Shown here: piece by piece, positions 1 to 64,000 of the stretch | Layout of the letters: every line of letters begins with the position of its first letter | Position numbering within the stretch: position 1 is the stretch's first letter | NCBI RefSeq assembly: GCF_009296185.1 | Contig: NZ_WBJR01000005.1 | Span: 124,001-188,000, forward strand | Direction of reading: 5' to 3' | Origin: Hydrogenovibrio sp. JE_KL2 | GTDB taxonomy: Bacteria; Pseudomonadota; Gammaproteobacteria; Thiomicrospirales; Thiomicrospiraceae | DNA length: 64,000 nucleotides | The notes under the pieces: generated by a model | The model's input: only the letters and a program-made list of their open reading frames with translations | What the model was told of the DNA's origin: nothing | Databases searched by the model: none | Program-made: the position numbers and the translations under genes

Positions 1-2
1 GA

Positions 3-1478
3 AAAGCGCGTTGGCAATTGGCACGCGGTGTCAGCCTAATGGGATTGGTCGTGGCAGTTTTCTTAGGAATCTCGCTGTTTTTCGGTTGGATTTCATTAGA
101 CGGTAGCGAACGCTGGACCATTACGTCGCCTGCCAGTTTGCTTGTTTTGGGGCTGGTAAGTTTTATCGGCTTTATCAATGTCGGTTATTCCCGTGTTTAT
201 ATGTCGGGAAACACCGAAGAGGAAAAACGCTATTTGAGATGGCTGTTGGTGACACTTGGCAGTGTATTGACGGTGGTTATCACCAACCATATGTTGGTTT
301 TGGTTGCCGCTTGGATCGCCATCAGCTTCAGTCTGCATAGATTATTGGTGTTTTTTCCAAATCGCCAAAGAGCGGCATTGGCTGCACACAAGAAGTTTAT
401 CTTTGCCAGAGTGGCGGAAGCCTTTTTATTAGCAGCTATTTTGATTCTTTACTATCAGCACGGTACCTGGTTTATCAGCGATATCCGCGAACAGTGGCTG
501 CACAACCCTGCGCTGAGCCAAGCCGATAAGGTGGCGGCATTCATGTTGGCTGCGGCGGCATTGGTTAAGTGTGCGCAATTGCCATTGCATGGTTGGTTGA
601 TTCAAGTGGTTGAAGCACCAACACCAGTTTCCGCGTTGCTGCATGCCGGGATTATTAACCTGGGTGGTTACCTGTTGATTATCTTCGCACCGCTGATTAT
701 GGCTTCGGATGCCGCACAGTGGTTGTTGCTGATTGTCGGTGGGATTACCACGGTATTGGCGGCATTAATCATGATGACGCGTGCTTCGATCAAGGTTAGA
801 TTGGCCTGGTCGACCATGTCGCAAATGGGACTGATGCTGGTTGAGTGTGGTCTAGGCTTATTTGAGTTGGCGTTACTGCATTTGATTGCCCACTCATGCT
901 ACAAGGCCTACGCTTTCTTGAATTCCGGTTCGGAAGTGGATTCCAGCCTAAAACGCAGATTGTCTTTGTCTGAAACACCAAGCCTAAAAGAGTGGATTGG
1001 TGCAGCATTGGCATCTTTTGTATTGGTCTATGGTTTTGTCGCCTTGGCTGGCTTGTCAGGTCCTTACAGCCCATGGTTATTGTTGGGGGTTGCCTTGACC
1101 TTGTTGATTGCTGAGCGTAACGGGAAGCACAAAATCGTTTCTTTTCTCGATATGTTCTCGCTGGCAGCGGCACTGCTATTTATTTACTTCATTCAAAAAT
1201 CTGGCGTTGGATTCATTTTACCGCCGATGGAAGCCAGTCTTGGTTGGGTAGGAGACCTGTGGATCAGTCTGCTGATTGTTTTTTTCGTATCAGGTTATCT
1301 ACTGGTTCGCTATCAAGCCGATAGCCCTTCGGTCATTAAGTTTAGACGTGCGCTTTATGCCGGGTTCTATCTTGACGAGTGGGTGACTCGAATGAACTTA
1401 AGACTTTACCCGACTCGTTTGCCGATGAGAGTCCAGCCTAAGAAGCTGCAAATTCCGAAAGAGGAGTTATATCAATGA
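3..1478 (+). CDS. dabB: DabB, membrane subunit of DAB inorganic carbon pump (5' partial)
   Basis: Proton-conducting membrane partner of DabA in the DAB complex, which couples the cation gradient to CO2/bicarbonate accumulation in the cytoplasm. The frame is open to the left edge, so the true start is upstream; the first in-window starts are TTG at 18 and ATG at 39. About 486 residues are visible, somewhat shorter than family members as I know them. The protein is strongly hydrophobic with about a dozen predicted spans and carries a NuoL/MrpA-type core (proton-conducting transporter family), with the block PLHGWL followed by APTPVSALLHAG around residues 190-210. The stop overlaps the dabA start in an ATGA, indicating translational coupling. 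NuoL-like proteins are easily confused, but the DabA partner settles the call. Confidence 0.92.
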   Translation, partial: KARWQLARGVSLMGLVVAVFLGISLFFGWISLDGSERWTITSPASLLVLGLVSFIGFINVGYSRVYMSGNTEEEKRYLRWLLVTLGSVLTVVITNHMLVLVAAWIAISFSLHRLLVFFPNRQRAALAAHKKFIFARVAEAFLLAAILILYYQHGTWFISDIREQWLHNPALSQADKVAAFMLAAAALVKCAQLPLHGWLIQVVEAPTPVSALLHAGIINLGGYLLIIFAPLIMASDAAQWLLLIVGGITTVLAALIMMTRASIKVRLAWSTMSQMGLMLVECGLGLFELALLHLIAHSCYKAYAFLNSGSEVDSSLKRRLSLSETPSLKEWIGAALASFVLVYGFVALAGLSGPYSPWLLLGVALTLLIAERNGKHKIVSFLDMFSLAAALLFIYFIQKSGVGFILPPMEASLGWVGDLWISLLIVFFVSGYLLVRYQADSPSVIKFRRALYAGFYLDEWVTRMNLRLYPTRLPMRVQPKKLQIPKEELYQ

Positions 1479-3934
1479 TGCGTTCAATACGAAAATCGAA
1501 AGCGGATGCGAAGACGATTTTGGCACAACCCGTTGAGTCTCATTTGTCTGACAATCAAAAACAAGCGGTGATGAAGGCTTGCGAGCTGATCGCGCCGACA
1601 TGGCCGCTGGATGAGTTGATTGCCGTTAACCCTTGGTGGGAAATGCGCGACATGCCCTTTACCAAGGTATCGGCAAAGGTCAGTGCGTTGAGAAAAGCGC
1701 AATGCTTGATGCCTAAGTCCTATTTTCAGGAAGTTTGGATGGAAACTTTGTTGCCGGATCATTTAGAACAGGCGGCACAGGATTTAGGCAAAGACTTTTC
1801 GGTTGAAACCCTAGAGCGTTATTTGATCGAAGATGACGAACGTTCGCACTGGCACAATATCAGTGACTTGGTTGACAGTGGCCGTGACAGAAAATACAAA
1901 ATGGCTTGGCGTGATGAAATTACGCATCAGGTCAGTCAGTTCTGTGCCGACTTTTTCCGTTTCAAAGAGAATGAAGGCTGCTATGGTAGAACCTATAGCG
2001 GGCTGTATTCAGAGTGGTTGGGGACTACCCGTCAAGACATGGGAATAGAAATCCTTATGGCGGAAGATGGTTTGACCCAGCACTTTTTAGATTTGCCGGA
2101 AGAACCAGAAACACTATTGGCAACGGCTTTGGTTGAGTTGCGCGTGTCGGATGACGTCGTCACCGACTATATGCAAGCCTTGTTGATGGATGTAAACGGT
2201 TGGGCGTCTTGGGTTGCCTATTTGCGCTGGCAAGACCGTCTCAGCGGTTATGACAACCAGTTGATGATTGAGTTCCTGGCGATTCGCGTTGCTTGGGAGC
2301 TGGTCTTGTGGCGCCATCAACGTGATAGGGATCGCAGTGTTTTCAATGAATTGAAAGTCATGTGGCTACACCAGATGAACATTCTTCCAGAGTTGATCAG
2401 AATGCATGAAGTGGCTCAGGAGAAGTTGTGGGTTTGGCAACGCGCCAGTGAAATTGCCTATCAGACCAATGTCAGCCAACAGCTGAAACATTCGTCGGAT
2501 AGAGCGGAGTCTGAAACACCTTCAGAAGCTCAAACGGTTTTACAGGCGGCGTTCTGTATTGATGTGCGTTCGGAAGTTATCCGTAGAGCGTTGGAGAGCC
2601 AGGATGCCCGCATTGAAACCATCGGGGTGGCAGGGTTCTTCGGCTTGCCGATTGAGTACCACCCGGTTGGGACGGATGTGTCTCGTCCACAATTACCAGG
2701 ATTGTTGAAGTCCGGCATCAAGGTTTCACCATTGCTGCCTGAGCTGACCAAACAAGACGCCAGCGCCAAGCTTAACAAAAAAGCGCGTTGGATTGAATGG
2801 GGCAATGCTGCGCCGGCAACTTTCAGTATGGTTGAGGCAACCGGCTTGATGTATGCCTTCAAACTGTTGCGAAATAGTTTGTTCCCGCATGACTACGAGC
2901 ATCCGGTCAACCATTTACCGACGTCTGACAGTTTTGAGTTGACCCAAGATGAAGCTGAGCTTTCAAATGAGCAAAAAGCTGATTTGGCGGCAGGCATTTT
3001 GACCGCAATGGGCTTGGATCGTCATTTTGCCGAAACGGTGCTTTTGGTCGGTCATGGCAGTAGCAGTTGCAACAACCCTCATGCTGCTGGGCTTGATTGC
3101 GGTGCTTGTGGTGGTCAGACTGGCGAAATCAATGTTCGCGTATTGGCTTTCCTGCTTAATGACAGTGCGGTACGTGAGACCTTGAAGAAAAAAGGGATTG
3201 TGATTCCTGACAACACGCGCTTCATTGCTGCGATGCATAACACCACAACGGATGAATTCACGTCATTCGGTTCGGAAAAAGTGAGTGAAACCGTTAAGAA
3301 ATGGTTGTCTCAAGCGACGGTGTTGGCAAGGCAGGAGCGCGCGATTCGTTTGGGGTTGTCGCATCTTGAGCAAAACGAAGTCCATGCGCGCATCAAACGA
3401 CGTGCCAAAGACTGGTCTCAAGTGAGACCGGAATGGGGTCTTTCCAATAACGCCGCCTTTATCGTTGCCCCAAGACATCGTACCCGACATGTGAACTTTG
3501 AAGGGCGAAGCTTTTTGCATGATTATGACTGGCAGCAGGATAAGGATTTGTCTTTGCTGACACAAATCATGACCGCACCTATGGTGGTAGCGAACTGGAT
3601 CAACCTTCAGTACTACGCTTCGGTTTGCGATAACTTGGTTTATGGTAGCGGTAATAAGGTATTGCACAACGTTGTGGATGGCTGTATTGGTGTTTTCGAA
3701 GGAAATGGTGGCGACTTGAGAATCGGTTTGCCGCTTCAATCCTTGCACAACGGAAACACTTGGATGCACGAACCTCTGCGTTTGAGCGTTTATATTGATG
3801 CACCATTGGAAGCGATTGCCGAGGTGGCAGCAAACAATGAGGTGGTCCGTCAACTGATCGATAACGAATGGCTTTACTGCTTCTGTTGGGATCGTGACGG
3901 TTCTGTCGAAAGGTTCTTAAGCTCGAAAGCTTAA
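1475..3934 (+). CDS. dabA: DabA, zinc-binding subunit of inorganic carbon pump (UPF0753/DUF2309)
   Basis: Cytoplasmic, carbonic-anhydrase-like subunit of the DAB complex, thought to hydrate CO2 vectorially when bound to DabB. The 819 residues match the family's usual size. The predicted zinc site is visible as Cys361 and Asp363 in CIDVRSE, His527 in VGHGSSS and Cys542 in LDCGACGG; the His-Cys spacing of 15 equals that of the H524/C539 pair known from Halothiobacillus DabA. The start at 1475 lies in the ATGA overlap with dabB; a second ATG follows at 1478. A strong terminator follows 12 bases after the stop, so dabB-dabA probably forms the end of a transcript. The gene is intact, with all four metal-site residues present. 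Confidence 0.95.
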   Translation: MMRSIRKSKADAKTILAQPVESHLSDNQKQAVMKACELIAPTWPLDELIAVNPWWEMRDMPFTKVSAKVSALRKAQCLMPKSYFQEVWMETLLPDHLEQAAQDLGKDFSVETLERYLIEDDERSHWHNISDLVDSGRDRKYKMAWRDEITHQVSQFCADFFRFKENEGCYGRTYSGLYSEWLGTTRQDMGIEILMAEDGLTQHFLDLPEEPETLLATALVELRVSDDVVTDYMQALLMDVNGWASWVAYLRWQDRLSGYDNQLMIEFLAIRVAWELVLWRHQRDRDRSVFNELKVMWLHQMNILPELIRMHEVAQEKLWVWQRASEIAYQTNVSQQLKHSSDRAESETPSEAQTVLQAAFCIDVRSEVIRRALESQDARIETIGVAGFFGLPIEYHPVGTDVSRPQLPGLLKSGIKVSPLLPELTKQDASAKLNKKARWIEWGNAAPATFSMVEATGLMYAFKLLRNSLFPHDYEHPVNHLPTSDSFELTQDEAELSNEQKADLAAGILTAMGLDRHFAETVLLVGHGSSSCNNPHAAGLDCGACGGQTGEINVRVLAFLLNDSAVRETLKKKGIVIPDNTRFIAAMHNTTTDEFTSFGSEKVSETVKKWLSQATVLARQERAIRLGLSHLEQNEVHARIKRRAKDWSQVRPEWGLSNNAAFIVAPRHRTRHVNFEGRSFLHDYDWQQDKDLSLLTQIMTAPMVVANWINLQYYASVCDNLVYGSGNKVLHNVVDGCIGVFEGNGGDLRIGLPLQSLHNGNTWMHEPLRLSVYIDAPLEAIAEVAANNEVVRQLIDNEWLYCFCWDRDGSVERFLSSKA

Positions 3935-3946
3935 GGCTGGTCTATG

Positions 3947-3980
3947 ACTAGAAGGGCGCCTGCTCTTCTAGTTTTCTTTT
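3947..3980 (+). terminator. Rho-independent terminator of dabBA
   Basis: An 11-bp stem (3947-3957 with 3962-3972, one G-U pair) around a GCCT loop is followed by a T-rich run, TTTTCTTTT. It lies just after the dabA stop. Confidence 0.85.
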
Positions 3981-4096
3981 CTATTCTTAAAACGATCAGT
4001 TGTCAGCGTTTTGCGCTGCACATCATTTTATGGAATTCATTCATTGTGAATCATAGGGCTAAAACAAGCCAGTAATACCAGCAGGTAACACAAGCA

Positions 4097-4115
4097 ACCC
4101 AACCTGGCAGATTTT
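4097..4115 (-). repeat. Dispersed repeat R, copy 1 (left arm of inverted pair)
   Basis: Matches the 19-base word AAAATCTGCCAGGTTGGGG on the minus strand at 18 of 19 positions; only the last G differs. It pairs with copy 2 to form a hairpin between convergent dabA and cheW. Confidence 0.9.
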
Positions 4116-4128
4116 GGAGATGCAATGA

Positions 4129-4147
4129 AAAATCTACCAGGTTGGGG
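4129..4147 (+). repeat. Dispersed repeat R, copy 2 (right arm of inverted pair)
   Basis: Plus-strand copy with one mismatch (CTACC in place of CTGCC). With copy 1 it gives an 18-bp stem with one C-A mismatch and a 13-base loop (4116-4128). It ends 3 bases past the stop of the leftward cheW gene, where a terminator for that gene would be expected. Confidence 0.9.
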
Positions 4148-4150
4148 TGG

Positions 4151-4723
4151 TTATGCTTGTGCAAGGTTTGGCGTTTCCTCGGTGAACGCCTCTAAATAGT
4201 TAAAAATCCCTTGTCCTAAAAGCGCGTCGACATTCAGGACGATGACCATCAGGTCTTCATGATCCTGTTTGTGCAGGTTGGCGACGCCCTGTATATATAG
4301 CTCATTGATGCCTTCCGATCCTTGAAAAGAAGGCACGCGCTGCAAGGTTGTCATATTGATGTTTTCCACATCACTGACACCATCTACCACCAAGCCAACG
4401 GTTTTGTAGTTTCCCGCTTCATCCTGTTCCATCGACATTCTGGTGATAATGACGACGGTCGTTTCATCATAGGTGGCCTTGCCTATCTGAAAACGGTTCC
4501 GCAGGTCAATTATCGGTACGATGGCGCCACGAATGTTGATGACGCCCTTGATGAAATTAGGCATCTCCGGCAATAGGGTGGTTTTTTCCCAGCCTCGGAT
4601 TTCCTGCACCCTGAGAATGTCCAATCCATAGAGTTCATTACCGAGAATGAAGGTTAAGAACTGGATATGAGAGGGTGAGTTCTCTTCAGTGATTTGGTTG
4701 TCTAAGTTATGCATTGTGTCCAT
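4151..4723 (-). CDS. cheW: CheW-like chemotaxis coupling protein
   Basis: Adaptor that links chemoreceptors to the CheA kinase in the cytoplasm. A single CheW domain fills about residues 20-165, with the characteristic GVINIRGAIVPIIDLR segment. I chose the ATG at 4723 (190 residues) over an in-frame ATG at 4738. It overlaps the receptor's TAA as TAATG and has a GGGGAG ribosome site 7 bases upstream, inside the last receptor codons. It therefore forms a two-gene unit with the upstream receptor gene, suggesting this coupler serves that receptor. No CheA, CheR or flagellar genes are present in the window. The downstream inverted repeat pair may end the transcript. Confidence 0.9.
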   Translation of the reverse strand: MDTMHNLDNQITEENSPSHIQFLTFILGNELYGLDILRVQEIRGWEKTTLLPEMPNFIKGVINIRGAIVPIIDLRNRFQIGKATYDETTVVIITRMSMEQDEAGNYKTVGLVVDGVSDVENINMTTLQRVPSFQGSEGINELYIQGVANLHKQDHEDLMVIVLNVDALLGQGIFNYLEAFTEETPNLAQA

Positions 4724-6567
4724 TAGAATTCTCCCCATTCATCACTGTTGGTTGGTGCGCTGGCCGAAGGTGCTTGCTTAGCAATCGCTTTGACCGGAGC
4801 TGCTGGTTTTGCGTCTGCTTTTTTTGGCAAACGGGGCGCATGCTCAATTTCGACACCGGTTCTGAAAAACGACATATCATGACTCAATTGGTTGGCCTGA
4901 TCACTCATACTTTCTGCTGCGGCAGAAGTTTCTTCTACCAAAGCGGCATTTTGCTGAGTCACTTCGTCGATTTGAGAAATCGCCTGGTGTACTTGGCTGA
5001 TACCGGTTGCCTGCTCGGAAGATGCCTGTGCAATGTGCCCGACCATTTGTGTGATGGATTCAATGGCAGCATTGATGTTGCCCAACATCTCACCTGATTC
5101 GCTTGCTAGAGTTGAACCTTGTTTCACTCTGTCCGAGGTTTCATCAATCAATTTTTTGATGTCCTTAGCGGCCTCAGCAGACTTTTGTGCCAATGAGCGA
5201 ACTTCGCCGGCTACCACCGCAAACCCGCGACCATGCTCGCCAGCTCTAGCCGCTTCAACAGCTGCGTTAAGTGCCAATAGGTTGGTTTGGAAAGCGATAC
5301 CGTCAATCAAGGTGACGATTTCAGCAATCTTATGGCTCGATTCTTCAATGGCATTCATGGCATCAATGGTCATGCTCATGACTTCAGTACCTTCGTTCGC
5401 TTTTTTCTGAGCTTCAGAAGACACTTTGGAGGCATTTTGCGCATTTTCGGTGTTTGCTTGCACCGCAGAGTTCATTTGATCCATGGTGGCACTGGTTTCC
5501 TCAAGTGCTGCCGCTTGTTGCTGTACACGCTCACTCAAATCAAGCGCACCTTGTTTAACTTCATCCGAAGCATCAGAAACAAACTGTGAAGAGCTGATCG
5601 CACGTACAATTACATCCTGAAGTTTTTCGGACATGTCTTGAATGCTAGAAGTCAGAGATTCAATCTGCGGTCTAAACATGCTGACTTGTCTGTCATCAAG
5701 ATGTTGCTTCATACGAGCGGTTAAATCACCTTCAGCAAAGTTTTTCAATACATTTCCGGCATCATCAATAACGTTCTTAAGTAATAGCGTGTTTTCGTTT
5801 TTGCTTACGTCTACCGCGTATTTGATGACTCTGACTGGCTTGTCGTTATTATCAAAAATCGGGTTGTAACTCGCTTCTAACCAAATATCGTCGCCCTGTC
5901 TGGTAATACGCTGAAACGTTCCTGATTTATACTGTCCAGCTTTAAGATCTTGCCAAAATTTTCTATATTCATTACTTTCAGCATAATCCGGTTTAACGAA
6001 CAGTCTGTGATGTTTTCCTTGGATTTCATTCAATTGATAGCCCATTGCAGACATAAGGTTATCGTTGGCATTAATGATGTTTCCGTCCAAATCAAACTCA
6101 ATCACCGCCATCACTCTGTTGATGGCATCAATTTGACCCTGGTTGCTGATTTCCTGTTGTACTTTATCCGTCACATCCGAAGCGACTTTTACAACTTTAT
6201 AGGCTTTGCCTTGTTCATCAAATAAAGGCGTATAAGACGCTTCAAGCCAGATTTCTTTGCCGTTTTTATCCAAACGTTTAAATCTGCCGGAAACAAATCG
6301 ACCTTCTTTAAGGGTGCGCCAGAATTTTTGGTAGTCCGGGTGATTGCTTTCTTCTGCACTCACAAACATACGGTGATGTCGGCCAACTAAATCTGCCGCT
6401 TGGTACCCCATAGCCTGCAAGAAATTTTCATTCGCTTTCAGGATGTTGCCATCAATATCAAACTCAATCATGGCTTGAGAACGGTTAATGGCATCAATTA
6501 ATGAGTTTTGTTCAAATATGGTTGATTTTGCATCGCTTATTTGATCTTTGTATTTTTGGCAGAACAT
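4723..6567 (-). CDS. Cytoplasmic chemoreceptor with two PAS domains (BdlA-like)
   Basis: Methyl-accepting chemotaxis protein of 614 residues without any membrane span, so a soluble sensor. Two similar PAS domains occupy about residues 22-135 and 143-255; each has an HHR-M/L-F motif (64-68 and 186-190), as in the Pseudomonas biofilm-dispersal receptor BdlA. The C-terminal half is the receptor signalling domain, with the conserved hairpin tip at about 420-460 (IDGIAFQTNLLALNAAVEAA). The last five residues, EWGEF, resemble the NWETF-type tail that docks the CheR methyltransferase. The PAS pair suggests a redox, oxygen or metabolic signal, but the ligand cannot be read from sequence. An AGAGG site lies about 9 bases before the start. 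Confidence 0.88.
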   Translation of the reverse strand: MFCQKYKDQISDAKSTIFEQNSLIDAINRSQAMIEFDIDGNILKANENFLQAMGYQAADLVGRHHRMFVSAEESNHPDYQKFWRTLKEGRFVSGRFKRLDKNGKEIWLEASYTPLFDEQGKAYKVVKVASDVTDKVQQEISNQGQIDAINRVMAVIEFDLDGNIINANDNLMSAMGYQLNEIQGKHHRLFVKPDYAESNEYRKFWQDLKAGQYKSGTFQRITRQGDDIWLEASYNPIFDNNDKPVRVIKYAVDVSKNENTLLLKNVIDDAGNVLKNFAEGDLTARMKQHLDDRQVSMFRPQIESLTSSIQDMSEKLQDVIVRAISSSQFVSDASDEVKQGALDLSERVQQQAAALEETSATMDQMNSAVQANTENAQNASKVSSEAQKKANEGTEVMSMTIDAMNAIEESSHKIAEIVTLIDGIAFQTNLLALNAAVEAARAGEHGRGFAVVAGEVRSLAQKSAEAAKDIKKLIDETSDRVKQGSTLASESGEMLGNINAAIESITQMVGHIAQASSEQATGISQVHQAISQIDEVTQQNAALVEETSAAAESMSDQANQLSHDMSFFRTGVEIEHAPRLPKKADAKPAAPVKAIAKQAPSASAPTNSDEWGEF

Positions 6568-6915
6568 GATTTATACCTCTCGGTTTAGCTTGCCTCTATG
6601 AATAAATAGCTTTAAAAACCTATATTTAAGTTTTTTATGCATTTCTTGAGGAGAATTCTATCATGCAAAAAGTTCAAATAAAACCTTTTTGTTCAAATAA
6701 TTCGTTTTTATTTAATTTGGGTACGAAAAACAGATAAAGTTTATTAAAGTGGGAGGTGTTAGCGAAGTTAGTTTGAATAAAAAAGCCTGCATAATTAGGA
6801 GGGTATTTGGCTTGGTTGAGGGTGATAAAAAGCGATTTTCATGCAAGACTGAACCTATTCGAGAATAAACGAATTTGGTTTCTAAAAGATATTTTGAATA
6901 ATTTTGAAATTGTAT
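6568..6915. other. AT-rich intergenic region without a convincing gene
   Basis: This stretch lies between the receptor start and the tRNA promoter. It holds the receptor's leader, a 10-base direct repeat GTTCAAATAA (6672-6681 and 6691-6700), and a 24-codon ORF at 6663-6737 that has a good GAGGAG site but no other support. Longer leftward ORFs here run into the tRNA genes and look spurious. Confidence 0.6.
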
Positions 6916-6944
6916 TTGACAGTCTTTAAGGCCATCTCTATAAT
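6916..6944 (+). promoter_or_regulatory. Sigma-70 promoter of the tRNA-Phe/tRNA-Leu unit
   Basis: Perfect consensus boxes TTGACA (6916-6921) and TATAAT (6939-6944) with 17-base spacing. The tRNA-Phe begins 17 bases after the -10 box. Confidence 0.92.
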
Positions 6945-6961
6945 ACGCAAATTCAAAAAAC

Positions 6962-7037
6962 GGCCACATAGCTCAGTCGGTAGAGCAAAGGATTGAAAAT
7001 CCTTGTGTCCCTGGTTCGATTCCAGGTGTGGCCACCA
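6962..7037 (+). tRNA. tRNA-Phe (anticodon GAA)
   Basis: A 76-base cloverleaf. The acceptor arms GGCCACA and TGTGGCC pair, the anticodon loop is TTGAAAA (anticodon GAA), the T arm contains GGTTCGATTCC, and CCA is encoded. It is co-transcribed with the tRNA-Leu 4 bases downstream. Confidence 0.97.
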
Positions 7038-7041
7038 CATT

Positions 7042-7125
<84 letters not shown>

Positions 7126-7131
7126 CATTCG

Positions 7132-7163
7132 AAGCCCGAGTAGTTTTCTACTTGGGCTTTTTT
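7132..7163 (+). terminator. Terminator of the tRNA unit
   Basis: A stem AAGCCCGAGTAG / CTACTTGGGCTT around a TTTT loop, followed by a T run. It starts 7 bases after the tRNA-Leu CCA. Confidence 0.9.
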
Positions 7164-7174
7164 ATGCCTGTCGT

Positions 7175-7780
7175 TCAGGCATTATTCGATTTCAGGTTGT
7201 ATTCGTAGCTGATGAAGCTACGAATAATATCGGCTTGAATCGGTTTATGGATGACCACGACATCTTCGGGAAGACGCGTTCGATCTATCTCATTCTGAGG
7301 AACTGCAGTGACCACGATAATAGTGGTGTTCGCTGTCTCTTCGTTACTACGTAGTGCCTTGAGCATATCGTATCCATCCATGTTTGGCATCATGAGGTCG
7401 GCAAAGATAATCTGAGGCTGTATTTTGCCAATCATCATCAGTCCTTCGTAGCCGTCTTTTGCGACATGGATAAATATGTCCAAATTCAACCTTTGTATGA
7501 TGCTGCTAATCAGTTGTTGGGTAAGTGGGTCATCATCAACAATCATTACTTTAAAGCGTTTATTAGGGTGGCTTTGAGAAGAGACCTCGGCTTCATTACT
7601 TGATGGTTTATTAAACTCTTGTATATAGTCGTTAATAGACGAGCGAAGCAATCTTCGATGACCTCCGGGCGTTTTCCAGGTTTTTAGGATGCCTTCGTCT
7701 GCAAGGCGTTTAACGACTGTTTTTGAAACGCCTATGATCTCACAGGCTTCGGTCGTGGTTATGTATTCGTTAGGCTGCAT
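7175..7780 (-). CDS. Response regulator with N-terminal excisionase/MerR-type HTH and C-terminal receiver
   Basis: A 201-residue regulator with an unusual domain order. Residues 6-55 form a winged helix of the excisionase/MerR type (TTTEACEIIGVSKTVVKRLA, then TPGGHRRL). Residues 77-195 form a receiver domain with acidic residues 82-84, phospho-acceptor Asp128 in FADLMMPNMDG, Thr158 and Lys179 in HKP. Most response regulators place the receiver first. Phosphorylation probably tunes DNA binding by the N-terminal helix. No kinase gene is adjacent, so the partner is unknown. It is transcribed divergently from the ATP-grasp operon, which makes that operon a possible target; this is inference from position only. 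Confidence 0.85.
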   Translation of the reverse strand: MQPNEYITTTEACEIIGVSKTVVKRLADEGILKTWKTPGGHRRLLRSSINDYIQEFNKPSSNEAEVSSQSHPNKRFKVMIVDDDPLTQQLISSIIQRLNLDIFIHVAKDGYEGLMMIGKIQPQIIFADLMMPNMDGYDMLKALRSNEETANTTIIVVTAVPQNEIDRTRLPEDVVVIHKPIQADIIRSFISYEYNLKSNNA

Positions 7781-8057
7781 ATTTATTGTCTTTTTTGTTT
7801 ATGAGTACGTAGGGGTATTTTATTCATTTTGTTCGTATTGTGCAAATAATTTAATATTGTTGCTTTCATTGGGCGTATAGCGGAGTATTTACGCAAATAA
7901 GTTCTTGACTCAATGGCTTCTAATTTGGTGCAAATTTAAGAAATATTAGTTAGTAATTCTTATTATTTTGATTTAACTGATTGTTAAATTAGGTTTTCTA
8001 TTGATTAGCCTGAAAGTTGCTTTTATTTAATGAGTTGTTCAATGAGGAGTAAAGGCA

Positions 8058-9509
8058 ATGCGTACGGCACTCAACGAGTACAAAGTCGGTACTGGATATG
8101 ACGAGGTTCTTAGTAATTCCGGTCAGCCGACGGCAGCAGCTTCAGAGCTGGTGAGTCATCTTAATACCCTATCACTGTCAGAGGTAAAGGAATTACAAAA
8201 GAATGCCGAAGCAACGATTGCGCAGTTAGGGATATCTTTCACGGTTTACAGTGATGAAGGGAATATTGATCGCTTGTGGCCGTTTGACCTATTGCCGAGG
8301 GTAATAGATGAGGAAGAGTGGAAGCAGGTATCCGAAGGGCTGAAGCAGAGACTGAAAGCACTCAATCTGTTTATTGAGGATATCTACAACGACCAAGAGA
8401 TTCTAAAAGCCGGCATTGTTCCTTCAGAAATCATTTTGTCTTCAAAAGATTATCGCCCTGAATGCGCGGGGATGAAACTTAAGCATCACTCATGGGCGTG
8501 TATTTGTGGAACGGATTTGGTGCGGGATGGTTCCGGCAACTTCTATGTGCTGGAAGACAATCTTCGAGTGCCTTCCGGCGTTTCCTATATGTTGGAGAAT
8601 CGAGCGGTCATGAAGAGTGTGATGCCCGATGCGTTTAGAGATATTTCTATCTTGCCAATGAATCAGTACCCTTATGAACTTTTGTCAATGTTACGGTCTA
8701 TTTGTCCAACAGACACGCCTCAACCGGAAGTCGTGGTGCTGACACCAGGTATTTTTAATTCCGCTTATTACGAGCATGCTTTCTTGGCGCATGAAATGGG
8801 GGTGGAGTTGGTCGAAGGCGGTGATTTGGTTGTGGGAGATGATGATTGCGTTTATATGCGAAATATCGATGGTTTGCAGAAAGTCGATGTCATTTACCGT
8901 AGAATCGATGATGCCTTTATTGATCCTGATGCCTTTAATCCAGATTCGGTGCTGGGTATTCCAGGGTTGATTCGCGCATGGAAAGCTGGCAATGTCGGTA
9001 TCGCCAATGCGCCTGGTTGTGGTGTTGCGGACGATAAGGTGCTTTATGCCTATGTTCCAGACATTATTCGCTTTTATCTGAATGAAGAGCCGCTTTTGCC
9101 AAATGTACCGACTTATTTATGCAGTCGTGAAGAAGATCGGGAATATGTTTTGGCTCATCTGGAAGAACTGGTTGTCAAGCCGGCGAATGAGTCAGGTGGT
9201 TATGGGCTTTTGATCGGCCCCAAAGCCTCACAGGAAGAAATCGAACAGTTCCGCCAACTGATTAAAGATAACCCAAGAAATTATGTTGCCCAGCCGACAC
9301 TGTGCCTGTCGACCGTGCCGACTTTGTGTGATGAAGGGGTTGAGCCAAGACATGTCGATTTGCGCCCCTTTATTTTGCAAGGGAGTAAGTCTTATGTAAC
9401 GGCGGGAGGTTTGACGCGTGTTGCCTTGGTAAGAGGGTCTCTCGTGGTGAACTCTTCGCAAGGTGGTGGTAGTAAAGATACCTGGATTGTGAAAAAGGAG
9501 GGCGCATAA
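8058..9509 (+). CDS. Circularly permuted ATP-grasp protein (DUF407, COG2308)
   Basis: A 483-residue predicted peptide-ligase-like enzyme of the circularly permuted ATP-grasp family. The family is predicted to use ATP to join a carboxylate and an amine, but its substrate is not established. Recognisable family segments include FYVLEDNLRVPSGVSYMLENR (centre), DVIYRRIDD and VVKPANESGGYGLLIGP near residues 375-395. The ATG at 8058 has the AGGAG site 11 bases upstream. Its TAA overlaps the next start as TAATG, so it is coupled to the alpha-E gene, its near-universal partner. A transglutaminase-like gene often found with this pair is not seen here; a metallopeptidase follows instead. Confidence 0.9.
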   Translation: MRTALNEYKVGTGYDEVLSNSGQPTAAASELVSHLNTLSLSEVKELQKNAEATIAQLGISFTVYSDEGNIDRLWPFDLLPRVIDEEEWKQVSEGLKQRLKALNLFIEDIYNDQEILKAGIVPSEIILSSKDYRPECAGMKLKHHSWACICGTDLVRDGSGNFYVLEDNLRVPSGVSYMLENRAVMKSVMPDAFRDISILPMNQYPYELLSMLRSICPTDTPQPEVVVLTPGIFNSAYYEHAFLAHEMGVELVEGGDLVVGDDDCVYMRNIDGLQKVDVIYRRIDDAFIDPDAFNPDSVLGIPGLIRAWKAGNVGIANAPGCGVADDKVLYAYVPDIIRFYLNEEPLLPNVPTYLCSREEDREYVLAHLEELVVKPANESGGYGLLIGPKASQEEIEQFRQLIKDNPRNYVAQPTLCLSTVPTLCDEGVEPRHVDLRPFILQGSKSYVTAGGLTRVALVRGSLVVNSSQGGGSKDTWIVKKEGA

Positions 9510-10477
9510 TGTTGTTGTCTAGAGTTGCAGAGCGCCTTTATTGGTTGGCAAGGTATATTGAGCGTGTCGAAAATACAGCAAGGTTGTCGAAAATTCACTC
9601 GCAGTTGATGTTCGACTTGCCAAAATCCGTCAAATTGAATTGGTATACCTTGGTGGAAATTACCAGCAATGAAGATTATTTCGACGAGCATTATGATGCA
9701 CGTACCGAAAAGAACTGTATGTGGATGTTGCTGGGTGATAGAAACAACTCAGCGTCTTTGATTTCCTCATTATGGTGGGCGCGTGAAAATATTCGTACCA
9801 CTCGCGATTCTTTACCGAGGGAAGCCTGGGTTTATATCAATGAAATCTACCTTTATGTGAAAGATAATCTTGATGACCTTCAAGTCAGAAGTCGACGTAA
9901 TGCGTTATTGGAAAAAGTGATTCGAGCCTGTCAGGCAATATCCGGTATGCTGATGGGAACCATGAGTGATAATGCAGCGTTTCGATTTTTGATGATGGGG
10001 CAGTTGATTGAACGAGCCGATATGACGTCCCGCATTTTGGATGTTGGGGGTTACTTCGCTGCGCAAGAATACAACCCGGAAGAAGTTGAGCAATATGGCA
10101 GTATTCTGTGGGCAAATATTTTGAAATCCATTGGTATTTATTTTATGTACCGTCAGGCGGTGCAGATAGAAATCAATGGAAATTCGGTCATTGAATTTTT
10201 GGTGTATGATGACAAACAATTCCGTTCTATCAAGTATTGTGCAGACAAAATGCATGAGTTGGCGAACATTTTGCCGAACTCAAGGGAAGTTTTGAAAGTC
10301 ATTAGGCAATTGCAGGATTTGATAGACCAGACGCCGGAAATGGAAGCCGGGTCGACTTCGCTTCATGATTATCTTGATGCGTTGCAGTTGGAAATTTCCG
10401 CTATTCACAATGCTTGTTACCGTACATGGTTTTACCCAGAGGTAGAAGCAGTTTCAGGAATGCAAAGCGTTCAATAA
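9509..10477 (+). CDS. Alpha-E domain protein (DUF403, COG2307)
   Basis: A 322-residue, largely helical cytoplasmic protein of the alpha-E family, which almost always accompanies circularly permuted ATP-grasp proteins and is thought to work with them. The N-terminus (LLSRVAERLYWLARYIERVE) and the ARENIRTTRDSLPREAWVYIN block around residues 90-110 are typical. No catalytic residues can be pointed to. Start overlaps the upstream stop (TAATG at 9507-9511). The next gene follows after 15 bases. Confidence 0.9.
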   Translation: MLLSRVAERLYWLARYIERVENTARLSKIHSQLMFDLPKSVKLNWYTLVEITSNEDYFDEHYDARTEKNCMWMLLGDRNNSASLISSLWWARENIRTTRDSLPREAWVYINEIYLYVKDNLDDLQVRSRRNALLEKVIRACQAISGMLMGTMSDNAAFRFLMMGQLIERADMTSRILDVGGYFAAQEYNPEEVEQYGSILWANILKSIGIYFMYRQAVQIEINGNSVIEFLVYDDKQFRSIKYCADKMHELANILPNSREVLKVIRQLQDLIDQTPEMEAGSTSLHDYLDALQLEISAIHNACYRTWFYPEVEAVSGMQSVQ

Positions 10478-10492
10478 GGGAGTGTCATCGCG

Positions 10493-11533
10493 GTGAAGCG
10501 TTTTTTTTGCCGATGTGGGCAAGAGGTTTTTTTAAACAATTTGTTTTGCGAAAGCTGTGGCCGTGATTTGGCCTATGATCCGTCGATTCAAACCATGTGG
10601 AGTGGTGAGCTGACGGATAATGGGTTTTTGCCGCATTCTCAGGACGGCAATGGCGTTCAAACACCTATGAAGACTTGTGAGAATCGAAGCTACCCAGTCA
10701 ATTGCAATTGGTTAGTGATAGACGAAAACGAATGTCAGTGTCTTTCCTGCCGTACCACGAGAACCATTCCTGATTTATCGGCTCCCAAAAACCCGCAAAG
10801 GTGGCGTATTCTTGAGCGCTCGAAAAGACATCTTTTTACCACATTGTTGTTGCTGAACTTGCCGATACGAAATTATCGGCAGATTGAGCATGGACTGGTC
10901 TTTGATTTTTTGGAAGACAAACGAAGTAATCCAAATGTCGATTTAGAGCATGTTTTGACCGGCCATGCTCTGGGGCAAATTACGCTCAATGCCGCTGAAG
11001 CCGACGAAGGGTTTCTACATACGATGAAAGAAGAGATGGGGGAGCCTTACCGTACGGTATTGGGGCATTTTCGTCATGAAATCGGACATTATTATTGGGA
11101 TAAGCTCATTGACACGCCAGAACGCTTGGAGGCTTTTCGAGAACTGTTTGGTGATGAGCGTAAAGATTATGACAAGGCGCTTCAGCGTTATTACGAAAAC
11201 GGTGCGCCTGAGTTCAAAAGCCATCAATACATATCCATGTACGCCAGTAGCCATCCATTTGAAGACTGGGCGGAAACCTGGGCGCACTATATGCATATTG
11301 TCGATACCTTGGAAACGGCGGTCAGTTACGGTTTAAGTGTTTATAAGCCGAAAGTAAATGATTTCAACAGTTGGTATTCTGAGTGGGCGAGAGTCGCACA
11401 GGTGATGAATGCTTTAAATCGCAGTATGGGGCATGTGGATGCTTACCCTTTTGTGCTGACGGATATCGTCAAAAGTAAATTGAAGTTTATTGACAAGGTT
11501 GTGGACAGTTTTTCCGAAAAGAAAAATACTTGA
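10493..11533 (+). CDS. Zinc-ribbon putative metallopeptidase (Peptidase_Mx/DUF2248-like)
   Basis: A 346-residue predicted zinc protein of a family often encoded next to ATP-grasp/alpha-E pairs. An N-terminal zinc ribbon uses Cys6, Cys8, Cys19 and Cys22; further cysteines at 62, 71, 81, 83 and 86 may bind a second zinc. The metallopeptidase-like motif HEIGHYYWD starts at residue 195, with WAETWAHYMH further on as a possible source of the third ligand. Start is GTG at 10493, supported by an AAGGGAG site; no better ATG exists nearby. Peptidase activity has not, to my knowledge, been shown for this family. The context suggests it trims or releases a product of the upstream ligase. Confidence 0.82.
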   Translation: MKRFFCRCGQEVFLNNLFCESCGRDLAYDPSIQTMWSGELTDNGFLPHSQDGNGVQTPMKTCENRSYPVNCNWLVIDENECQCLSCRTTRTIPDLSAPKNPQRWRILERSKRHLFTTLLLLNLPIRNYRQIEHGLVFDFLEDKRSNPNVDLEHVLTGHALGQITLNAAEADEGFLHTMKEEMGEPYRTVLGHFRHEIGHYYWDKLIDTPERLEAFRELFGDERKDYDKALQRYYENGAPEFKSHQYISMYASSHPFEDWAETWAHYMHIVDTLETAVSYGLSVYKPKVNDFNSWYSEWARVAQVMNALNRSMGHVDAYPFVLTDIVKSKLKFIDKVVDSFSEKKNT

Positions 11534-11615
11534 ATCAAGATTGAGTTATCGATTTTTTGCCGATAAATTAGTGTGAATTCTGTACACTTAAAAAGTGAAC
11601 TTTCGGAAAACGACT

Positions 11616-11972
11616 ATGGCTAAAAAACGTTTCGATACGGATTTGGATAGAGAGTGGATTGACATTCTAGCTAAAATGCCGCTGGAGCGCCGTCGCATGG
11701 AGTTGAAGCACTGCGACTTACACTCTCTGGCAAAAGCATTTGCGGATTATCCAAACTGGCAAGCGGAACGAATTGCTGAAGCTTTGCAGCCACCTGTATC
11801 TCAAGAATTCATCAAGGCAGTCAAAATCTATAAAGGGGAGTTGCCTTTCCCTAAAAAGCTTAGAAAACGTGTACCTGTCTTAAACAAGATGCGTATGGCG
11901 ATGTCTATTTTGGCGGTTGTTGTTCTCATTGCCCTGATCTTTGTTCTGAATGTTTACTTTCCATCCAATTAA
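11616..11972 (+). CDS. Small C-terminally anchored membrane protein, function unknown
   Basis: 118 residues from the ATG at 11616; a GTG at 11595 would add seven residues but has no ribosome site. The first 90 residues are charged and soluble; a single hydrophobic segment (about 92-113, AMSILAVVVLIALIFVLNVYF) ends the protein, giving a tail-anchored topology. I do not recognise the family. It lies 82 bases after the metallopeptidase and in the same direction, so it may be the fourth member of that operon or separately transcribed. Confidence 0.65.
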   Translation: MAKKRFDTDLDREWIDILAKMPLERRRMELKHCDLHSLAKAFADYPNWQAERIAEALQPPVSQEFIKAVKIYKGELPFPKKLRKRVPVLNKMRMAMSILAVVVLIALIFVLNVYFPSN

Positions 11973-12032
11973 CACAATGACTCAGTAACATTTTGTCTTT
12001 GCACTGTGGTGTTTCCGCTCAAGGGGAAGTCT

Positions 12033-13046
12033 ATGAAGTCACTGTATCTTTTGTTTGGTCTTTTGGGGGTGGCTACTGCCGCCAATGCTATGGATGTATC
12101 TCCCTATCATGTGGGGCAGAAGCTTGATACAAAGCAGGCGAAGGCTTTAATCGAGAAGGCGAAAAGTCGCCCGAAGCAAGACTGGGTATTGCCTAAAGGC
12201 AGTTATGAACATGAACCCAATGCCGACGAGATTCGTTATGGTATAGCGTTGCTGTCCAATACGGCGAAACTGATTGGGCCAAAAGTCGCTGATGCCAATA
12301 TGCGTTATTCCGGAAACTCGTTGAATTGTACCAGCTGTCACTTAGCAAATAAGGATGGTTTGCCGGGTACTGTTCCTTATGGTATTCCTCTGGTAAATGT
12401 TATGAATGACTACCCCAGTTTTCGATCAAGAAGCATGTCGATTGGTTCACCAAAGGATCGGGTGAATGGCTGTATGACAAGAAGCCAAGGTGCGGGGCAT
12501 CCCTTCCCGAATGACTCGAAGCAGATGAAAGCGATTATTGCTTACTTCACTTGGTTGGCGAAGGATACTAAACCGGGTCAAGCCATGAAAGGTACTGGTT
12601 TGATTAATGTGAAGTTTCCAGACAGAAAAGCTGACCCAAAAGTTGGCCAAACCCTTTACGGTCAGTTCTGTATGAGTTGTCATGCTGCGGGAGGCTTGGG
12701 GATGAAATCTCCTACCTATGCTAAGGACGGCACTTATACTTTTCCGCCACTGGCTGGTAAGGATTCCTTTAATGATGGTGCGGGCATGAGTCGTTTGAAG
12801 ACAGCTACGCGCTTTATTTATGGCAATATGCCGTTGGGAACCCATGCTGATCAACCTGTGTTGACGGTCAGTCAGGCTTATGACATTGCGGCTTATGTCG
12901 AGTCTTTGCCAAGACCCAACAAGGCTGGCAGAGAGCATGACTTCCCAAATCCGAAATTCCGTCCAGACGATTATCCGGTTCCGGCTTATTTCAAAGGGAA
13001 TAAAGCAGCGCTCGAAAAAGCGAAATATGGTCCTTACGACAAATAA
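12033..13046 (+). CDS. tsdA: Dihaem cytochrome c, TsdA-like thiosulfate dehydrogenase
   Basis: Periplasmic c-type cytochrome expected to oxidise thiosulfate to tetrathionate, or the reverse. The start at 12033 is preceded by AAGGGGA; the signal peptide ends at AANA, residue 19. Haem sites are CTSCH (99-103) and CMSCH (213-217). Cys147 in NGCMTRS corresponds to the unusual cysteine haem ligand of Allochromatium TsdA, and the surrounding segment is typical of TsdA rather than of general dihaem cytochromes. It stands alone between the operon above and convergent typA. Direction of catalysis and electron acceptor cannot be inferred from sequence. Nearby sulfur genes support a role in sulfur oxidation. 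Confidence 0.85.
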   Translation: MKSLYLLFGLLGVATAANAMDVSPYHVGQKLDTKQAKALIEKAKSRPKQDWVLPKGSYEHEPNADEIRYGIALLSNTAKLIGPKVADANMRYSGNSLNCTSCHLANKDGLPGTVPYGIPLVNVMNDYPSFRSRSMSIGSPKDRVNGCMTRSQGAGHPFPNDSKQMKAIIAYFTWLAKDTKPGQAMKGTGLINVKFPDRKADPKVGQTLYGQFCMSCHAAGGLGMKSPTYAKDGTYTFPPLAGKDSFNDGAGMSRLKTATRFIYGNMPLGTHADQPVLTVSQAYDIAAYVESLPRPNKAGREHDFPNPKFRPDDYPVPAYFKGNKAALEKAKYGPYDK

Positions 13047-13061
13047 GGGAAATCCAGAAAC

Positions 13062-13092
13062 AAAAAAGCCCGCTTTATGCGGGCTTCTTTTT
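13062..13092. terminator. Bidirectional terminator between tsdA and typA
   Basis: An 8-bp stem AAGCCCGC / GCGGGCTT with a 5-base loop, flanked by an A run on the left and CTTTTT on the right. It can stop transcription from both convergent genes. Confidence 0.9.
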
Positions 13093-13104
13093 GGGTGGGT
13101 AGTC

Positions 13105-14928
13105 TTATTCTTTAGAACGACCTGCTTTTTTACGTTCGTTTTCGGTCAATAGCTTTTTACGAATACGAATGCTTTCCGGTGTGACTTCAACCAACTCGTC
13201 ATCATCGATAAACTCAAGTGCTTGTTCAAGAGAAAAGCGAATTGGCGGTGTTAGAACTTGTGCTTCGTCTGTACCTGATGCACGCATGTTGGTTAGCTGC
13301 TTCCCTTTTAGAGGGTTTACCGTTAGGTCGTTTGCGCGACTGTGCAGACCAATGATCATGCCTTCATAAACCTCTTCACCATGGCCGATATACAGACGAC
13401 CACGATCCTGTAGGTTGAATAGGGCAAAGGTTAGTGCTTTACCTTGGCCGATAGAAATCAACACCCCATTGGTACGCTCACCCAAAGTGCCTGCAAACTT
13501 AGGACCGTAATGAGAGAAGCTTGAGAAGATCAAACCGTTCCCTTGGGTGGCTGTCATGAACTCGGTACGGAAACCAATCAAACCACGTGAAGGGATGATG
13601 AAGTCGATACGCACGCGACCATGTCCGTCTGGCACCATGTCTTGCATTTCGGCTTTACGTTGCCCTAGTTTTTCCATGATGGTGCCTTGCGCGTCTTCAG
13701 GGACATCAACGGTTAGGTTTTCATAAGGTTCTTGTATTTCACCGTTTACTTCTTTGAAGATAACTTCAGGGCGTGAAATCCCCATTTCAAATCCTTCACG
13801 ACGCATGGTTTCGATCAGTACGGACAAGTGAAGTTCACCACGACCTGAAACACGGAATTTATTCGCATCTTCAGTGTCTTCAACGCGCAATGCAACGTTG
13901 GTTAGCAGTTCTTTGTCCAGACGCTCGCGGATTTGGCGAGAAGTCAGTAACTTACCTTCTTGTCCTACGAACGGAGAGTTGTTGACTTGGAACGTCATGC
14001 TAACAGTCGGTTCGTCAACCGTTAATGGCGGCAATGCTTCAACGGCAGTAGGATCACACAGTGTGTCTGAAATGTTCAAAGGATCTAAACCAGAGAATGC
14101 GATGATGTCACCAGCGTGAGCCTCATCTACATTGATACGCTCAAGACCTAGGTAACCAAATATTTCGCCGACTTTTCCATTACGTTTTGCACCGTTTTTA
14201 TCGATAATCGAGATGCTCATGCCGGCTTTGACTGAGCCACGTTTGATACGTCCAGTACCGATAATACCTTTATAGGTGTCGTAGTCCAGAGAGATACATT
14301 GCATTTGGAAAGGGCCATCGAAATCGACATCAGGCGGGCTTACTTTTTCAACAATCGTTTCAAAAATAGGCGTCATATCGCCTTCGCGAACAGATTCATC
14401 ATGTCCTGCAAAACCGTTCAATCCAGAAGCATAGATAACATCGAAATCCATCTGTTCATCGGTTGCACCTAGGCGGTCAAATAAATCGAAAGTTTGATCC
14501 AGTACCCAGTCAGGGCGCGCACCTGGGCGGTCGATTTTGTTGATGACTACAATCGGGTTAAGTCCTTGTTGTAGTGCTTTTTCGGTTACGAAACGCGTTT
14601 GAGGCATTGGCCCTTCAACCGCATCAACCAATAGCAATACAGAGTCAACCATCGACAAGATACGCTCAACTTCACCACCGAAGTCGGCATGGCCCGGAGT
14701 GTCTACGATGTTGATGCGGTAGTCGTTCCAGTTGATTGCAGTGTTCTTTGAAAGAATGGTGATACCACGTTCTTTTTCCAGATCATTCGAGTCCATGACA
14801 CGCTCACCCAAGTCTTTTCGAACATCGTCAAAAGTACCTGACTGCTTAAGTAATTGGTCGACAAGGGTTGTCTTACCATGGTCAACGTGGGCGATAATCG
14901 CAATATTGCGGATATGATCTGCTTTCAT
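13105..14928 (-). CDS. typA: TypA/BipA ribosome-associated translational GTPase
   Basis: Elongation-factor-like GTPase that binds 70S ribosomes and helps 50S assembly and stress adaptation. At 607 residues it is full length. The GTPase domain shows [15 protein letters not shown] (about 12-26), DTPGHADF and [11 protein letters not shown]-like domains follow, then the BipA-specific C-terminal region ([10 protein letters not shown]...TNGVLISIG) and a lysine-rich tail. Monocistronic by appearance: a terminator follows on the left, and a separate terminator for the next unit lies upstream. Confidence 0.97.
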
Positions 14929-15020
14929 GAAGAACGCTCTCTGGAAATTTAAAAGAGCGTATTATACTGAAAAGCAGAACCGTTTTTTTTAATTGATTGA
15001 AATAATTGGTCTTTTAAATA

Positions 15021-15053
15021 AAAAAGGCGACAAAAACGTCGCCTTTTTACGAA
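15021..15053 (-). terminator. Terminator of the YeeE-type transporter pair
   Basis: An 11-bp stem AAAAAGGCGAC / GTCGCCTTTTT with a 6-base loop, just past the end of the leftward transporter genes. The A/T-rich flanks could let it work in both directions. Confidence 0.85.
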
Positions 15054-15062
15054 AAGCCGCTT

Positions 15063-15617
15063 CTAGGCGTCGCAACTGTTGTCAGGGCAATGTAGCTTGG
15101 CTTTGTTCTCATCGTCTAAATTCAAGGCTTTATGCCGACGAGCCATCATCAAGTAGGTTTGCAACAGGCCATACGCCATGGTGCCGATGAGCAAACCGAT
15201 CAAAGCGAAAATTGCACCGATTTTGCCTTCGCCAATCATCGCGGGGATTGTCCCTGGGCAGGACGCGCTCATTCCCCAGCCGATACCGAAGAGAAGCGCA
15301 CCGACCATCAGACCTTTTTGGTAAGGCTTTTTGACGAAATCCACTTCATTTCCTGTAGCAACCGCGCGCACTCTGAAGCGCTTCAATATCAGTACGCCGA
15401 CCATTGCAACCGTCACCGCAGTACCGATAACAATCATCAACTGGAAGTTTTCAAACAAAAACATTTTGGCATGGAAGTCATAGGTGGTCGCGCCGGCATG
15501 ACTCATCAGAAACCCAAAAAGAATCCCTGTCAGCAGGCCGAAAAAGTTGTTTCGATAAACAAATACAAACGAAACCACATAGTTACGGATGCCATCTTTT
15601 GCGGGTAATTCGTGCAT
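15063..15617 (-). CDS. YeeE/YedE-type sulfur-compound transporter, second half
   Basis: A 184-residue membrane protein with about four to five spans, homologous to one half of the full-length YeeE/YedE thiosulfate transporters. The GWGMSASCPGTIPAMIGEG block near residues 110-130 contains the conserved Cys-Pro-Gly motif that lines the transport path in YeeE proteins. It follows the first-half gene by 9 bases, so the two probably assemble as a pair (the PmpA/PmpB-type arrangement). The C-terminus is cysteine-bearing (CPDNSCDA), which is unusual and might bind metal or sulfur. Substrate is inferred to be thiosulfate or another reduced sulfur compound. Confidence 0.85.
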   Translation of the reverse strand: MHELPAKDGIRNYVVSFVFVYRNNFFGLLTGILFGFLMSHAGATTYDFHAKMFLFENFQLMIVIGTAVTVAMVGVLILKRFRVRAVATGNEVDFVKKPYQKGLMVGALLFGIGWGMSASCPGTIPAMIGEGKIGAIFALIGLLIGTMAYGLLQTYLMMARRHKALNLDDENKAKLHCPDNSCDA

Positions 15618-15626
15618 CGTATTCTC

Positions 15627-16115
15627 CTAGGTTCCGAATAACAAACGTGTGGTAATAAAGGCGCTGACAAAGAAGATTGCACCGGCCAACAGGCTTGGTG
15701 GGTTCAGCATCGCACCACCGACAAGGGCGTGACCCGTGGTACATGCACCTGCCAAGCGTGCCCCGAAGCCTAACAACGCGCCGCCTAATATTAGCCAAAT
15801 CGCTCTACCGGCATCGGTTTGAGGAAAAATGGTGTCATACATCCCCATGTCGAATGTAAAGTGCCAAGGATCAGGTGAAGAGAGGGCGCTTAACAGACCA
15901 CCGAACGGAATACCGATCAAAAACCACAGTCTGGAATTGTTTAAGTGCGAATATTCTCCAACGCGAAAATATTCAACACTCTTGAAAAGTAAACCTAGGA
16001 AGTTACCATAGCCCGTTGAGCAGCCGGCGGGTTTTCCCATGAGCCAAAAATGGAAGATTACAAATAACCCGATTGCCAACCCAGCAATCCAAGGGTTCCA
16101 AACCTCAATTTCCAT
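15627..16115 (-). CDS. YeeE/YedE-type sulfur-compound transporter, first half
   Basis: A 162-residue membrane protein with about four spans, the other half of a split YeeE-like transporter. Signature segments are KPAGCSTGYGNFLG (about 28-41) and GARLAGACTTGHALVGG (about 117-133), both with the conserved cysteine. It is the first gene of a two-gene leftward operon. Position between tsdA and the rhodanese gene fits import of thiosulfate or sulfur for oxidation or assimilation. Confidence 0.87.
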   Translation of the reverse strand: MEIEVWNPWIAGLAIGLFVIFHFWLMGKPAGCSTGYGNFLGLLFKSVEYFRVGEYSHLNNSRLWFLIGIPFGGLLSALSSPDPWHFTFDMGMYDTIFPQTDAGRAIWLILGGALLGFGARLAGACTTGHALVGGAMLNPPSLLAGAIFFVSAFITTRLLFGT

Positions 16116-16269
16116 GCGTTTTTACCTTAAAGAAATCAACTAAGTGCTGCTATTCTATGGCGAGCCAAATCCATCTGCAAAACGAGGTTTTTTGCTTCAC
16201 TATAAGAAAATTTAATGGAATAAAATTATTGTTTATTCGTATTAGAGTATTAGTAGATTCTTAAGCATA

Positions 16270-16297
16270 AAAAAAGGAGCCATAGGCTCCCTTTTTT
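16270..16297 (-). terminator. Terminator of the rhodanese gene
   Basis: A stem GGAGCC / GGCTCC around ATA (16276-16290) with A and T runs on the two sides. It lies 20 bases past the leftward rhodanese stop. Confidence 0.85.
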
Positions 16298-16315
16298 AAA
16301 CGCAGTGATCTTGAA

Positions 16316-16891
16316 TTATTGCAGGTCAAGAATGTTTTTGTTTAGTTTTTGCGTGAATGGTAGGTTGTCGTTCATCCAGCCCACTTTGTTACGTTTACCG
16401 TGGTCAGCTTTGTTTGGACCACCTTGGAAACCACCAACTAGTGTATAAGCGTGAGTGTAACCCGCTTTAGCCATCATGTTGACAGCAACGGCAGAACGGT
16501 CACCAGAACGGCACATGAAGATGATTGTTCCATCTTTACCAATACCGTGTTTTTTAGCCAAAGCTTCAACATCTTTTACAAAGTTTTTATTTTTAACTGT
16601 CGCAAAACGCTTTTTCTTAGCGTCATATTTTGAGAAGTCGCGATAAACAAGAGGGATGTTTTTGTCGATATCAGTTGGCACACCAACGAATTCTAATTCT
16701 GCAGGTGTTCTAACGTCGATGAAAAGAACCTTTTCACCACCTTTCTTTTTCATTTCATATGCTTCATGTGGAGATGCATATAGGCCTAGAGTTGTTTGTT
16801 TTTTCTTGCTTGATGGCGTTGGCGCCGCAAAAGCAGAAACAGAAGATAAAGCGAAAGTGACTGCTGCGAAGGTAAGTAATAGTTTTTTCAT
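16316..16891 (-). CDS. Exported single-domain rhodanese
   Basis: Periplasmic sulfurtransferase-like protein of 191 residues. I chose the ATG at 16891 because the AAGGA site is 7-8 bases upstream; an ATG at 16897 would sit on top of it. A signal peptide ends near SAFA-AP (about residue 23). The rhodanese core starts at VLFIDVRTPAELEF and the active-site loop is CRSGDR with Cys127. The domain suggests handling of sulfane sulfur or thiosulfate in the periplasm. It is a single gene with its own terminator, next to the YeeE pair. Confidence 0.9.
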   Translation of the reverse strand: MKKLLLTFAAVTFALSSVSAFAAPTPSSKKKQTTLGLYASPHEAYEMKKKGGEKVLFIDVRTPAELEFVGVPTDIDKNIPLVYRDFSKYDAKKKRFATVKNKNFVKDVEALAKKHGIGKDGTIIFMCRSGDRSAVAVNMMAKAGYTHAYTLVGGFQGGPNKADHGKRNKVGWMNDNLPFTQKLNKNILDLQ

Positions 16892-17060
16892 TATCATATC
16901 CTTAGATAACTATTTTTATAGTAAAGTTCATTACTCGAATGTCCGAGAACATAAGCATAGTAGCAACTCTTAAAATGAAGCGCTAAGAAATTTTTTTTTA
17001 CACATATAAAAGCGTTTGATAGTTGTGGTGGGAATTAGGGTTTGCTAGTTCGCGACAGGG

Positions 17061-18503
17061 TTAGTCTGAGACAACTTTATTCTTGCCGCCTTTTTTGGCG
17101 GCATACATCGCATCATCAAGACGGTGGAAAATAGTGTCTTGCGTATCGCTTTTTTTGCAGGTAGTGACACCGATACTGACGGTAATCGGGTTGCCACCAA
17201 GCTCATTGAGGATAGAATCAAGTTCGATTTTGGATCGTAGTTTCTCCGCTATGGCGTTAGCTTCATTCAAAGGCGTGTCGTTTAGCGCGACGATAAACTC
17301 TTCACCACCCCAGCGTGCAATCAGGTTGCTATCCCCAAAATCGGAAAGCAGAATCTGCCCGATTCTAGCCAGCACGTTATCACCCACTTGGTGCCCAAGT
17401 TCATCATTGATTTTCTTGAAATCATCGACATCAAAAAATATCAGGCTAAGTGCATGATGATTGTGTTTTTGGTACTGCGGTAGCAGGCTGTCAAAGTATT
17501 GATTGAAAGAACGGCGGTTTTTCAATTTCGTCACCGGATCATTGTGAGCGAAAAACTCCAACTTACTGTTGTAGCGCCGTATGATGGCAAGCACAAATAA
17601 GGTAACAATCAGCGTGATGACCAAAGAAATGGATAAGTTCAAATAGAAAGTACGGCGTACCTGTTTGGTGAAATCATCCAGCTTGGCTTGGACGATCAAG
17701 TAAGCATCTAGCTCAGGAATATACTGGGTGTTCAGTAAAAAGCGTTGGCCCTTGCTGGAGTACTCAAGAACTTTTTTGGACTTGGAGAATATCTGGTTTT
17801 TGATGTGCTCTAAGTTTGGAATGTCAGCAATATCCTTCAGCTTGTTGATTCCACGTTCCCGCAAAATCACCTTTCCGGTTTTATTGATGAAAAATACGGA
17901 GAACTGATATTGGGTACGGAAGCGTTTTAGGATGTCGTCAATATAAGACACTCTCATGCCAATACCTGTGGCACCCAATAGTCGACCATCTGCGCCGGTA
18001 ATCTTGTGGTTGATAAACATGATCATGCTGTTGCCGAACTTGTCGTTGTCGTCCAGATTAATCTCATGATTGGCTTTTTCGTTTTTAAATCGGAAATACC
18101 ACTTGTTGTCAGGTTTGTCAGGGTTCAACTTCTCAACGAAACCCTTTTGCGAGTAATAGCGAAGTGTGTCTTCAGAAACCAAAAACGTTAGGAACATGCC
18201 ATATTTCTTTTGAATGGTTTCCAAGTAGTTTTTGATTTTGGTGGTATCGTCTTCGTCATGCAGTAGCCAATGCTGCACAAAGGTGTCGTGCGCCATAATG
18301 GATGAAATCAGATTTGGCTGAACGATGTTGCGTTGGATTTCGGTTGAAATGTTATCGACAGAGAGGGGCAATGAACGCGTTTTCAGTTCTTTTTGTTTGG
18401 CATTGAGCGAAACGGAGAAATTAATCAGAGAAATCGAAATCGATAAAAATATCAGCAATAGCGAGATTGCAGCAACAATTTTAATATTGGAATCGGCTTT
18501 CAT
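17061..18503 (-). CDS. Membrane diguanylate cyclase with periplasmic Cache-type sensor
   Basis: Predicted to make c-di-GMP in response to an external signal. Of 480 residues, spans lie at about 9-31 and 288-309 and enclose a 255-residue periplasmic region of double-Cache character (ADGRLLGATGIGMRV and the following strand-rich part). The cytoplasmic GGDEF domain has NDPVTKLKNRRSF, FDVDDFKKIND and the active-site loop GGEEF (399-403). No RxxD inhibitory site sits at the usual distance before the loop, so product inhibition may be absent. Monocistronic by appearance. Confidence 0.92.
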   Translation of the reverse strand: MKADSNIKIVAAISLLLIFLSISISLINFSVSLNAKQKELKTRSLPLSVDNISTEIQRNIVQPNLISSIMAHDTFVQHWLLHDEDDTTKIKNYLETIQKKYGMFLTFLVSEDTLRYYSQKGFVEKLNPDKPDNKWYFRFKNEKANHEINLDDNDKFGNSMIMFINHKITGADGRLLGATGIGMRVSYIDDILKRFRTQYQFSVFFINKTGKVILRERGINKLKDIADIPNLEHIKNQIFSKSKKVLEYSSKGQRFLLNTQYIPELDAYLIVQAKLDDFTKQVRRTFYLNLSISLVITLIVTLFVLAIIRRYNSKLEFFAHNDPVTKLKNRRSFNQYFDSLLPQYQKHNHHALSLIFFDVDDFKKINDELGHQVGDNVLARIGQILLSDFGDSNLIARWGGEEFIVALNDTPLNEANAIAEKLRSKIELDSILNELGGNPITVSIGVTTCKKSDTQDTIFHRLDDAMYAAKKGGKNKVVSD

Positions 18504-18590
18504 ACTGCTCAGACTAACTTACCAGATGGGTTTTTATATTGCAGTGAATTATAGCGAAAAATGTAAGGTTATTTTGATGATTAACCACCT

Positions 18591-18624
18591 CTTCTGATTT
18601 GGATGATGTTTTCCAAATCAGAAG
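18591..18624. repeat. Perfect 12-bp inverted repeat
   Basis: CTTCTGATTTGG (18591-18602) pairs with CCAAATCAGAAG (18613-18624) across a 10-base loop. It lies between the cyclase start and the end of the DsrE-like gene. There is no T run, so it is either a weak terminator for the DsrE-like gene or an operator-type site. Confidence 0.6.
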
Positions 18625-18652
18625 ATCAGTCTGTTAAACAATAGAAAGGGGT

Positions 18653-19165
18653 TTAGTAAACAGGGACCAGTGAGTAGCCTTGCGCTTGCCATCCCATGAC
18701 GGATAGAAACCCAGAACGAACAGGTTTAATACCTGGATAAAGCGTGTCATTATCCACCTTGAAATAGGCTGTCGCCGTAGAGCAGGCTTCCATTTTTACC
18801 CCCAAATCTGACAGGCGGGCGATTTGCGCCTTGATTTTTGGCAAAGTATCACCGTGTAGGTGCTCAACCTCTTCCGAAGGTTTTGAAGTGATGAATTGCA
18901 CGGCACTGGAAATAAACACCACACGCAAGTGCGGTTTCACCCCTTCTTTCAGTAAATTTTTATGATTGGATTCAATACCTTTCAGGTAAGCCAACATGAC
19001 GTTGGGGTTAGATTTTCTAACGTCATAGAGAGCGTGGATTTCAGTGATGCCTTTGAGCGCTTCTTTATTGTTGAGTTCCTCAGCTTGCGCGGAAAGCGGC
19101 ATAAGTGTCACCAATCCTAATAATAAACCGCTGAAAAGTGATGAATAACTTTTGCTGATACGCAT
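18653..19165 (-). CDS. Exported DsrE-family protein
   Basis: A 170-residue protein with a signal peptide ending near AQA-EE (about residue 28) and a DsrE/DsrF-like fold (COG1416 type). The segment MEACSTATAYF holds the single cysteine in the place where DsrE proteins carry their sulfur-binding cysteine. Cytoplasmic DsrE proteins relay sulfur in sulfur oxidation; exported relatives are less well understood. The neighbourhood (rhodanese, YeeE pair, TsdA) favours a sulfur-relay or sulfur-binding role in the periplasm. A run of T and G before the start leaves only a weak GGAGA-like ribosome site (AAAGGAGATC). Confidence 0.78.
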   Translation of the reverse strand: MRISKSYSSLFSGLLLGLVTLMPLSAQAEELNNKEALKGITEIHALYDVRKSNPNVMLAYLKGIESNHKNLLKEGVKPHLRVVFISSAVQFITSKPSEEVEHLHGDTLPKIKAQIARLSDLGVKMEACSTATAYFKVDNDTLYPGIKPVRSGFLSVMGWQAQGYSLVPVY

Positions 19166-19291
19166 GAATGATCTCCTTTACCCACGTTGGTGTTTTTTTT
19201 TATTGTTATGCCTTTTAACTCTAGCACAAGGTGTCGGAAATAATTTATGCGAAAATGGTAAAACAGTATTCTCAAAACGAATACAAATTGA

Positions 19292-19310
19292 AAAATCTGC
19301 CAGGTTGGGG
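19292..19310 (+). repeat. Dispersed repeat R, copy 3
   Basis: Exact 19-base copy, intergenic, ending 3 bases past the stop codon of the leftward DUF2971 gene, the same distance as copy 2 from cheW. It is preceded by TTGA. Confidence 0.95.
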
Positions 19311-19313
19311 GAG

Positions 19314-20250
19314 CTAATTTATTTCTATGTCATCTAACATGTCAATAATTTGAGCTTCCCTAGGCAGGGTTCGTGACAGTTCATCAAGGTCAATTTCTTC
19401 TTTTTTTAAATTATATTCATTTCCTGAATAGTGCATTCGAAAAAACTTAACAGGAGAGTTTCTACCTTTCAGTCCATTGATTATGGTGTGAATGACTGAT
19501 AAGTCGCATCGAAGGCCAAAAATGATTTCTTTAAGAAACAGTGGTGAGCTTTGAACGCCTTGGTTTCCGATAAGACGCCATTCTTTCTCATATTTCCATT
19601 CCTTTGCGCAAAAGTATGGCTTTTTCAAGTTCATTTAAAGCTTTTTTAGAACCATTTAGCAGTGCATTATGGATAGTGGATGTTTTTATAACCCTTGATC
19701 CTTCATATACAGCTTTTTGAGGTTTTGGCGGAGATGCTCTTTCCAAGCTGTAACCTACGCATATCCCCTTGTGTTTATCGGCATAATGGCTCCACATGAG
19801 GGGGTCTTCACAATCAGAAGCTAGGCTAAAAATTCCTTTTGAGTAGTGTTTTTTAATTTCTCTTGAAATGCTTTCGGTTAATAGTGCAAGCTCAGCTTGC
19901 TCTTTAGAGATTTTGTAATCAGGGTTAGTTGCGTTATATTTAATATCATCAAGAGCATCTCTAGATTCTAGGTCGGCCACTTTGTTAGCATGACGTTCTG
20001 CAGATTCATCATTTAATCGCAATTTTCGTAATAGAGCTTTAGATTCGTTCGCTACTCGGCTTTTTATTAGAAGTGCTAAAAGATTTTTTAATTCTTCTTT
20101 TGAAGAATCGCGTTCAATTATGGGGTTGCAGTCAAATGGGTCATTAAAGTCTCTTGGATTTGAGTAATAGATTTCGTCATTGTAGAGAGACTCTAAGGTG
20201 AAGGTGTTGAAGGCTCTATACTTATAAAACATTTCAGGTATTTTATTCAT
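19314..20250 (-). pseudogene. DUF2971 family gene split by a one-base frameshift
   Basis: Two overlapping frames encode one DUF2971 protein. The N-terminal part (19588-20250, 220 residues) has YYSNPRDFNDPFDC and LMWSHYADKHKGICVGYS; the C-terminal part (19314-19634) has AKEWKYEKEWRLIG. Both sets of motifs are hallmarks of the family and should be on one chain. The frames can be joined at about 19619-19625, where an A run in the coding strand (GAAAAAGCC) appears to hold one extra A: removing it gives ...ELEKPYFCAKEWKYEKEWR. Without that, translation ends at 19588. Function of the family is unknown; members are often in variable or defence-rich regions. A sequencing error cannot be excluded. Confidence 0.8.
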
Positions 20251-20280
20251 TTAAGCCCTCAACTTTATGGAATTGCTGTT

Positions 20281-23200
20281 TTAGTTCGCAAAATCTTCCG
20301 GATCGTAACCCAAGTTTGGTGCCAGCCAGATTTCAGCCTTTTCAATGCTCCAGCCTTTACGCTGTGCATAGTCTTCGACTTGATCGCGACCCAGCGAGCC
20401 AACCCCGAAATAGCTGGATTCAGGGTGCGCAAAGTAGGTTCCTGAAACGGCTGCTGTTGGTGTCATAGCAAAGCTTTCGGTAATCTCCAGACCGATTTTG
20501 CTATCGGGTTGCAGGATTTCCCAAATGGTGCCTTTTTCGGTATGGTCTGGGCAAGCAGGGTAGCCGGCTGCCGGACGAATACCTTGGTAACGTTCTTTAA
20601 TCAAATCTTCGTTATCCAGATTTTCATCCGAGGCGTAACCCCAGTCTTCCTTACGGACGATTTCGTGGAGTTTCTCTGCAAAGGCTTCGGCAAAACGGTC
20701 AGCCAAGGCTTTGAGCATAATGGCGTTATAGTCATCATGCGCTTTTTCAAAACGCTCAACATGGGCGTCGATACCGATGCCCGCTGTTACGGCAAACAAC
20801 CCGACATAGTCAGCTACGCCACTTTCTTTAGGCGCAATAAAGTCGGATAGACAACCATTGGCACCGCCACGCTTTTTCTCTGCCTGTTGACGAAGGTGGT
20901 GCAGTTTATGCGCCACTTCACTACGGGTTTCGTCGGTATAGATTTCAATGTCGTCCCCCACGCGGTTGGCAGGGAAGAAGCCATAGACGGCTTTGGCTGT
21001 CAGCCATTTTTCATCTAGGATTTGTTGCAACATGGCCTGTGCATCGGCAAAGAGTTTTTTCGCTTCTTCGCCCACCAACTTGTCCTCAAGAATACGAGGA
21101 TACAAACCATGCAACTCCCAAGATTGGAAGAAAGGCGACCAGTCGAAACGTTCGACCAGTTTTTCCAAAGGATAATCTTCCAACACTTTGGTGCCGAGGA
21201 ACTTCGGTTGGATTGGTGTGTAGTCTTGCCATGCATTTGCAGTCAGCGAGGGGTTTTCGCGCGCCTTATTGATTGGGATACGTTTGACCTGCTTGGCACG
21301 GGCTTTACGTTCTTCACGCACTTGCTCGTATTCGGCGCGGATTTTTGTTGCGAAGTCGGCTTTCAAATCGGGTGAAATCAAGCTTTGCGCAACACCGACG
21401 GCACGAGAGGCGTCTTTGACGTAAACCACCGGATGGTCGTATTGCGGTTCGATTTTCACCGCCGTATGGGCTTTAGACGTGGTTGCGCCACCAATCAATA
21501 GTGGTAGATTCATGCCGCGTTCTTTCATCAGCTTGGCGACATTGACCATCTCTTCCAAAGAAGGGGTAATCAAACCGGACAGCCCGATAACATTCGCGCC
21601 TTGTTCAATGGCGGTGTCGAGAATCTTTTCCGCAGGCACCATGACCCCAAGGTCAATGACCTCGAAGTTATTACATTGCAGAACCACGCCGACGATGTTC
21701 TTGCCGATGTCATGCACGTCACCCTTAACGGTCGCCATGACGATTTTACCTTGTACCTGTCCTTCGGATTTCTCGGCTTCGAGGAAGGGGTCAAGATAGG
21801 CCACGGCACGTTTCATGACGCGTGCGGATTTCACCACCTGCGGTAGGAACATTTTACCGGAACCGAACAGGTCGCCGACCACGTTCATGCCGTCCATCAA
21901 TGGGCCTTCAATGACATTGATCGGTGCGCCGAGTTTTTGGCGGGCTTCTTCGGTGTCGTCTTCGATAAAGTCGGTAATACCTTTGACCAGCGAGTATTCC
22001 AAGCGTTTTTCGATAGGGTTTTCACGCCAGGATAAATCGGCGACTTTGCTGGCGGCTGAACCATCGCCGCGGAATTCTTCGGCCACTTCCAGCAGGCGTT
22101 CACCGGCTTCCGGGTCTTTGTTGAGGATGACGTCTTCCACTGCCAAACGCAGTTTTTCCGGTAGGTCGTCATAAATCGCCATTTGTCCGGCATTCACAAT
22201 CCCCATGTCCATGCCTTCTTTGATGGCGTAGTAGAGGAAGACCGAGTGAATCGCTTCACGCACCGGGTTGTTACCACGGAAGGAGAAGGAGACATTGGAT
22301 ACCCCGCCAGAGATTTTGGCATAAGGAAGGTTGGCTTTTATCCAGGTCACGGCGTTGATGAAATCCAGGCCGTAGTTGTTGTGTTCTTCAATCCCGGTGG
22401 CAACGGCGAAAATATTCGGGTCGAAAATAATGTCCTGCGGCAGGAAGCCGACTTGTTCGGTCAAGACTTTGTAGGAGCGGGAACAGATTTCGATTTTGCG
22501 TTCAAGCGTGTCCGCTTGACCAACTTCGTCGAATGCCATGACGATGGCGGCCGCGCCGTATTTTTTCACCAATCTGGCTTGCTCGATGAACTTCTCTTCG
22601 CCTTCTTTCAACGAAATGGAGTTGACGATACCTTTACCTTGAATGCATTTCAAGCCTGCTTCGATAACTTCCCATTTAGAGGAGTCAATCATAATCGGTA
22701 CGCGTGACGCTTCCGGCTCGGAGGCTAGCAGGTTCAAGAAGCGAGTCATGCAGGCTTTGGCGTCCAGCATGCCTTCGTCCATGTTGACGTCGATGATTTG
22801 CGCCCCGTCCTCAACTTGTTTGACGGCAATTTCAATTGCTTCGTCGTAGTTGTCTTCAATAATCAGGCGCTTGAATTTTGCCGAACCGGTGACGTTGTTA
22901 CGCTCACCGACATTCACAAATAAAGAATTTTCGTCGATATTCAATGGCTCTAAACCGGATAAACGACAAGTAGGTCTGACGGAAGGTAATTGGCGACGCG
23001 GGTGCTTGTGTGCTGCTTCCGCCATGGCTGCGACATGCTCCGGCGTGGTGCCACAGCAACCACCGATAATATTGATCCAGCCTTTTTCCGCCCAAACGGC
23101 GATTTCAGCCGCCATTTGCTCAGGCGTTTCGTCATATTCTCCGAACTCGTTCGGTAGACCGGCATTCGGGTGGATGGAAACATAGGTTTCGCAGACACGA

Positions 23201-23991
23201 CTCAACTCTTCGACATAAGGTCGCAACTCTTCCGGTCCAAGCGCGCAGTTCAAGCCGACCGACAGCGGTTCGGCATGTGCAACCGCGTTATAGAAAGCTT
23301 CGGTGGTTTGCCCCGACAAAGTACGGCCTGACGCATCGGTAATGGTACCGCTGAGTTGAATAGGAATTTCATAGCCGATTTCGTCTTCCACTTCTTTGAC
23401 GGCAAAAATTGCGGCTTTGGCGTTGAGCGTATCAAAAATAGTCTCGATGAGGATGGTATCGACACCGCCTTCCAGTAACGCATGGGTTGCTTGTTTGTAA
23501 GCGACGACCAGCTCATCAAAAGAGGTGTTGCGGAAGCCCGGGTCATTGACGTCTGGAGAAATGGATGCGGTTCGGTTTGTCGGCCCCAAAACACCGGCAA
23601 CAAAACGGGGTTTGCCATCTTCCTGCTCGGCGATGTCACAGGCTTCTCGTGCCACTCTGGCGGCAGCCAGGTTCAGCTCGGAGACATAATCTTGCATGTC
23701 GTAGTCGGCCTGCGCGATGGTGGTGCCGTTGAAAGAGTTGGTCTCGATGATGTCGACGCCGTTACGCAAAAACTGTAGATGAATATCGCGAATAACTTCC
23801 GGTTGGGTCATTACAAGGATGTCGTTGTTGCCTTTGATATCCATGTGGTAGTCGGCAAAGCGCGTTCCGCGAAACTCCTCTTCGGTCAGCTCCAGGCCTT
23901 GGATCATGGTTCCCATTGCGCCATCAAGCACCACGACGCGTTCGTTAAGTAACGTTTTGAGGAGGTTAAGTCTGTTTGTTCTTGTAGTCAT
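20281..23991 (-). CDS. metH: Cobalamin-dependent methionine synthase
   Basis: Transfers the methyl group of methyltetrahydrofolate to homocysteine through cobalamin. At 1236 residues it is full length. Domains in order: homocysteine-binding with zinc ligands Cys249, Cys312 and Cys313 ([10 protein letters not shown]), folate-binding (about 350-640), cobalamin-binding with lower ligand His760 in GDVHDIGKN, and the reactivation domain ([15 protein letters not shown]) at the C-terminus. All key residues are present. It is a single leftward gene. I looked for a cobalamin riboswitch in its 235-base upstream region and saw no convincing B12 box. Confidence 0.98.
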
Positions 23992-24097
23992 TGCCGGTTA
24001 TTCAGTTCAGTCATCGATAAACCGCGTATTTTACCCGAATAGCGGATGAGTTCCTAATCCTGCTTACTTGTTTAGTTGGTTGTACAAGATAATTGAT

Positions 24098-24116
24098 AAA
24101 ATCTGCCAGGTTGGGG
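24098..24116 (+). repeat. Dispersed repeat R, copy 4
   Basis: Exact 19-base copy in the 235-base region between the divergent metH and AEC transporter genes, about 107 bases upstream of metH. It is preceded by TTGAT and followed by T. Confidence 0.95.
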
Positions 24117-24226
24117 TTGGCTTAACCGGAAGGTTGGTCTTTGCTGTCGCGCGTTGCATTGCGTGATTTTGCTTTGCGTGCTAACTTATTTCTCTCTAAT
24201 CTTTTTCTGAATGTAAATCTATTCTC

Positions 24227-25186
24227 ATGCTTGGCACGTTTTCTATTTTATTACCTATTTTCGGTTTGATTGTTGCCGGATTCGTTAGTCGTAAAACCAA
24301 GGTTTTGGGGGCGACCGCCGCCAGTGAACTGAACCGTTTTGTTGTTTGGCTGGCACTGCCGGCATTGTTGTTTGACATTATGGCGAATAGCCATTGGTCT
24401 GAGCTGTATTTGCCGAATTTTATCAGTGTTTACCTGATCGGCTCGGTAATGACGTTTTTACTGGTACTTTTATGGCGATTTAAGCAAGGGCGTCCTTTGG
24501 CGGATGCGAGCATTGATAGTGTTTCGGCGGCCTATTCCAATACAGCGTATGTCGGTTTTCCGCTGTTGTTTCTGGTGTTCGGCGCATCCGGTCAAGTGCC
24601 GACGACCATCGCCAGCATCATTGTTGTCAGTGTGGTTTTTGCGATGGCGATTATTTTGATTGAGGTAGGCCTTCAAGCAGAAGTCGCCTTGCATCTCAAA
24701 GTGAAAAACGTGCTTAAAGCTGTGTTTCTCAATCCGTTGATTTTGTCACCAATCGCCGGGGTGGCAGTGGCGGCTATGTCTATTCATTTGCCGCAAGGTG
24801 TGGAAACTTTTTTGAAGCTTTTGGGCAGCGCGGCGAGCCCTGCTGCGCTGGTGAGTTTAGGGTTGTTCTTGGCGGATTCTATGGCGGCTCAAGCGGCGGC
24901 CAAAAATGGTGGCGGCAGTTCTTCAAGCAAAACGGCTTGGACGCTAACGTTTATTAAGCTGATTATCCAACCGCTATTGGTGGCTTGGCTGGCGCTCTAT
25001 GTGTTTGATATGAATCACCAACTGGCAATGATGGCGATTCTACTGGCGGCGCTGCCGACAGGCACTGGGCCTTTCATGTTGGCAGAATATTACCGACGTG
25101 AAGCGGTGGTGACGGCGCAAACGGTGCTGTTTTCCACCGCGGTTTCTTTGCTGACTTTATCCGTGCTGCTGGCGTTTATCAAATAG
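24227..25186 (+). CDS. AEC family transporter (auxin efflux carrier-like)
   Basis: A 319-residue inner-membrane protein with about ten spans in two halves of five. Family features include the N-terminal LLPIFGLIVAGFVSRKTKVL, the FNRFV-type segment ELNRFVVWLALPALLFDIM, AYSNTAYVGFPLL and the C-terminal LLAALPTGTGPFMLAEYY. Bacterial members often export organic acids such as malate; the substrate here is unknown. Single gene. Confidence 0.87.
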   Translation: MLGTFSILLPIFGLIVAGFVSRKTKVLGATAASELNRFVVWLALPALLFDIMANSHWSELYLPNFISVYLIGSVMTFLLVLLWRFKQGRPLADASIDSVSAAYSNTAYVGFPLLFLVFGASGQVPTTIASIIVVSVVFAMAIILIEVGLQAEVALHLKVKNVLKAVFLNPLILSPIAGVAVAAMSIHLPQGVETFLKLLGSAASPAALVSLGLFLADSMAAQAAAKNGGGSSSSKTAWTLTFIKLIIQPLLVAWLALYVFDMNHQLAMMAILLAALPTGTGPFMLAEYYRREAVVTAQTVLFSTAVSLLTLSVLLAFIK

Positions 25187-25211
25187 CCACTTAAGCCGCT
25201 TAATAAGCCAT

Positions 25212-26357
25212 TTATAAGTGACGCCACCAGCGTACCGCTGGCTCTTCGGCATGCATGGGGCGGATGAATCGCTCCACTTCTTTTTTCTTGCCTTTGTTGC
25301 TATAGGCCATTTCATTGCGGGTGAAATTTTGCAAGATACGCTCGCGTGACTGTTGCTCTTTGCCATCGGTCAAGCCGGGATGATGACGCAACACGAAATC
25401 CGGTTGGAAAAAGAAATAGGTGTAATCGAATCCATAGGGGTTTCTGGGATGTTTTAGCGGATAGCAAGTACCGAAAGCCGTCAAGAAGAAAGGCTCTCCC
25501 GCCCAAGACATTTTCCAGCCGTCGGCTTCGATGTTTTGTTGTAAACAATCCGAGTGTGCCGGGTCAATCTGATTTAAGGCCGTGAAAAAACGCGCGACTG
25601 TTTGAGCCAGATTGTCGACCGTGTCACTGTAATAAGCGGGCATTCTCAAAGCATAGCCTTTGAGTTTCTCTTTCTTGCCAACCGCCATGAAGCGGAAAAA
25701 CCCTTCGGCGAAACGTTGCACATTCTGCTCAAAAGTCAGGTTGTCATGCCATTCATCGGCACCCCAATATTTGCCTGTTTGCGCGAAGATGCATTGGGTT
25801 TTGTCGACGGCGCCTAAAAATTCACGATGGGTTGGCGAAAAGACCGGTTCGTACTGAGATTCATCACGGGCAAACTTTTGGAGGGTATTCATGCTGCCAG
25901 CCCAATGTGCTTCGAAGTCTTTTAACTGGGAAGGGAAGTTGACCGCCAACATGGCAAACAACTGATTGGTCAGGTCTTGAACGCTCTGTAGAGGGTTTTC
26001 GGGAATCGGGTTTTGGATGTGTACCGATTCATAAAAACGCAGGGTTTCAGCCAATTGTTTGAGGGTTGGGAGTAGGTTTTCTTCGGCATAGGTTTCCGCG
26101 TGTTCGGGTTTTTGGCATTGGTTGAGAAGACGGTCGGCAAAGACGTAATGGCGGTAAGCGGTTTGCAAAATCACAAAGCTGAGAAGCGATTTGACGGATG
26201 AGTCTTTCCAGTTGCTGTATTGCTCAAGTTGTTCAATCAGATAGTCGATCAGTTCAATCGTGGTTTGGTTATTGAGTTGCAGATGTTGTTCAGTGGCGAA
26301 AGCCTCGGCGCGGCGTTGCGCTATCACGAATTGTTTGAGTAGGTTGATCACTTCCAC
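25212..26357 (-). CDS. Unrecognised protein, possibly distant YqcI/YcgG-like
   Basis: A 381-residue soluble protein with no signal peptide or span. The N-terminal 130 residues are helical; the C-terminal half contains KTQCIFAQTGKYWGADEW, then GEPFFLTAFGTCYPLKHPRNPYGFDYTYFF. The order of a Cys-containing segment followed by GEPFF and HPRNP recalls YqcI/YcgG proteins, a family of unknown function, but I hold this loosely. The C-terminus is basic and aromatic (AVRWWRHL). It is flanked by an AEC transporter and trmA in other directions and has no evident operon. Confidence 0.55.
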   Translation of the reverse strand: MEVINLLKQFVIAQRRAEAFATEQHLQLNNQTTIELIDYLIEQLEQYSNWKDSSVKSLLSFVILQTAYRHYVFADRLLNQCQKPEHAETYAEENLLPTLKQLAETLRFYESVHIQNPIPENPLQSVQDLTNQLFAMLAVNFPSQLKDFEAHWAGSMNTLQKFARDESQYEPVFSPTHREFLGAVDKTQCIFAQTGKYWGADEWHDNLTFEQNVQRFAEGFFRFMAVGKKEKLKGYALRMPAYYSDTVDNLAQTVARFFTALNQIDPAHSDCLQQNIEADGWKMSWAGEPFFLTAFGTCYPLKHPRNPYGFDYTYFFFQPDFVLRHHPGLTDGKEQQSRERILQNFTRNEMAYSNKGKKKEVERFIRPMHAEEPAVRWWRHL

Positions 26358-26739
26358 ATGTCCTTGTCTTAACTTGACTCACTTAATTTAGAACTGGGTT
26401 CTGGGCTTAAGATGGCGTTATAAGATGGCTTTATTAAGTCGTCTCTACTAAGGCTGTGGTGCATCCGTGTTCCCGTGCCTGATGAAGTAGTTTATTGCTT
26501 TGGGCGGGGATGATAACGAAATTGCGTTTTGGTTAGCAAGTTTCTCGGCTTTTTCAGCGGATGAATTGCATAAAACGAAAGAGTCGAGACTCGAAAATCA
26601 CCACCGTTGGCTTTTGAATCGTTTAGCTATGCTTTTAGATTCTCAAGGTTTTTGGTCGAGATTGCAACCACCACCAAACTCAATGCGGGGATCAATCTGG
26701 TATAATTCGCGCTTTATAAAGAATTTCAAGTTATCTTCA
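26358..26739. other. Intergenic region upstream of trmA
   Basis: A 382-base stretch between two divergent genes. The trmA frame is open back to 26500, adding 80 codons without similarity to TrmA, so I treat it as non-coding. A TATAAT at 26701-26706 is a plausible -10 box for trmA, without a clear -35 box. I see no other structure. Confidence 0.55.
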
Positions 26740-27831
26740 ATGCTTTGTCAGGTTTTTCCCGAAAATTATCAGGCACAATTAACCGAAAAGAAAAATCGGT
26801 TGCAGGCGCTGATTCCCCATTTAAAAGAACTGTCGGTTTTTGACTCCACTCCAGAGCACTATCGCGCTCGTGCCGAATTTCGCGTTTGGCATGAGGGGGA
26901 TGAAACCTTTTACATCATGTTCGATTCGGAAACCAAGGAAAAGGTTCGCATTGACCGTTGCCCGATGGCGGTTGCGGCTATTGATGATTTGATGCCGAGA
27001 TTGATGCAGGCGATTATCGCCATGCCGGTGTTGCGTGAAAAATTGTTTCAGGTAGATTTTCTGGCGACCTTGAGTGGTGAGATGCTGGTGACGTTGATTT
27101 ACCGCAAATCTATTGCTGAAGATGATGCTTGGCATGATGCGGCACAGGCATTGAAAAACGACTTGGGCATCACCTCAATTATCGGTCGGGCACGTAAGCA
27201 GAAGATTTTGCTGGATCAGGATTATGTGGTTGAACGCCTAGCAGTGGACGACAAAACCTTTGTCTATCAACAAGTGGAAAACAGCTTTACTCAGCCGAAT
27301 GCGGGTGTTGCACAGAAAATGTTGCATTGGGCGCGCTTGATGGCGAAAACCTATGTGGAGCCTCAGACGGATTTGATTGAGTTGTATTGCGGTAACGGGA
27401 ATTTTTCCATCGCCTTGTCGGAACACTTTAATCGCGTGTTGGCAACGGAAATTTCCAAGACATCGGTGCATTCGGCGCAGTTCAATATTGAAGCCAATCA
27501 GGTTGAAAACTTGGTGGTGGTGAAGATGGCGGCGGAAGAAATTTCACAAGCCTTGCAAGGGCAAAGTTTCAATCGTCTGGCGGATGTCGATTTGGCTGGC
27601 TATGATTTTAAAACCATTTTTGTTGACCCACCGCGTGCGGGGTTGGATGATCTGACGCGTAGCATGGTGGCTGAGTTCGACAATATTTTGTACATTTCCT
27701 GCAACCCGGAAACCTTGGCGCGGGATTTGGTAGAAATCGAAAAAACACATGAGATTGTCGAATCTGCATTGTTCGACCAGTTTCCTTATACCCACCACAT
27801 CGAAAGTGGTGTGTTTTTGAAAAGAAAATAA
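26740..27831 (+). CDS. trmA: tRNA (uracil-5-)-methyltransferase
   Basis: Makes 5-methyluridine at position 54 of tRNAs with S-adenosylmethionine. I set the start at the ATG at 26740 (363 residues), which matches the length and N-terminus of E. coli TrmA. Motifs are [12 protein letters not shown] for cofactor binding, the [10 protein letters not shown] block, and the catalytic Cys321 in YISCNPETL; the C-terminus ends [15 protein letters not shown]. The N-terminal region aligns from QYEAQL-like [17 protein letters not shown] onward. Confidence 0.96.
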
Positions 27832-27861
27832 GACTGATAAATCAATTAAAAGGATGACGTA

Positions 27862-28629
27862 ATGACGTTGGCATGGATAGGTGCACTGTTTATTGGAGTG
27901 AGCTTGGGACTGTTGGGGTCAGGTGGTTCGATTTTGACGGTGCCTGTTTTGGTTTATCTGGTCGGGCAAGACCCGAAAGTGGCGATGGCTGGGTCACTGC
28001 TGATTGTCGGAATTATCAGTGTCGTATCGGTACTGGGCTATGCTCGCCACAGTCTGATTCAATGGCGTACAGTCATGTTGTTTGGTGTGCCGGGGATGCT
28101 GGGTGCGTTCATTGGTGCCTGGGCTGGGCATTTCGTTTCCAGCGTGTTCCAGATGTTGGTGTTTTCGGTGCTGCTGTTGGCCGCGTCTTACCTGATGTTC
28201 AAGCCGGTCAAAATGGAAGATGCCGATAAACCCCACTCTGAGCGTGCGCTTTACAAAATCGCCTCCGACGGGTTGTTGGTGGGGATGGTGACAGGGCTGG
28301 TCGGGGTCGGTGGTGGCTTTCTGATTATCCCGGCATTGGTGTTGCTGGGTGGTTTGCCGATGCGGTTGGCTGTGGGAACGAGCTTGGCGATTATTGCCTT
28401 GAACTCTTTTGTCGGTTTCGCCGAGCACTTACGCGTGTTGGATGCGCGTCATCTGGCATTGGATTGGCATGTGATTTTGGTATTTACCTTAATCGGTATT
28501 GCGGGAAGTTGGCTTGGAAAATTCGCCAGTCAGCGTATCGATCAGGCGAAGTTGAAAAAAATCTTTGCGGTATTTTTAGTGTTGATTGGCGCTTTTATTC
28601 TGTATAAAAACCTTCCCGGTCTTTTTTAA
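27862..28629 (+). CDS. TSUP (TauE/SafE) family membrane transporter
   Basis: A 255-residue inner-membrane protein with about eight spans in two related halves. Each half has a glycine-rich segment: LGLLGSGGSILTVPVLVY near residue 15-32 and GLVGVGGGFLIIPALVLL near 143-160. Family members export or import sulfite, sulfoacetate, thiosulfate or other anions. It sits 30 bases after trmA, so it may be co-transcribed. In this sulfur-oriented chromosome, a sulfur oxyanion is a reasonable but unproven substrate. Confidence 0.88.
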   Translation: MTLAWIGALFIGVSLGLLGSGGSILTVPVLVYLVGQDPKVAMAGSLLIVGIISVVSVLGYARHSLIQWRTVMLFGVPGMLGAFIGAWAGHFVSSVFQMLVFSVLLLAASYLMFKPVKMEDADKPHSERALYKIASDGLLVGMVTGLVGVGGGFLIIPALVLLGGLPMRLAVGTSLAIIALNSFVGFAEHLRVLDARHLALDWHVILVFTLIGIAGSWLGKFASQRIDQAKLKKIFAVFLVLIGAFILYKNLPGLF

Positions 28630-28649
28630 ATCTTTTTTAGAAATGTAGG

Positions 28650-28681
28650 CTTCGGTTAGAAAGTTAAGTTAGAAACCGAAG
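28650..28681. repeat. Inverted repeat between TSUP and outer-membrane genes
   Basis: CTTCGGTT (28650-28657) pairs with AACCGAAG (28674-28681), overlapping the last codons of the leftward outer-membrane gene. It is a possible weak terminator for the convergent genes; a canonical T run is lacking. Confidence 0.4.
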
Positions 28682-29316
28682 TCGAATTTCAAATCAATTG
28701 AATCTTTTTTCTCAAATCCATTAGGGGTAGAAGAAGTCGGTTGTTGATCCATGAGTGGCGAGTTGGATTGGTAACTGAAGCTCACCCCGAAGCTCTTCCA
28801 ATTTTGACGCGAATAACGAACCCCTACGCCAAATTGCAATTGGGTTTTGTTGACCCGATCACTTTCAATGTAGTTAGGGTTGAAAGAGGTCGCAGGGTTT
28901 TCATCATACCCTAGTCCGACCTTGGCGAATGGGCGGAAGCGCTCGCTTGACACATCAATGGAGTGCCCAAAGTTGGCAAATGCCGAATAAGACTTAGGGT
29001 TTAACAGCGTCTGTGTTGGGTCGTTGTGGGTTTTCAACGCTTTCATGTCCAGCTCTAAATCAAACCAGTTGTTCAGTTCGTAGTTGGAAAAGGTGGTGAT
29101 TTCTTGACGGGTTTGCTGCTGATAGAAGTAATTTGGCGAGTTGTCTGTGTCTTTTTTGTTTTGAACGGCTTTGGCCGGCGACGGAATCGAAAAATTTAAA
29201 CGATCCATATCGCTTGCCCAAACCGAAGTTGTGGCTACGCCAAGCGATAGCGTAATAAGCAATTTCGACAGTTTTGTCGAGCGTTTGCTTTGCTTGGAGT
29301 AAAGCGGTTCAGACAT
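28669..29316 (-). CDS. Predicted outer-membrane beta-barrel protein
   Basis: From the ATG at 29316 (215 residues) the protein has a signal peptide ending VWA-SD, then alternating amphipathic strands (FANFGHSIDV, FRPFAKVGLGY, TQLQFGVGVRYS, SFGVSFSYQS) and a C-terminal phenylalanine (DLKFDFGF), which is the usual assembly signal of outer-membrane proteins. The reading frame extends upstream to 29430 but that part does not look like protein. I do not recognise a named family. It is a single gene. Confidence 0.68.
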   Translation of the reverse strand: MSEPLYSKQSKRSTKLSKLLITLSLGVATTSVWASDMDRLNFSIPSPAKAVQNKKDTDNSPNYFYQQQTRQEITTFSNYELNNWFDLELDMKALKTHNDPTQTLLNPKSYSAFANFGHSIDVSSERFRPFAKVGLGYDENPATSFNPNYIESDRVNKTQLQFGVGVRYSRQNWKSFGVSFSYQSNSPLMDQQPTSSTPNGFEKKDSIDLKFDFGF

Positions 29317-29486
29317 TTCAGTGGTTCCAGAATAAGCCAGATTGGGGAGTTTTATTTTAGAATTCTTGCTTGAGAATTCAATGAAATGTTGATAATAAAC
29401 AACAGAAAATACAAACTGTTGCGAAATCACAACAAATTGAATGGCTTAGGGATAAATAACCTATTTTAAATGGGGTATTTATGGTC

Positions 29487-30497
29487 TTATTTTGTGGTGA
29501 ATGGGTAAAAACGGATGTCGCCGTTTTCGGCACCATCTTTCCCTACCCAGATGCCTGGACCCCAACCTGGCAGATTTTCAGTGGCAATGGCTTCTGGATT
29601 GCCATCGTTTTTCTGGTTGGGTAGCACCTGCTTTTGAGGCATTGGTGAGAGTTGAGTTTTACCGTCCCAATCATAAAGGCTAAAACGGTTCGGCACAGTG
29701 TTGACCGGGCCGGAGAGTAGCAAAAAACCGCGCTCTGTTGCCTGCATATCTCTAATGCCAAAACCACCAAGGTTCACCAATAATAGTTTCGACTTTTTCA
29801 CCTCAAACCGCTTGGTGCTTAATGTTAGCTTGAGAATCGGGGTTAAATTTCCGCGTAACACCGGCCCTCGAAAGCCGACGAACAGTTGGGTTTTTCCATG
29901 GTGTTGACGGACGGCGAGCCCTTCGATATCAATACCGTTTTCCTTACTGGGAATCGCTAAAAACGGTGAGAGAATCGGGTTGTTTTGGATTTCATTCAGC
30001 AAACTAATTTTGTCGATGTGCAGCGGTTTGAGTTGCTTGCTCAGCTCAACACGGAATAAAACCCTGCGATAGGGTTCATCAATCACGGGGGTGATACGTT
30101 CCATGTTCTTTTTAACACTTGAATTGGGTTTGAGTTTCTTGCGTTTCTTGGAGTGAGAGCCAAGGACATAGAGATAGGGCTTTTGCCAAGCCATGGCTTC
30201 CAGATCAAACTCCTTGATGGCTTGTTGGGTTTGATTAAGGTCGATAACGCCGCTACTGTCAGCAACATAGCCGTTAGCGGACTTGGGAAGAATTTGTATT
30301 TGTGTTCCTTCATCGGTGGCGAGCGCCAGAAACTGATCGGTTTTGACCATGCCGCTGATATTGACGGCATTGATGCCAAGTTTGCCGATAATCGACAAGG
30401 CAGGATATTGCGAAGCCGCTTGCGCTTGAACTGTCAATGCCAGCAGAGCGACGAGCAGGAGTATTGCGCGAAAGATGAATCTAATAGGGTTGAACAT
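29487..30497 (-). CDS. DUF3616 family exported protein, carries repeat R
   Basis: A 336-residue protein with a signal peptide ending QAQA-AS, starting at 30497 where an AGGAAG site lies 8 bases upstream. The DUF3616 signature is visible: FDLEAMAW, NGIDIEGLAVR, LFVGFRGPVLRGN and NLGGFGIRDM, arranged like a beta-propeller. Function unknown; family members are often periplasmic. Repeat R copy 5 encodes residues 307-313 (ENLPGWG) near the C-terminus, the same peptide reading as in fmt. The segment lies between two otherwise plausible propeller strands. Confidence 0.82.
   Translation of the reverse strand: MFNPIRFIFRAILLLVALLALTVQAQAASQYPALSIIGKLGINAVNISGMVKTDQFLALATDEGTQIQILPKSANGYVADSSGVIDLNQTQQAIKEFDLEAMAWQKPYLYVLGSHSKKRKKLKPNSSVKKNMERITPVIDEPYRRVLFRVELSKQLKPLHIDKISLLNEIQNNPILSPFLAIPSKENGIDIEGLAVRQHHGKTQLFVGFRGPVLRGNLTPILKLTLSTKRFEVKKSKLLLVNLGGFGIRDMQATERGFLLLSGPVNTVPNRFSLYDWDGKTQLSPMPQKQVLPNQKNDGNPEAIATENLPGWGPGIWVGKDGAENGDIRFYPFTTK
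29560..29578 (-). repeat. Dispersed repeat R, copy 5 (inside DUF3616 gene)
   Basis: Exact 19-base copy in the coding strand of the DUF3616 gene, read as NLPGWG. It is preceded by CTG and followed by T. Confidence 0.95.
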
Positions 30498-30625
30498 GAC
30501 AAACTTCCTGAAAAAGCTTACAACCAGATGGGGTTTTTGTATTATAAGCATAATAACAGAGAAGCCGAATTCGTCATTGAAAATCTGCCGTTCGTTTTTT
30601 GTAAGACTTTGGAATTGCGCTAGAC

Positions 30626-31288
30626 ATGAAAATATTATCCGTAAACATTGGGCAAGTACGTCCTTATCCTTGGCGTAACGGAACGGAATCCGCTATTTTA
30701 AAAAGCCCTGTTGATGGCAATGGTGTTGCTGTCCACTCTCTAGGACTGGAAGGGGATGAGCAGGCAGACTTGAAAGCGCATGGCGGGGCAGACAAGGCTG
30801 TGCTTTGCATTCCTCAGAGTAATTATGCGTTGTTTGAGGTTCATCAGGGATTTGGGTTTTTGGGCGAAAACTTAACGCTGTCCGATGTGGATGAAACTCA
30901 AATTCAGCTTGGTGACCAGCTTCAAGCAGGGGATGTGGTATTGGAAGTCTCACAACCTCGCTCGCCGTGTTGGAAGCTGAATGAAATTACTCAGGACCCG
31001 CAGTTTTTAAAACGTTATTCCGATAGCGGTCGGGTAGGGTTTTATTGCCGGGTGTTGGAGCCAGGAACTTTGGAGCGAAACGAACAGGTATCGTTACGTC
31101 ACTTGGACGCTGACAGTGAGCATCCGGCGATTTCGATTCAGTCATTGTTTTTAGCAAAACATCGTGTACAAACGCGCAAGGCACAAAGTGGTGATTTGGC
31201 GTTGTTGGCACTTGCCGTGCAGCACCCGGCGTTGTCGAGTGCTTGGCGGCAAGAGTTGACGAAACTGCTGGAAAGACAGCCGTCTTAA
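30626..31288 (+). CDS. MOSC domain protein (YiiM-like)
   Basis: A 220-residue cytoplasmic protein with a MOSC domain, the fold used by molybdenum-cofactor sulfurases and by YiiM, which reduces N-hydroxylated bases. Features are GLEGDEQADLKAHGGADKAVLCIP (about 40-63), FLGENL and the conserved cysteine in QPRSPCWKL near residue 115. YiiM proteins act with molybdenum cofactor on toxic N-hydroxyl compounds; this assignment rests on overall resemblance. Single gene. Confidence 0.86.
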   Translation: MKILSVNIGQVRPYPWRNGTESAILKSPVDGNGVAVHSLGLEGDEQADLKAHGGADKAVLCIPQSNYALFEVHQGFGFLGENLTLSDVDETQIQLGDQLQAGDVVLEVSQPRSPCWKLNEITQDPQFLKRYSDSGRVGFYCRVLEPGTLERNEQVSLRHLDADSEHPAISIQSLFLAKHRVQTRKAQSGDLALLALAVQHPALSSAWRQELTKLLERQPS

Positions 31289-31304
31289 ACAGACTCTACG
31301 AGGA

Positions 31305-31811
31305 TTATTTACCTGAATCGATAAATTTCAGGTAAGTGTCCATGATGTGTAGCTGTTGACCTGTTTGCCCGGTGAACCCGAGCATTTCCGCTTTGTTTAG
31401 AATTTTTCCAAATAGCACTTCTTCTTCATGCTGTTCGGCGATAAACCACTCGATAAAGTTAAAAGTGGTGTAGTCCTGCAGTTCGAAAGCCGTTTTTGCA
31501 ATATGGTTAATCATTGCTGTGACTTTCACTTCATGCTGGTAGGCGGCATTGATGGCATCCATCAAATTTGCGTAGTTGTTTGGCGGAGCATCGATTTGTT
31601 CGATGGTGACTGACAGATTGCATTCGCACATATAGTCAAAAATTTTATCCATGTGCGTGCGTTCTTCCAAACTATGTCCTCGGAAGAATTTGGCGGAACC
31701 TTCCAATCCGGCATCTTCCGCCCAGGCACTTAATTGTAGATAAACGTTGGAGGCATAAAACTCCGCGTTGACCTGCTTGTTCAATAACTTAGCTATTTCC
31801 GGTTTAAGCAT
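31305..31811 (-). CDS. ftnA: Ferritin
   Basis: Iron-storage protein of 168 residues. The start at 31811 has an ideal AAGGAGAAGAAC leader; the frame upstream is not used. Ferroxidase ligands appear as Glu17-like NAEFYAS, SLEERTHMDKIF and EQHEEEVLFGKIL, as in bacterial FtnA. Its place beside haem-uptake genes and hutZ suggests it stores the iron they release. A 9-bp inverted repeat (TTACCTGAA / TTCAGGTAA) overlaps its final codons, with no T run. Confidence 0.94.
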   Translation of the reverse strand: MLKPEIAKLLNKQVNAEFYASNVYLQLSAWAEDAGLEGSAKFFRGHSLEERTHMDKIFDYMCECNLSVTIEQIDAPPNNYANLMDAINAAYQHEVKVTAMINHIAKTAFELQDYTTFNFIEWFIAEQHEEEVLFGKILNKAEMLGFTGQTGQQLHIMDTYLKFIDSGK

Positions 31812-31884
31812 GTTCTTCTCCTTTTGGCTTGTTTTGTCTCCTAGAGACATGAAAAACAAGACAGTTTCACTGCCGTTGCAAGGT

Positions 31885-32412
31885 TTAAGCGAGTTTTTTA
31901 CCGTGACCACGATCTCTAAGATGCGTTACTTCATCTAGGTCGTCACCAGTAAGTGTGTAGGCTTGTGCAAATCCACGAACATAGTTGATGGATTCAGGGG
32001 TGAGTTCAAACAGATGGAAATCTTCCAAAGGTTTGAGCATTTGAATGATTTCTCCGAATTTACCTTCCATCTTATTCAAGATATCTGTCCATTGCTCGGA
32101 GTCTCTATCAACCGTCGCAGCGTTCACTCTTATGGTGGCGCGTTGTCTGGCAAATAGGTGGTCTGCTTTTTCTTCCGGCTCGATAAACAGCACACTCGCT
32201 CTTGGGTTTTCCAAGAGATTGAAGGTGTGGCTCGCCAATTCGGAAATATAAATGTAGAAACGTTGGTTTTCTTGAAGGACAGGAGCATAACTGCTGTCCG
32301 GCTCGCCATTTTTGTTGAGCGTCGCCAGCACGGCGGATTGGAAACCATCAATGAATGTCATGCATTCTTTATAGATGGACTGAAGGGGTTTTCTTTCAGA
32401 GTTTGCAGTCAT
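31885..32412 (-). CDS. hutZ: HugZ/HutZ family haem-utilisation protein
   Basis: A 175-residue split-barrel flavin-reductase-fold protein of the HugZ/HutZ family, which degrades haem to release iron. Typical segments are FQSAVLATLNKNGEPDSSYAP near the N-terminus, FARQRATI, and a C-terminal THLRDRGHGK containing the histidine that binds haem in HutZ. The AAAGGAAAC site precedes the ATG at 32412. It is transcribed divergently from the TonB receptor, sharing the Fur-controlled region, and ferritin follows 74 bases downstream. Together with HmuS the window encodes two potential haem-degrading proteins. Confidence 0.9.
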   Translation of the reverse strand: MTANSERKPLQSIYKECMTFIDGFQSAVLATLNKNGEPDSSYAPVLQENQRFYIYISELASHTFNLLENPRASVLFIEPEEKADHLFARQRATIRVNAATVDRDSEQWTDILNKMEGKFGEIIQMLKPLEDFHLFELTPESINYVRGFAQAYTLTGDDLDEVTHLRDRGHGKKLA

Positions 32413-32497
32413 GTAGTTGTTTCCTTTATGGGTTTCATTGTAGTCAACAATCGTTGATTGTCTAGGTTAAAAAAATGCCAATTTCCTTAAAAGACCC

Positions 32498-32526
32498 TTG
32501 ACATAAATCATTTGTTGTAAATAATA
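32498..32526 (+). promoter_or_regulatory. Promoter of the haem receptor
   Basis: TTGACA (32498-32503) followed after 17 bases by ATAATA (32521-32526) or, shifted by one, AATAAT. The -10 box abuts the Fur box. Confidence 0.65.
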
Positions 32527-32528
32527 GC

Positions 32529-32547
32529 ACCAATGATAATCATTATC
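32529..32547. promoter_or_regulatory. Fur box between hutZ and the haem receptor
   Basis: ACCAATGATAATCATTATC matches the 19-base E. coli Fur consensus GATAATGATAATCATTATC at 16 positions. It covers the expected transcription start of the receptor, so iron-loaded Fur should repress it; the divergent hutZ could be co-regulated. Confidence 0.9.
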
Positions 32548-32603
32548 AATTAAATTAGAGTTATCAAATTTACACACACAAAAACACACAGGAAACTTCT
32601 CTT

Positions 32604-34580
32604 ATGAACACGACCATGAAAAGAAATGGCATGAAGCTACTCCCCTTTTTAATCGGTAGCCTATATGGATTGAATAGTATGAATGCCTATGCAGATGAGG
32701 CAAAAGAGACTCAGAAGGTATCGAATAAACTCGAAGAGATTCAGGTGGTGACCGGGACAAAAACGCCCGTGCCTTTGGCACAAACCCCAGTGAGAACATT
32801 GGTGGTGTCAAAGCAGGAGATTGAAGCCAAGCATGCACAAAATTTGGCGGATGTTTTGAAAGATGTCCCCGGCTTGCGCTTAACCTCGCCTATAGGAAAC
32901 TATACAGGCGGTAAGGGGGTTCAAATGCAGGGGTTCGATTCTGATAGAGTCTTGATTCTGATTGATGGCAGTCCTGTAACGCCAAGTTCTGGAACGACAG
33001 TTGATTTGACGCAAATTGCCGTGGGCGATATCGAACGTGTCGAAGTGGTGAAGGGGGCGACGTCAGCCTTATATGGTACGTCTGCCATGGGCGGTGTAAT
33101 CAACGTCATCACCAAAAACCCGACCCATAAATTTAAAGCAAAAGTGGATGTTTCCGGTGGGAACTGGGGCAATGAAAGTAAGCCGGATAACCCTGTGGCC
33201 CATAAGAATGCGAATATTGAATTATCGACCAAACAGGGAAAATGGTCAGGTCAGGTGATTGCTGACTTGAACCAATCTTCCAGTTTTAGACCGGATGCCT
33301 CCAGTCCGATTACCTATGGCTATGACGGACACAAAAACAACTTTTCCGGTAAGTACACCTATGACTTCGACAGTGGGTTGAAACTCTCCTTGATGCCGAG
33401 GTTTTATGATGAAGATGCAAAAAATGTGCAAAAGTCGATGGGAAAATACTATACCTATCACTCACTGACGGATACCAAGACCCTGAACTCGATTTTGGAA
33501 CAGCCTATGAAGGATGGCAAGGGGTGGAAACTACAGGGAATGTGGGAGGACTTTCACAATGACTCAACGACAACCGTAAAACGTGAAACGAAAACGAACC
33601 ATGGTGAGCTAGGCTTTCAATATGACTGGGAAATCCATTCAAGTCATTTGCTGACCATGGGGTTGAAGGCGAATTATGAAAAAATGGACAGAAACAATCT
33701 GACCAAGAAAACCAAGGAAGTCGATAACAAGTCCAAAGACTCCCAAGAGGTTTTTGCTCAGGACAGTTGGTTTGTGACTCCGAACTTTGAAGTGATTCCC
33801 GGGGTGCGTGCAGAAAAAGACTCTAAGTTTGGCGACCATGTTTCGCCTTCTATCAACACGCTTTACAGTAGAACGGATTGGCTGCCGGGAAGATTGAACT
33901 TCCGGGCGAGTGTCGGTAACGGCTATAGAACGCCAAGCCTTAAAGAGCTTTACTATTATTTTGACCAGACTTTCTATAAAGTCATTGGTAATGAAGACCT
34001 GAAACCGGAAAGTTCCACTAACTATCAGTTGGGAGCGGAGTGGATTTTCCCTCAGGATGGTAGTCTTGAAGTCAATTTATATCATAATGATATTGATAAT
34101 TTGATTGATACCGTTCAGGTCGGTTCATCGACAACCTATCAATATAAAAATATCGAACGTACCAGAACGCAAGGGGTTGAAACTGTATTCCGCAAACATC
34201 TGACGTCTGCGGTGAATGTCAATTTGAGCTATACCTATTTGGATGCGGTTGATTTGAGAACCCACAAGAAGCTGACAGATCGTCCAGAACATCAAGCCAA
34301 AATGGGCGTGGATGTTAACCTGATGAAAAACACCGTGTTCTCGACGCAAATGAATTATCAGTCGGATCACTATAACAACAGTAGCAATACCACAAAAAGC
34401 CCGGGCTATGCGACTTGGGATTTCCGTCTGAATCATGAGGTGAACCGAGACTGGTCGGTTTACGCAGGAGTGAACAATGCGTTTGACGAGCAACGTACCT
34501 TTAGCGATACCAATGACTTTAGACCGGAAGAAGGGCGCTATGTTTATGTCGGTGCCAAGTGGCAATTAGTGAATCCATAA
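32604..34580 (+). CDS. TonB-dependent outer-membrane haem receptor
   Basis: A 658-residue receptor. The signal peptide ends AYA-DE (about residue 31); a TonB box-like EEIQVVTGT follows, then the plug domain (about 55-160: VLKDVPGLRL, VLILIDGSPV, IERVEVVKGATSALYGTSAMGGVINVIT) and a 22-strand barrel with FRASVGNGYRTPSLKELY and NLKPESSTNYQLGAE-type segments. It ends in WQLVNP rather than phenylalanine. Haem specificity is inferred from the downstream hmuSTUV genes, since the FRAP/NPNL haem-receptor motif is not clear here. Fur box and promoter upstream. Confidence 0.9.
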   Translation: MNTTMKRNGMKLLPFLIGSLYGLNSMNAYADEAKETQKVSNKLEEIQVVTGTKTPVPLAQTPVRTLVVSKQEIEAKHAQNLADVLKDVPGLRLTSPIGNYTGGKGVQMQGFDSDRVLILIDGSPVTPSSGTTVDLTQIAVGDIERVEVVKGATSALYGTSAMGGVINVITKNPTHKFKAKVDVSGGNWGNESKPDNPVAHKNANIELSTKQGKWSGQVIADLNQSSSFRPDASSPITYGYDGHKNNFSGKYTYDFDSGLKLSLMPRFYDEDAKNVQKSMGKYYTYHSLTDTKTLNSILEQPMKDGKGWKLQGMWEDFHNDSTTTVKRETKTNHGELGFQYDWEIHSSHLLTMGLKANYEKMDRNNLTKKTKEVDNKSKDSQEVFAQDSWFVTPNFEVIPGVRAEKDSKFGDHVSPSINTLYSRTDWLPGRLNFRASVGNGYRTPSLKELYYYFDQTFYKVIGNEDLKPESSTNYQLGAEWIFPQDGSLEVNLYHNDIDNLIDTVQVGSSTTYQYKNIERTRTQGVETVFRKHLTSAVNVNLSYTYLDAVDLRTHKKLTDRPEHQAKMGVDVNLMKNTVFSTQMNYQSDHYNNSSNTTKSPGYATWDFRLNHEVNRDWSVYAGVNNAFDEQRTFSDTNDFRPEEGRYVYVGAKWQLVNP

Positions 34581-34585
34581 ACCCT

Positions 34586-34607
34586 CTGCACAAGTCCGCT
34601 TGTGCAG
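34586..34607 (+). repeat. Stem-loop between haem receptor and hmuS
   Basis: A perfect 9-bp stem CTGCACAAG / CTTGTGCAG with a TCCG loop, 6 bases after the receptor stop. No T run follows, so it may protect or partly terminate the receptor message and lower hmuSTUV expression relative to the receptor. Confidence 0.65.
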
Positions 34608-34673
34608 CAAAGATAAAGAAAACACGTTAACACACAAGAGAAAACGCCAATCCACATTAACAGGGAGTAAAGA

Positions 34674-35714
34674 ATGGATCGAGAAACGTTAAAACAGAAA
34701 AAGCTCGAACTTGCTCAGTCTGAAAGACCGCCTCGCGCTCGAGAAGCAGCAAAAACCCTCGGTATTTCCGAGGCTGAATATGTTGCTCTGGATTGCGGCG
34801 AAGGCGTACAGGCGCTCAATATGACGCGCATTACCGAAATCTTGCTTGGGGTGCCGTTGATTGGCGAAGTCATGGCATTAACAAGAAATGATGCCGCTGT
34901 TATGGAGCATCACGGTAAATATACAGGTGCGGCAATGCGCAAAGGGTTGTTGGTCTTTTCGTCGCCCGACTCTTTGATTGACCTCCGGTTACGAATCAAT
35001 GCTTGGCAGTTCGGCTTTGCAGTCGATGAAAACGGCAGGCACAGTTTGCAGTTCTTCGACCAATATGGCCGTGCCGCACACAAAATCTACATGACGGAAT
35101 ACAGTGATTTTGAAGCCTATTTGGGGTTGATTGCCGAGTTTGAGGCACCGGATTGCTTTGACGAAATCAAACGCCTCAAAATGCCTGCCGAAACAGCAAC
35201 GCCCCTTCCCGAAGTGGATGTTCAGGCGTTGAGAAAGGATTGGCGTTCCATTGAAGATTCGCATCATGTCAACGCACTGTTAAAGGCCTATGGGTTAACA
35301 CGTCCGCAAGTCTATGAACGATTGGGAGATGATGCCAAACAACTTGATAAAGACGGGTTGAAGACCCTGCTTGAAACGGCTTCCGAGCAGCAATGGCGAC
35401 TGAATATGTTTGCGCCAAATGGCGTGGCGACACAGATACACAGTGGCCCCGTCTCTAAAATTGTTGAAATGGGACCTTGGTTGAATGTGCTGGATCCCAA
35501 GTTTAACCTTCATCTGAATGCGACTTTGGTGACGCAAGTTTGGTCGGTGAGCAAGTATCTCGATGGGCGAGTCAATTCTCGTTCCGTGCAGTTATTTGAT
35601 GCCAACCAGCAAAGTGTGATGATGGTGTATTTCGCCCCTGAAATGGCGAACACACTACAAGAAGCCTCCTGGAATGCATTTCTAGATAAGTGGGAGGCCG
35701 AGTCATGCAAGTAA
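34674..35714 (+). CDS. hmuS: Haemin-degrading factor HmuS/HemS/ChuS
   Basis: A 346-residue cytoplasmic haem chaperone or oxygenase-like protein made of two related halves. The N-terminal part shows PPRAREAAKTLGISEAEYVAL and the first-half LTRNDAAVMEHHGKY; the second half repeats the pattern with DSHHVNALLKAYGL and IHSGPVSKIVEMGPWLNVLDPKFNLHL. It receives haem imported by HmuTUV. GGGAG site upstream. Its end overlaps the hmuT start region. Confidence 0.94.
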   Translation: MDRETLKQKKLELAQSERPPRAREAAKTLGISEAEYVALDCGEGVQALNMTRITEILLGVPLIGEVMALTRNDAAVMEHHGKYTGAAMRKGLLVFSSPDSLIDLRLRINAWQFGFAVDENGRHSLQFFDQYGRAAHKIYMTEYSDFEAYLGLIAEFEAPDCFDEIKRLKMPAETATPLPEVDVQALRKDWRSIEDSHHVNALLKAYGLTRPQVYERLGDDAKQLDKDGLKTLLETASEQQWRLNMFAPNGVATQIHSGPVSKIVEMGPWLNVLDPKFNLHLNATLVTQVWSVSKYLDGRVNSRSVQLFDANQQSVMMVYFAPEMANTLQEASWNAFLDKWEAESCK

Positions 35715-36604
35715 TGTCGATGAAAAACATTCTGAAAACGGGGGTCGTGACCTTTCTATTGATGTTTTTAATCTTGGTCTCTAATCATGCTATGGCGAAC
35801 TCAAACAGGGTGGTTGCTATCGATGGGTCGATTACCGAGATTATTTATGCCTTGGGCAAAGAGCAGAGTTTGGTAGGAAGGGATGTCACCAGCTTGTATC
35901 CAAAAGATGCTGAAAAACTCCCTAGTGTGGGCTATATGCGTAGCCTGTCGGCAGAAGGAATTTTGTCTTTGAAACCGACACTGGTACTTGCAACATCGGA
36001 TGCCAAGCCGCAAAGTGTGTTGAAGCGTCTTAAAGATGCGGGGGTGCATATTCAAATCGTACCGAATGCCTACTCCATTGAAGGTGTTAAGCAGAAAATT
36101 CTGACCGTGGCGCGAGCATTGAATGATGAACCGGCAGGTGAAAAACTGGCAAATCAGTTTCAGCAGAAGGCCGATAGCGCCATTGCGTTAGCTAAAGAAC
36201 GTGCCGCCCAACAAGGTGAACGCAAGGCATTGTTCTTATTGAATGCGCGAGGCAATCAACTCTTGGTCGCGGGTACCCAAACCCGTGCGGATGAGATTTT
36301 GCGGTTGGCAGCCATCCAAAATCCGGCGGCAAAAGACATGCAGGGCTACAAGCCTCTCACGGCGGAAGGTGCAATTCAGTATAATCCCAACTATATCATT
36401 GCTCTGCAAACCCAAATGACGGAGCAGCGCTTGGAATCGATGTTGGAGCAACCGGCGTTGAAAATGACTTCAGCAGCCAAAGAAAAGCATTTCATGGTGT
36501 TGGGTGGCGATGACCTGAGTTTTGGCCCACGTTTACCTGAAGTGATTCGCAAGCTTTCCGATAAGGTTTACGGGCAAACAGAGACGAATAGGACAGAAGA
36601 TTGA
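35705..36604 (+). CDS. hmuT: Haem ABC transporter, periplasmic binding protein
   Basis: A 299-residue class III binding protein. I chose the ATG at 35705, with GGGAGG 8 bases upstream, over GTG 35690 and over 35714, which overlaps the hmuS stop as TAATG. A signal peptide ends near HAMA-NS. The mature protein has VVAIDGSITEIIYALG, SVGYMRSLSAEGILSLKP, whose Tyr is at the haem-ligand position of HmuT/ShuT proteins, and a C-terminal DDLSFGPRLPEVI. It delivers haem to HmuU. Confidence 0.93.
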   Translation: MQVMSMKNILKTGVVTFLLMFLILVSNHAMANSNRVVAIDGSITEIIYALGKEQSLVGRDVTSLYPKDAEKLPSVGYMRSLSAEGILSLKPTLVLATSDAKPQSVLKRLKDAGVHIQIVPNAYSIEGVKQKILTVARALNDEPAGEKLANQFQQKADSAIALAKERAAQQGERKALFLLNARGNQLLVAGTQTRADEILRLAAIQNPAAKDMQGYKPLTAEGAIQYNPNYIIALQTQMTEQRLESMLEQPALKMTSAAKEKHFMVLGGDDLSFGPRLPEVIRKLSDKVYGQTETNRTED

Positions 36605-37632
36605 GAACATCCATAAACCCTAAACTGGCACTAGGTCTACTTGGCATCGGCTTGATCGTGTTTTGCGCGATCTCCTTGAGTGTTGGTGCCATGAATTTAA
36701 GCGTCAGTGACGTGTTGGGCAGTGTTTTCGGGCGTGCAGTCGATCAACAAACAGATTTGGTGGTAATGGATATTCGCCTCCCAAGAGTGCTACTTGGCGT
36801 TATGGTCGGCGCGGCACTGGCGATTTCCGGTGCGGTGATGCAGGGACTGTTCCGCAATCCGTTGGCTGACCCCGCTTTGGTCGGTGTATCCAGTGGGGCG
36901 GCGTTGGCGGCGGTGACGGTGATTGTGCTGGGCGGTACCTGGTTACAGTCTTGGACGGGTTGGTTGGAGTCGCTGGCGATTCCGCTGGCGGCTTTTTTAG
37001 GTGGCATTTTGGTCACCATCGTTATTTTCAAGTTTTCGACCCGTAACGGACGAACCGATGTCGGTTTGATGTTGTTGAGCGGTATCGCCATCAACGCGAT
37101 TGCCGGCTCTGCAACCGGATTGTTGACTTATGTCGCCAGTGACGAAGCGCTGAGATCGCTGACTTTTTGGAGTATGGGGTCGCTGGCAAGTGCCACTTGG
37201 CAGGATGTTGCGATTGTGACCGTGCCCACCTTGTTGGCGTTGGCGATCTTGCCGTTTTTTGCACGCGCTTTAAACAGTTTTTTGATGGGGGAGTCGGTTT
37301 CCTACCAAAGTGGATTCAATGTCAAACAGCTTAAACGGGTCACCATCGCTTTGACGGCTTTAGCCGTTGGTGCCGCGGTGTCGGTGAGTGGTTTGATTGG
37401 GTTTGTCGGTTTGGTTGCCCCTCATTTGGTCAGGTTGATTCTCGGGCCGGATCATCGTTGGGTGATTCCCGGCAGTGCTTTGATGGGCGGGATGTTGGTG
37501 TTGGTGTCAGATATTCTGGCAAGAACGCTATTGTCGCCCGCAGAATTACCCATCGGTATTCTGATGTCCGCCATCGGTGGGCCTTTCTTCTTATGGTTGC
37601 TGATGCAACATCGTTCACGTATCAGGCTGTAG
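36601..37632 (+). CDS. hmuU: Haem ABC transporter permease
   Basis: A 343-residue FecCD-type permease with about ten spans. Features are DIRLPRVLLGVMVGAALAISGAVMQGLFRNPLADPALVG (the canonical FecCD block, about 58-96) and the C-terminal GLVAPHLVRLILGPDHRWVIP (EAA-type loop). Start is TTG at 36601, overlapping the hmuT stop as TTGA; no ATG lies close enough to the conserved N-terminus. Confidence 0.94.
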   Translation: MRTSINPKLALGLLGIGLIVFCAISLSVGAMNLSVSDVLGSVFGRAVDQQTDLVVMDIRLPRVLLGVMVGAALAISGAVMQGLFRNPLADPALVGVSSGAALAAVTVIVLGGTWLQSWTGWLESLAIPLAAFLGGILVTIVIFKFSTRNGRTDVGLMLLSGIAINAIAGSATGLLTYVASDEALRSLTFWSMGSLASATWQDVAIVTVPTLLALAILPFFARALNSFLMGESVSYQSGFNVKQLKRVTIALTALAVGAAVSVSGLIGFVGLVAPHLVRLILGPDHRWVIPGSALMGGMLVLVSDILARTLLSPAELPIGILMSAIGGPFFLWLLMQHRSRIRL

Positions 37633-37644
37633 GAGATAGACAAT

Positions 37645-38451
37645 ATGTTATCAACGATTGATTTACAACTGGCCTTGGAGTCCAAACAAGGCAGTAAAAC
37701 CATTCTGAACAAGGTTTCTTTGAATGTGTCCGCAGGCGAATTGATGGTGGTGCTTGGCCCCAACGGAGCGGGGAAATCTACCTTATTGAAATGTTTGTCC
37801 GGTGAAATGAAACCGACAGCGGGCAGTGCGATGATGGATGCGGTACCTCTGCATTTATTAGCGCCAGAAGACCTTGCATTACGCCGTGCGGTGATGCCTC
37901 AGTCGGTGCAGCTGGATTTTCCTTTTTCGGTGACGGAAGTTGTGGAAATGGGACAGCGCCATGCCTTATCGACCATCGAGCTACAACAGATAGTCGATAA
38001 AGCACTGGGTATGTTTGACGTACAACACTTGAAAGCGCGCGATTATTTGACATTATCCGGTGGAGAGCAGCAACGTGTGCAGCTTGCCCGTGTGGTGGGG
38101 CAGCTTTTGGCTGCCATGGAGTTCAAGCAGGTCGTGCCGGGGTATCTTTTATTGGATGAATGTACGTCCAGTTTGGATTTGTCCCATCAGCATTTGGTGT
38201 TTAAAGTGGCGAGACAGCTTGCGGATCATCATGGGATGGGGGTACTGATGATTTTGCATGACCTGAATCTTGCGTCCCAGTATGCCGACCAACTGGTGCT
38301 GATGAAGCAGGGTGAAATCCGTTATCAAGGTTCTCCGATAGAAGTGCTGACCGAAGCGGTAGTGCAGGAAATCTATGACTTTCCGGTGAAGGTTTTACCT
38401 CCGCAAGAGGGGGTGAATGATTGGCCGTTGGTGTTGCCTTTGAGTCATTAA
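37645..38451 (+). CDS. hmuV: Haem ABC transporter ATP-binding protein
   Basis: A 268-residue ATPase that drives haem import with HmuU. Walker A is GPNGAGKST (about 37-45), the signature is LSGGEQQRVQLARV and the switch histidine is in ILHDLN. Walker B is LLLDECTSSLD, where most relatives have LLLDEPTS: the usual proline is cysteine, while the catalytic glutamate is kept. Start 12 bases after hmuU with AGGAGAT upstream. It ends the haem operon; repeat R copy 6 follows. Confidence 0.94.
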   Translation: MLSTIDLQLALESKQGSKTILNKVSLNVSAGELMVVLGPNGAGKSTLLKCLSGEMKPTAGSAMMDAVPLHLLAPEDLALRRAVMPQSVQLDFPFSVTEVVEMGQRHALSTIELQQIVDKALGMFDVQHLKARDYLTLSGGEQQRVQLARVVGQLLAAMEFKQVVPGYLLLDECTSSLDLSHQHLVFKVARQLADHHGMGVLMILHDLNLASQYADQLVLMKQGEIRYQGSPIEVLTEAVVQEIYDFPVKVLPPQEGVNDWPLVLPLSH

Positions 38452-38493
38452 AGGTGACTTAAAGGCGTCTCAAACTCTTGTCAAAGTCTTCCA

Positions 38494-38512
38494 CCCCAAC
38501 CTGGCAGATTTT
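38494..38512 (-). repeat. Dispersed repeat R, copy 6
   Basis: Exact 19-base copy between hmuV and ttcA, 43 bases after the hmuV stop. It is preceded by CTG and followed by T in its own orientation. Confidence 0.95.
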
Positions 38513-38560
38513 CAGCATCGTTTGCGGTAAAATACGCGGATTGAATGAAACGAGTCGATC

Positions 38561-39445
38561 ATGTCAGAAACCACAGTAAACGAAGCCGAAGAATTGTCTG
38601 TTGAAGCCTTGTCCGAAGTCGCTGCGGAAGTGCTTGAACCGAAACTGTCTAAAAAAGAACGCACCAAAGACTGGATTATTCCACCGAAAGCGATTCTAAA
38701 GCCAGTTGGGCGCGCGATTGCGCAGTATAAGATGATTCAAGAAGGGGATAGAATCCTATTAGGCTTATCTGGCGGTAAGGATTCTCTCGCGCTGCTGGCG
38801 GTGTTGAAACATATGCAACGCCACTCGCCGGTGAAGTTCGAGTTGGCGGCTTGCACCATTGACCCGGAGATTCCAGGATTCGACCCTTCGCCATTGAAGC
38901 AATGGGTTGCCGAGAAGATGGACATTCCTTATTTCTATGAAGCGGAAGACTTGGTGGCACTTGCCAATGCGCATATGAAAGGGGATTCTTTCTGTAGTTT
39001 CTGCGCGCGCCAGAAGCGCGGCAAGCTGTATACCGTCTGTCGTCGTGAGGGTTACAATGTGTTGGCGTTGGCGCAGCACTTGGATGACTTGGCGGAGAGT
39101 TTCATTATGTCGGCATTCAATGCCGGTGAATTGCGCACCATGAAAGCGCATTACCTGAACAATGAAAAAGACATCCGTATTATTCGTCCGTTTGTTCGTG
39201 TGCGCGAAAATCAAACCAGAGATTTTGCCCGTTCAGCCGAGTTGCCGGTGATTCCGGACAACTGCCCGGCTTGTTATGCCAAGCCGCAAGAACGTCAGCG
39301 CATGAAAGAGTTGCTGTTGGCGGAAGAAAAACACAACAAACATCTCTATGCGAATTTGTGGACGGCAATGCAACCTCTGATTGCCGATGATAATCATGAG
39401 GGATTATCTGGGTTGTCTGAGCAAAACCAAGCGGAAAACAACTAG
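38561..39445 (+). CDS. ttcA: tRNA 2-thiocytidine biosynthesis protein
   Basis: Thiolates cytidine 32 of tRNA through an iron-sulfur cluster and an adenylated intermediate. The 294-residue protein has the PP-loop SGGKDSLALL (about 70-79) and cysteine pairs CSFC and CPAC, which bind the cluster. The 40-residue N-terminal extension (TVNEAEELSVEALSEV and on) is acidic and probably disordered. Two bases separate it from the acyltransferase gene, with which it is likely co-transcribed. Confidence 0.95.
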   Translation: MSETTVNEAEELSVEALSEVAAEVLEPKLSKKERTKDWIIPPKAILKPVGRAIAQYKMIQEGDRILLGLSGGKDSLALLAVLKHMQRHSPVKFELAACTIDPEIPGFDPSPLKQWVAEKMDIPYFYEAEDLVALANAHMKGDSFCSFCARQKRGKLYTVCRREGYNVLALAQHLDDLAESFIMSAFNAGELRTMKAHYLNNEKDIRIIRPFVRVRENQTRDFARSAELPVIPDNCPACYAKPQERQRMKELLLAEEKHNKHLYANLWTAMQPLIADDNHEGLSGLSEQNQAENN

Positions 39446-39447
39446 AA

Positions 39448-40380
39448 ATGAGTCAATCTTCTAACGCGCACGCCACGAAAGATAAGCCCCTTTTTGGAAA
39501 GCTGGTTATTGGTTTAATCCGTTTGTTATCGCACTTTTCTTTGAAAAACCAGCAACGGGTAGGATCGGCATTGGGTCGCTTTCTTTCTTGGTTTCCTAAC
39601 TATAACCGCAATGTGGTGCGAGCCAACCTGAAGCAGGCGTATCCAGATTTGACGGATGCCGAACGTAAGCAGTTGGAATTGAAAGTCCTTCAAGAAAACG
39701 CCAAGGGCTTTGCTGAGCTGGGCGCCGTTTGGGAGTGGCCGATTGAGCGTCTTTTGCCTTATATTCGCGAAGTACATGGGTATGAATTGCTGGATCAAGC
39801 ATTTTCAAAGCAAAAAGGTGTCATTATGTTGTCCCCGCATTTTGGTTGCTGGGAAGCTACGGCGGTATATCTCAGCAATACCTATGACTTTACCTTTCTT
39901 TATCAGCCGCAGTCGTTGCCGACTATTGAAAACTATATTGTCAAAGCACGTTCTAGAGTAAAAACCTCAACCCCTGCACCGACCAATATCAAGGGCGTGC
40001 GTTTGATGTTTCAGAGGTTGAAGGACAATAAAATGGTCGGTATTCTGCCGGACCAGGACCCCGGTGAATCGGGCGGTATTCATGCGCCGTTTTTCGGTTA
40101 TCCGGCGCGCACCATGACATTGGTTTCCAAGCTGGCTGCCAAGGCGCAGTGCGATGTATTATTCATCGTCGCGGAGCGCTTGCCGAATGGTGAAGGTTTC
40201 GATCTGCATATTTTTCCGGCGGACAGCGACATTGCTTCCACAGATGAGTTGACTGCGGCGACTGCGTTAAACCGTGGCGTTGAGAAAGTCATTGCCATCA
40301 ATCCCGCGCAATATCTCTGGACTTACAAGCGTTTCCGCCATCCGCCAAAGGATGTCAAAGACCTTTATAAAAAGCCGTAG
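39448..40380 (+). CDS. LpxL/HtrB-type lipid A acyltransferase
   Basis: Adds a secondary acyl chain to lipid A at the inner membrane. A 310-residue protein with the catalytic H-x4-E motif HFGCWE (His131, Glu136) following VIMLSPHFG, and further family segments (GILPDQDPGESGGIHAPFFG and YLWTYKRFRHPP). LpxL and LpxM cannot be separated by eye. It follows ttcA closely and converges with the EamA gene. Confidence 0.92.
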   Translation: MSQSSNAHATKDKPLFGKLVIGLIRLLSHFSLKNQQRVGSALGRFLSWFPNYNRNVVRANLKQAYPDLTDAERKQLELKVLQENAKGFAELGAVWEWPIERLLPYIREVHGYELLDQAFSKQKGVIMLSPHFGCWEATAVYLSNTYDFTFLYQPQSLPTIENYIVKARSRVKTSTPAPTNIKGVRLMFQRLKDNKMVGILPDQDPGESGGIHAPFFGYPARTMTLVSKLAAKAQCDVLFIVAERLPNGEGFDLHIFPADSDIASTDELTAATALNRGVEKVIAINPAQYLWTYKRFRHPPKDVKDLYKKP

Positions 40381-40386
40381 CGGTTT

Positions 40387-41325
40387 TTAAGCCGCTTTCT
40401 CGTCCGTTTTGACGGCGTTTTTCTCCGACTTTTTAAATGTCAGCAAAGTCACCCCGAGCGTGACCAAAATCATACCGATGGCATGATAGACGGTGAAGGG
40501 TTCGTGCAAAATCCAGATAGCCAGAAAGATCGTCATAATGGGGCCAAGTGTACCGATAATGCCGGTTTGTGCTGGACCGATACGGTGAATTGCTTCGGCA
40601 ATCATAAAGCTGGGAATCACGGTGCTGAAAATCGCCAGTAAAAACAGCCATAGCCAAGCTTCGCGCGTGATAACCAATGCCGAAAAGTCGAAAAACGCGA
40701 AATAGTAAATCAATACGAATACACTCGACACGGTCATCGCCAAACTGGTGAACCATAGACTACCGATAGCGGTAATTGCCTGTTTCCCAAACGACACATA
40801 GATGGCAAAACTCACTGCCGCCAAGAAGACGAACAGGGTTCCCCAGATGGTTTCATCGCCAAAGACTTTTAACTCCTCTGCGAAGACCACCCACAGACCG
40901 CTGTAGGTGATGATGAAGGACAAAATCACTTTTCGGGTCAGCGGCGTCTTGAAAAACAAAGCGCCCAGAATGGCGGTGATAATTGGGTAGGTGAACAGGG
41001 TCAACCGTTCCAGTTGGGCGGTGATGTATTCCAACCCTTTCAAGTCAAGCCATGACGATAGGAAGTAGCCCATAAAGCCAAGCAACAGGATACTGACGAA
41101 ACGGTTTTTCAAAACCGTGCGTTCCAAGGGTTGGTAGCGAGCCAGCCAGACCATGATGGCAAGGTAAATCGGCAGGGAAATCGCCATGCGGAGCATCAGC
41201 ACGCTATCGGTATCCAGACCTTGTGCATAAGCCAGTTTGATAAAAATAGACTTAAGCGAAAATAAGGCGGTGCCGGCAATCGCTAGAAAAAAACCGACCA
41301 ATATCTGTGGCGATTGTAATTGCAT
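40387..41325 (-). CDS. EamA/DMT family transporter
   Basis: A 312-residue inner-membrane protein with about ten spans formed by two EamA repeats (about 10-145 and 160-300). The second repeat ends with GPAQTGIIGTLGPIMTIFLAIWILHEPF, a hallmark of the family. Substrates of this type are metabolites or amino acids; nothing here narrows it. The stop lies 6 bases from the acyltransferase stop. Confidence 0.88.
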   Translation of the reverse strand: MQLQSPQILVGFFLAIAGTALFSLKSIFIKLAYAQGLDTDSVLMLRMAISLPIYLAIMVWLARYQPLERTVLKNRFVSILLLGFMGYFLSSWLDLKGLEYITAQLERLTLFTYPIITAILGALFFKTPLTRKVILSFIITYSGLWVVFAEELKVFGDETIWGTLFVFLAAVSFAIYVSFGKQAITAIGSLWFTSLAMTVSSVFVLIYYFAFFDFSALVITREAWLWLFLLAIFSTVIPSFMIAEAIHRIGPAQTGIIGTLGPIMTIFLAIWILHEPFTVYHAIGMILVTLGVTLLTFKKSEKNAVKTDEKAA

Positions 41326-41374
41326 GTTGGTGCTTCCGTAAGTTGAAGAGTGAGTATAGAGAAATAACCGATAA

Positions 41375-41393
41375 CCCCAACCTGGCAGATTTT
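41375..41393 (-). repeat. Dispersed repeat R, copy 7
   Basis: Exact 19-base copy in the 113-base gap between the methyltransferase stop and the EamA start, about 50 bases upstream of EamA. It is flanked by ATT and T in its own orientation, so it lacks the usual TGA/CTG. Confidence 0.95.
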
Positions 41394-41438
41394 AATGTGC
41401 TTAGGCGAGTGTCTGGGTGCAGCGCGTGAGACGAGGGA

Positions 41439-42050
41439 TTAATTTAACGGTTTGCTTCCAATATACCATGCCTGACGGGTGGTATTGGAGATTTTGTCGC
41501 GATTGGGAGAGTGTTCTTCTGTTGGTGCAGAAGGCAAAAATCCTTCACCGTAGATTTCGGTGGTGAGGGAAGGGAACGCTTTACTGAACTCTGACGATTT
41601 GAGGTAGAAGTCAGGATTGCTCGGTGCATTCGCTTGCACAGGCGCAAGATAGGTTTGGTAAAACAGTTTGCCGCCCGGTTTTAACGCTTGCTCGATTTGC
41701 GGGAAGAGTTGTCTATCTAGATAGAGGCTAACAGTAATGACGTCAAAGCGTTGGTAAGGCAGTAGCATTTGCGTCAAGTCGCACAGAGTTGGTTGTATCG
41801 GCAGGCGGTTTACTGCGGCCCAATTGTTGAGCTCGGTTAAGGCGACGTCGGAAATATCCCAAGCTTCCACAGATAAGCCGCACTGCGTCATAAAGCGGGC
41901 ATTGCCGCCAAGGCCGCAAGCCAAGTCGAGCCCTTTTCCTTTTAATGGAAGCAATTCGGGATGTTGTTGCAGAACCCAAGCTGGGGAAACAGATTGCTTA
42001 GCGTCGCGTTGTTGGTATTTTGCGTCCCACTTCTGTGCTGCACTGGTCAT
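41439..42050 (-). CDS. SAM-dependent methyltransferase (TehB-like)
   Basis: A 203-residue cytoplasmic class I methyltransferase. The cofactor motif is GLDLACGLGGNARFM near residue 40-54, followed by VEAWDISDVAL and FDVITVSLYLDR. It resembles small TehB/UbiE-like proteins; substrate unknown. It lies 4 bases downstream of trkH in the same direction, so it may be the last gene of the long leftward cluster. Confidence 0.85.
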   Translation of the reverse strand: MTSAAQKWDAKYQQRDAKQSVSPAWVLQQHPELLPLKGKGLDLACGLGGNARFMTQCGLSVEAWDISDVALTELNNWAAVNRLPIQPTLCDLTQMLLPYQRFDVITVSLYLDRQLFPQIEQALKPGGKLFYQTYLAPVQANAPSNPDFYLKSSEFSKAFPSLTTEIYGEGFLPSAPTEEHSPNRDKISNTTRQAWYIGSKPLN

Positions 42051-42053
42051 GGA

Positions 42054-43505
42054 TTATGATCTCCAGAAGGCAGAGGTAAAGAGTACCAATAGAGTGAAAA
42101 TCTCCAGACGACCCAGTAGCATGGCAAAGGTCAGCACCCACTTCATCGGAGAAGTGAGTGATTGGTAGTTGGTCGACACATCACCTAATCCCGGTCCCAG
42201 GTTGTTGATGGTTGCCGCGACGGCTGAGAAGGCGGTGACCTGATCCATTCCAAGCATCATCAGTATCATCATCAGCCCAATAAAAGAGACGACATAGAGT
42301 GAGAAGAACCCCCAGACAGAAGTGATAACCCGGTCTGGTACCGCTCTGCCGTTGAGTTTAACCGGCATCAAGGCGTTAGGGTGAAGCAGGCGTTTGATTT
42401 CGCGGCTCCCCTGTTTTGCCAATAGCAAGAAACGAATGACTTTCATCCCACCCGCGGTTGAGCCTGCCGAGCCGCCGATAAAGCTCAAGAATATCAACAT
42501 GACAGGCAGGAATGCCGGCCATACAGCAAACTCGGCGCTGGTAAACCCGGTGGTGGTGGCGATGGAAATTGTTTGGAAAGCGCCATATCGCAAGGCTTCA
42601 AGCCAATCGTGGTAAAACCCTTTGTAGTGCAAGTACAGGGTGGTTACGGCAATCCCGACGATGAGTATAAGGGTGTAAACTTTAAACTCAGGATCCAGTA
42701 GATAAGGTTTGTTCGATAAACTTCTGAAAGCGGTGAAATGCAGTGCGAAGTTGATCCCCGCCAAATACATGAACACCATCGAAACAATTTCGATATTAAC
42801 GTTATGGTAGAAACCGATACTGGCGTCATGCGTTGAGAAGCCTCCAATTGCTACCGTGGAGAAGCTGTGGGCAAAAGCATCGAACCAGTTCATGCCAGCA
42901 AGCCAGTAGGCAATGGCGCAGGCAAGCGTCAATCCGAGATAGATGAGCCATAAGGCTTTTGCCGTCTCGGAGATCCGTGGCGCAAGTTTGGAGTCTTTCA
43001 GTGGTCCCGGCATTTCTGCACGATAGAGCTGCATGCCTCCGATGCCCAGCATCGGTAGAATGGCGACTGCTAAGACGATAATCCCCATACCGCCCATCCA
43101 TTGTAGTTGTTGGCGATACCAGAGAATGGAGTGTGGTAGCGTGTCCAAAGACGTTAAGACAGTCGCCCCGGTAGTTGTTAGCGCTGAGAAGGATTCAAAA
43201 ATCGCATCGGTCGGTGGCATAAAGGTATTGGATGCGAAATACATCGGAATGGCACCGGCAAAGCCCAGTGCGGTCCAGAACATGACAACAATCAGAAAGC
43301 CGTCGCGTATCTTGAGTTCATGGCGGTTGTGCCGCGTCGGATACCACATGGCGACGCCGAGTAGAAACAGTCCAATCATGGATTTGACAAAGTCTTCCAA
43401 TCCGCCATCCTGATAGATGAGTGCGATCAAGATAGGAGGGATCAGTGTCAAACTGAAGACCATCAACAGCAGACCGAGAATTTTTATAATGAGTCTTTTA
43501 TGCAT
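42054..43505 (-). CDS. trkH: Trk potassium uptake channel subunit TrkH
   Basis: A 483-residue potassium-translocating membrane subunit with four pore-loop repeats. Selectivity-type segments include ALTTTGATVL (about 110), STVAIGGFSTHDAS, ATTTGFTSAEF and AAATINNLGPGLG. It works with TrkA, encoded just upstream, which gates it in response to nucleotides. Start at 43505, 61 bases after trkA. Confidence 0.95.
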   Translation of the reverse strand: MHKRLIIKILGLLLMVFSLTLIPPILIALIYQDGGLEDFVKSMIGLFLLGVAMWYPTRHNRHELKIRDGFLIVVMFWTALGFAGAIPMYFASNTFMPPTDAIFESFSALTTTGATVLTSLDTLPHSILWYRQQLQWMGGMGIIVLAVAILPMLGIGGMQLYRAEMPGPLKDSKLAPRISETAKALWLIYLGLTLACAIAYWLAGMNWFDAFAHSFSTVAIGGFSTHDASIGFYHNVNIEIVSMVFMYLAGINFALHFTAFRSLSNKPYLLDPEFKVYTLILIVGIAVTTLYLHYKGFYHDWLEALRYGAFQTISIATTTGFTSAEFAVWPAFLPVMLIFLSFIGGSAGSTAGGMKVIRFLLLAKQGSREIKRLLHPNALMPVKLNGRAVPDRVITSVWGFFSLYVVSFIGLMMILMMLGMDQVTAFSAVAATINNLGPGLGDVSTNYQSLTSPMKWVLTFAMLLGRLEIFTLLVLFTSAFWRS

Positions 43506-43566
43506 TGTCGATTCTTAGGCGGTTATAGCGCGAGTCATTGTACGGTTCATTGTAAATGCAGTCATC

Positions 43567-44967
43567 TTATAACCAACCGGCCTTTTCTTTTGGAATGAAG
43601 AGTTCCGCAACATCCTTGGCACGGGATCGGTCGGTCAGGAAAAGCACCACATGGTCTTCGGCTTCGATGGTAATGTCGCGATGGGCGATCATCACGTGGT
43701 CTTCGCGGATAACGCAACCAATGGTAATATCCGTCGGCCAATCAATTTCACCGATGCGCTTGCCGATGATTTTAGAGGTGTTTTCACTGCCGTGAACGAT
43801 AACCTCCATGGCTTCCGCTGCGCCGCGTCTCAGAGTAAAGGCCTTAACCGTATCCCCTTGGCGCATATAGTGGAGTAAATGGCTGGTGGTAATCTGGTCG
43901 GCAGAAATCGCAACATCAATACTGTTCAGGTGAATCAAGTCAATGTAAGACTGATTGTTGACCAGTGCAATAACGCGTTTAACGCCCAGCTTTTTCGCCA
44001 ACATACCTGAAATGATATTCGCCTCGTCCGAGTTGGTGACCGCTAGGAAAAGATCGATTTCATCAATGTTCTCTTCAATCAACAAGGACTTATCCGATAC
44101 GTCACCATGGATGATAATAGTCTCGTCAAGCGTTTCGGCAATGACACGCGCGCGTTCAATGTTGTGGTCAATGATTTTGACTTTGTGTTTTTGTCTTTCC
44201 AGCTCTTTGGCAAGGTTGTAGCCGATGTTTCCGCCACCGGCGATCATGATATTACGCGTTGGGCGCAATTTGCTTTGACGCAAGCTTTTGATGATGGTCG
44301 GAATCGCGTTAGGCACCGCCATGAAAAAGACCTCATCGTCTTCTCTAAGGCGCACACTTCCCGTAGGCATTACCACCTCCCCTTTACGGTAGATGGCGAC
44401 AATGCGGGTTTCCACACCGGCAGGCAAGTGGTTTTTGATATCACGGATTTCTTTGTTGATCAGCAGGCTGCCGGCACGTACGCGCAGTGCAAGGATTCGT
44501 ACTTTTGAATCGGCAAAGTCGACAACCTGCAAAGAACCGGGATAGGCAATTAACTGTAGGATATAGTCTTTCACCAGACTTTCCGGGCTGATGAGCACGT
44601 TAATCGGAATGGCGTCGGTGTTTTGATTGCGGTCGAACAACTCAGGATGATTCAGGAAGCTAGGGCTTCGCACCCTTGCGATTTTGGTAGGTGTCTTGTG
44701 CATGACATGCGCCAACTGGCAGGCGACGATATTGGTGTCGTCGTTTTGGGTGGTGGCGATCAGCATGTCCGCTTCTTCAATGTCCGCTTGCAATAAGATG
44801 TCCGGGTCGGATGCGTGTCCGGTGATGGTGCGAATATCTAACCGATCTTGAAGTTGTCGTAGACGACCTTGATCCAAATCGACGACGGTGACATCGTTAT
44901 TTTCATCGGAGAGAAGCTCTGCAAGTGATGTGCCGACCTGTCCGGCGCCTAAGATGATAATATTCAT
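43567..44967 (-). CDS. trkA: Trk potassium uptake regulatory subunit TrkA
   Basis: A 466-residue cytoplasmic ring-forming subunit with two tandem RCK units. The first Rossmann loop is IILGAGQVGTSLAELL (about 3-18) and the second is MIAGGGNIGYNLAKELE (about 237-253), each followed by a TrkA-C domain. Length fits proteobacterial TrkA. It follows the ntrX-like gene by 21 bases, an arrangement common in gammaproteobacteria. Confidence 0.96.
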   Translation of the reverse strand: MNIIILGAGQVGTSLAELLSDENNDVTVVDLDQGRLRQLQDRLDIRTITGHASDPDILLQADIEEADMLIATTQNDDTNIVACQLAHVMHKTPTKIARVRSPSFLNHPELFDRNQNTDAIPINVLISPESLVKDYILQLIAYPGSLQVVDFADSKVRILALRVRAGSLLINKEIRDIKNHLPAGVETRIVAIYRKGEVVMPTGSVRLREDDEVFFMAVPNAIPTIIKSLRQSKLRPTRNIMIAGGGNIGYNLAKELERQKHKVKIIDHNIERARVIAETLDETIIIHGDVSDKSLLIEENIDEIDLFLAVTNSDEANIISGMLAKKLGVKRVIALVNNQSYIDLIHLNSIDVAISADQITTSHLLHYMRQGDTVKAFTLRRGAAEAMEVIVHGSENTSKIIGKRIGEIDWPTDITIGCVIREDHVMIAHRDITIEAEDHVVLFLTDRSRAKDVAELFIPKEKAGWL

Positions 44968-44988
44968 AATCTCTGGAATTCGTTCATT

Positions 44989-46347
44989 CTATTTCGGGTT
45001 TTTCGGGTCGATATTCAGTGTTTTCAGCTTGCGATATAGGTTCGTGCGTTCTACACCGGAAAGTCTGGCGGTTTCAGTAACATTACCACCCGTTTCGCGT
45101 AGCATCTGGCTCAAATAGGCGGCTTCAAAACGTTCTTTAGCTTGCTTTAAGTTAATGGAGGTGTCCACCGTCGCCAAAGACAAGCTGTTATCTTGTTTAT
45201 TGCTTTCCAACAACTTTTTCACTTCTGCGTCCGTGACTTCACCATCACCGAGAATCAGCAAACGCTGGATACAGTTTTTCAACTCTTTGAAGTTACCCGG
45301 CCAGCTATACTGTCTCAGGACATTCTTCGCCGACAAGTCGAATTCTCGATAGTTTAAGCCTTCCGTTGTCAAAAAGAAATCGACAAAGTAATCAATTAAC
45401 TCTGGAATATCTTCTGTATGTTGTCTCAAAGAGGGCACATACACCGGCATGACGTTCAGTCTATTAATCAGGTCTTCGCGGATGCTGCGTGATTTTGTTA
45501 GCTCTTCAGGGTCAACTTCGGTCAAGACGATGACTCGGACATTGAGTTGGATTTTTCGATCCGATCCCAAGCGAGAGTAGCTACTGTCATAAATAAGTTG
45601 TGACAGGCAGTCTTGCCCGCGAGGGCTCAAGGATTCAAAGTTGGAGACAATTAGCGTGCCGCCGTCCGCACGGTCGAACTCCCCGCGGAAAATCTGTCCT
45701 TCGCTTTCTTCACCGACCAGCAAACGTTCTTGGTCATCGAAGTCTACGCCGTTGATTTCGACGATCTTGTGGTCTTTACGGTCACTGAGTTTGTGGATGG
45801 CCTCTGCGAGGCGATGTTTCCCTGTACCGGATTCCCCGATCACCAGCACCGGCATAGTGTACTTTGCCAAACGTTTGATGGTGTTGCGCAACTCGGCGAT
45901 GACTTTGCTTTTACCGATTGGCAGAATTTGGTCTGGAATTTTTTGTTTCAGGTGGCGGTTTTCTTGATGAAGCTGGATGTGTTCCGTTGCCCGCTCGGCG
46001 GTAATCAACAGTTTGGCAAGCGATAGCGGTTTTTCCAGAAAGTCGTAGGCACCGAGGCGGGTTGCCTCGATGGCAGTTTCAATGGTGCCATGCCCGGACA
46101 TCATGACGACACAGCTGTTTTCCAGTACCTGTTCGTCAATCATTTGTTTTAGTAGGGTAATACCGTCGATGTCCGGCATCCAGATATCGAGAAAAACCAA
46201 GTCAGCCGATTGCTCACGCCAAGCTTTTTGCGCTTGTTGACCATTGGCTGCGGTTGTTACCTGATAGCCTTCTTCGGTAAAGATTTCTTCCATCAGGTTA
46301 CGAATATCTTTTTCGTCGTCTATGATCAGGATTTTGCCAGGTTTCAT
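44989..46347 (-). CDS. ntrX: NtrX-like regulator with degenerate sigma-54 AAA+ domain
   Basis: A 452-residue response regulator: receiver (about 1-120, phospho-acceptor in VFLDIWMPDIDG), AAA+ domain (about 140-370) and Fis-type HTH (ETARLSGVERTNLYRKL, C-terminus). The Walker A motif is GESGTGKH. Two key elements differ from NtrC: the GAFTGA loop that contacts sigma-54 is missing (VGEESEGQIFRGEF stands there), and Walker B reads GGTLIVSNF with Ser235-Asn236 in place of Asp-Glu. It may thus act as an ordinary DNA-binding regulator rather than a sigma-54 activator. Arginine-finger region (REDLINRLNV) is kept. It is paired with the kinase gene upstream. Confidence 0.88.
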   Translation of the reverse strand: MKPGKILIIDDEKDIRNLMEEIFTEEGYQVTTAANGQQAQKAWREQSADLVFLDIWMPDIDGITLLKQMIDEQVLENSCVVMMSGHGTIETAIEATRLGAYDFLEKPLSLAKLLITAERATEHIQLHQENRHLKQKIPDQILPIGKSKVIAELRNTIKRLAKYTMPVLVIGESGTGKHRLAEAIHKLSDRKDHKIVEINGVDFDDQERLLVGEESEGQIFRGEFDRADGGTLIVSNFESLSPRGQDCLSQLIYDSSYSRLGSDRKIQLNVRVIVLTEVDPEELTKSRSIREDLINRLNVMPVYVPSLRQHTEDIPELIDYFVDFFLTTEGLNYREFDLSAKNVLRQYSWPGNFKELKNCIQRLLILGDGEVTDAEVKKLLESNKQDNSLSLATVDTSINLKQAKERFEAAYLSQMLRETGGNVTETARLSGVERTNLYRKLKTLNIDPKNPK

Positions 46348-46376
46348 GCGTTTTCGTGGCCTACTGCGTTTATAGC

Positions 46377-48554
46377 TTAAAACGTTAGATTTAAAGGCAA
46401 AGTAATGATGAACTTTGTACCTTGCTCTGATTCAGATTCTACCTGAATTTGTCCCTGATGTTCATCAACAATTTTCTTAACGATGGCAAGTCCAAGCCCA
46501 GTGCCTTTTGGTTTATCGGTTGCATAGGGCTCAAAAATCCAATTTCGGGTTTTTTCAGGAATCCCAGGGCCATTGTCGCTAACGCTGATAAGCACCCTGG
46601 TTTCCAAGCATTGTGTGGTGACAAGAATCAATGGTTTTTCGGTGTGTTCAGTCGCCTCAATACCGTTTTTGATAAGGTTGTGCAGCAGTTGTCTTAATTT
46701 GTAGGCATCAGCATGGATGATGTGGCAGTTCGGATCAATGTCGTAACGGACCTGCCAGTTCGATTTCGGATCTTGATACATGCTGGTGATGTCTTTTATC
46801 AAGGCATTGATGTCGAAAGGACTGATTTCCAAATCCGGTGTGTCGGCATATTCCGTAAAAGCCTGAACCATGTTTTGCATGGCATTGACCTGTTCGATAA
46901 TGGTGTCGGTCATGCGACCCAGCAGTTTCTGATCCTCGCTATCAAGCTTAGCTTCCAGCTTGTAATGGAGGCGCTCTGCCGAGAGTTGGATCGGTGTCAG
47001 CGGGTTTTTGATTTCATGCGCCAAGCGTTTTGCGACATCTCGCCAAGCAGCATGCAATTGCGCCTGTACCAATGCGGTGATGTCTTCTATCACAATGACA
47101 TAGCCGCCTAGCTTCTGATCTAGGCTGGGCAGGGTTGAGCCGTGTACCAACAGAATTTTTTCGCCTTCTTTACAATTGAAGGTGAACTGTTCGCTCCAGG
47201 CTTTGGTGTCTTTGTTGAAGTAAGGGATGATTTCATCAAAAAAGTGACTCAGGTGTGCCGAATCATCTCGTTGCAGAATTTCGCTTAGCGGCTTGCCAAG
47301 GTGTTTGTAGAGGTCGGCATTCAAAATATGGTTGGACGCATCATTGATGGTTTTCAATCGCATGTTTTTATCCAGCGTCAACACCCCACTTTTTAGGTTT
47401 TTGATGATGGCTTGCAGATAAAGCTTTTGTACTTCGGCCTGCTGGTGACCGAACTTGATTTCGTTTCGAGCCCGTGCGATTTGTTGAATCATGTCGTTGA
47501 ATGATTCAACCAGTTGTCCCATTTCGTCGTTCTGCTCTACCGGCATGGCAATCGAGTAGTCCCCTTCGGCAACCGCCTTGGTGCCTTTCGCCAAGGTTTG
47601 TAGCGGGCGCACCATGTTTTCGAACATTTGGATGGTAAACAGAATCGCGCTCACCAAAGTCAGTAGTAGTAATAAGGTCAAAACAACGGTGAAACTGGTT
47701 TTTAGAGGCGTTTTAAGGTAAGAACGCTCTTTGTACTGGCTGGCGGACAGCCTTACCGTATCTGCCAAACTACTGAGCTGATCGGGAATGGGGTAAACCG
47801 CCTGCAACGCATATTTTTTGTTGGTGAAAATGTCGTAGACCGGCACCATGATACGAATGATTTGATAACTATGATTGACGCTCGCCAGGGTTTCGATCGC
47901 TGCATAGGTGCGGTCGTTTCGGATCTGCTGGAAGATTCCCGCAGAGGGGGTTTTGGGCAGGTCGGTATCATTGGTTTGACTGCTGTAGGCAATCAATTCA
48001 CCGTTCAATGTATAGAGCGCGGCTTCTCGTATGTTGAATTGTTTACGCAGTTTGTTGATGGTCAAAACGGGCGTGATCGACAATGCATTTTGGTATTGGT
48101 CAGCCGCCTGTAATGTCGATTTCAGATGGTTCCGCGTCTGGTCATCCAAAGTGATTTTTACCAATTTCACTGCATTGGTCAGTGCGACATCGGTTTTGAT
48201 ATCGAACCATTGGTCGATACCTTTGTTGACGAAAGTAATCGAGAAGAAGTAAGTGATTAGCAGCGGAACCCCGATAATCAAACTGACCAGAAAGGTCAAG
48301 CGACTGGTCATTTTTGAGCCGGGAACCTGATGACGATAATTACGCTTTAATCGTCGTAATGTTTTTACGAGCATGGTGAACAGGACGGCAATCCCGACAA
48401 AACTGGCAAACAGCAAAGAGGTATAAACCTGTGCAAACTGAGAGGCGTTTTGCAGGATTTGGCTCATCACCGTTAAGGAAATAAGCAACAAACTGCTGAT
48501 GACCGCTAGCCAGCCGTACTGTTTGATGAATAGGGATTTTTTACGATTTGCCAT
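46377..48554 (-). CDS. ntrY: NtrY-like membrane sensor histidine kinase
   Basis: A 725-residue kinase. N-terminal spans at about 12-32, 40-62, 83-107 and 283-309 enclose a periplasmic sensor; a HAMP linker (about 310-365), a PAS domain (about 375-480), the phospho-acceptor His513 in HEIKNPLTPIQLSAERL and an ATPase domain (NLIKNGIEA, DNGPGIPEK, GTGLGLAIVKK) follow. It presumably phosphorylates the NtrX-like protein encoded next. In other bacteria NtrYX responds to nitrogen or redox state; here the linkage to trkAH suggests envelope or ion homeostasis, as inference. Confidence 0.93.
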   Translation of the reverse strand: MANRKKSLFIKQYGWLAVISSLLLISLTVMSQILQNASQFAQVYTSLLFASFVGIAVLFTMLVKTLRRLKRNYRHQVPGSKMTSRLTFLVSLIIGVPLLITYFFSITFVNKGIDQWFDIKTDVALTNAVKLVKITLDDQTRNHLKSTLQAADQYQNALSITPVLTINKLRKQFNIREAALYTLNGELIAYSSQTNDTDLPKTPSAGIFQQIRNDRTYAAIETLASVNHSYQIIRIMVPVYDIFTNKKYALQAVYPIPDQLSSLADTVRLSASQYKERSYLKTPLKTSFTVVLTLLLLLTLVSAILFTIQMFENMVRPLQTLAKGTKAVAEGDYSIAMPVEQNDEMGQLVESFNDMIQQIARARNEIKFGHQQAEVQKLYLQAIIKNLKSGVLTLDKNMRLKTINDASNHILNADLYKHLGKPLSEILQRDDSAHLSHFFDEIIPYFNKDTKAWSEQFTFNCKEGEKILLVHGSTLPSLDQKLGGYVIVIEDITALVQAQLHAAWRDVAKRLAHEIKNPLTPIQLSAERLHYKLEAKLDSEDQKLLGRMTDTIIEQVNAMQNMVQAFTEYADTPDLEISPFDINALIKDITSMYQDPKSNWQVRYDIDPNCHIIHADAYKLRQLLHNLIKNGIEATEHTEKPLILVTTQCLETRVLISVSDNGPGIPEKTRNWIFEPYATDKPKGTGLGLAIVKKIVDEHQGQIQVESESEQGTKFIITLPLNLTF

Positions 48555-48556
48555 GA

Positions 48557-49222
48557 CTAATACCAGCTGCTCGGTGATTGAATAGTAACGTCATGCCAGC
48601 CACTAGACAAGTGCCAGTTTTGAGAAACCAAAGTCTCTATCAACAGGGGGGAGGGCAAATCCCATGGGTCGAATTTTAAGCGTAACTTCAGCGTATAACG
48701 CGTGTTGGGGTGCAATTCAGCAAGATCAGTCAACATGAAGTTGTCGATGGTGCCGAGCGTGTTGAGCGCCTCTTTCAGGCTTTCAAATGACTGGGTTTGG
48801 CCGTTGCGTAAATTGGTAATGAAATAGAGACCGTTGTAAGTGAAATAGTAAAGCTTGGTTTTATAGAGGATGTGTACACGGTTACGCGTCAGGTTTAGAC
48901 CGAGAAAGTTGAAACGTTCATTGAGTTGCAGTTCCGTCTCAAAAGTCAGCGGAATCTCGTGTTGCAACGCATCTTTCATGCGCTGGGACAAAACGATATT
49001 GACTTGTGCATCGACCTTGAGTTGTTGGTTTTCATGATAATCGCTGAGTTGGTCGATATGGATCATGCCTTTGGTAGAAGGCTGCTCGGTCATCTCGGAT
49101 TGGCATTGTGCGGAAATCGGTAGGCAGGCGAGGCAACCCAGCCACAAAAAACGTCCCATGGCACGAGAGATCGTACGACGGCAAAGAAAGGGTTGCTTTA
49201 AGATGGAATCGAGTAACATCAT
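48557..49222 (-). CDS. DUF4390 exported protein
   Basis: About 221 residues from the ATG at 49222 (49219 also possible); a GGAAG site lies just upstream, and the longer frame overlapping rsmB is not supported. A hydrophobic signal segment (FLWLGCLACLPISAQC) is followed by a beta-rich domain with VNIVLSQRMKDALQHEIPLTFETEL and a conserved C-terminal RYTLKLRLKFDPWDLPSPL, the DUF4390 pattern. It is encoded 2 bases before the kinase gene, a conserved linkage that suggests a role with the sensor. Function unknown. Confidence 0.83.
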   Translation of the reverse strand: MMLLDSILKQPFLCRRTISRAMGRFLWLGCLACLPISAQCQSEMTEQPSTKGMIHIDQLSDYHENQQLKVDAQVNIVLSQRMKDALQHEIPLTFETELQLNERFNFLGLNLTRNRVHILYKTKLYYFTYNGLYFITNLRNGQTQSFESLKEALNTLGTIDNFMLTDLAELHPNTRYTLKLRLKFDPWDLPSPLLIETLVSQNWHLSSGWHDVTIQSPSSWY

Positions 49223-49247
49223 AGTCTTCCGCCGTTTTCTCGTCCGA

Positions 49248-50567
49248 CTACTCGGACTTTTCCAAAAGGCAGTAGTAAAAACCATCCATGCCTTCTGATC
49301 CGGGTAGGATTTGCTTCCCGGGTAAATCTTGTTTAAATCCCCATTCTTTTTCAATAGGGACTTCCTTCGCATCTGGGGTTTCCGACAGAAACGCGGCCAT
49401 TTGTTGTCCGTTTTCCTGAGGCATTACTGAACAAGTCGAGTAGAGTAAGCGCCCACCGGGTTTTAAGGTCTGCCAGAGCGCATGCAAAATAGCGGACTGT
49501 GTCTCCACCAAGGTTTCGATATCTTCCATAGTGCGGTGCCATTTGATATCAGGGTGGCGGCGGATAATGCCGGTGGCAGAGCAAGGGGCATCCAGTAGAA
49601 TTTTATCGAAAGGTGTGCCGTTCCACCAGTCATCTGGTTGAGAGGCGTCGCCAACGTCAACTTCGGCATCGAGTTGTAAACGATGCAGGTTTTCCGAGAG
49701 CCGTTCAATACGCTCCGGTTCTTTTTCCAGCGCCAGCAAATCCAGTTGATTGCCCGCCAGTTCAAGCAGGTGCGTAGTTTTGCCGCCGGGTGCAGCACAG
49801 GCATCCAAAACGTGTTCATTCGGTTGAGGGTCAAGCAGATAGGCCGCTTGCTGCGCTGCGATGTCCTGCACGCTGAATCCGCCGTCTTCATAAGTTGGCA
49901 GTTGTGTAATATCCAATGCCTGTTCCAATACCAGTGCGGCAGGCGAATAAGGGTGTGTTTGGCAGGCGATGCTTTCGGCTTCCAATGTCGCTTTAAAGGT
50001 TTCCAATGTTTGGAAATGGGTGTTCACTCTGAGGCTCAAGGGTGCCGGTTCGTTATTGGCGGTCAGGATAGCTTGCCAATCATCCGGGTAGGCTTTGCGC
50101 ATGGTTTTGGTGAACCATTGCGGATGACTGAACTTATAAGCTGGCTTCAAATCGACTTCGGCTTGGATGGTCTCCGCATCGCGTAGAAAGTTGCGCAGCA
50201 CACCATTGACCAACGCCTTTGCCCAAGGCTTTTTCAACTTTTGCGTGAGAGTGACGGTTTCCGATACGGCAGCATGCTCAGGCGTATCCATATAGAGAAT
50301 TTGATAGAGACCAATTAAGATCAATTGGTTGACGTCTTCATCTTTGGCTTTCAGTGGTTTTTTCAGTAAATGTGCGCGGATGGCGGCGAGGCGTTCTTGC
50401 CAGCGCAGTGTTCCCAACACCAGGTTTTGGGTAAAGGCACGCTCGCGGCGGTCGGAGAATTGCGCCAACCCTTCCCCTAATGTCTGGCTGAGTGAACGAC
50501 CATGTTCAATGACATTTAGACACATTTTCAGTGCGACATAGCGGCTATTGGGTTGGTTATCGCTCAT
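49248..50567 (-). CDS. rsmB: 16S rRNA m5C967 methyltransferase RsmB
   Basis: A 439-residue enzyme: NusB-like RNA-binding domain (about 1-140) and a methyltransferase domain with DACAAPGGKTTHLLEL and the two cysteines of the RCMT family, Cys329 in DAPCSATG and Cys379 in YSTCSV (the latter the nucleophile-type position, by analogy to E. coli C375). It overlaps the fmt stop by 4 bases. Confidence 0.95.
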   Translation of the reverse strand: MSDNQPNSRYVALKMCLNVIEHGRSLSQTLGEGLAQFSDRRERAFTQNLVLGTLRWQERLAAIRAHLLKKPLKAKDEDVNQLILIGLYQILYMDTPEHAAVSETVTLTQKLKKPWAKALVNGVLRNFLRDAETIQAEVDLKPAYKFSHPQWFTKTMRKAYPDDWQAILTANNEPAPLSLRVNTHFQTLETFKATLEAESIACQTHPYSPAALVLEQALDITQLPTYEDGGFSVQDIAAQQAAYLLDPQPNEHVLDACAAPGGKTTHLLELAGNQLDLLALEKEPERIERLSENLHRLQLDAEVDVGDASQPDDWWNGTPFDKILLDAPCSATGIIRRHPDIKWHRTMEDIETLVETQSAILHALWQTLKPGGRLLYSTCSVMPQENGQQMAAFLSETPDAKEVPIEKEWGFKQDLPGKQILPGSEGMDGFYYCLLEKSE

Positions 50568-51550
50568 TCAGCAGTAGCTCCGAAGATTTCGCCTACCAGG
50601 TTTCTGGCTTGGGCAAAGTCATAAGCGGCCATCGCTTTTTTGCCGGAAGGTTGGAGTTGCGTGATGCGCAATACGCCAGACCCTGCGGCAACATCAACGC
50701 CGGTTTTGGCTACTTGCACCACTTCTCCCGGCGTGAAGGTTTTACCCCAACCTGGCAGATTTTTCATGTCATCTTCGCTAAGCGCATTGGCTGTATTGGC
50801 TTGCCAAATGCGTAAGGGTTGCCCTTGATATTGGGTGAAAGCCACCGGCCACGGGTTGAACGCCTGAACTTTGCGCTGAATGAGTTCGGCATCTTGTTGC
50901 CAGTCGATTTCCGCTTCTGCCTTGTTGAGCTTTTCCGCGTAGGTGACCAGCGTTTCATCTTGCTTGATAGGATTCAATGCATTGTTTTGGATGTCTATCA
51001 GGGTTTGCATTAAAGCATCACACCCCAATTCGCTCAAACGGTCGTGAAGGGTTTGCGCGGTATCTTCAGCCGTGATCGGCGTGGTCAGAGTGGTGAGCAT
51101 ATCGCCGGTATCCAAGCCGACATCCATTTGCATGATGGTGACGCCGCTTTCGGCATCGCCACTTTCAATGGCGCGTTGAATGGGCGCAGCGCCACGCCAG
51201 CGCGGTAATAGCGAGGCATGAATGTTCAAACACCCGAAACGAGGCATGTCCAAAACGGCTTTGGGTAAGATCAGGCCATAAGCCACCACAATCATCACAT
51301 CGGCATTGAGTGCCGCCAATTCGGCTTGTGCGTCTTCTGCGCGCAGGGTTTGTGGTTGATAAACCGGTATGTCGAATTCAATCGCGGCTTGTTTGACCGG
51401 GCTGGCGGTGAGCTTTTGCCCACGACCTGCCGGACGATCCGGCTGCGTGTAGACGGCGATGACGTCATGTTCAGATGCCATTAAACGCTTAAGCGGTGCC
51501 ACGGAAAAATCCGGTGTGCCGGCAAAAACGATACGAAGAGGTTGTGTCAT
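50564..51550 (-). CDS. fmt: Methionyl-tRNA formyltransferase
   Basis: Formylates initiator Met-tRNA. A 328-residue protein; I prefer the ATG at 51550, which matches the E. coli N-terminus (RIVFAGTPDFSV), though GTG 51562 overlaps the def stop as GTGA. Catalytic segments are NIHASLLPRWRGAAPIQRAI and the Asp in DTGDML. Repeat R copy 8 lies in the C-terminal domain and encodes residues 263-269. By memory of E. coli Fmt, the loop between RIWQA and PGEVV is about a dozen residues longer here, and the repeat fills the extra part. Confidence 0.95.
   Translation of the reverse strand: MTQPLRIVFAGTPDFSVAPLKRLMASEHDVIAVYTQPDRPAGRGQKLTASPVKQAAIEFDIPVYQPQTLRAEDAQAELAALNADVMIVVAYGLILPKAVLDMPRFGCLNIHASLLPRWRGAAPIQRAIESGDAESGVTIMQMDVGLDTGDMLTTLTTPITAEDTAQTLHDRLSELGCDALMQTLIDIQNNALNPIKQDETLVTYAEKLNKAEAEIDWQQDAELIQRKVQAFNPWPVAFTQYQGQPLRIWQANTANALSEDDMKNLPGWGKTFTPGEVVQVAKTGVDVAAGSGVLRITQLQPSGKKAMAAYDFAQARNLVGEIFGATAE
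50745..50763 (-). repeat. Dispersed repeat R, copy 8 (inside fmt)
   Basis: Exact 19-base copy on the coding strand of fmt, read NLPGWG. Preceded by ATGA and followed by T. Confidence 0.95.
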
Positions 51551-51558
51551 TGGCTGGT

Positions 51559-52068
51559 TCACTCGCTGTCTCGTTCCGCCATTTCTTTTTTGTATTTTTG
51601 CATGGCGCGTGTGCGCTTCAAACCGGAAAGGTGATCGATAAACAGCTTGCCGTTCAAGTGATCGATTTCATGCTGGATACATACCGCCAGCAAATCTCTT
51701 GCTTCGACTTCAATGATTTTGCCGTCACGATTCATGCCGCGAACGAGGATTTCCGAAGGGCGGTCCACCTTGCCGTAAATGCCGGGAATGGACAAACAGC
51801 CTTCTTCCCAGGTAATCTTACCGGCGGATTGAATGATTTCCGGGTTCATCAAGGCAAGCGGTTCGTCTTTGGTTTCAGAAACATCGACCACGATTAAACG
51901 CTGTTGTACCGCAACTTGCGGTGCAGCCAAACCGATGCCGGGGGCATCGTACATGGTGTAAAACATTTCGTCGATGAGTTTGTCGAGATCATCATTCATC
52001 TCCGCGATGGGGGCGCAGACTTCGCGAAGACCTTCATCAGGGTAAAGTACAATGTCGAGCGGTGTCAT
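51559..52068 (-). CDS. def: Peptide deformylase
   Basis: Removes the formyl group of nascent proteins. A 169-residue type I enzyme with GIGLAAPQ, EEGCLSIP (metal ligand Cys91) and QHEIDHLNG (ligands His133, His137; catalytic Glu134). It is the first gene of the leftward def-fmt-rsmB cluster, divergent from dprA. Confidence 0.97.
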   Translation of the reverse strand: MTPLDIVLYPDEGLREVCAPIAEMNDDLDKLIDEMFYTMYDAPGIGLAAPQVAVQQRLIVVDVSETKDEPLALMNPEIIQSAGKITWEEGCLSIPGIYGKVDRPSEILVRGMNRDGKIIEVEARDLLAVCIQHEIDHLNGKLFIDHLSGLKRTRAMQKYKKEMAERDSE

Positions 52069-52177
52069 AATTCGTTATACTAGCTTCTTTTTGCAATTGG
52101 CGACTATTATAGCCTATTCATAAATTTAGCGTTATTTTGAGTCGCTTTCGACCTTGTGGAATTGAGTTTCGGTAAAG

Positions 52178-53296
52178 ATGAATCGAACGGGTACTTATCT
52201 AAAACTGCATTTTGCCAGAGTGAAGGCCTCGCAATTGGAAGCGATTCGCAGCCGTTTCGGCTCGCTGGATAAAGCGGTTGAAGCTTCTCAGGCAGCATGG
52301 GAAAAGTCCGGAATACTCACGCCACGTCAGTTGGAGCGCCTGTTTGAAGATGAATTGCCCGAGCGCATCCAACAGGCCGAAACCTGGGCGCAGCAAGAAA
52401 ATCATCACATTCTATGCTTAGAAGATGAGGTTTATCCGTCGATGCTGGCAGAAATAGCCGATCCGCCTATTTTGCTTTATGCAATGGGCAAGGTTGAACT
52501 GCTGAGCGACCCGCAAATCGGGATTGTTGGTAGCCGCAATGCGACCAAATATGGCATCAGCATTGCCAAGGATTTTGCAGAATACTTTACCAAAGTTGGG
52601 ATGACGGTGACGAGCGGGTTGGCCAGTGGTATTGACCAAGCTGCGCATGAAGGTGCATTGCACTCCGAGCAATTTCCCGGCACGACGATTGCGGTGGTGG
52701 CAACGGGGTTGGACCGTGTCTATCCGGCATCCAACCGTGAATTGGCACATAAAATCTGCCAGGTTGGGGTGTTGGTGTCCGAGTATCCTTTGGGGACCAA
52801 GCCTTTGGCGCACCAATTTCCGGAGCGGAATCGCATCATTTCCGGGTTAAGCCTTGGGGTACTGGTGGTAGAAGCGGCGCTGAAAAGCGGCTCGCTCATC
52901 ACTGCACGTTTGGCGATGGAGCAGGGGCGGGAAGTGTTTGCGGTGCCGGGTTCCATCAATAGCCCTCATTCCAAAGGCTGCCATCAATTGATTCGCCAAG
53001 GTGCGAAGTTGGCAGAATCCGGACAGGATGTGCTGGAAGATTTGTCCGGTTTGATTGAGTTGTCGTTATCGGATGAGTTTACTTCGCAGTCATCTCCCCT
53101 GAATCAGGACAAAACGGCGGAAAAGCTTTCTGAAGACGGACTGTTGAAGTGGATAGAGTACGAACCCATCAGTCTGGATGAATTGTCGGTGCTGAGTAAG
53201 TGGCCGGTGTCGGAAATCCAAAGTCAGTTATTGATTTTGGAAGTGACAGGGCGCATCGAAGCCTTGTCGGCAGGGCGTTGGCGACGGTTAAAATAA
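52178..53296 (+). CDS. dprA: DNA processing protein DprA, carries repeat R
   Basis: Loads RecA on single-stranded DNA taken up in transformation. The 372-residue protein has the Rossmann-like core GIVGSRNATKYGISIAKDFAEYF, SGLASGIDQAAHEGAL, NRIISGLS and a C-terminal winged-helix-like domain (KWIEYEPISLDELSVLSKWP). Repeat R copy 9 covers codons 192-198 (KICQVG), within a conserved helix/strand segment (REL-AHKICQVGVLVSEYPL) where relatives also have a short loop: here the repeat adds no length. Start ATG 52178; a GGTAAAG precedes it. Confidence 0.96.
   Translation: MNRTGTYLKLHFARVKASQLEAIRSRFGSLDKAVEASQAAWEKSGILTPRQLERLFEDELPERIQQAETWAQQENHHILCLEDEVYPSMLAEIADPPILLYAMGKVELLSDPQIGIVGSRNATKYGISIAKDFAEYFTKVGMTVTSGLASGIDQAAHEGALHSEQFPGTTIAVVATGLDRVYPASNRELAHKICQVGVLVSEYPLGTKPLAHQFPERNRIISGLSLGVLVVEAALKSGSLITARLAMEQGREVFAVPGSINSPHSKGCHQLIRQGAKLAESGQDVLEDLSGLIELSLSDEFTSQSSPLNQDKTAEKLSEDGLLKWIEYEPISLDELSVLSKWPVSEIQSQLLILEVTGRIEALSAGRWRRLK
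52751..52769 (+). repeat. Dispersed repeat R, copy 9 (inside dprA)
   Basis: Exact 19-base copy on the coding strand of dprA, read KICQVG. Preceded by CAT, followed by T. Confidence 0.95.
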
Positions 53297-53313
53297 ACTT
53301 TGTGTCTGAGTCG

Positions 53314-54219
53314 TCAGAGCTTGCTGGTGACGCATACCGCGGTACTGCCGTTGTCGGTATAGCATAAGTCGTCGAAACTGAGCTTGTTTGCCATCATGAT
53401 GCCACGCCCATGGTTATCCATTGCCCGTTCGAGCGAGAAATCCATATATTTTTCAAAATCGAACCCTTTGCCCATGTCTTTAACGCTGATGGTGAGTTTG
53501 CCATCATCTCTGTTCAAGTCGACGGTGACGAACTTGTCTCGATGTTCGCGAGAAGTGAGGCGGCGGGAGATTTCGTCCCTCAATTTCCCTGTGGCGACCA
53601 GTTGGGTTTTTTCATCATAAGTGATGCCGAGATTGCCATGTTCAATGGCGTTGATCATCAGTTCCAATAATCCCATGGCGATGGTTTCCGGATCACTGGT
53701 CATCAATGCGAGGAATTGAGCAAGATTTTTGGCTTCTTTAATGGTTTTGAAAGTGAACTGACCGCTTTTAAGCAGTGGTGACGGTTCTTTGATTTCATGT
53801 AAAGAGCGAGCGGCCTCACGATAGTTTTCATAATCCTGTAGTGCGGCGGTAATGAGCGAAACCAGGGTTTGTTTGGTGATGGGTTTTAATAAATAATAAA
53901 ACGCGCCAAGCTCTAACCCTTGTTGGATGTCTTCCTCACCGGACACCGCAGTTTGCAGGATAACGGGAATATGTTTACGATCCGGGTCTTGCTTAAGTTG
54001 TTTAAGTAGGTTAAGGCCACTCATCTCCGGCATGTTGATATCGGAGATGATGCACTGGAAGTGATCCGGCGGGTAGTTGGCAAGAATGTCACTTGCCTGT
54101 TTGCCGTTGCGGGCAATTGTCAGGGCGAAGGGGTCATCCTTCAGGAAGAATTCGAGCAGTTTGAGGCTGGTGAGTTCATCTTCAACCAGCAGTAGGTTTT
54201 TTAATTCCATCGAAACCAT
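53314..54219 (-). CDS. Receiver plus serine-kinase-type ATPase regulator
   Basis: A 301-residue protein with an N-terminal receiver (phospho-acceptor in CIISDINMPEMSG, about 57-69) and a C-terminal HATPase_c domain like those of anti-sigma factors (LMINAIEHGNLGI, about residue 187-200, and SVKDMGKGFDFEKY...NHGRGIMM). Such proteins relay phosphorylation to an anti-sigma/anti-anti-sigma switch or to a partner kinase. The start is uncertain: ATG at 54219 or, three residues later, 54210. No partner gene is adjacent. Confidence 0.85.
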   Translation of the reverse strand: MVSMELKNLLLVEDELTSLKLLEFFLKDDPFALTIARNGKQASDILANYPPDHFQCIISDINMPEMSGLNLLKQLKQDPDRKHIPVILQTAVSGEEDIQQGLELGAFYYLLKPITKQTLVSLITAALQDYENYREAARSLHEIKEPSPLLKSGQFTFKTIKEAKNLAQFLALMTSDPETIAMGLLELMINAIEHGNLGITYDEKTQLVATGKLRDEISRRLTSREHRDKFVTVDLNRDDGKLTISVKDMGKGFDFEKYMDFSLERAMDNHGRGIMMANKLSFDDLCYTDNGSTAVCVTSKL

Positions 54220-54422
54220 GCTTTATTAATAGTGTGCGTTACTTTGATTATATAGAATCCCATAGAATTCTACGAGAGCAAAATAAATTGATAAAAAAAT
54301 CAAATAATTATGAATAAAAGATATTAGAATACGCTAATTTTTTAACGCACGAATTTAGATATTGCATTTCAAATTTATTTTTTGCACTCTAATAAAAAGA
54401 CATCATTTCGAGACATTAAAAT

Positions 54423-56903
54423 ATGACAAATCTTGTGATTGTGGAGTCACCCGCCAAAGCCAAGACCATTGAAAAGTATCTGGGCAAAGGGTTTACCGTA
54501 CGCTCAAGCTACGGGCATATTCGTGACATCCAGAAAAAAGGAATGGGGATAGACATCCCTAATGGATTTGCGCCGCAATACGAGATTTCTCCAGACAAAA
54601 AGAAAACGGTTTCCGAACTGAAAAAATTGGCCAAGACTGCCGAAACGGTTTGGCTGGCGACGGATGAGGACCGCGAAGGGGAAGCCATTGCATGGCACCT
54701 AGCGGAAGCCTTGAACCTGAATGTTGCTGAGACCAAACGTATCGTTTTTCATGAAATTACGCAGACCGCGATTCAAAAAGCCATTGCCGAACCTCGTACC
54801 GTTGATATGGACTTGGTAGATGCGCAGCAAGCACGACGCATTCTAGACAGAATCGTCGGGTTTGAGTTGTCGCCGGTCTTGTGGAAGAAAATTCGTACCG
54901 GCCTGTCCGCGGGGCGTGTGCAGTCGGTTGCCGTGCGCTTGATTGTTGAACGTGAAAGAGAAATTGATGCGTTTGAATCTGAGTATGTTTTCCGCCTGCA
55001 AGGTAAGTTAAGCCTGCTGGACGCTCAACAGAACATCGTCGGTGAAGTGGATATGAAGCGTAATGCCGCATTCGACACGGAAGAAGAAGCGGAAAGCTTC
55101 TTGAAAATGTTGTCACAAGGTCAGTTGAGCGTTGCTAGCTTGGAAGAAAAACCGGCGAAAAAATCTCCAAAACCACCTTTTACCACGTCGACGCTACAGC
55201 AGGAAGCTGCCTCTAAACTGGGTTTTTCCGTTAAGCAAACCATGTCGGTTGCTCAGCGTTTATATGAGTCTGGAAAAATCACCTATATGCGTACCGACTC
55301 GTTGAATTTGTCGGAAGAAGCATTGGTAAGCGCATCGAAAGTGATTGCCGGCCGGTATGGTGATGCTTTTGTCCATACCCGCCGCTATAAAACCAAAAAG
55401 GCCGATGCGCAAGAAGCCCATGAGGCCATTCGTCCGACCGATTTCTCCGTTTCGGAAGTGTCGGGAGAAAGAAATGAACAACGACTTTACCAATTGATCT
55501 GGCGCCGTGCCATTGCTTCGCAAATGGCGGATGCCAGACTGAAACGCACCACGGTTGAAATCGCTATCTCCAATATGCCGGCGGAAAAGCTGGTAGCCAA
55601 AGGCGAGGTCATCGAGTTTGAAGGCTTCCTAAAAGTTTATCAGTTGGACGCTGACAATGAAGAAGGTATGTTGCCGCCAATGACTATTGGACAAGCTTTG
55701 AGCTTGGGGTCTCTGGTGGTGCGTCAGAGTTACTCTAGAGCACCGGCTCGTTATAACGAAGCCAGCTTGGTTCGTACCCTTGAAGAAATGGGGATTGGGC
55801 GTCCGTCTACCTACGCACCGACCATTGATACCATTCAGGCGCGTGGCTATGTCGTGAAAGAAGATCGTGAAGGTCAGCCAAGAAATTATCGTCAACTTGA
55901 ACTGACGGCAGACGGTATTCATGCCGAGACCTTGACCGAGATGGCAGGTAGCGAAAAGAACAAACTGTTCCCTACGGATATTGCTGGTATTGTGACCGAT
56001 TTCCTAGTGAAGCATTTCGGGGATGTGTTGGATTATCAATTTACCGCCCATGTTGAAGATGAATTCGATGTCATTGCGCAGGGTAAAGAGTCTTGGCAGC
56101 AGATGTTGCAGAATTTCTATCAGCAGTTCCACCCAAGAGTTGAAGCCGCTGAAGACGTGTCTCGTGAAGAAGCAGGGCAGTCACGCGCGTTGGGGAACGA
56201 CCCGGCGACAGGCAAGCCGATGTTTGTCAAAATTGGTCGATTTGGCCCTTACGTGCAGTTGGGGGATGGTGAGAATGATGAGAAGCCTACCTTTGCGAGC
56301 TTGGTAACCGGGCAAAAAATGGACACCATTAAGCTTGAAGAAGCGTTGGAATTGTTCAAACTACCTCGTGTGGTTGGCGAGGCGCCGGAAGGGTTTAGTG
56401 CCTCTGCGATTGATGGTACGCTTTTCTCGGTGGAGAAGGGACAGGAAATTATCGCCAAGCAAGGTCCTTTTGGCCCTTATTTGGAATATGGTCCAAAGAA
56501 ATATGCGCCAATCAAAGGGTTTGATCCACTGTCGATTACGCTGGAAGAATCTATGGCGTTGATTGAAGCTAAAATCGTAGCGGAAGCGGAAAAAATTGTA
56601 CGCGTGTTTGAAGGCACGGATGTGGTCATTCTTAAAGGTCGTTGGGGGCCTTATATCACGGATGTGACTACGAAGAAAAACGCGAAGATTGCCAAGACCG
56701 AAGATCCTCAGAAACTGACGCTGGAAGAGTGTCAAAAACGTTTGGACGAAGCGCCAGAGCCGAAAAAACGTGGACGTGCCGCTGCCAAGAAAGCCCCGGC
56801 GAAAAAAGCACCAGCTAAAAAGGCACCGGCGAAAAAAGCGCCAGCTAAAAAGGCACCTGCCAAAAAAGCGGCGACCAAAAAAGCGCCTGCTAAAAAATCC
56901 TGA
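54423..56903 (+). CDS. topA: DNA topoisomerase I with lysine-rich tail
   Basis: Relaxes negative supercoils. An 826-residue type IA enzyme: Toprim (VIVESPAKAKTIEKYLG and DEDREGEAIAWH, from the N-terminus), catalytic Tyr in ITYMRTDS (near residue 284), and the DNA-gate domains. The C-terminus lacks the cysteine zinc fingers of E. coli TopA and instead has three GRFGPYVQ-like repeats (GRFGPYVQLG, GPFGPYLEYG, GRWGPYITD), as in mycobacterial-type enzymes, and then about 40 residues of AKKAP repeats. The tail is likely a non-specific DNA-binding element. Start ATG 54423. Confidence 0.95.
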   Translation: MTNLVIVESPAKAKTIEKYLGKGFTVRSSYGHIRDIQKKGMGIDIPNGFAPQYEISPDKKKTVSELKKLAKTAETVWLATDEDREGEAIAWHLAEALNLNVAETKRIVFHEITQTAIQKAIAEPRTVDMDLVDAQQARRILDRIVGFELSPVLWKKIRTGLSAGRVQSVAVRLIVEREREIDAFESEYVFRLQGKLSLLDAQQNIVGEVDMKRNAAFDTEEEAESFLKMLSQGQLSVASLEEKPAKKSPKPPFTTSTLQQEAASKLGFSVKQTMSVAQRLYESGKITYMRTDSLNLSEEALVSASKVIAGRYGDAFVHTRRYKTKKADAQEAHEAIRPTDFSVSEVSGERNEQRLYQLIWRRAIASQMADARLKRTTVEIAISNMPAEKLVAKGEVIEFEGFLKVYQLDADNEEGMLPPMTIGQALSLGSLVVRQSYSRAPARYNEASLVRTLEEMGIGRPSTYAPTIDTIQARGYVVKEDREGQPRNYRQLELTADGIHAETLTEMAGSEKNKLFPTDIAGIVTDFLVKHFGDVLDYQFTAHVEDEFDVIAQGKESWQQMLQNFYQQFHPRVEAAEDVSREEAGQSRALGNDPATGKPMFVKIGRFGPYVQLGDGENDEKPTFASLVTGQKMDTIKLEEALELFKLPRVVGEAPEGFSASAIDGTLFSVEKGQEIIAKQGPFGPYLEYGPKKYAPIKGFDPLSITLEESMALIEAKIVAEAEKIVRVFEGTDVVILKGRWGPYITDVTTKKNAKIAKTEDPQKLTLEECQKRLDEAPEPKKRGRAAAKKAPAKKAPAKKAPAKKAPAKKAPAKKAATKKAPAKKS
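56784..56897 (+). repeat. Tandem AKKAP-coding repeat at the topA 3' end
   Basis: Seven or so 15-base units encode A-K-K-A-P (one reads AKKAAT). Neighbouring units alternate between GCGAAAAAAGC and GCTAAAAAGGC forms, giving a 30-base higher-order period prone to slippage. Confidence 0.85.
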
Positions 56904-56934
56904 GGTTGTTCAAGCGCTGGGTAGCTGTAACAAG

Positions 56935-58473
56935 CTATTGTAGCGTTTGACTGATGTCATCCGGATCAAAGATGCGGTGCTGGCCTTTACCGGATTTTTT
57001 CGCTTCATACATGGCAAGGTCGGCGTTCTGTAGCAGCTCCGTTTGTGTTGCGCCATGATCAGGGTAAATCGCCATCCCGATGCTAGAGCCGATATTGACT
57101 TGGTGTCCACCCAAGTTGAATGGTTTTTCTAACAGTTTGTTCAGATGTTGTCCAACCTGCTCCAGTTGTTCTTTACTGGTGTGCGCTCGACAGAGGATGA
57201 CAAATTCATCACCGCCTACCCGTGCCAGAATCGTATCTTGAGCGATTTGATCGGAAATCAACTCACTCACAGAGCGTAATAAAGAATCTCCCACACTGTG
57301 TCCTAGGGTATCGTTAATCGTTTTGAAATTGTCCAAATCCAAAAACATGACAGTGAATTTTTCGTTTTTGTGTTTCACTTCATCGAGCAGTTTTTCCAAA
57401 GCGTTGTAGAAAAAGTTGCGATTGGGCAGCCCTGTTACCATGTCGGTATGCGCAAGATGATCCAGTTCCATCTGGGTCGCCTTCAATTGGGTGATGTCGG
57501 TATAGACCATGGTGTAGTGAATATTATCGGTTGTTTGATGGTGAACCCTATGGATATCGACTAGGCTGGCTCCTGCCAGACGGCCATCGGTATGGTGCAG
57601 GAGGAGTTCCCCACGCCATTCATTGCTTTCTTCAAGTTTACCGATAATGTCGATGGCTGGGGCATCCTGAAGGTTGTCCAGCAGGATTCTCAAGTTTAGT
57701 TGTTTCAGTTCGTCTTCGGAAAACCCAAACGAGTTGTGGAAAGCTGGATTGGTACGGATAAAATTCAATTTCGCATCGGTAATGGCGATGGATTCACTGG
57801 TTGAATCGAGCAATGTTCTATCCAGTGTCAGCTCTTCTTCAGTTTGCTTTTGTTGGGTGACATCCAAGCGCACGCAGATCAATCGTTCGATTTCGCCTTG
57901 TGGCGAGAAAATGGTTTGCCCTCGATCATACACCCAGATGTATTCGCCTTCACTATTCATTAATCGATGAACATCCTCATAAGCCGTTGATCGGTTGCTG
58001 AGCAGTTTGAGCATTTTTTTCTGAACGGATGTTTGGTCTGATGGATGAATTCGGGCTTGCCAAGCATGTAAGTCCTGCGGGAAATCGTGGTTGTGGAAGC
58101 CAATCATTTCCTGCCACAAGTCGGAAAAAAAGGCCGCGTTTTTCTTGATGTTCCACTCCCAATAGGCGATTCGACTGCTGTCGAGGATGATGGTTAAGCG
58201 GTCTTTTTCTTTTTTGTGTGCCTTGCGCATTTTTTTCAACTCAAGCTGATTTGCTTCATTTTGCTGAATGAGTTTTTTTGAGGTGACTTGGTAGGCACGA
58301 TAGCTCAGGGCAAAAGCCACAAGTAAAATCAGGTTGGAATATTGGGTAAAAGAGCTAAAAGGATTTTCGATGCCAAAAACCTTTTCGGGCAGCCACGACA
58401 GTGCAGCAATCAAAATAGATAGGACGATCAGTGTCAGGACGAACTTATTTTGTGTCTTGGTCGTTTGCTGCAT
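56935..58473 (-). CDS. PAS-PAS diguanylate cyclase with two membrane spans
   Basis: A 512-residue enzyme predicted to make c-di-GMP. Spans at about 11-28 and 46-60; then a helical linker, two PAS domains (about 90-212, 215-335) and a GGDEF domain with NRNFFYNAL, FLDLDNFKTIND and GGDEF. No EAL domain. It converges with topA, which ends 32 bases away. Confidence 0.91.
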   Translation of the reverse strand: MQQTTKTQNKFVLTLIVLSILIAALSWLPEKVFGIENPFSSFTQYSNLILLVAFALSYRAYQVTSKKLIQQNEANQLELKKMRKAHKKEKDRLTIILDSSRIAYWEWNIKKNAAFFSDLWQEMIGFHNHDFPQDLHAWQARIHPSDQTSVQKKMLKLLSNRSTAYEDVHRLMNSEGEYIWVYDRGQTIFSPQGEIERLICVRLDVTQQKQTEEELTLDRTLLDSTSESIAITDAKLNFIRTNPAFHNSFGFSEDELKQLNLRILLDNLQDAPAIDIIGKLEESNEWRGELLLHHTDGRLAGASLVDIHRVHHQTTDNIHYTMVYTDITQLKATQMELDHLAHTDMVTGLPNRNFFYNALEKLLDEVKHKNEKFTVMFLDLDNFKTINDTLGHSVGDSLLRSVSELISDQIAQDTILARVGGDEFVILCRAHTSKEQLEQVGQHLNKLLEKPFNLGGHQVNIGSSIGMAIYPDHGATQTELLQNADLAMYEAKKSGKGQHRIFDPDDISQTLQ

Positions 58474-58731
58474 TGCACTCAGATTCCGTTCTGGAAAAAG
58501 ACAAACTCCTTCCTTTTCGGAGCAAAGTATAGCGATTTTTTATGAAGGAATATAATTTAACTTAATGAAACTACTATAAAAATTATTGATATTAATGAGT
58601 CGTTTTCTAAGCCTCTTTTCGGATGAAAGGTGCCAGATTCTTGCGGTAAGAATGAATTTAGCCGCATTTCAATCGGCTATTTTGAGTAAAATATCGACTA
58701 ATTTTTGATAGAGATTTTATAGAGTTGTCCC

Positions 58732-60513
58732 ATGAAGCAACAGGTAATCGAGTTACTGATTCAAGTCGTTGATACTTTAAAGCAAACAGGCGTCCTTCCG
58801 GAAGACGCACACCCGAATATTCACTTGGAAAATACCAAAGATAAATCGCATGGTGATTTCGCCACTAACTTGGCGATGATGATGACCAAGCTTGTCGGTA
58901 AACCGCCTAGAGACGTCGCTAACCTGATTATCGACGCGTTACCGGCATCCGATGTGGTGGAAAAAGTGGAAATCGCCGGACCTGGTTTCATTAACTTTTT
59001 CGTTAAGGAAGCGGCAAAATTCGATGTCGTGGCAGACGTTTTGGCAAAAGGGGATGACTTCGGTAAATGTGATGTCGGTAACGGGCGTTCGGTATTGCTG
59101 GAGTATGTTTCCGCCAACCCAACTGGGCCTTTGCATGTTGGGCATGGTCGTGGCGCGGCTTATGGCGCGAGTGTCGCCAATGTATTGTCGGAAGCTGGTT
59201 ATAACGTTTCGAGAGAATACTATGTGAATGATGCTGGACGTCAAATGGACATTCTGGCGGCATCAACTTGGTTGCGTTATTTGCAACAGGTTGGGGAGAC
59301 TTTGAAGTTTCCAAGCAACGGTTATCAGGGCGACTATATTATTGAGATTGCGCAGGAGTTGGTGCATCAGCATGGGGAAGCCTTTAAGGTGGCAGCAAGC
59401 GAGGTGTTCGATGGCGTAGCAGCTGATGAAGTCAAGGATGCGGAAGGCAATGTTGTCTCGGGTGACAAAGAAGAACATATCGATGATTTAATCATGAAAG
59501 CGAAAAACCTATTGGGTGCTGACAAATATGAAATCGTCTTCCAACAAGCTTTGACGGTTATTTTGTCTGACATTCGTGAGGACTTGGGCGAGTTCGGTGT
59601 CGAGTTCGACAACTGGTTCTCCGAGCGTTCGCTGATGGATTCTGGGGTAATCGATGCGGCATTGGAAAAATTGCAGGCCGCAGGTAAAGTCTACGAACAG
59701 AATGGCGCTTTGTGGTTTAAATCAACCGAGTATGGTGACGAGAAAGACCGCGTTGTCGTGCGTGACAACGGTTTGAAAACCTACTTTGCTTCGGACATCG
59801 CTTACCACTTTAACAAGCTTGAACGTGGGTTTGATGTGCTGATTGATATTTGGGGTTCCGATCACCATGGTTATGTGCCGCGTGTCAAAGCGGCGATGCA
59901 GGCGATGGATACCAATCCAGATGCCTTGGAAGTCTTGTTGGTTCAATTCGCGATTTTATATCGTGGTGGCGAAAAGTTAGCGATGTCCACGCGTTCCGGT
60001 CAGTTTGTGACCTTGCGCGAGTTGAGAGAAGAAGTGGGTTCGGATGCAGCGCGTTTCTTCTACGTACAGCGCAAGTCGGAGCAGCACATGGACTTCGATT
60101 TGGATTTGGCGAAATCCCAATCCAACGACAACCCGGTTTACTACATTCAATATGCTCATGCGCGTATTTGCCGTGTATTTGAGCAGGCTGAGGAAAAAGG
60201 CTATTCGGTGGTGATTGACCCCAACCTGGCAGATTTTTCATTGTTAACATCAGAGCATGAAACGGATTTGGCAACGCAGTTGGCGAAGTACCCAGAAGTG
60301 ATCGCACGTGCAGCGCAGGCTTATGAGCCGCATCAAGTCGCGTATTATTTGAAGGACTTGGCAAATGGTCTTCACTCTTACTATAACGCCTGTCAGTTCG
60401 TGGTGGAAGACGATGCATTGCGTCAATCTCGTTTTGTGCTGATCGCAGCCGTTAGGCAGGTATTGAGAAACGGTTTGAAACTGTTGGGCGTATCCGCGCC
60501 GCAAAGTATGTAA
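58732..60513 (+). CDS. argS: Arginyl-tRNA synthetase, carries repeat R
   Basis: Class I synthetase of 593 residues. The HIGH-type motif is HVGHGRG following SANPTGPL (about 125-140) and KMSKS is represented by KLAMSTRSG. Repeat R copy 10 lies antisense to the gene and encodes residues 496-502 (DPNLADF), in the region between VFEQAEEKGYSV and the conserved SEHE segment that relatives show as variable. The 258-base upstream region was not found to hold a clear promoter. The SPOR gene starts 11 bases later. Confidence 0.96.
   Translation: MKQQVIELLIQVVDTLKQTGVLPEDAHPNIHLENTKDKSHGDFATNLAMMMTKLVGKPPRDVANLIIDALPASDVVEKVEIAGPGFINFFVKEAAKFDVVADVLAKGDDFGKCDVGNGRSVLLEYVSANPTGPLHVGHGRGAAYGASVANVLSEAGYNVSREYYVNDAGRQMDILAASTWLRYLQQVGETLKFPSNGYQGDYIIEIAQELVHQHGEAFKVAASEVFDGVAADEVKDAEGNVVSGDKEEHIDDLIMKAKNLLGADKYEIVFQQALTVILSDIREDLGEFGVEFDNWFSERSLMDSGVIDAALEKLQAAGKVYEQNGALWFKSTEYGDEKDRVVVRDNGLKTYFASDIAYHFNKLERGFDVLIDIWGSDHHGYVPRVKAAMQAMDTNPDALEVLLVQFAILYRGGEKLAMSTRSGQFVTLRELREEVGSDAARFFYVQRKSEQHMDFDLDLAKSQSNDNPVYYIQYAHARICRVFEQAEEKGYSVVIDPNLADFSLLTSEHETDLATQLAKYPEVIARAAQAYEPHQVAYYLKDLANGLHSYYNACQFVVEDDALRQSRFVLIAAVRQVLRNGLKLLGVSAPQSM
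60219..60237 (-). repeat. Dispersed repeat R, copy 10 (inside argS)
   Basis: Exact 19-base copy, antisense to argS, which is read PNLADF on the coding strand. It is preceded by ATGA and followed by T in its own orientation. Confidence 0.95.
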
Positions 60514-60523
60514 TTCGCTTTCC

Positions 60524-61210
60524 ATGGCAAGAGACTACAAGCAAAAACATTACAACGCTAAGCAGCCTTATCAGCGTCGTTCTCAGATGACAGCGCGTAC
60601 TGAGGAGCCTGTTTCTTCTCCCATGAAGTGGGTGTGGTTGATGGCATTGGTTGTGACGATAGGCTTGCTGGGTGGTTTTTTTGTCGTGCAGCATTTCGCC
60701 GATAAAGGCGTGAAGTCGAACGAAACTAAGCAAGGCGCTGCTAATGCCGCGTTAGCAGCGAGTGAAAAAGCTGAAGACGTCAAAAAGGAACCTGTTGCAA
60801 AACCTGCTGAGAAAAAAGTCTTTGAAGCGACGGTGGTTGAAAAGCCGGCAGATAATGAGCCTAAGATTCACTATAGTTTTTATCAGGGATTGGCGAAAAC
60901 CGAAGTGGTGGTGAATGCTGAACCTATCTCAATTGAATTGCCGTCACCTTACTACATTCAAGCGGGTACTTTTACCGAACAAGATGCGGCGCTAAAAGAG
61001 CAGAAACGTTTGGCAGGGTATGATCAGGTACTTCAAGTGACCAGTATTCAGTCCAGAGGCAAAACCTATTACCGTTTACGTCTGGGGCCTTTTACCGATC
61101 GATTGGTGATGAACCGTAAGCGAAATGAGCTAAGAAAACTTGGGGTGGATACTTTGTTGATTCGCGCTAAGAAAACCAGTGACCCTCAAACGGATAAAGA
61201 CGCTAAGTAG
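60524..61210 (+). CDS. SPOR domain protein (FtsN-like)
   Basis: A 228-residue single-span protein: a cytoplasmic N-terminus rich in Lys/Arg/Gln, a transmembrane helix at about 35-57 (MKWVWLMALVVTIGLLGGFF), an Ala/Lys/Pro-rich periplasmic linker, and a C-terminal SPOR domain (PYYIQAGTFTEQDAAL, YYRLRLGPFTDR) that binds septal peptidoglycan. It is 11 bases after argS, an arrangement also common in Pseudomonas. Confidence 0.9.
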   Translation: MARDYKQKHYNAKQPYQRRSQMTARTEEPVSSPMKWVWLMALVVTIGLLGGFFVVQHFADKGVKSNETKQGAANAALAASEKAEDVKKEPVAKPAEKKVFEATVVEKPADNEPKIHYSFYQGLAKTEVVVNAEPISIELPSPYYIQAGTFTEQDAALKEQKRLAGYDQVLQVTSIQSRGKTYYRLRLGPFTDRLVMNRKRNELRKLGVDTLLIRAKKTSDPQTDKDAK

Positions 61211-61222
61211 ACAAAACCCCAA

Positions 61223-61242
61223 TCAGAGGCTGAGGCCTCTGA
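61223..61242. terminator. Inverted repeat between convergent SPOR and GGDEF genes
   Basis: TCAGAGGC / GCCTCTGA with a TGAG loop, 12 bases after the SPOR stop. No strong T run follows on the plus strand, so terminator function is only likely. Confidence 0.5.
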
Positions 61243-61255
61243 AAGTCAGTAACAT

Positions 61256-62326
61256 CTATTCAGCCGAAGCCGTTTGTTGCGCTTCTAAATCCAGTTCGGT
61301 TTTCACCTGATTACGACCTTGTTCTTTGGCAAGGTAGAGCGCATCATCCGCACGTTTGATGAACTCGTCGACAGTTTCTTCCAAACCTTTATAAGTTGCG
61401 ATCCCAAAAGAGGCGGTGATTAATCCCAGCTCTTTGGTGGAGTCTTTGCGTTTCAACTTAGCGGTTTCGATGTTGTGACGAATCGACTCGGCGCGTTCCA
61501 TTGCCGATTCCATATCTGAATCCGATAGGATCACGGCGAACTCTTCCCCGCCGTAGCGACAGATGGTTTCATTTTCCAGTTTGCTTTTCTTCATCAGGTT
61601 GGCGAAGTAACGCAACACGCTGTCGCCGACCAGGTGGCCAAAGTTGTCATTGAAGCGTTTGAAATGATCGATGTCAGTCATGATCAACACCAGACTTTCT
61701 GGGTTGCCGCTTGCTTGAGCGGAATCCATCATTTCCGCCATGGCAATGTTGAAAGCTTTTCTATTCCCCACCTCAGTCAACTCATCCAGCATGACTTGCG
61801 CACGTGCTTCAATCAGTTGTTTGCGTAAGCGTGTGATTTCCTCATTGCTGGACATGAGTTCTTTTTGTAAATCCGCACTGGATTCCTGCATTGAGGTGAC
61901 GGTGCTTTGAACCGTATGGGTCAGCTCTTTCAGGGTCGCTGCATCAATATTCGGATCGTTGAGGGAGGTGGCGAATTTATCAAGTTCTTTCGATTGCTGG
62001 GCGAGCTTGTCGCTCCAGATGTTCATTTTCTTGATGACAAGGCCGATTAAGCGTTTGAGAGCTTTATCGAACTCATTATCGGCAGAGTCGTCATCCGCGA
62101 AATATTCGTCATAAAGGCGACGCCCTAGTCGGTCGTTATAACCAAAAGGATCGTTGAGGATCTTGTCCATTTCCTGACGGAATTTTGGATTGTCCCCTTT
62201 GTAATATTCGTACCAGATAAAATAATTTAACGGCGTTGGGTTAATCGACTGTTCTTCAAAAATATCGATTAACTGCCCAAAGATACGAATCGATTTTTCA
62301 GGTGCGTCGTTAATATCAAGTAACAT
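61256..62326 (-). CDS. Soluble GGDEF diguanylate cyclase
   Basis: A 356-residue cytoplasmic protein. The N-terminal 120 residues are helical and mixed charge; residues 105-185 look like coiled coil (QSTVTSMQESSADLQKEL and so on), then a GGDEF domain (DELTEVGNRKAFNIAM, MTDIDHFKRFND, YGGEEFAVIL). No membrane segment or EAL domain. It is the third diguanylate cyclase in the window. Confidence 0.92.
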   Translation of the reverse strand: MLLDINDAPEKSIRIFGQLIDIFEEQSINPTPLNYFIWYEYYKGDNPKFRQEMDKILNDPFGYNDRLGRRLYDEYFADDDSADNEFDKALKRLIGLVIKKMNIWSDKLAQQSKELDKFATSLNDPNIDAATLKELTHTVQSTVTSMQESSADLQKELMSSNEEITRLRKQLIEARAQVMLDELTEVGNRKAFNIAMAEMMDSAQASGNPESLVLIMTDIDHFKRFNDNFGHLVGDSVLRYFANLMKKSKLENETICRYGGEEFAVILSDSDMESAMERAESIRHNIETAKLKRKDSTKELGLITASFGIATYKGLEETVDEFIKRADDALYLAKEQGRNQVKTELDLEAQQTASAE

Positions 62327-62536
62327 GATGTGCCTTAGATTACGAATAATATTTATGTTTCTATTTTACACAAAACGTTTTGTATAGAAACAGATTTGAG
62401 TGCTTTTGCGTAAGGGATGACTGACGGGAGTGTTGGGTGATTCTAATGGTATTAGAGGAAAAATTCGAGTATAGTTTCTAGCTTAGTTTCTATGTCGTGA
62501 TCTTACTCACGGCGTCATCCCCAATTTGGAGACACT

Positions 62537-62779
62537 ATGCTGGATTCGAAACAAATTGCATCTTTGGTGGAAACCGTCTCAAAAGTGTTGCCACAAGGAT
62601 TTGGTGAATTGCCGGAACAGGCTCAGAAAAATTTCAAAGCCAGTTTGAGCCGTGCTTTTGAAAAAATGGATTTGGTCTCAAGAGAAGAGTTTGATGTCCA
62701 AACGGCCGTGTTAGCCAAGACCCGACAAAAGCTGGAAGCTTTGGAAGCAAAGGTCGACGCACTCGAAAATAAAGAGTAA
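62537..62779 (+). CDS. ubiK: UbiK-like accessory factor (BMFP/YqiC)
   Basis: An 80-residue coiled-coil protein of the YqiC/UbiK family, which supports aerobic ubiquinone biosynthesis in E. coli. An amphipathic N-terminal segment (about 1-40) is followed by a heptad-rich C-terminus (TRQKLEALEAKVDALENK). Start ATG 62537 with TTGGAGAC upstream. Precedes comM by 9 bases. Confidence 0.88.
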   Translation: MLDSKQIASLVETVSKVLPQGFGELPEQAQKNFKASLSRAFEKMDLVSREEFDVQTAVLAKTRQKLEALEAKVDALENKE

Positions 62780-62788
62780 ACGCGCGTT

Positions 62789-64000
62789 GTGTTAACACAG
62801 TATGCCACGCTGGAAACCCGCGCACTTTCCGGTATGGAAGCGCCTGTCGTGCAGGTTGAGGTGCATGTTACCAATGGTTTGCCTCAGTTGTCTTTGGTCG
62901 GTCTTCCCGAAGCTGCCGTTAAGGAAAGTAAAGATCGTGTCCGCTCGGCACTGTTAAGCAGTGGTTTCCAACTCCCCCCTAAACGTATTACCGTCAACCT
63001 GGCGCCTGCCGACGTCCCCAAGCAGGGAAGCCGTTATGACTTGCCGATTGCACTCGGTATTCTATTGGCATCAGGCCAACTCAATACCCAACTGGATTTA
63101 ACCAAATTAGAATTTATCGGAGAGCTGGGGCTGAATGGTGAAGTGCGTCGTGTCGATGGCATTTTGTCCGCGGTACTTCAGGCAAAGCAGGCCGGTAAAA
63201 CCCTTATCATCCCTCAGGATAACCTTGCGGAAGCGGCAGTCATTGACGGTGCTGAGATTTTGGCGGCCAGTCATTTATTGGAAGTCAGTGCGTTTTTGAC
63301 CGCATCTGGCGAGCTCCATTCGCCACAAGAGATGACTTCCATTGATGACAAGGGTTGGCACTATCAAGAGGATATCGCGGATATTCAAGGGCAGTTTCAA
63401 GCCAAGCGCGTGCTGGAGTTGTGCGCGGCGGGTGGACATTCGCTACTGATGGTTGGGCCGCCGGGTTCTGGTAAAAGTATGCTGGCGTCCCGATTGATTA
63501 CACTCCTGCCGGATTTGACGCAACAACAGGCGATAGAAGTCGCGGTGATACGTTCTCTTGCCGGAAAGCCGGTGAATGGTCAAGATTTCTTCAAGCGCAT
63601 GTTGGTTCATCCTCACCATACGGCTACGGCACCAGCTATGGTGGGGGGTGGTTCGGGGGCGACGGCAAAACCGGGCGCCTTGTCTTTGGCACACCACTCA
63701 GTGTTGTTTTTAGATGAGTTGACGGAGTTTAACCGTAATGTACTTGAAGCTTTGAGAGAACCGCTGGAAACCAAGCGCGTTGAAATCTCGCGAGTTAACC
63801 AACAGGTGTCCTATCCTGCGGATGTCCAGCTCGTGTGTGCGACCAACCCTAGCCCATCAGGATTTTTTAGTGACGACCCACTAGGGCGATGCACGGATAC
63901 CCCTGAGCAAATCAATCGATACCTGAAAAAGATTTCCGGGCCGTTGTTAGATCGAATTGACTGCCACTTGGAAGTCTCACCAGTCGAGTTTCAGCATTTA
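62789..64000 (+). CDS. comM: Mg-chelatase-like ATPase ComM/YifB (3' partial)
   Basis: The frame from GTG 62789 runs open to the right edge, 404 codons. N-terminal fold: VEVHVTNGLPQLSLVGLPEAAVKESKDRVRSAL, NLAPADVPKQGSRYDLPIALGIL; then the AAA+ core with GPPGSGKSML (Walker A), FLDELTEF (Walker B) and CATNPSPSGFF. This is ComM/YifB, a hexameric helicase that promotes branch migration in natural transformation in Vibrio and Haemophilus. The start is inferred from alignment to E. coli YifB, since the ribosome site is weak. Confidence 0.95.
   Translation, partial: MLTQYATLETRALSGMEAPVVQVEVHVTNGLPQLSLVGLPEAAVKESKDRVRSALLSSGFQLPPKRITVNLAPADVPKQGSRYDLPIALGILLASGQLNTQLDLTKLEFIGELGLNGEVRRVDGILSAVLQAKQAGKTLIIPQDNLAEAAVIDGAEILAASHLLEVSAFLTASGELHSPQEMTSIDDKGWHYQEDIADIQGQFQAKRVLELCAAGGHSLLMVGPPGSGKSMLASRLITLLPDLTQQQAIEVAVIRSLAGKPVNGQDFFKRMLVHPHHTATAPAMVGGGSGATAKPGALSLAHHSVLFLDELTEFNRNVLEALREPLETKRVEISRVNQQVSYPADVQLVCATNPSPSGFFSDDPLGRCTDTPEQINRYLKKISGPLLDRIDCHLEVSPVEFQHL

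Follow-up and report, generated by a model that had tools for sequence, protein, structure and literature searches.

Between dabA, which encodes an inorganic carbon transporter subunit, and a convergent cheW-like gene of Hydrogenovibrio sp. JE_KL2, two copies of a repeated word face each other just past the cheW stop codon. This raises the question whether such an inverted pair acts as a terminator, and what kind of word it is made of. We analyzed the locus within a stretch of 64,000 nucleotides (contig NZ_WBJR01000005.1, positions 124,001 to 188,000; hereafter the window), together with the rest of the genome and its relatives. The features at the locus are as follows.

1475..3934, plus strand: dabA, inorganic carbon transporter subunit (Pfam DabA, E 2e-246)
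3946..3973, plus strand: intrinsic terminator of dabA, ordinary type, 12-bp stem with T-tail
4068..4082, minus strand: weak separate hairpin with two G-U pairs, then TTGTTTT; missing at the sister species' locus
4083..4097, minus strand: weakly T-rich stretch TTGCTTGT (5 T in 8), 3' of the hairpin stem in the cheW direction
4088..4156, minus strand: hairpin of the cheW strand extended by outer pairing, -34.8 kcal/mol
4098..4115, plus strand: first arm of the stem, CCCAACCTGGCAGATTTT, a C-variant word (copy 1) with its T-tract pointing to the loop
4116..4128: loop of 13 bases; its sequence has changed in the sister species, where the arms are kept
4129..4146, minus strand: second arm of the stem, CCCAACCTGGTAGATTTT, a T-variant word (copy 2)
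4151..4738, minus strand: CheW-like gene (NCBIfam), its stop adjoining the inverted pair

The dabA gene adjoins a gene for a DabB-like membrane protein. The top NCBIfam match of the CheW-like gene is CheW PRK10612 (E 1e-34, 119 bits), at a score that does not reach the model cut-off of 260. The original prediction, that two copies face each other across 13 bases right past cheW, agrees with these coordinates, as 3-4 bases separate the stop codon (4153-4151, minus strand) from the pair. It also described an 18-bp stem with one C-A mismatch, which is correct for RNA of the plus (dabA) strand (-26.0 kcal/mol, z -6.1), but in RNA of the cheW (minus) strand a U-G pair forms there and 18 pairs follow each other uninterrupted (-28.7 kcal/mol, z -7.3). 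Rather than the tolerated defect that it was taken for, the difference between the arms lies at position 11 of the word (4108 and 4136 in the window), where most of the variation among copies is found (Y; C in 69%, T in 30%). In the sister genome both arms of the dabA/cheW pair are kept with the C and the T swapped, and the loop and flanks have changed. The proposed assignment to cheW fits the data as well: dabA is terminated separately by its own upstream hairpin and T-tail, as predicted, and the fold is strongest on the cheW strand. The hairpin at 4098-4146 would thus serve cheW, whose strand has the unbroken stem.

The 18-base word, CCCAACCTGGYAGATTTT, occurs 407 times (211 and 196 copies on the two strands) in the 2.44-Mb genome (15 contigs), when matches with up to two mismatches are counted; the reversed-pattern control gives 0 and 1. 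An alignment of the 138 copies in 864 kb gives (C)CCCAACCTGGYAGATTTT; 72 of the copies are exact, 50 have one mismatch and 16 have two. Copies with three or four mismatches are few in the same 864 kb, so that the word forms a sharp set. Ten copies lie in the window, and besides the pair at dabA/cheW these are single words.

19292..19309, minus strand: single word between tandem genes
24098..24115, minus strand: single word between divergent genes
29561..29578, plus strand: single word inside a predicted gene
38495..38512, plus strand: single word between tandem genes
41376..41393, plus strand: single word between tandem genes
50746..50763, plus strand: single word inside a predicted gene
52751..52768, minus strand: single word inside a predicted gene
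60220..60237, plus strand: single word inside a predicted gene

The density of words is highest in convergent spacers (2.9 per kb), followed by tandem (0.49) and divergent spacers (0.33) and genes (0.06), and single words alone still reach 1.44 per kb between convergent genes. About one third of the copies (44 of 137) are single words inside genes, on either strand. The words are spaced more evenly than random (CV 0.80 vs 0.97, p 0.0125), with four gaps below 1 kb where 15 are expected, and show no strand polarity along the chromosome, both strands being used equally (211/196). In single words (n = 130, no close partner), positions +25 to +28 are rich in A and T (AT 0.66-0.76, z up to 5.1). 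The centre of this stretch is 11 bases, or one helical turn, past the centre of the word's TTTT (+14 to +17); a second, weaker AT stretch is present at +37 to +39. That the AT stretch is a side product of inverted pairing could be ruled out, because it persists in words that are unpaired.

The original prediction had called for a genome-wide search for further inverted pairs and their position relative to stop codons. Defining a close pair by 2-32 bases between the 12-base cores, we found 32 inverted pairs in this genome, and 35 and 21 in its two sister species, where about one per genome is expected. They fall into two classes, with the T-tracts pointing inward to the loop, as at dabA/cheW, or outward: 13 T-inward and 19 T-outward pairs here, 15 and 20, and 8 and 13 in the sisters (approximately 0.4-0.5 expected per class). 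The totals of the three genomes, 52 T-outward vs 36 T-inward, show a mild lean only, and same-direction (direct) close pairs number 0, 0 and 0. Based on gene calls from our own dicodon model, which assigns 84% of the sequence as coding and misses small genes, 46 of the 75 pairs whose surroundings could be read are in convergent spacers, 28 in tandem spacers and one in a divergent spacer, and none is within a gene. From the nearer stop codon to the start of the core the median distance is 14 bases for T-inward and 15 bases for T-outward pairs. Loop lengths cluster at 4 bases in T-inward (11 of 35) and 15 bases in T-outward pairs (14 of 40), which could result from RNA stability or from keeping the phased flanks of the words. 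In the JE_KL2 genome 11 of the 13 T-inward pairs consist of a C word facing a T word. A functional meaning of such mixed pairs was considered, as in 30 of 44 the nearer gene is the one whose strand has the U-G (p 0.02), but dropped; we make no claim for them since C and T are swapped at the dabA/cheW locus of the sister species.

Whether the pairs are terminators, as originally proposed, depends on what follows the stem. T-outward stems bear the word's own TTTT, and at least 5 T in 8 follow the stem at 39 of 49 gene ends. After T-inward stems this is the case at only 5 of 52 gene ends, where background positions give 16%, and the class as a whole is thus not made of ordinary intrinsic terminators. 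The dabA/cheW pair is among these five, although borderline (TTGCTTGT). A hairpin-plus-T terminator within 160 bases is present at 35 of 79 convergent ends that lack the word (39 of 400 random positions). Another ordinary terminator was found at 8 of 52 T-inward ends (p 6e-4) and at 11 of 49 T-outward ends (p 0.014); as the scanner accepts loops of 3-8 bases only, most word pairs are themselves not counted, and these numbers tell whether a further terminator is present. Since ordinary terminators are seldom found at paired ends, both classes of pairs appear to stand in for them. The terminator reading therefore holds insofar as the pairs lie past stop codons and replace ordinary terminators, but it lacks the T-tail in the T-inward class.

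Like Rho-independent terminators, the pairs combine a strong hairpin with a location that is mostly 5-30 bases 3' of the stop, and unlike these, T-inward pairs, including the one at 4098-4146, are without a T-tail; only T-outward pairs show the standard anatomy. T-outward pairs would resemble two-way intrinsic terminators, in which the words provide both the A-tail and the T-tail. T-inward pairs most likely represent 3'-end hairpins that would protect the transcript after Rho-dependent or inefficient termination. It is conceivable, if unlikely, that they are nonetheless true intrinsic terminators that function without a T-tail or act via their AT-rich inner stem: they are placed past stops like T-outward pairs, ordinary terminators are equally depleted around them, their stems reach -25 to -39 kcal/mol, and on the cheW strand the stem of the dabA/cheW pair is followed by 5 T in 8. 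The standard mechanism, however, needs the T enrichment that is missing from the class. We consider the pair at 4098-4146 a 3'-end hairpin, for which the term terminator in its strict sense is doubtful given the T-inward orientation; the weak T-rich stretch past it may contribute some intrinsic termination of cheW.

We aligned 174 kb with the closest sister genome (89.4% identity), the sister stretches having been picked around pairs, so that single words are few. All 34 words of either genome are at matching places, three of them needing gaps by choice of alignment alone. At the 17 fixed positions of the word, paired words show 3 changes in 442 positions and the five single words none in 85, compared to changes at 12-21% of the flank positions. 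The two genomes disagree at the C/T position of 11 of 26 paired words, which makes this a site that changes faster than the flanks (p 0.01). A chance palindrome, as one might assume for a single locus, is practically inconceivable with 32 pairs against about one expected and with arms conserved in the sister species. Hundreds of interspersed copies and palindromic pairs at gene ends would also be expected of a mobile palindromic repeat of the REP type, or of another chromosome-organizing DNA-binding site. The unit, however, is a non-palindromic single word without a fixed hairpin, no insertion or empty site is seen among the 34 words compared between two species, the dialects described below differ by point changes, and the chromosome is without strand bias, all of which makes such an element improbable.

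More difficult to set apart is an element acting purely at the level of the transcript. The word family would then have spread in the capacity of half-terminators or of 3'-end elements of mRNAs, uptake would not be involved, and single words would be remnants or act alone. The clustering of single words at gene ends (1.44 per kb in convergent spacers vs 0.06 per kb in genes) and the replacement of ordinary terminators by pairs are in line with this. Against it argue the single words within genes on either strand, the helix-phased AT stretch that is kept in single words, the fixed positions that are conserved alike in single (only five) and paired words, and the even spacing along the genome. 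We regard a purely transcript-level element as rather unlikely. The 18-base word is most likely a self-recognition word of the DNA-uptake type. As both orientations of the word are abundant, two words could land face to face and form a strong RNA hairpin, and pairs just past stop codons would then be retained as transcript 3' ends. Such an uptake-signal-like word reused in 3'-end hairpins is in our judgement the probable explanation; position and conservation are directly observed, and the function is what we infer from them.

The word differs between species of the genus. One sister species has the same 18-base word (371 copies), and the other uses a one-base dialect with CCCAG, CCCAGCCTGGYAGATTTT, in 342 copies. 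The remaining nine of the 12 genomes of the genus contain at most one copy of the long word each. Six of these nine use the palindromic CCAGGCCTGG instead, with 20-37 sites per 100 kb (100 kb sampled in each of the six genomes; G007, G008 and G010 were too poorly sampled), flanked by AT stretches on both sides and in the form AAAAnnnCCAGGCCTGGnnnTTTT in two genomes. No CCAGGCCTGG-type palindromes were seen in the examined stretches of the genomes with the long word. The dialects share CCTGG and, three bases further on, an AT stretch. Among 63 genomes of the family, the 3' part of the long word is abundant in just this genome and the two sisters. At gene ends, the 10-base CCAGGCCTGG is often embedded in longer perfect palindromes that bear A- and T-tails, and in the relative G011 one such palindrome is located directly 3' of dabA.

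Known uptake words offer close parallels. The uptake signal sequences (USS) of Pasteurellaceae likewise occur in hundreds of conserved copies and in dialects (PMC1852404, PMC12616744), have AT-rich stretches one helical turn downstream in Haemophilus (PMC1852404), and form inverted pairs at gene ends in both orientations, with same-direction neighbours being rare (PMC1852404, PMC12616744). The USS is of unrelated sequence, and has 9 conserved bases and 1000 or more copies, compared to 18 bases and approximately 400 copies here; T-inward pairs are here nearly as frequent as T-outward pairs. The DNA uptake sequences (DUS) of Neisseriaceae share with the present word the species dialects around a common core (CTG there, CCTGG here) and the many inverted pairs in every dialect-bearing genome (PMC3630211). 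Haemophilus and Neisseria both put inverted pairs of their uptake words to use as terminators. The pair orientation that supplies a tail is far commoner in Neisseria and mildly so in Pasteurellaceae (PMC1852404), and our 36 T-inward vs 52 T-outward pairs differ in this from Neisseria. With one word per 6 kb, the density is lower than that of most uptake words, which usually number a thousand or more per genome. In every sequence feature tested the word resembles an uptake signal, apart from its lower copy number and the receptor, for which no candidate was found. This bears out the original suggestion of an uptake-like word through sequence features, namely copy number, conservation, dialects and phased flanks.

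The genome encodes ComEC (TIGR00361, 340 bits, cut-off 190), an MshE/PilB-type ATPase, two tandem PilT/PilU-like ATPases (named on the basis of size and arrangement) and a TadA-type ATPase. Proteins of these kinds are widespread without being specific for competence, and do not prove it. A receptor of the ComP family (PF16732), as in Neisseriaceae, had no match in the genus, but the model matched no control either, making this a weak test; the GspH family (PF12019) gave no match in the genus as well. In a search by pilin N-termini, the differences between the species at least partly reflect a type II secretion operon in some relatives. A GspE-like ATPase of approximately 490 amino acids is found in G001, G005-G009 and G011 and is absent from G000, G002, G003, G004 and G010; in G001 and G005 it is adjoined by a run of pseudopilins.

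In the literature examined, uptake words are described for two bacterial families only, Pasteurellaceae and Neisseriaceae. No others are named in a 2026 survey that covered the terminators of thousands of genomes (PMC13020248), and our search for uptake words in Hydrogenovibrio, Thiomicrospira and Piscirickettsiaceae returned nothing relevant, with subscription papers mostly outside its reach. On the sequence data we lean towards a third independent uptake-word system outside these families, in sulphur-oxidising Hydrogenovibrio-like bacteria, which would comprise a word of 18 bases, three or more dialects in one genus (one of them palindromic) and two kinds of 3'-end hairpin, one without a T-tail. 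If true, finding such a system in free-living autotrophs as well would indicate that self-recognition words arise repeatedly. The genus would allow the change of dialect, from CCAGGCCTGG to CCCAG/CCCAA-CCTGG, to be traced species by species, and the receptor could be found by its co-variation with the dialect. The tail-less pairs also raise the question whether hairpins of uptake words end transcription or protect transcript ends.

The largest gap without a word spans 31 kb and has 39% GC, vs 44% for its contig; an AT-rich gap fits the expectation if foreign DNA is without the word. Word-free stretches of approximately 30 kb are found at G000:C1:20992-51841 (39% GC) and 694928-723950 (41%; contig 44%), and both are candidates for acquired DNA. 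Finally, two IMG/VR viral contigs (L259 and L260) carry one exact long word each, and are possibly prophages of word-bearing hosts.
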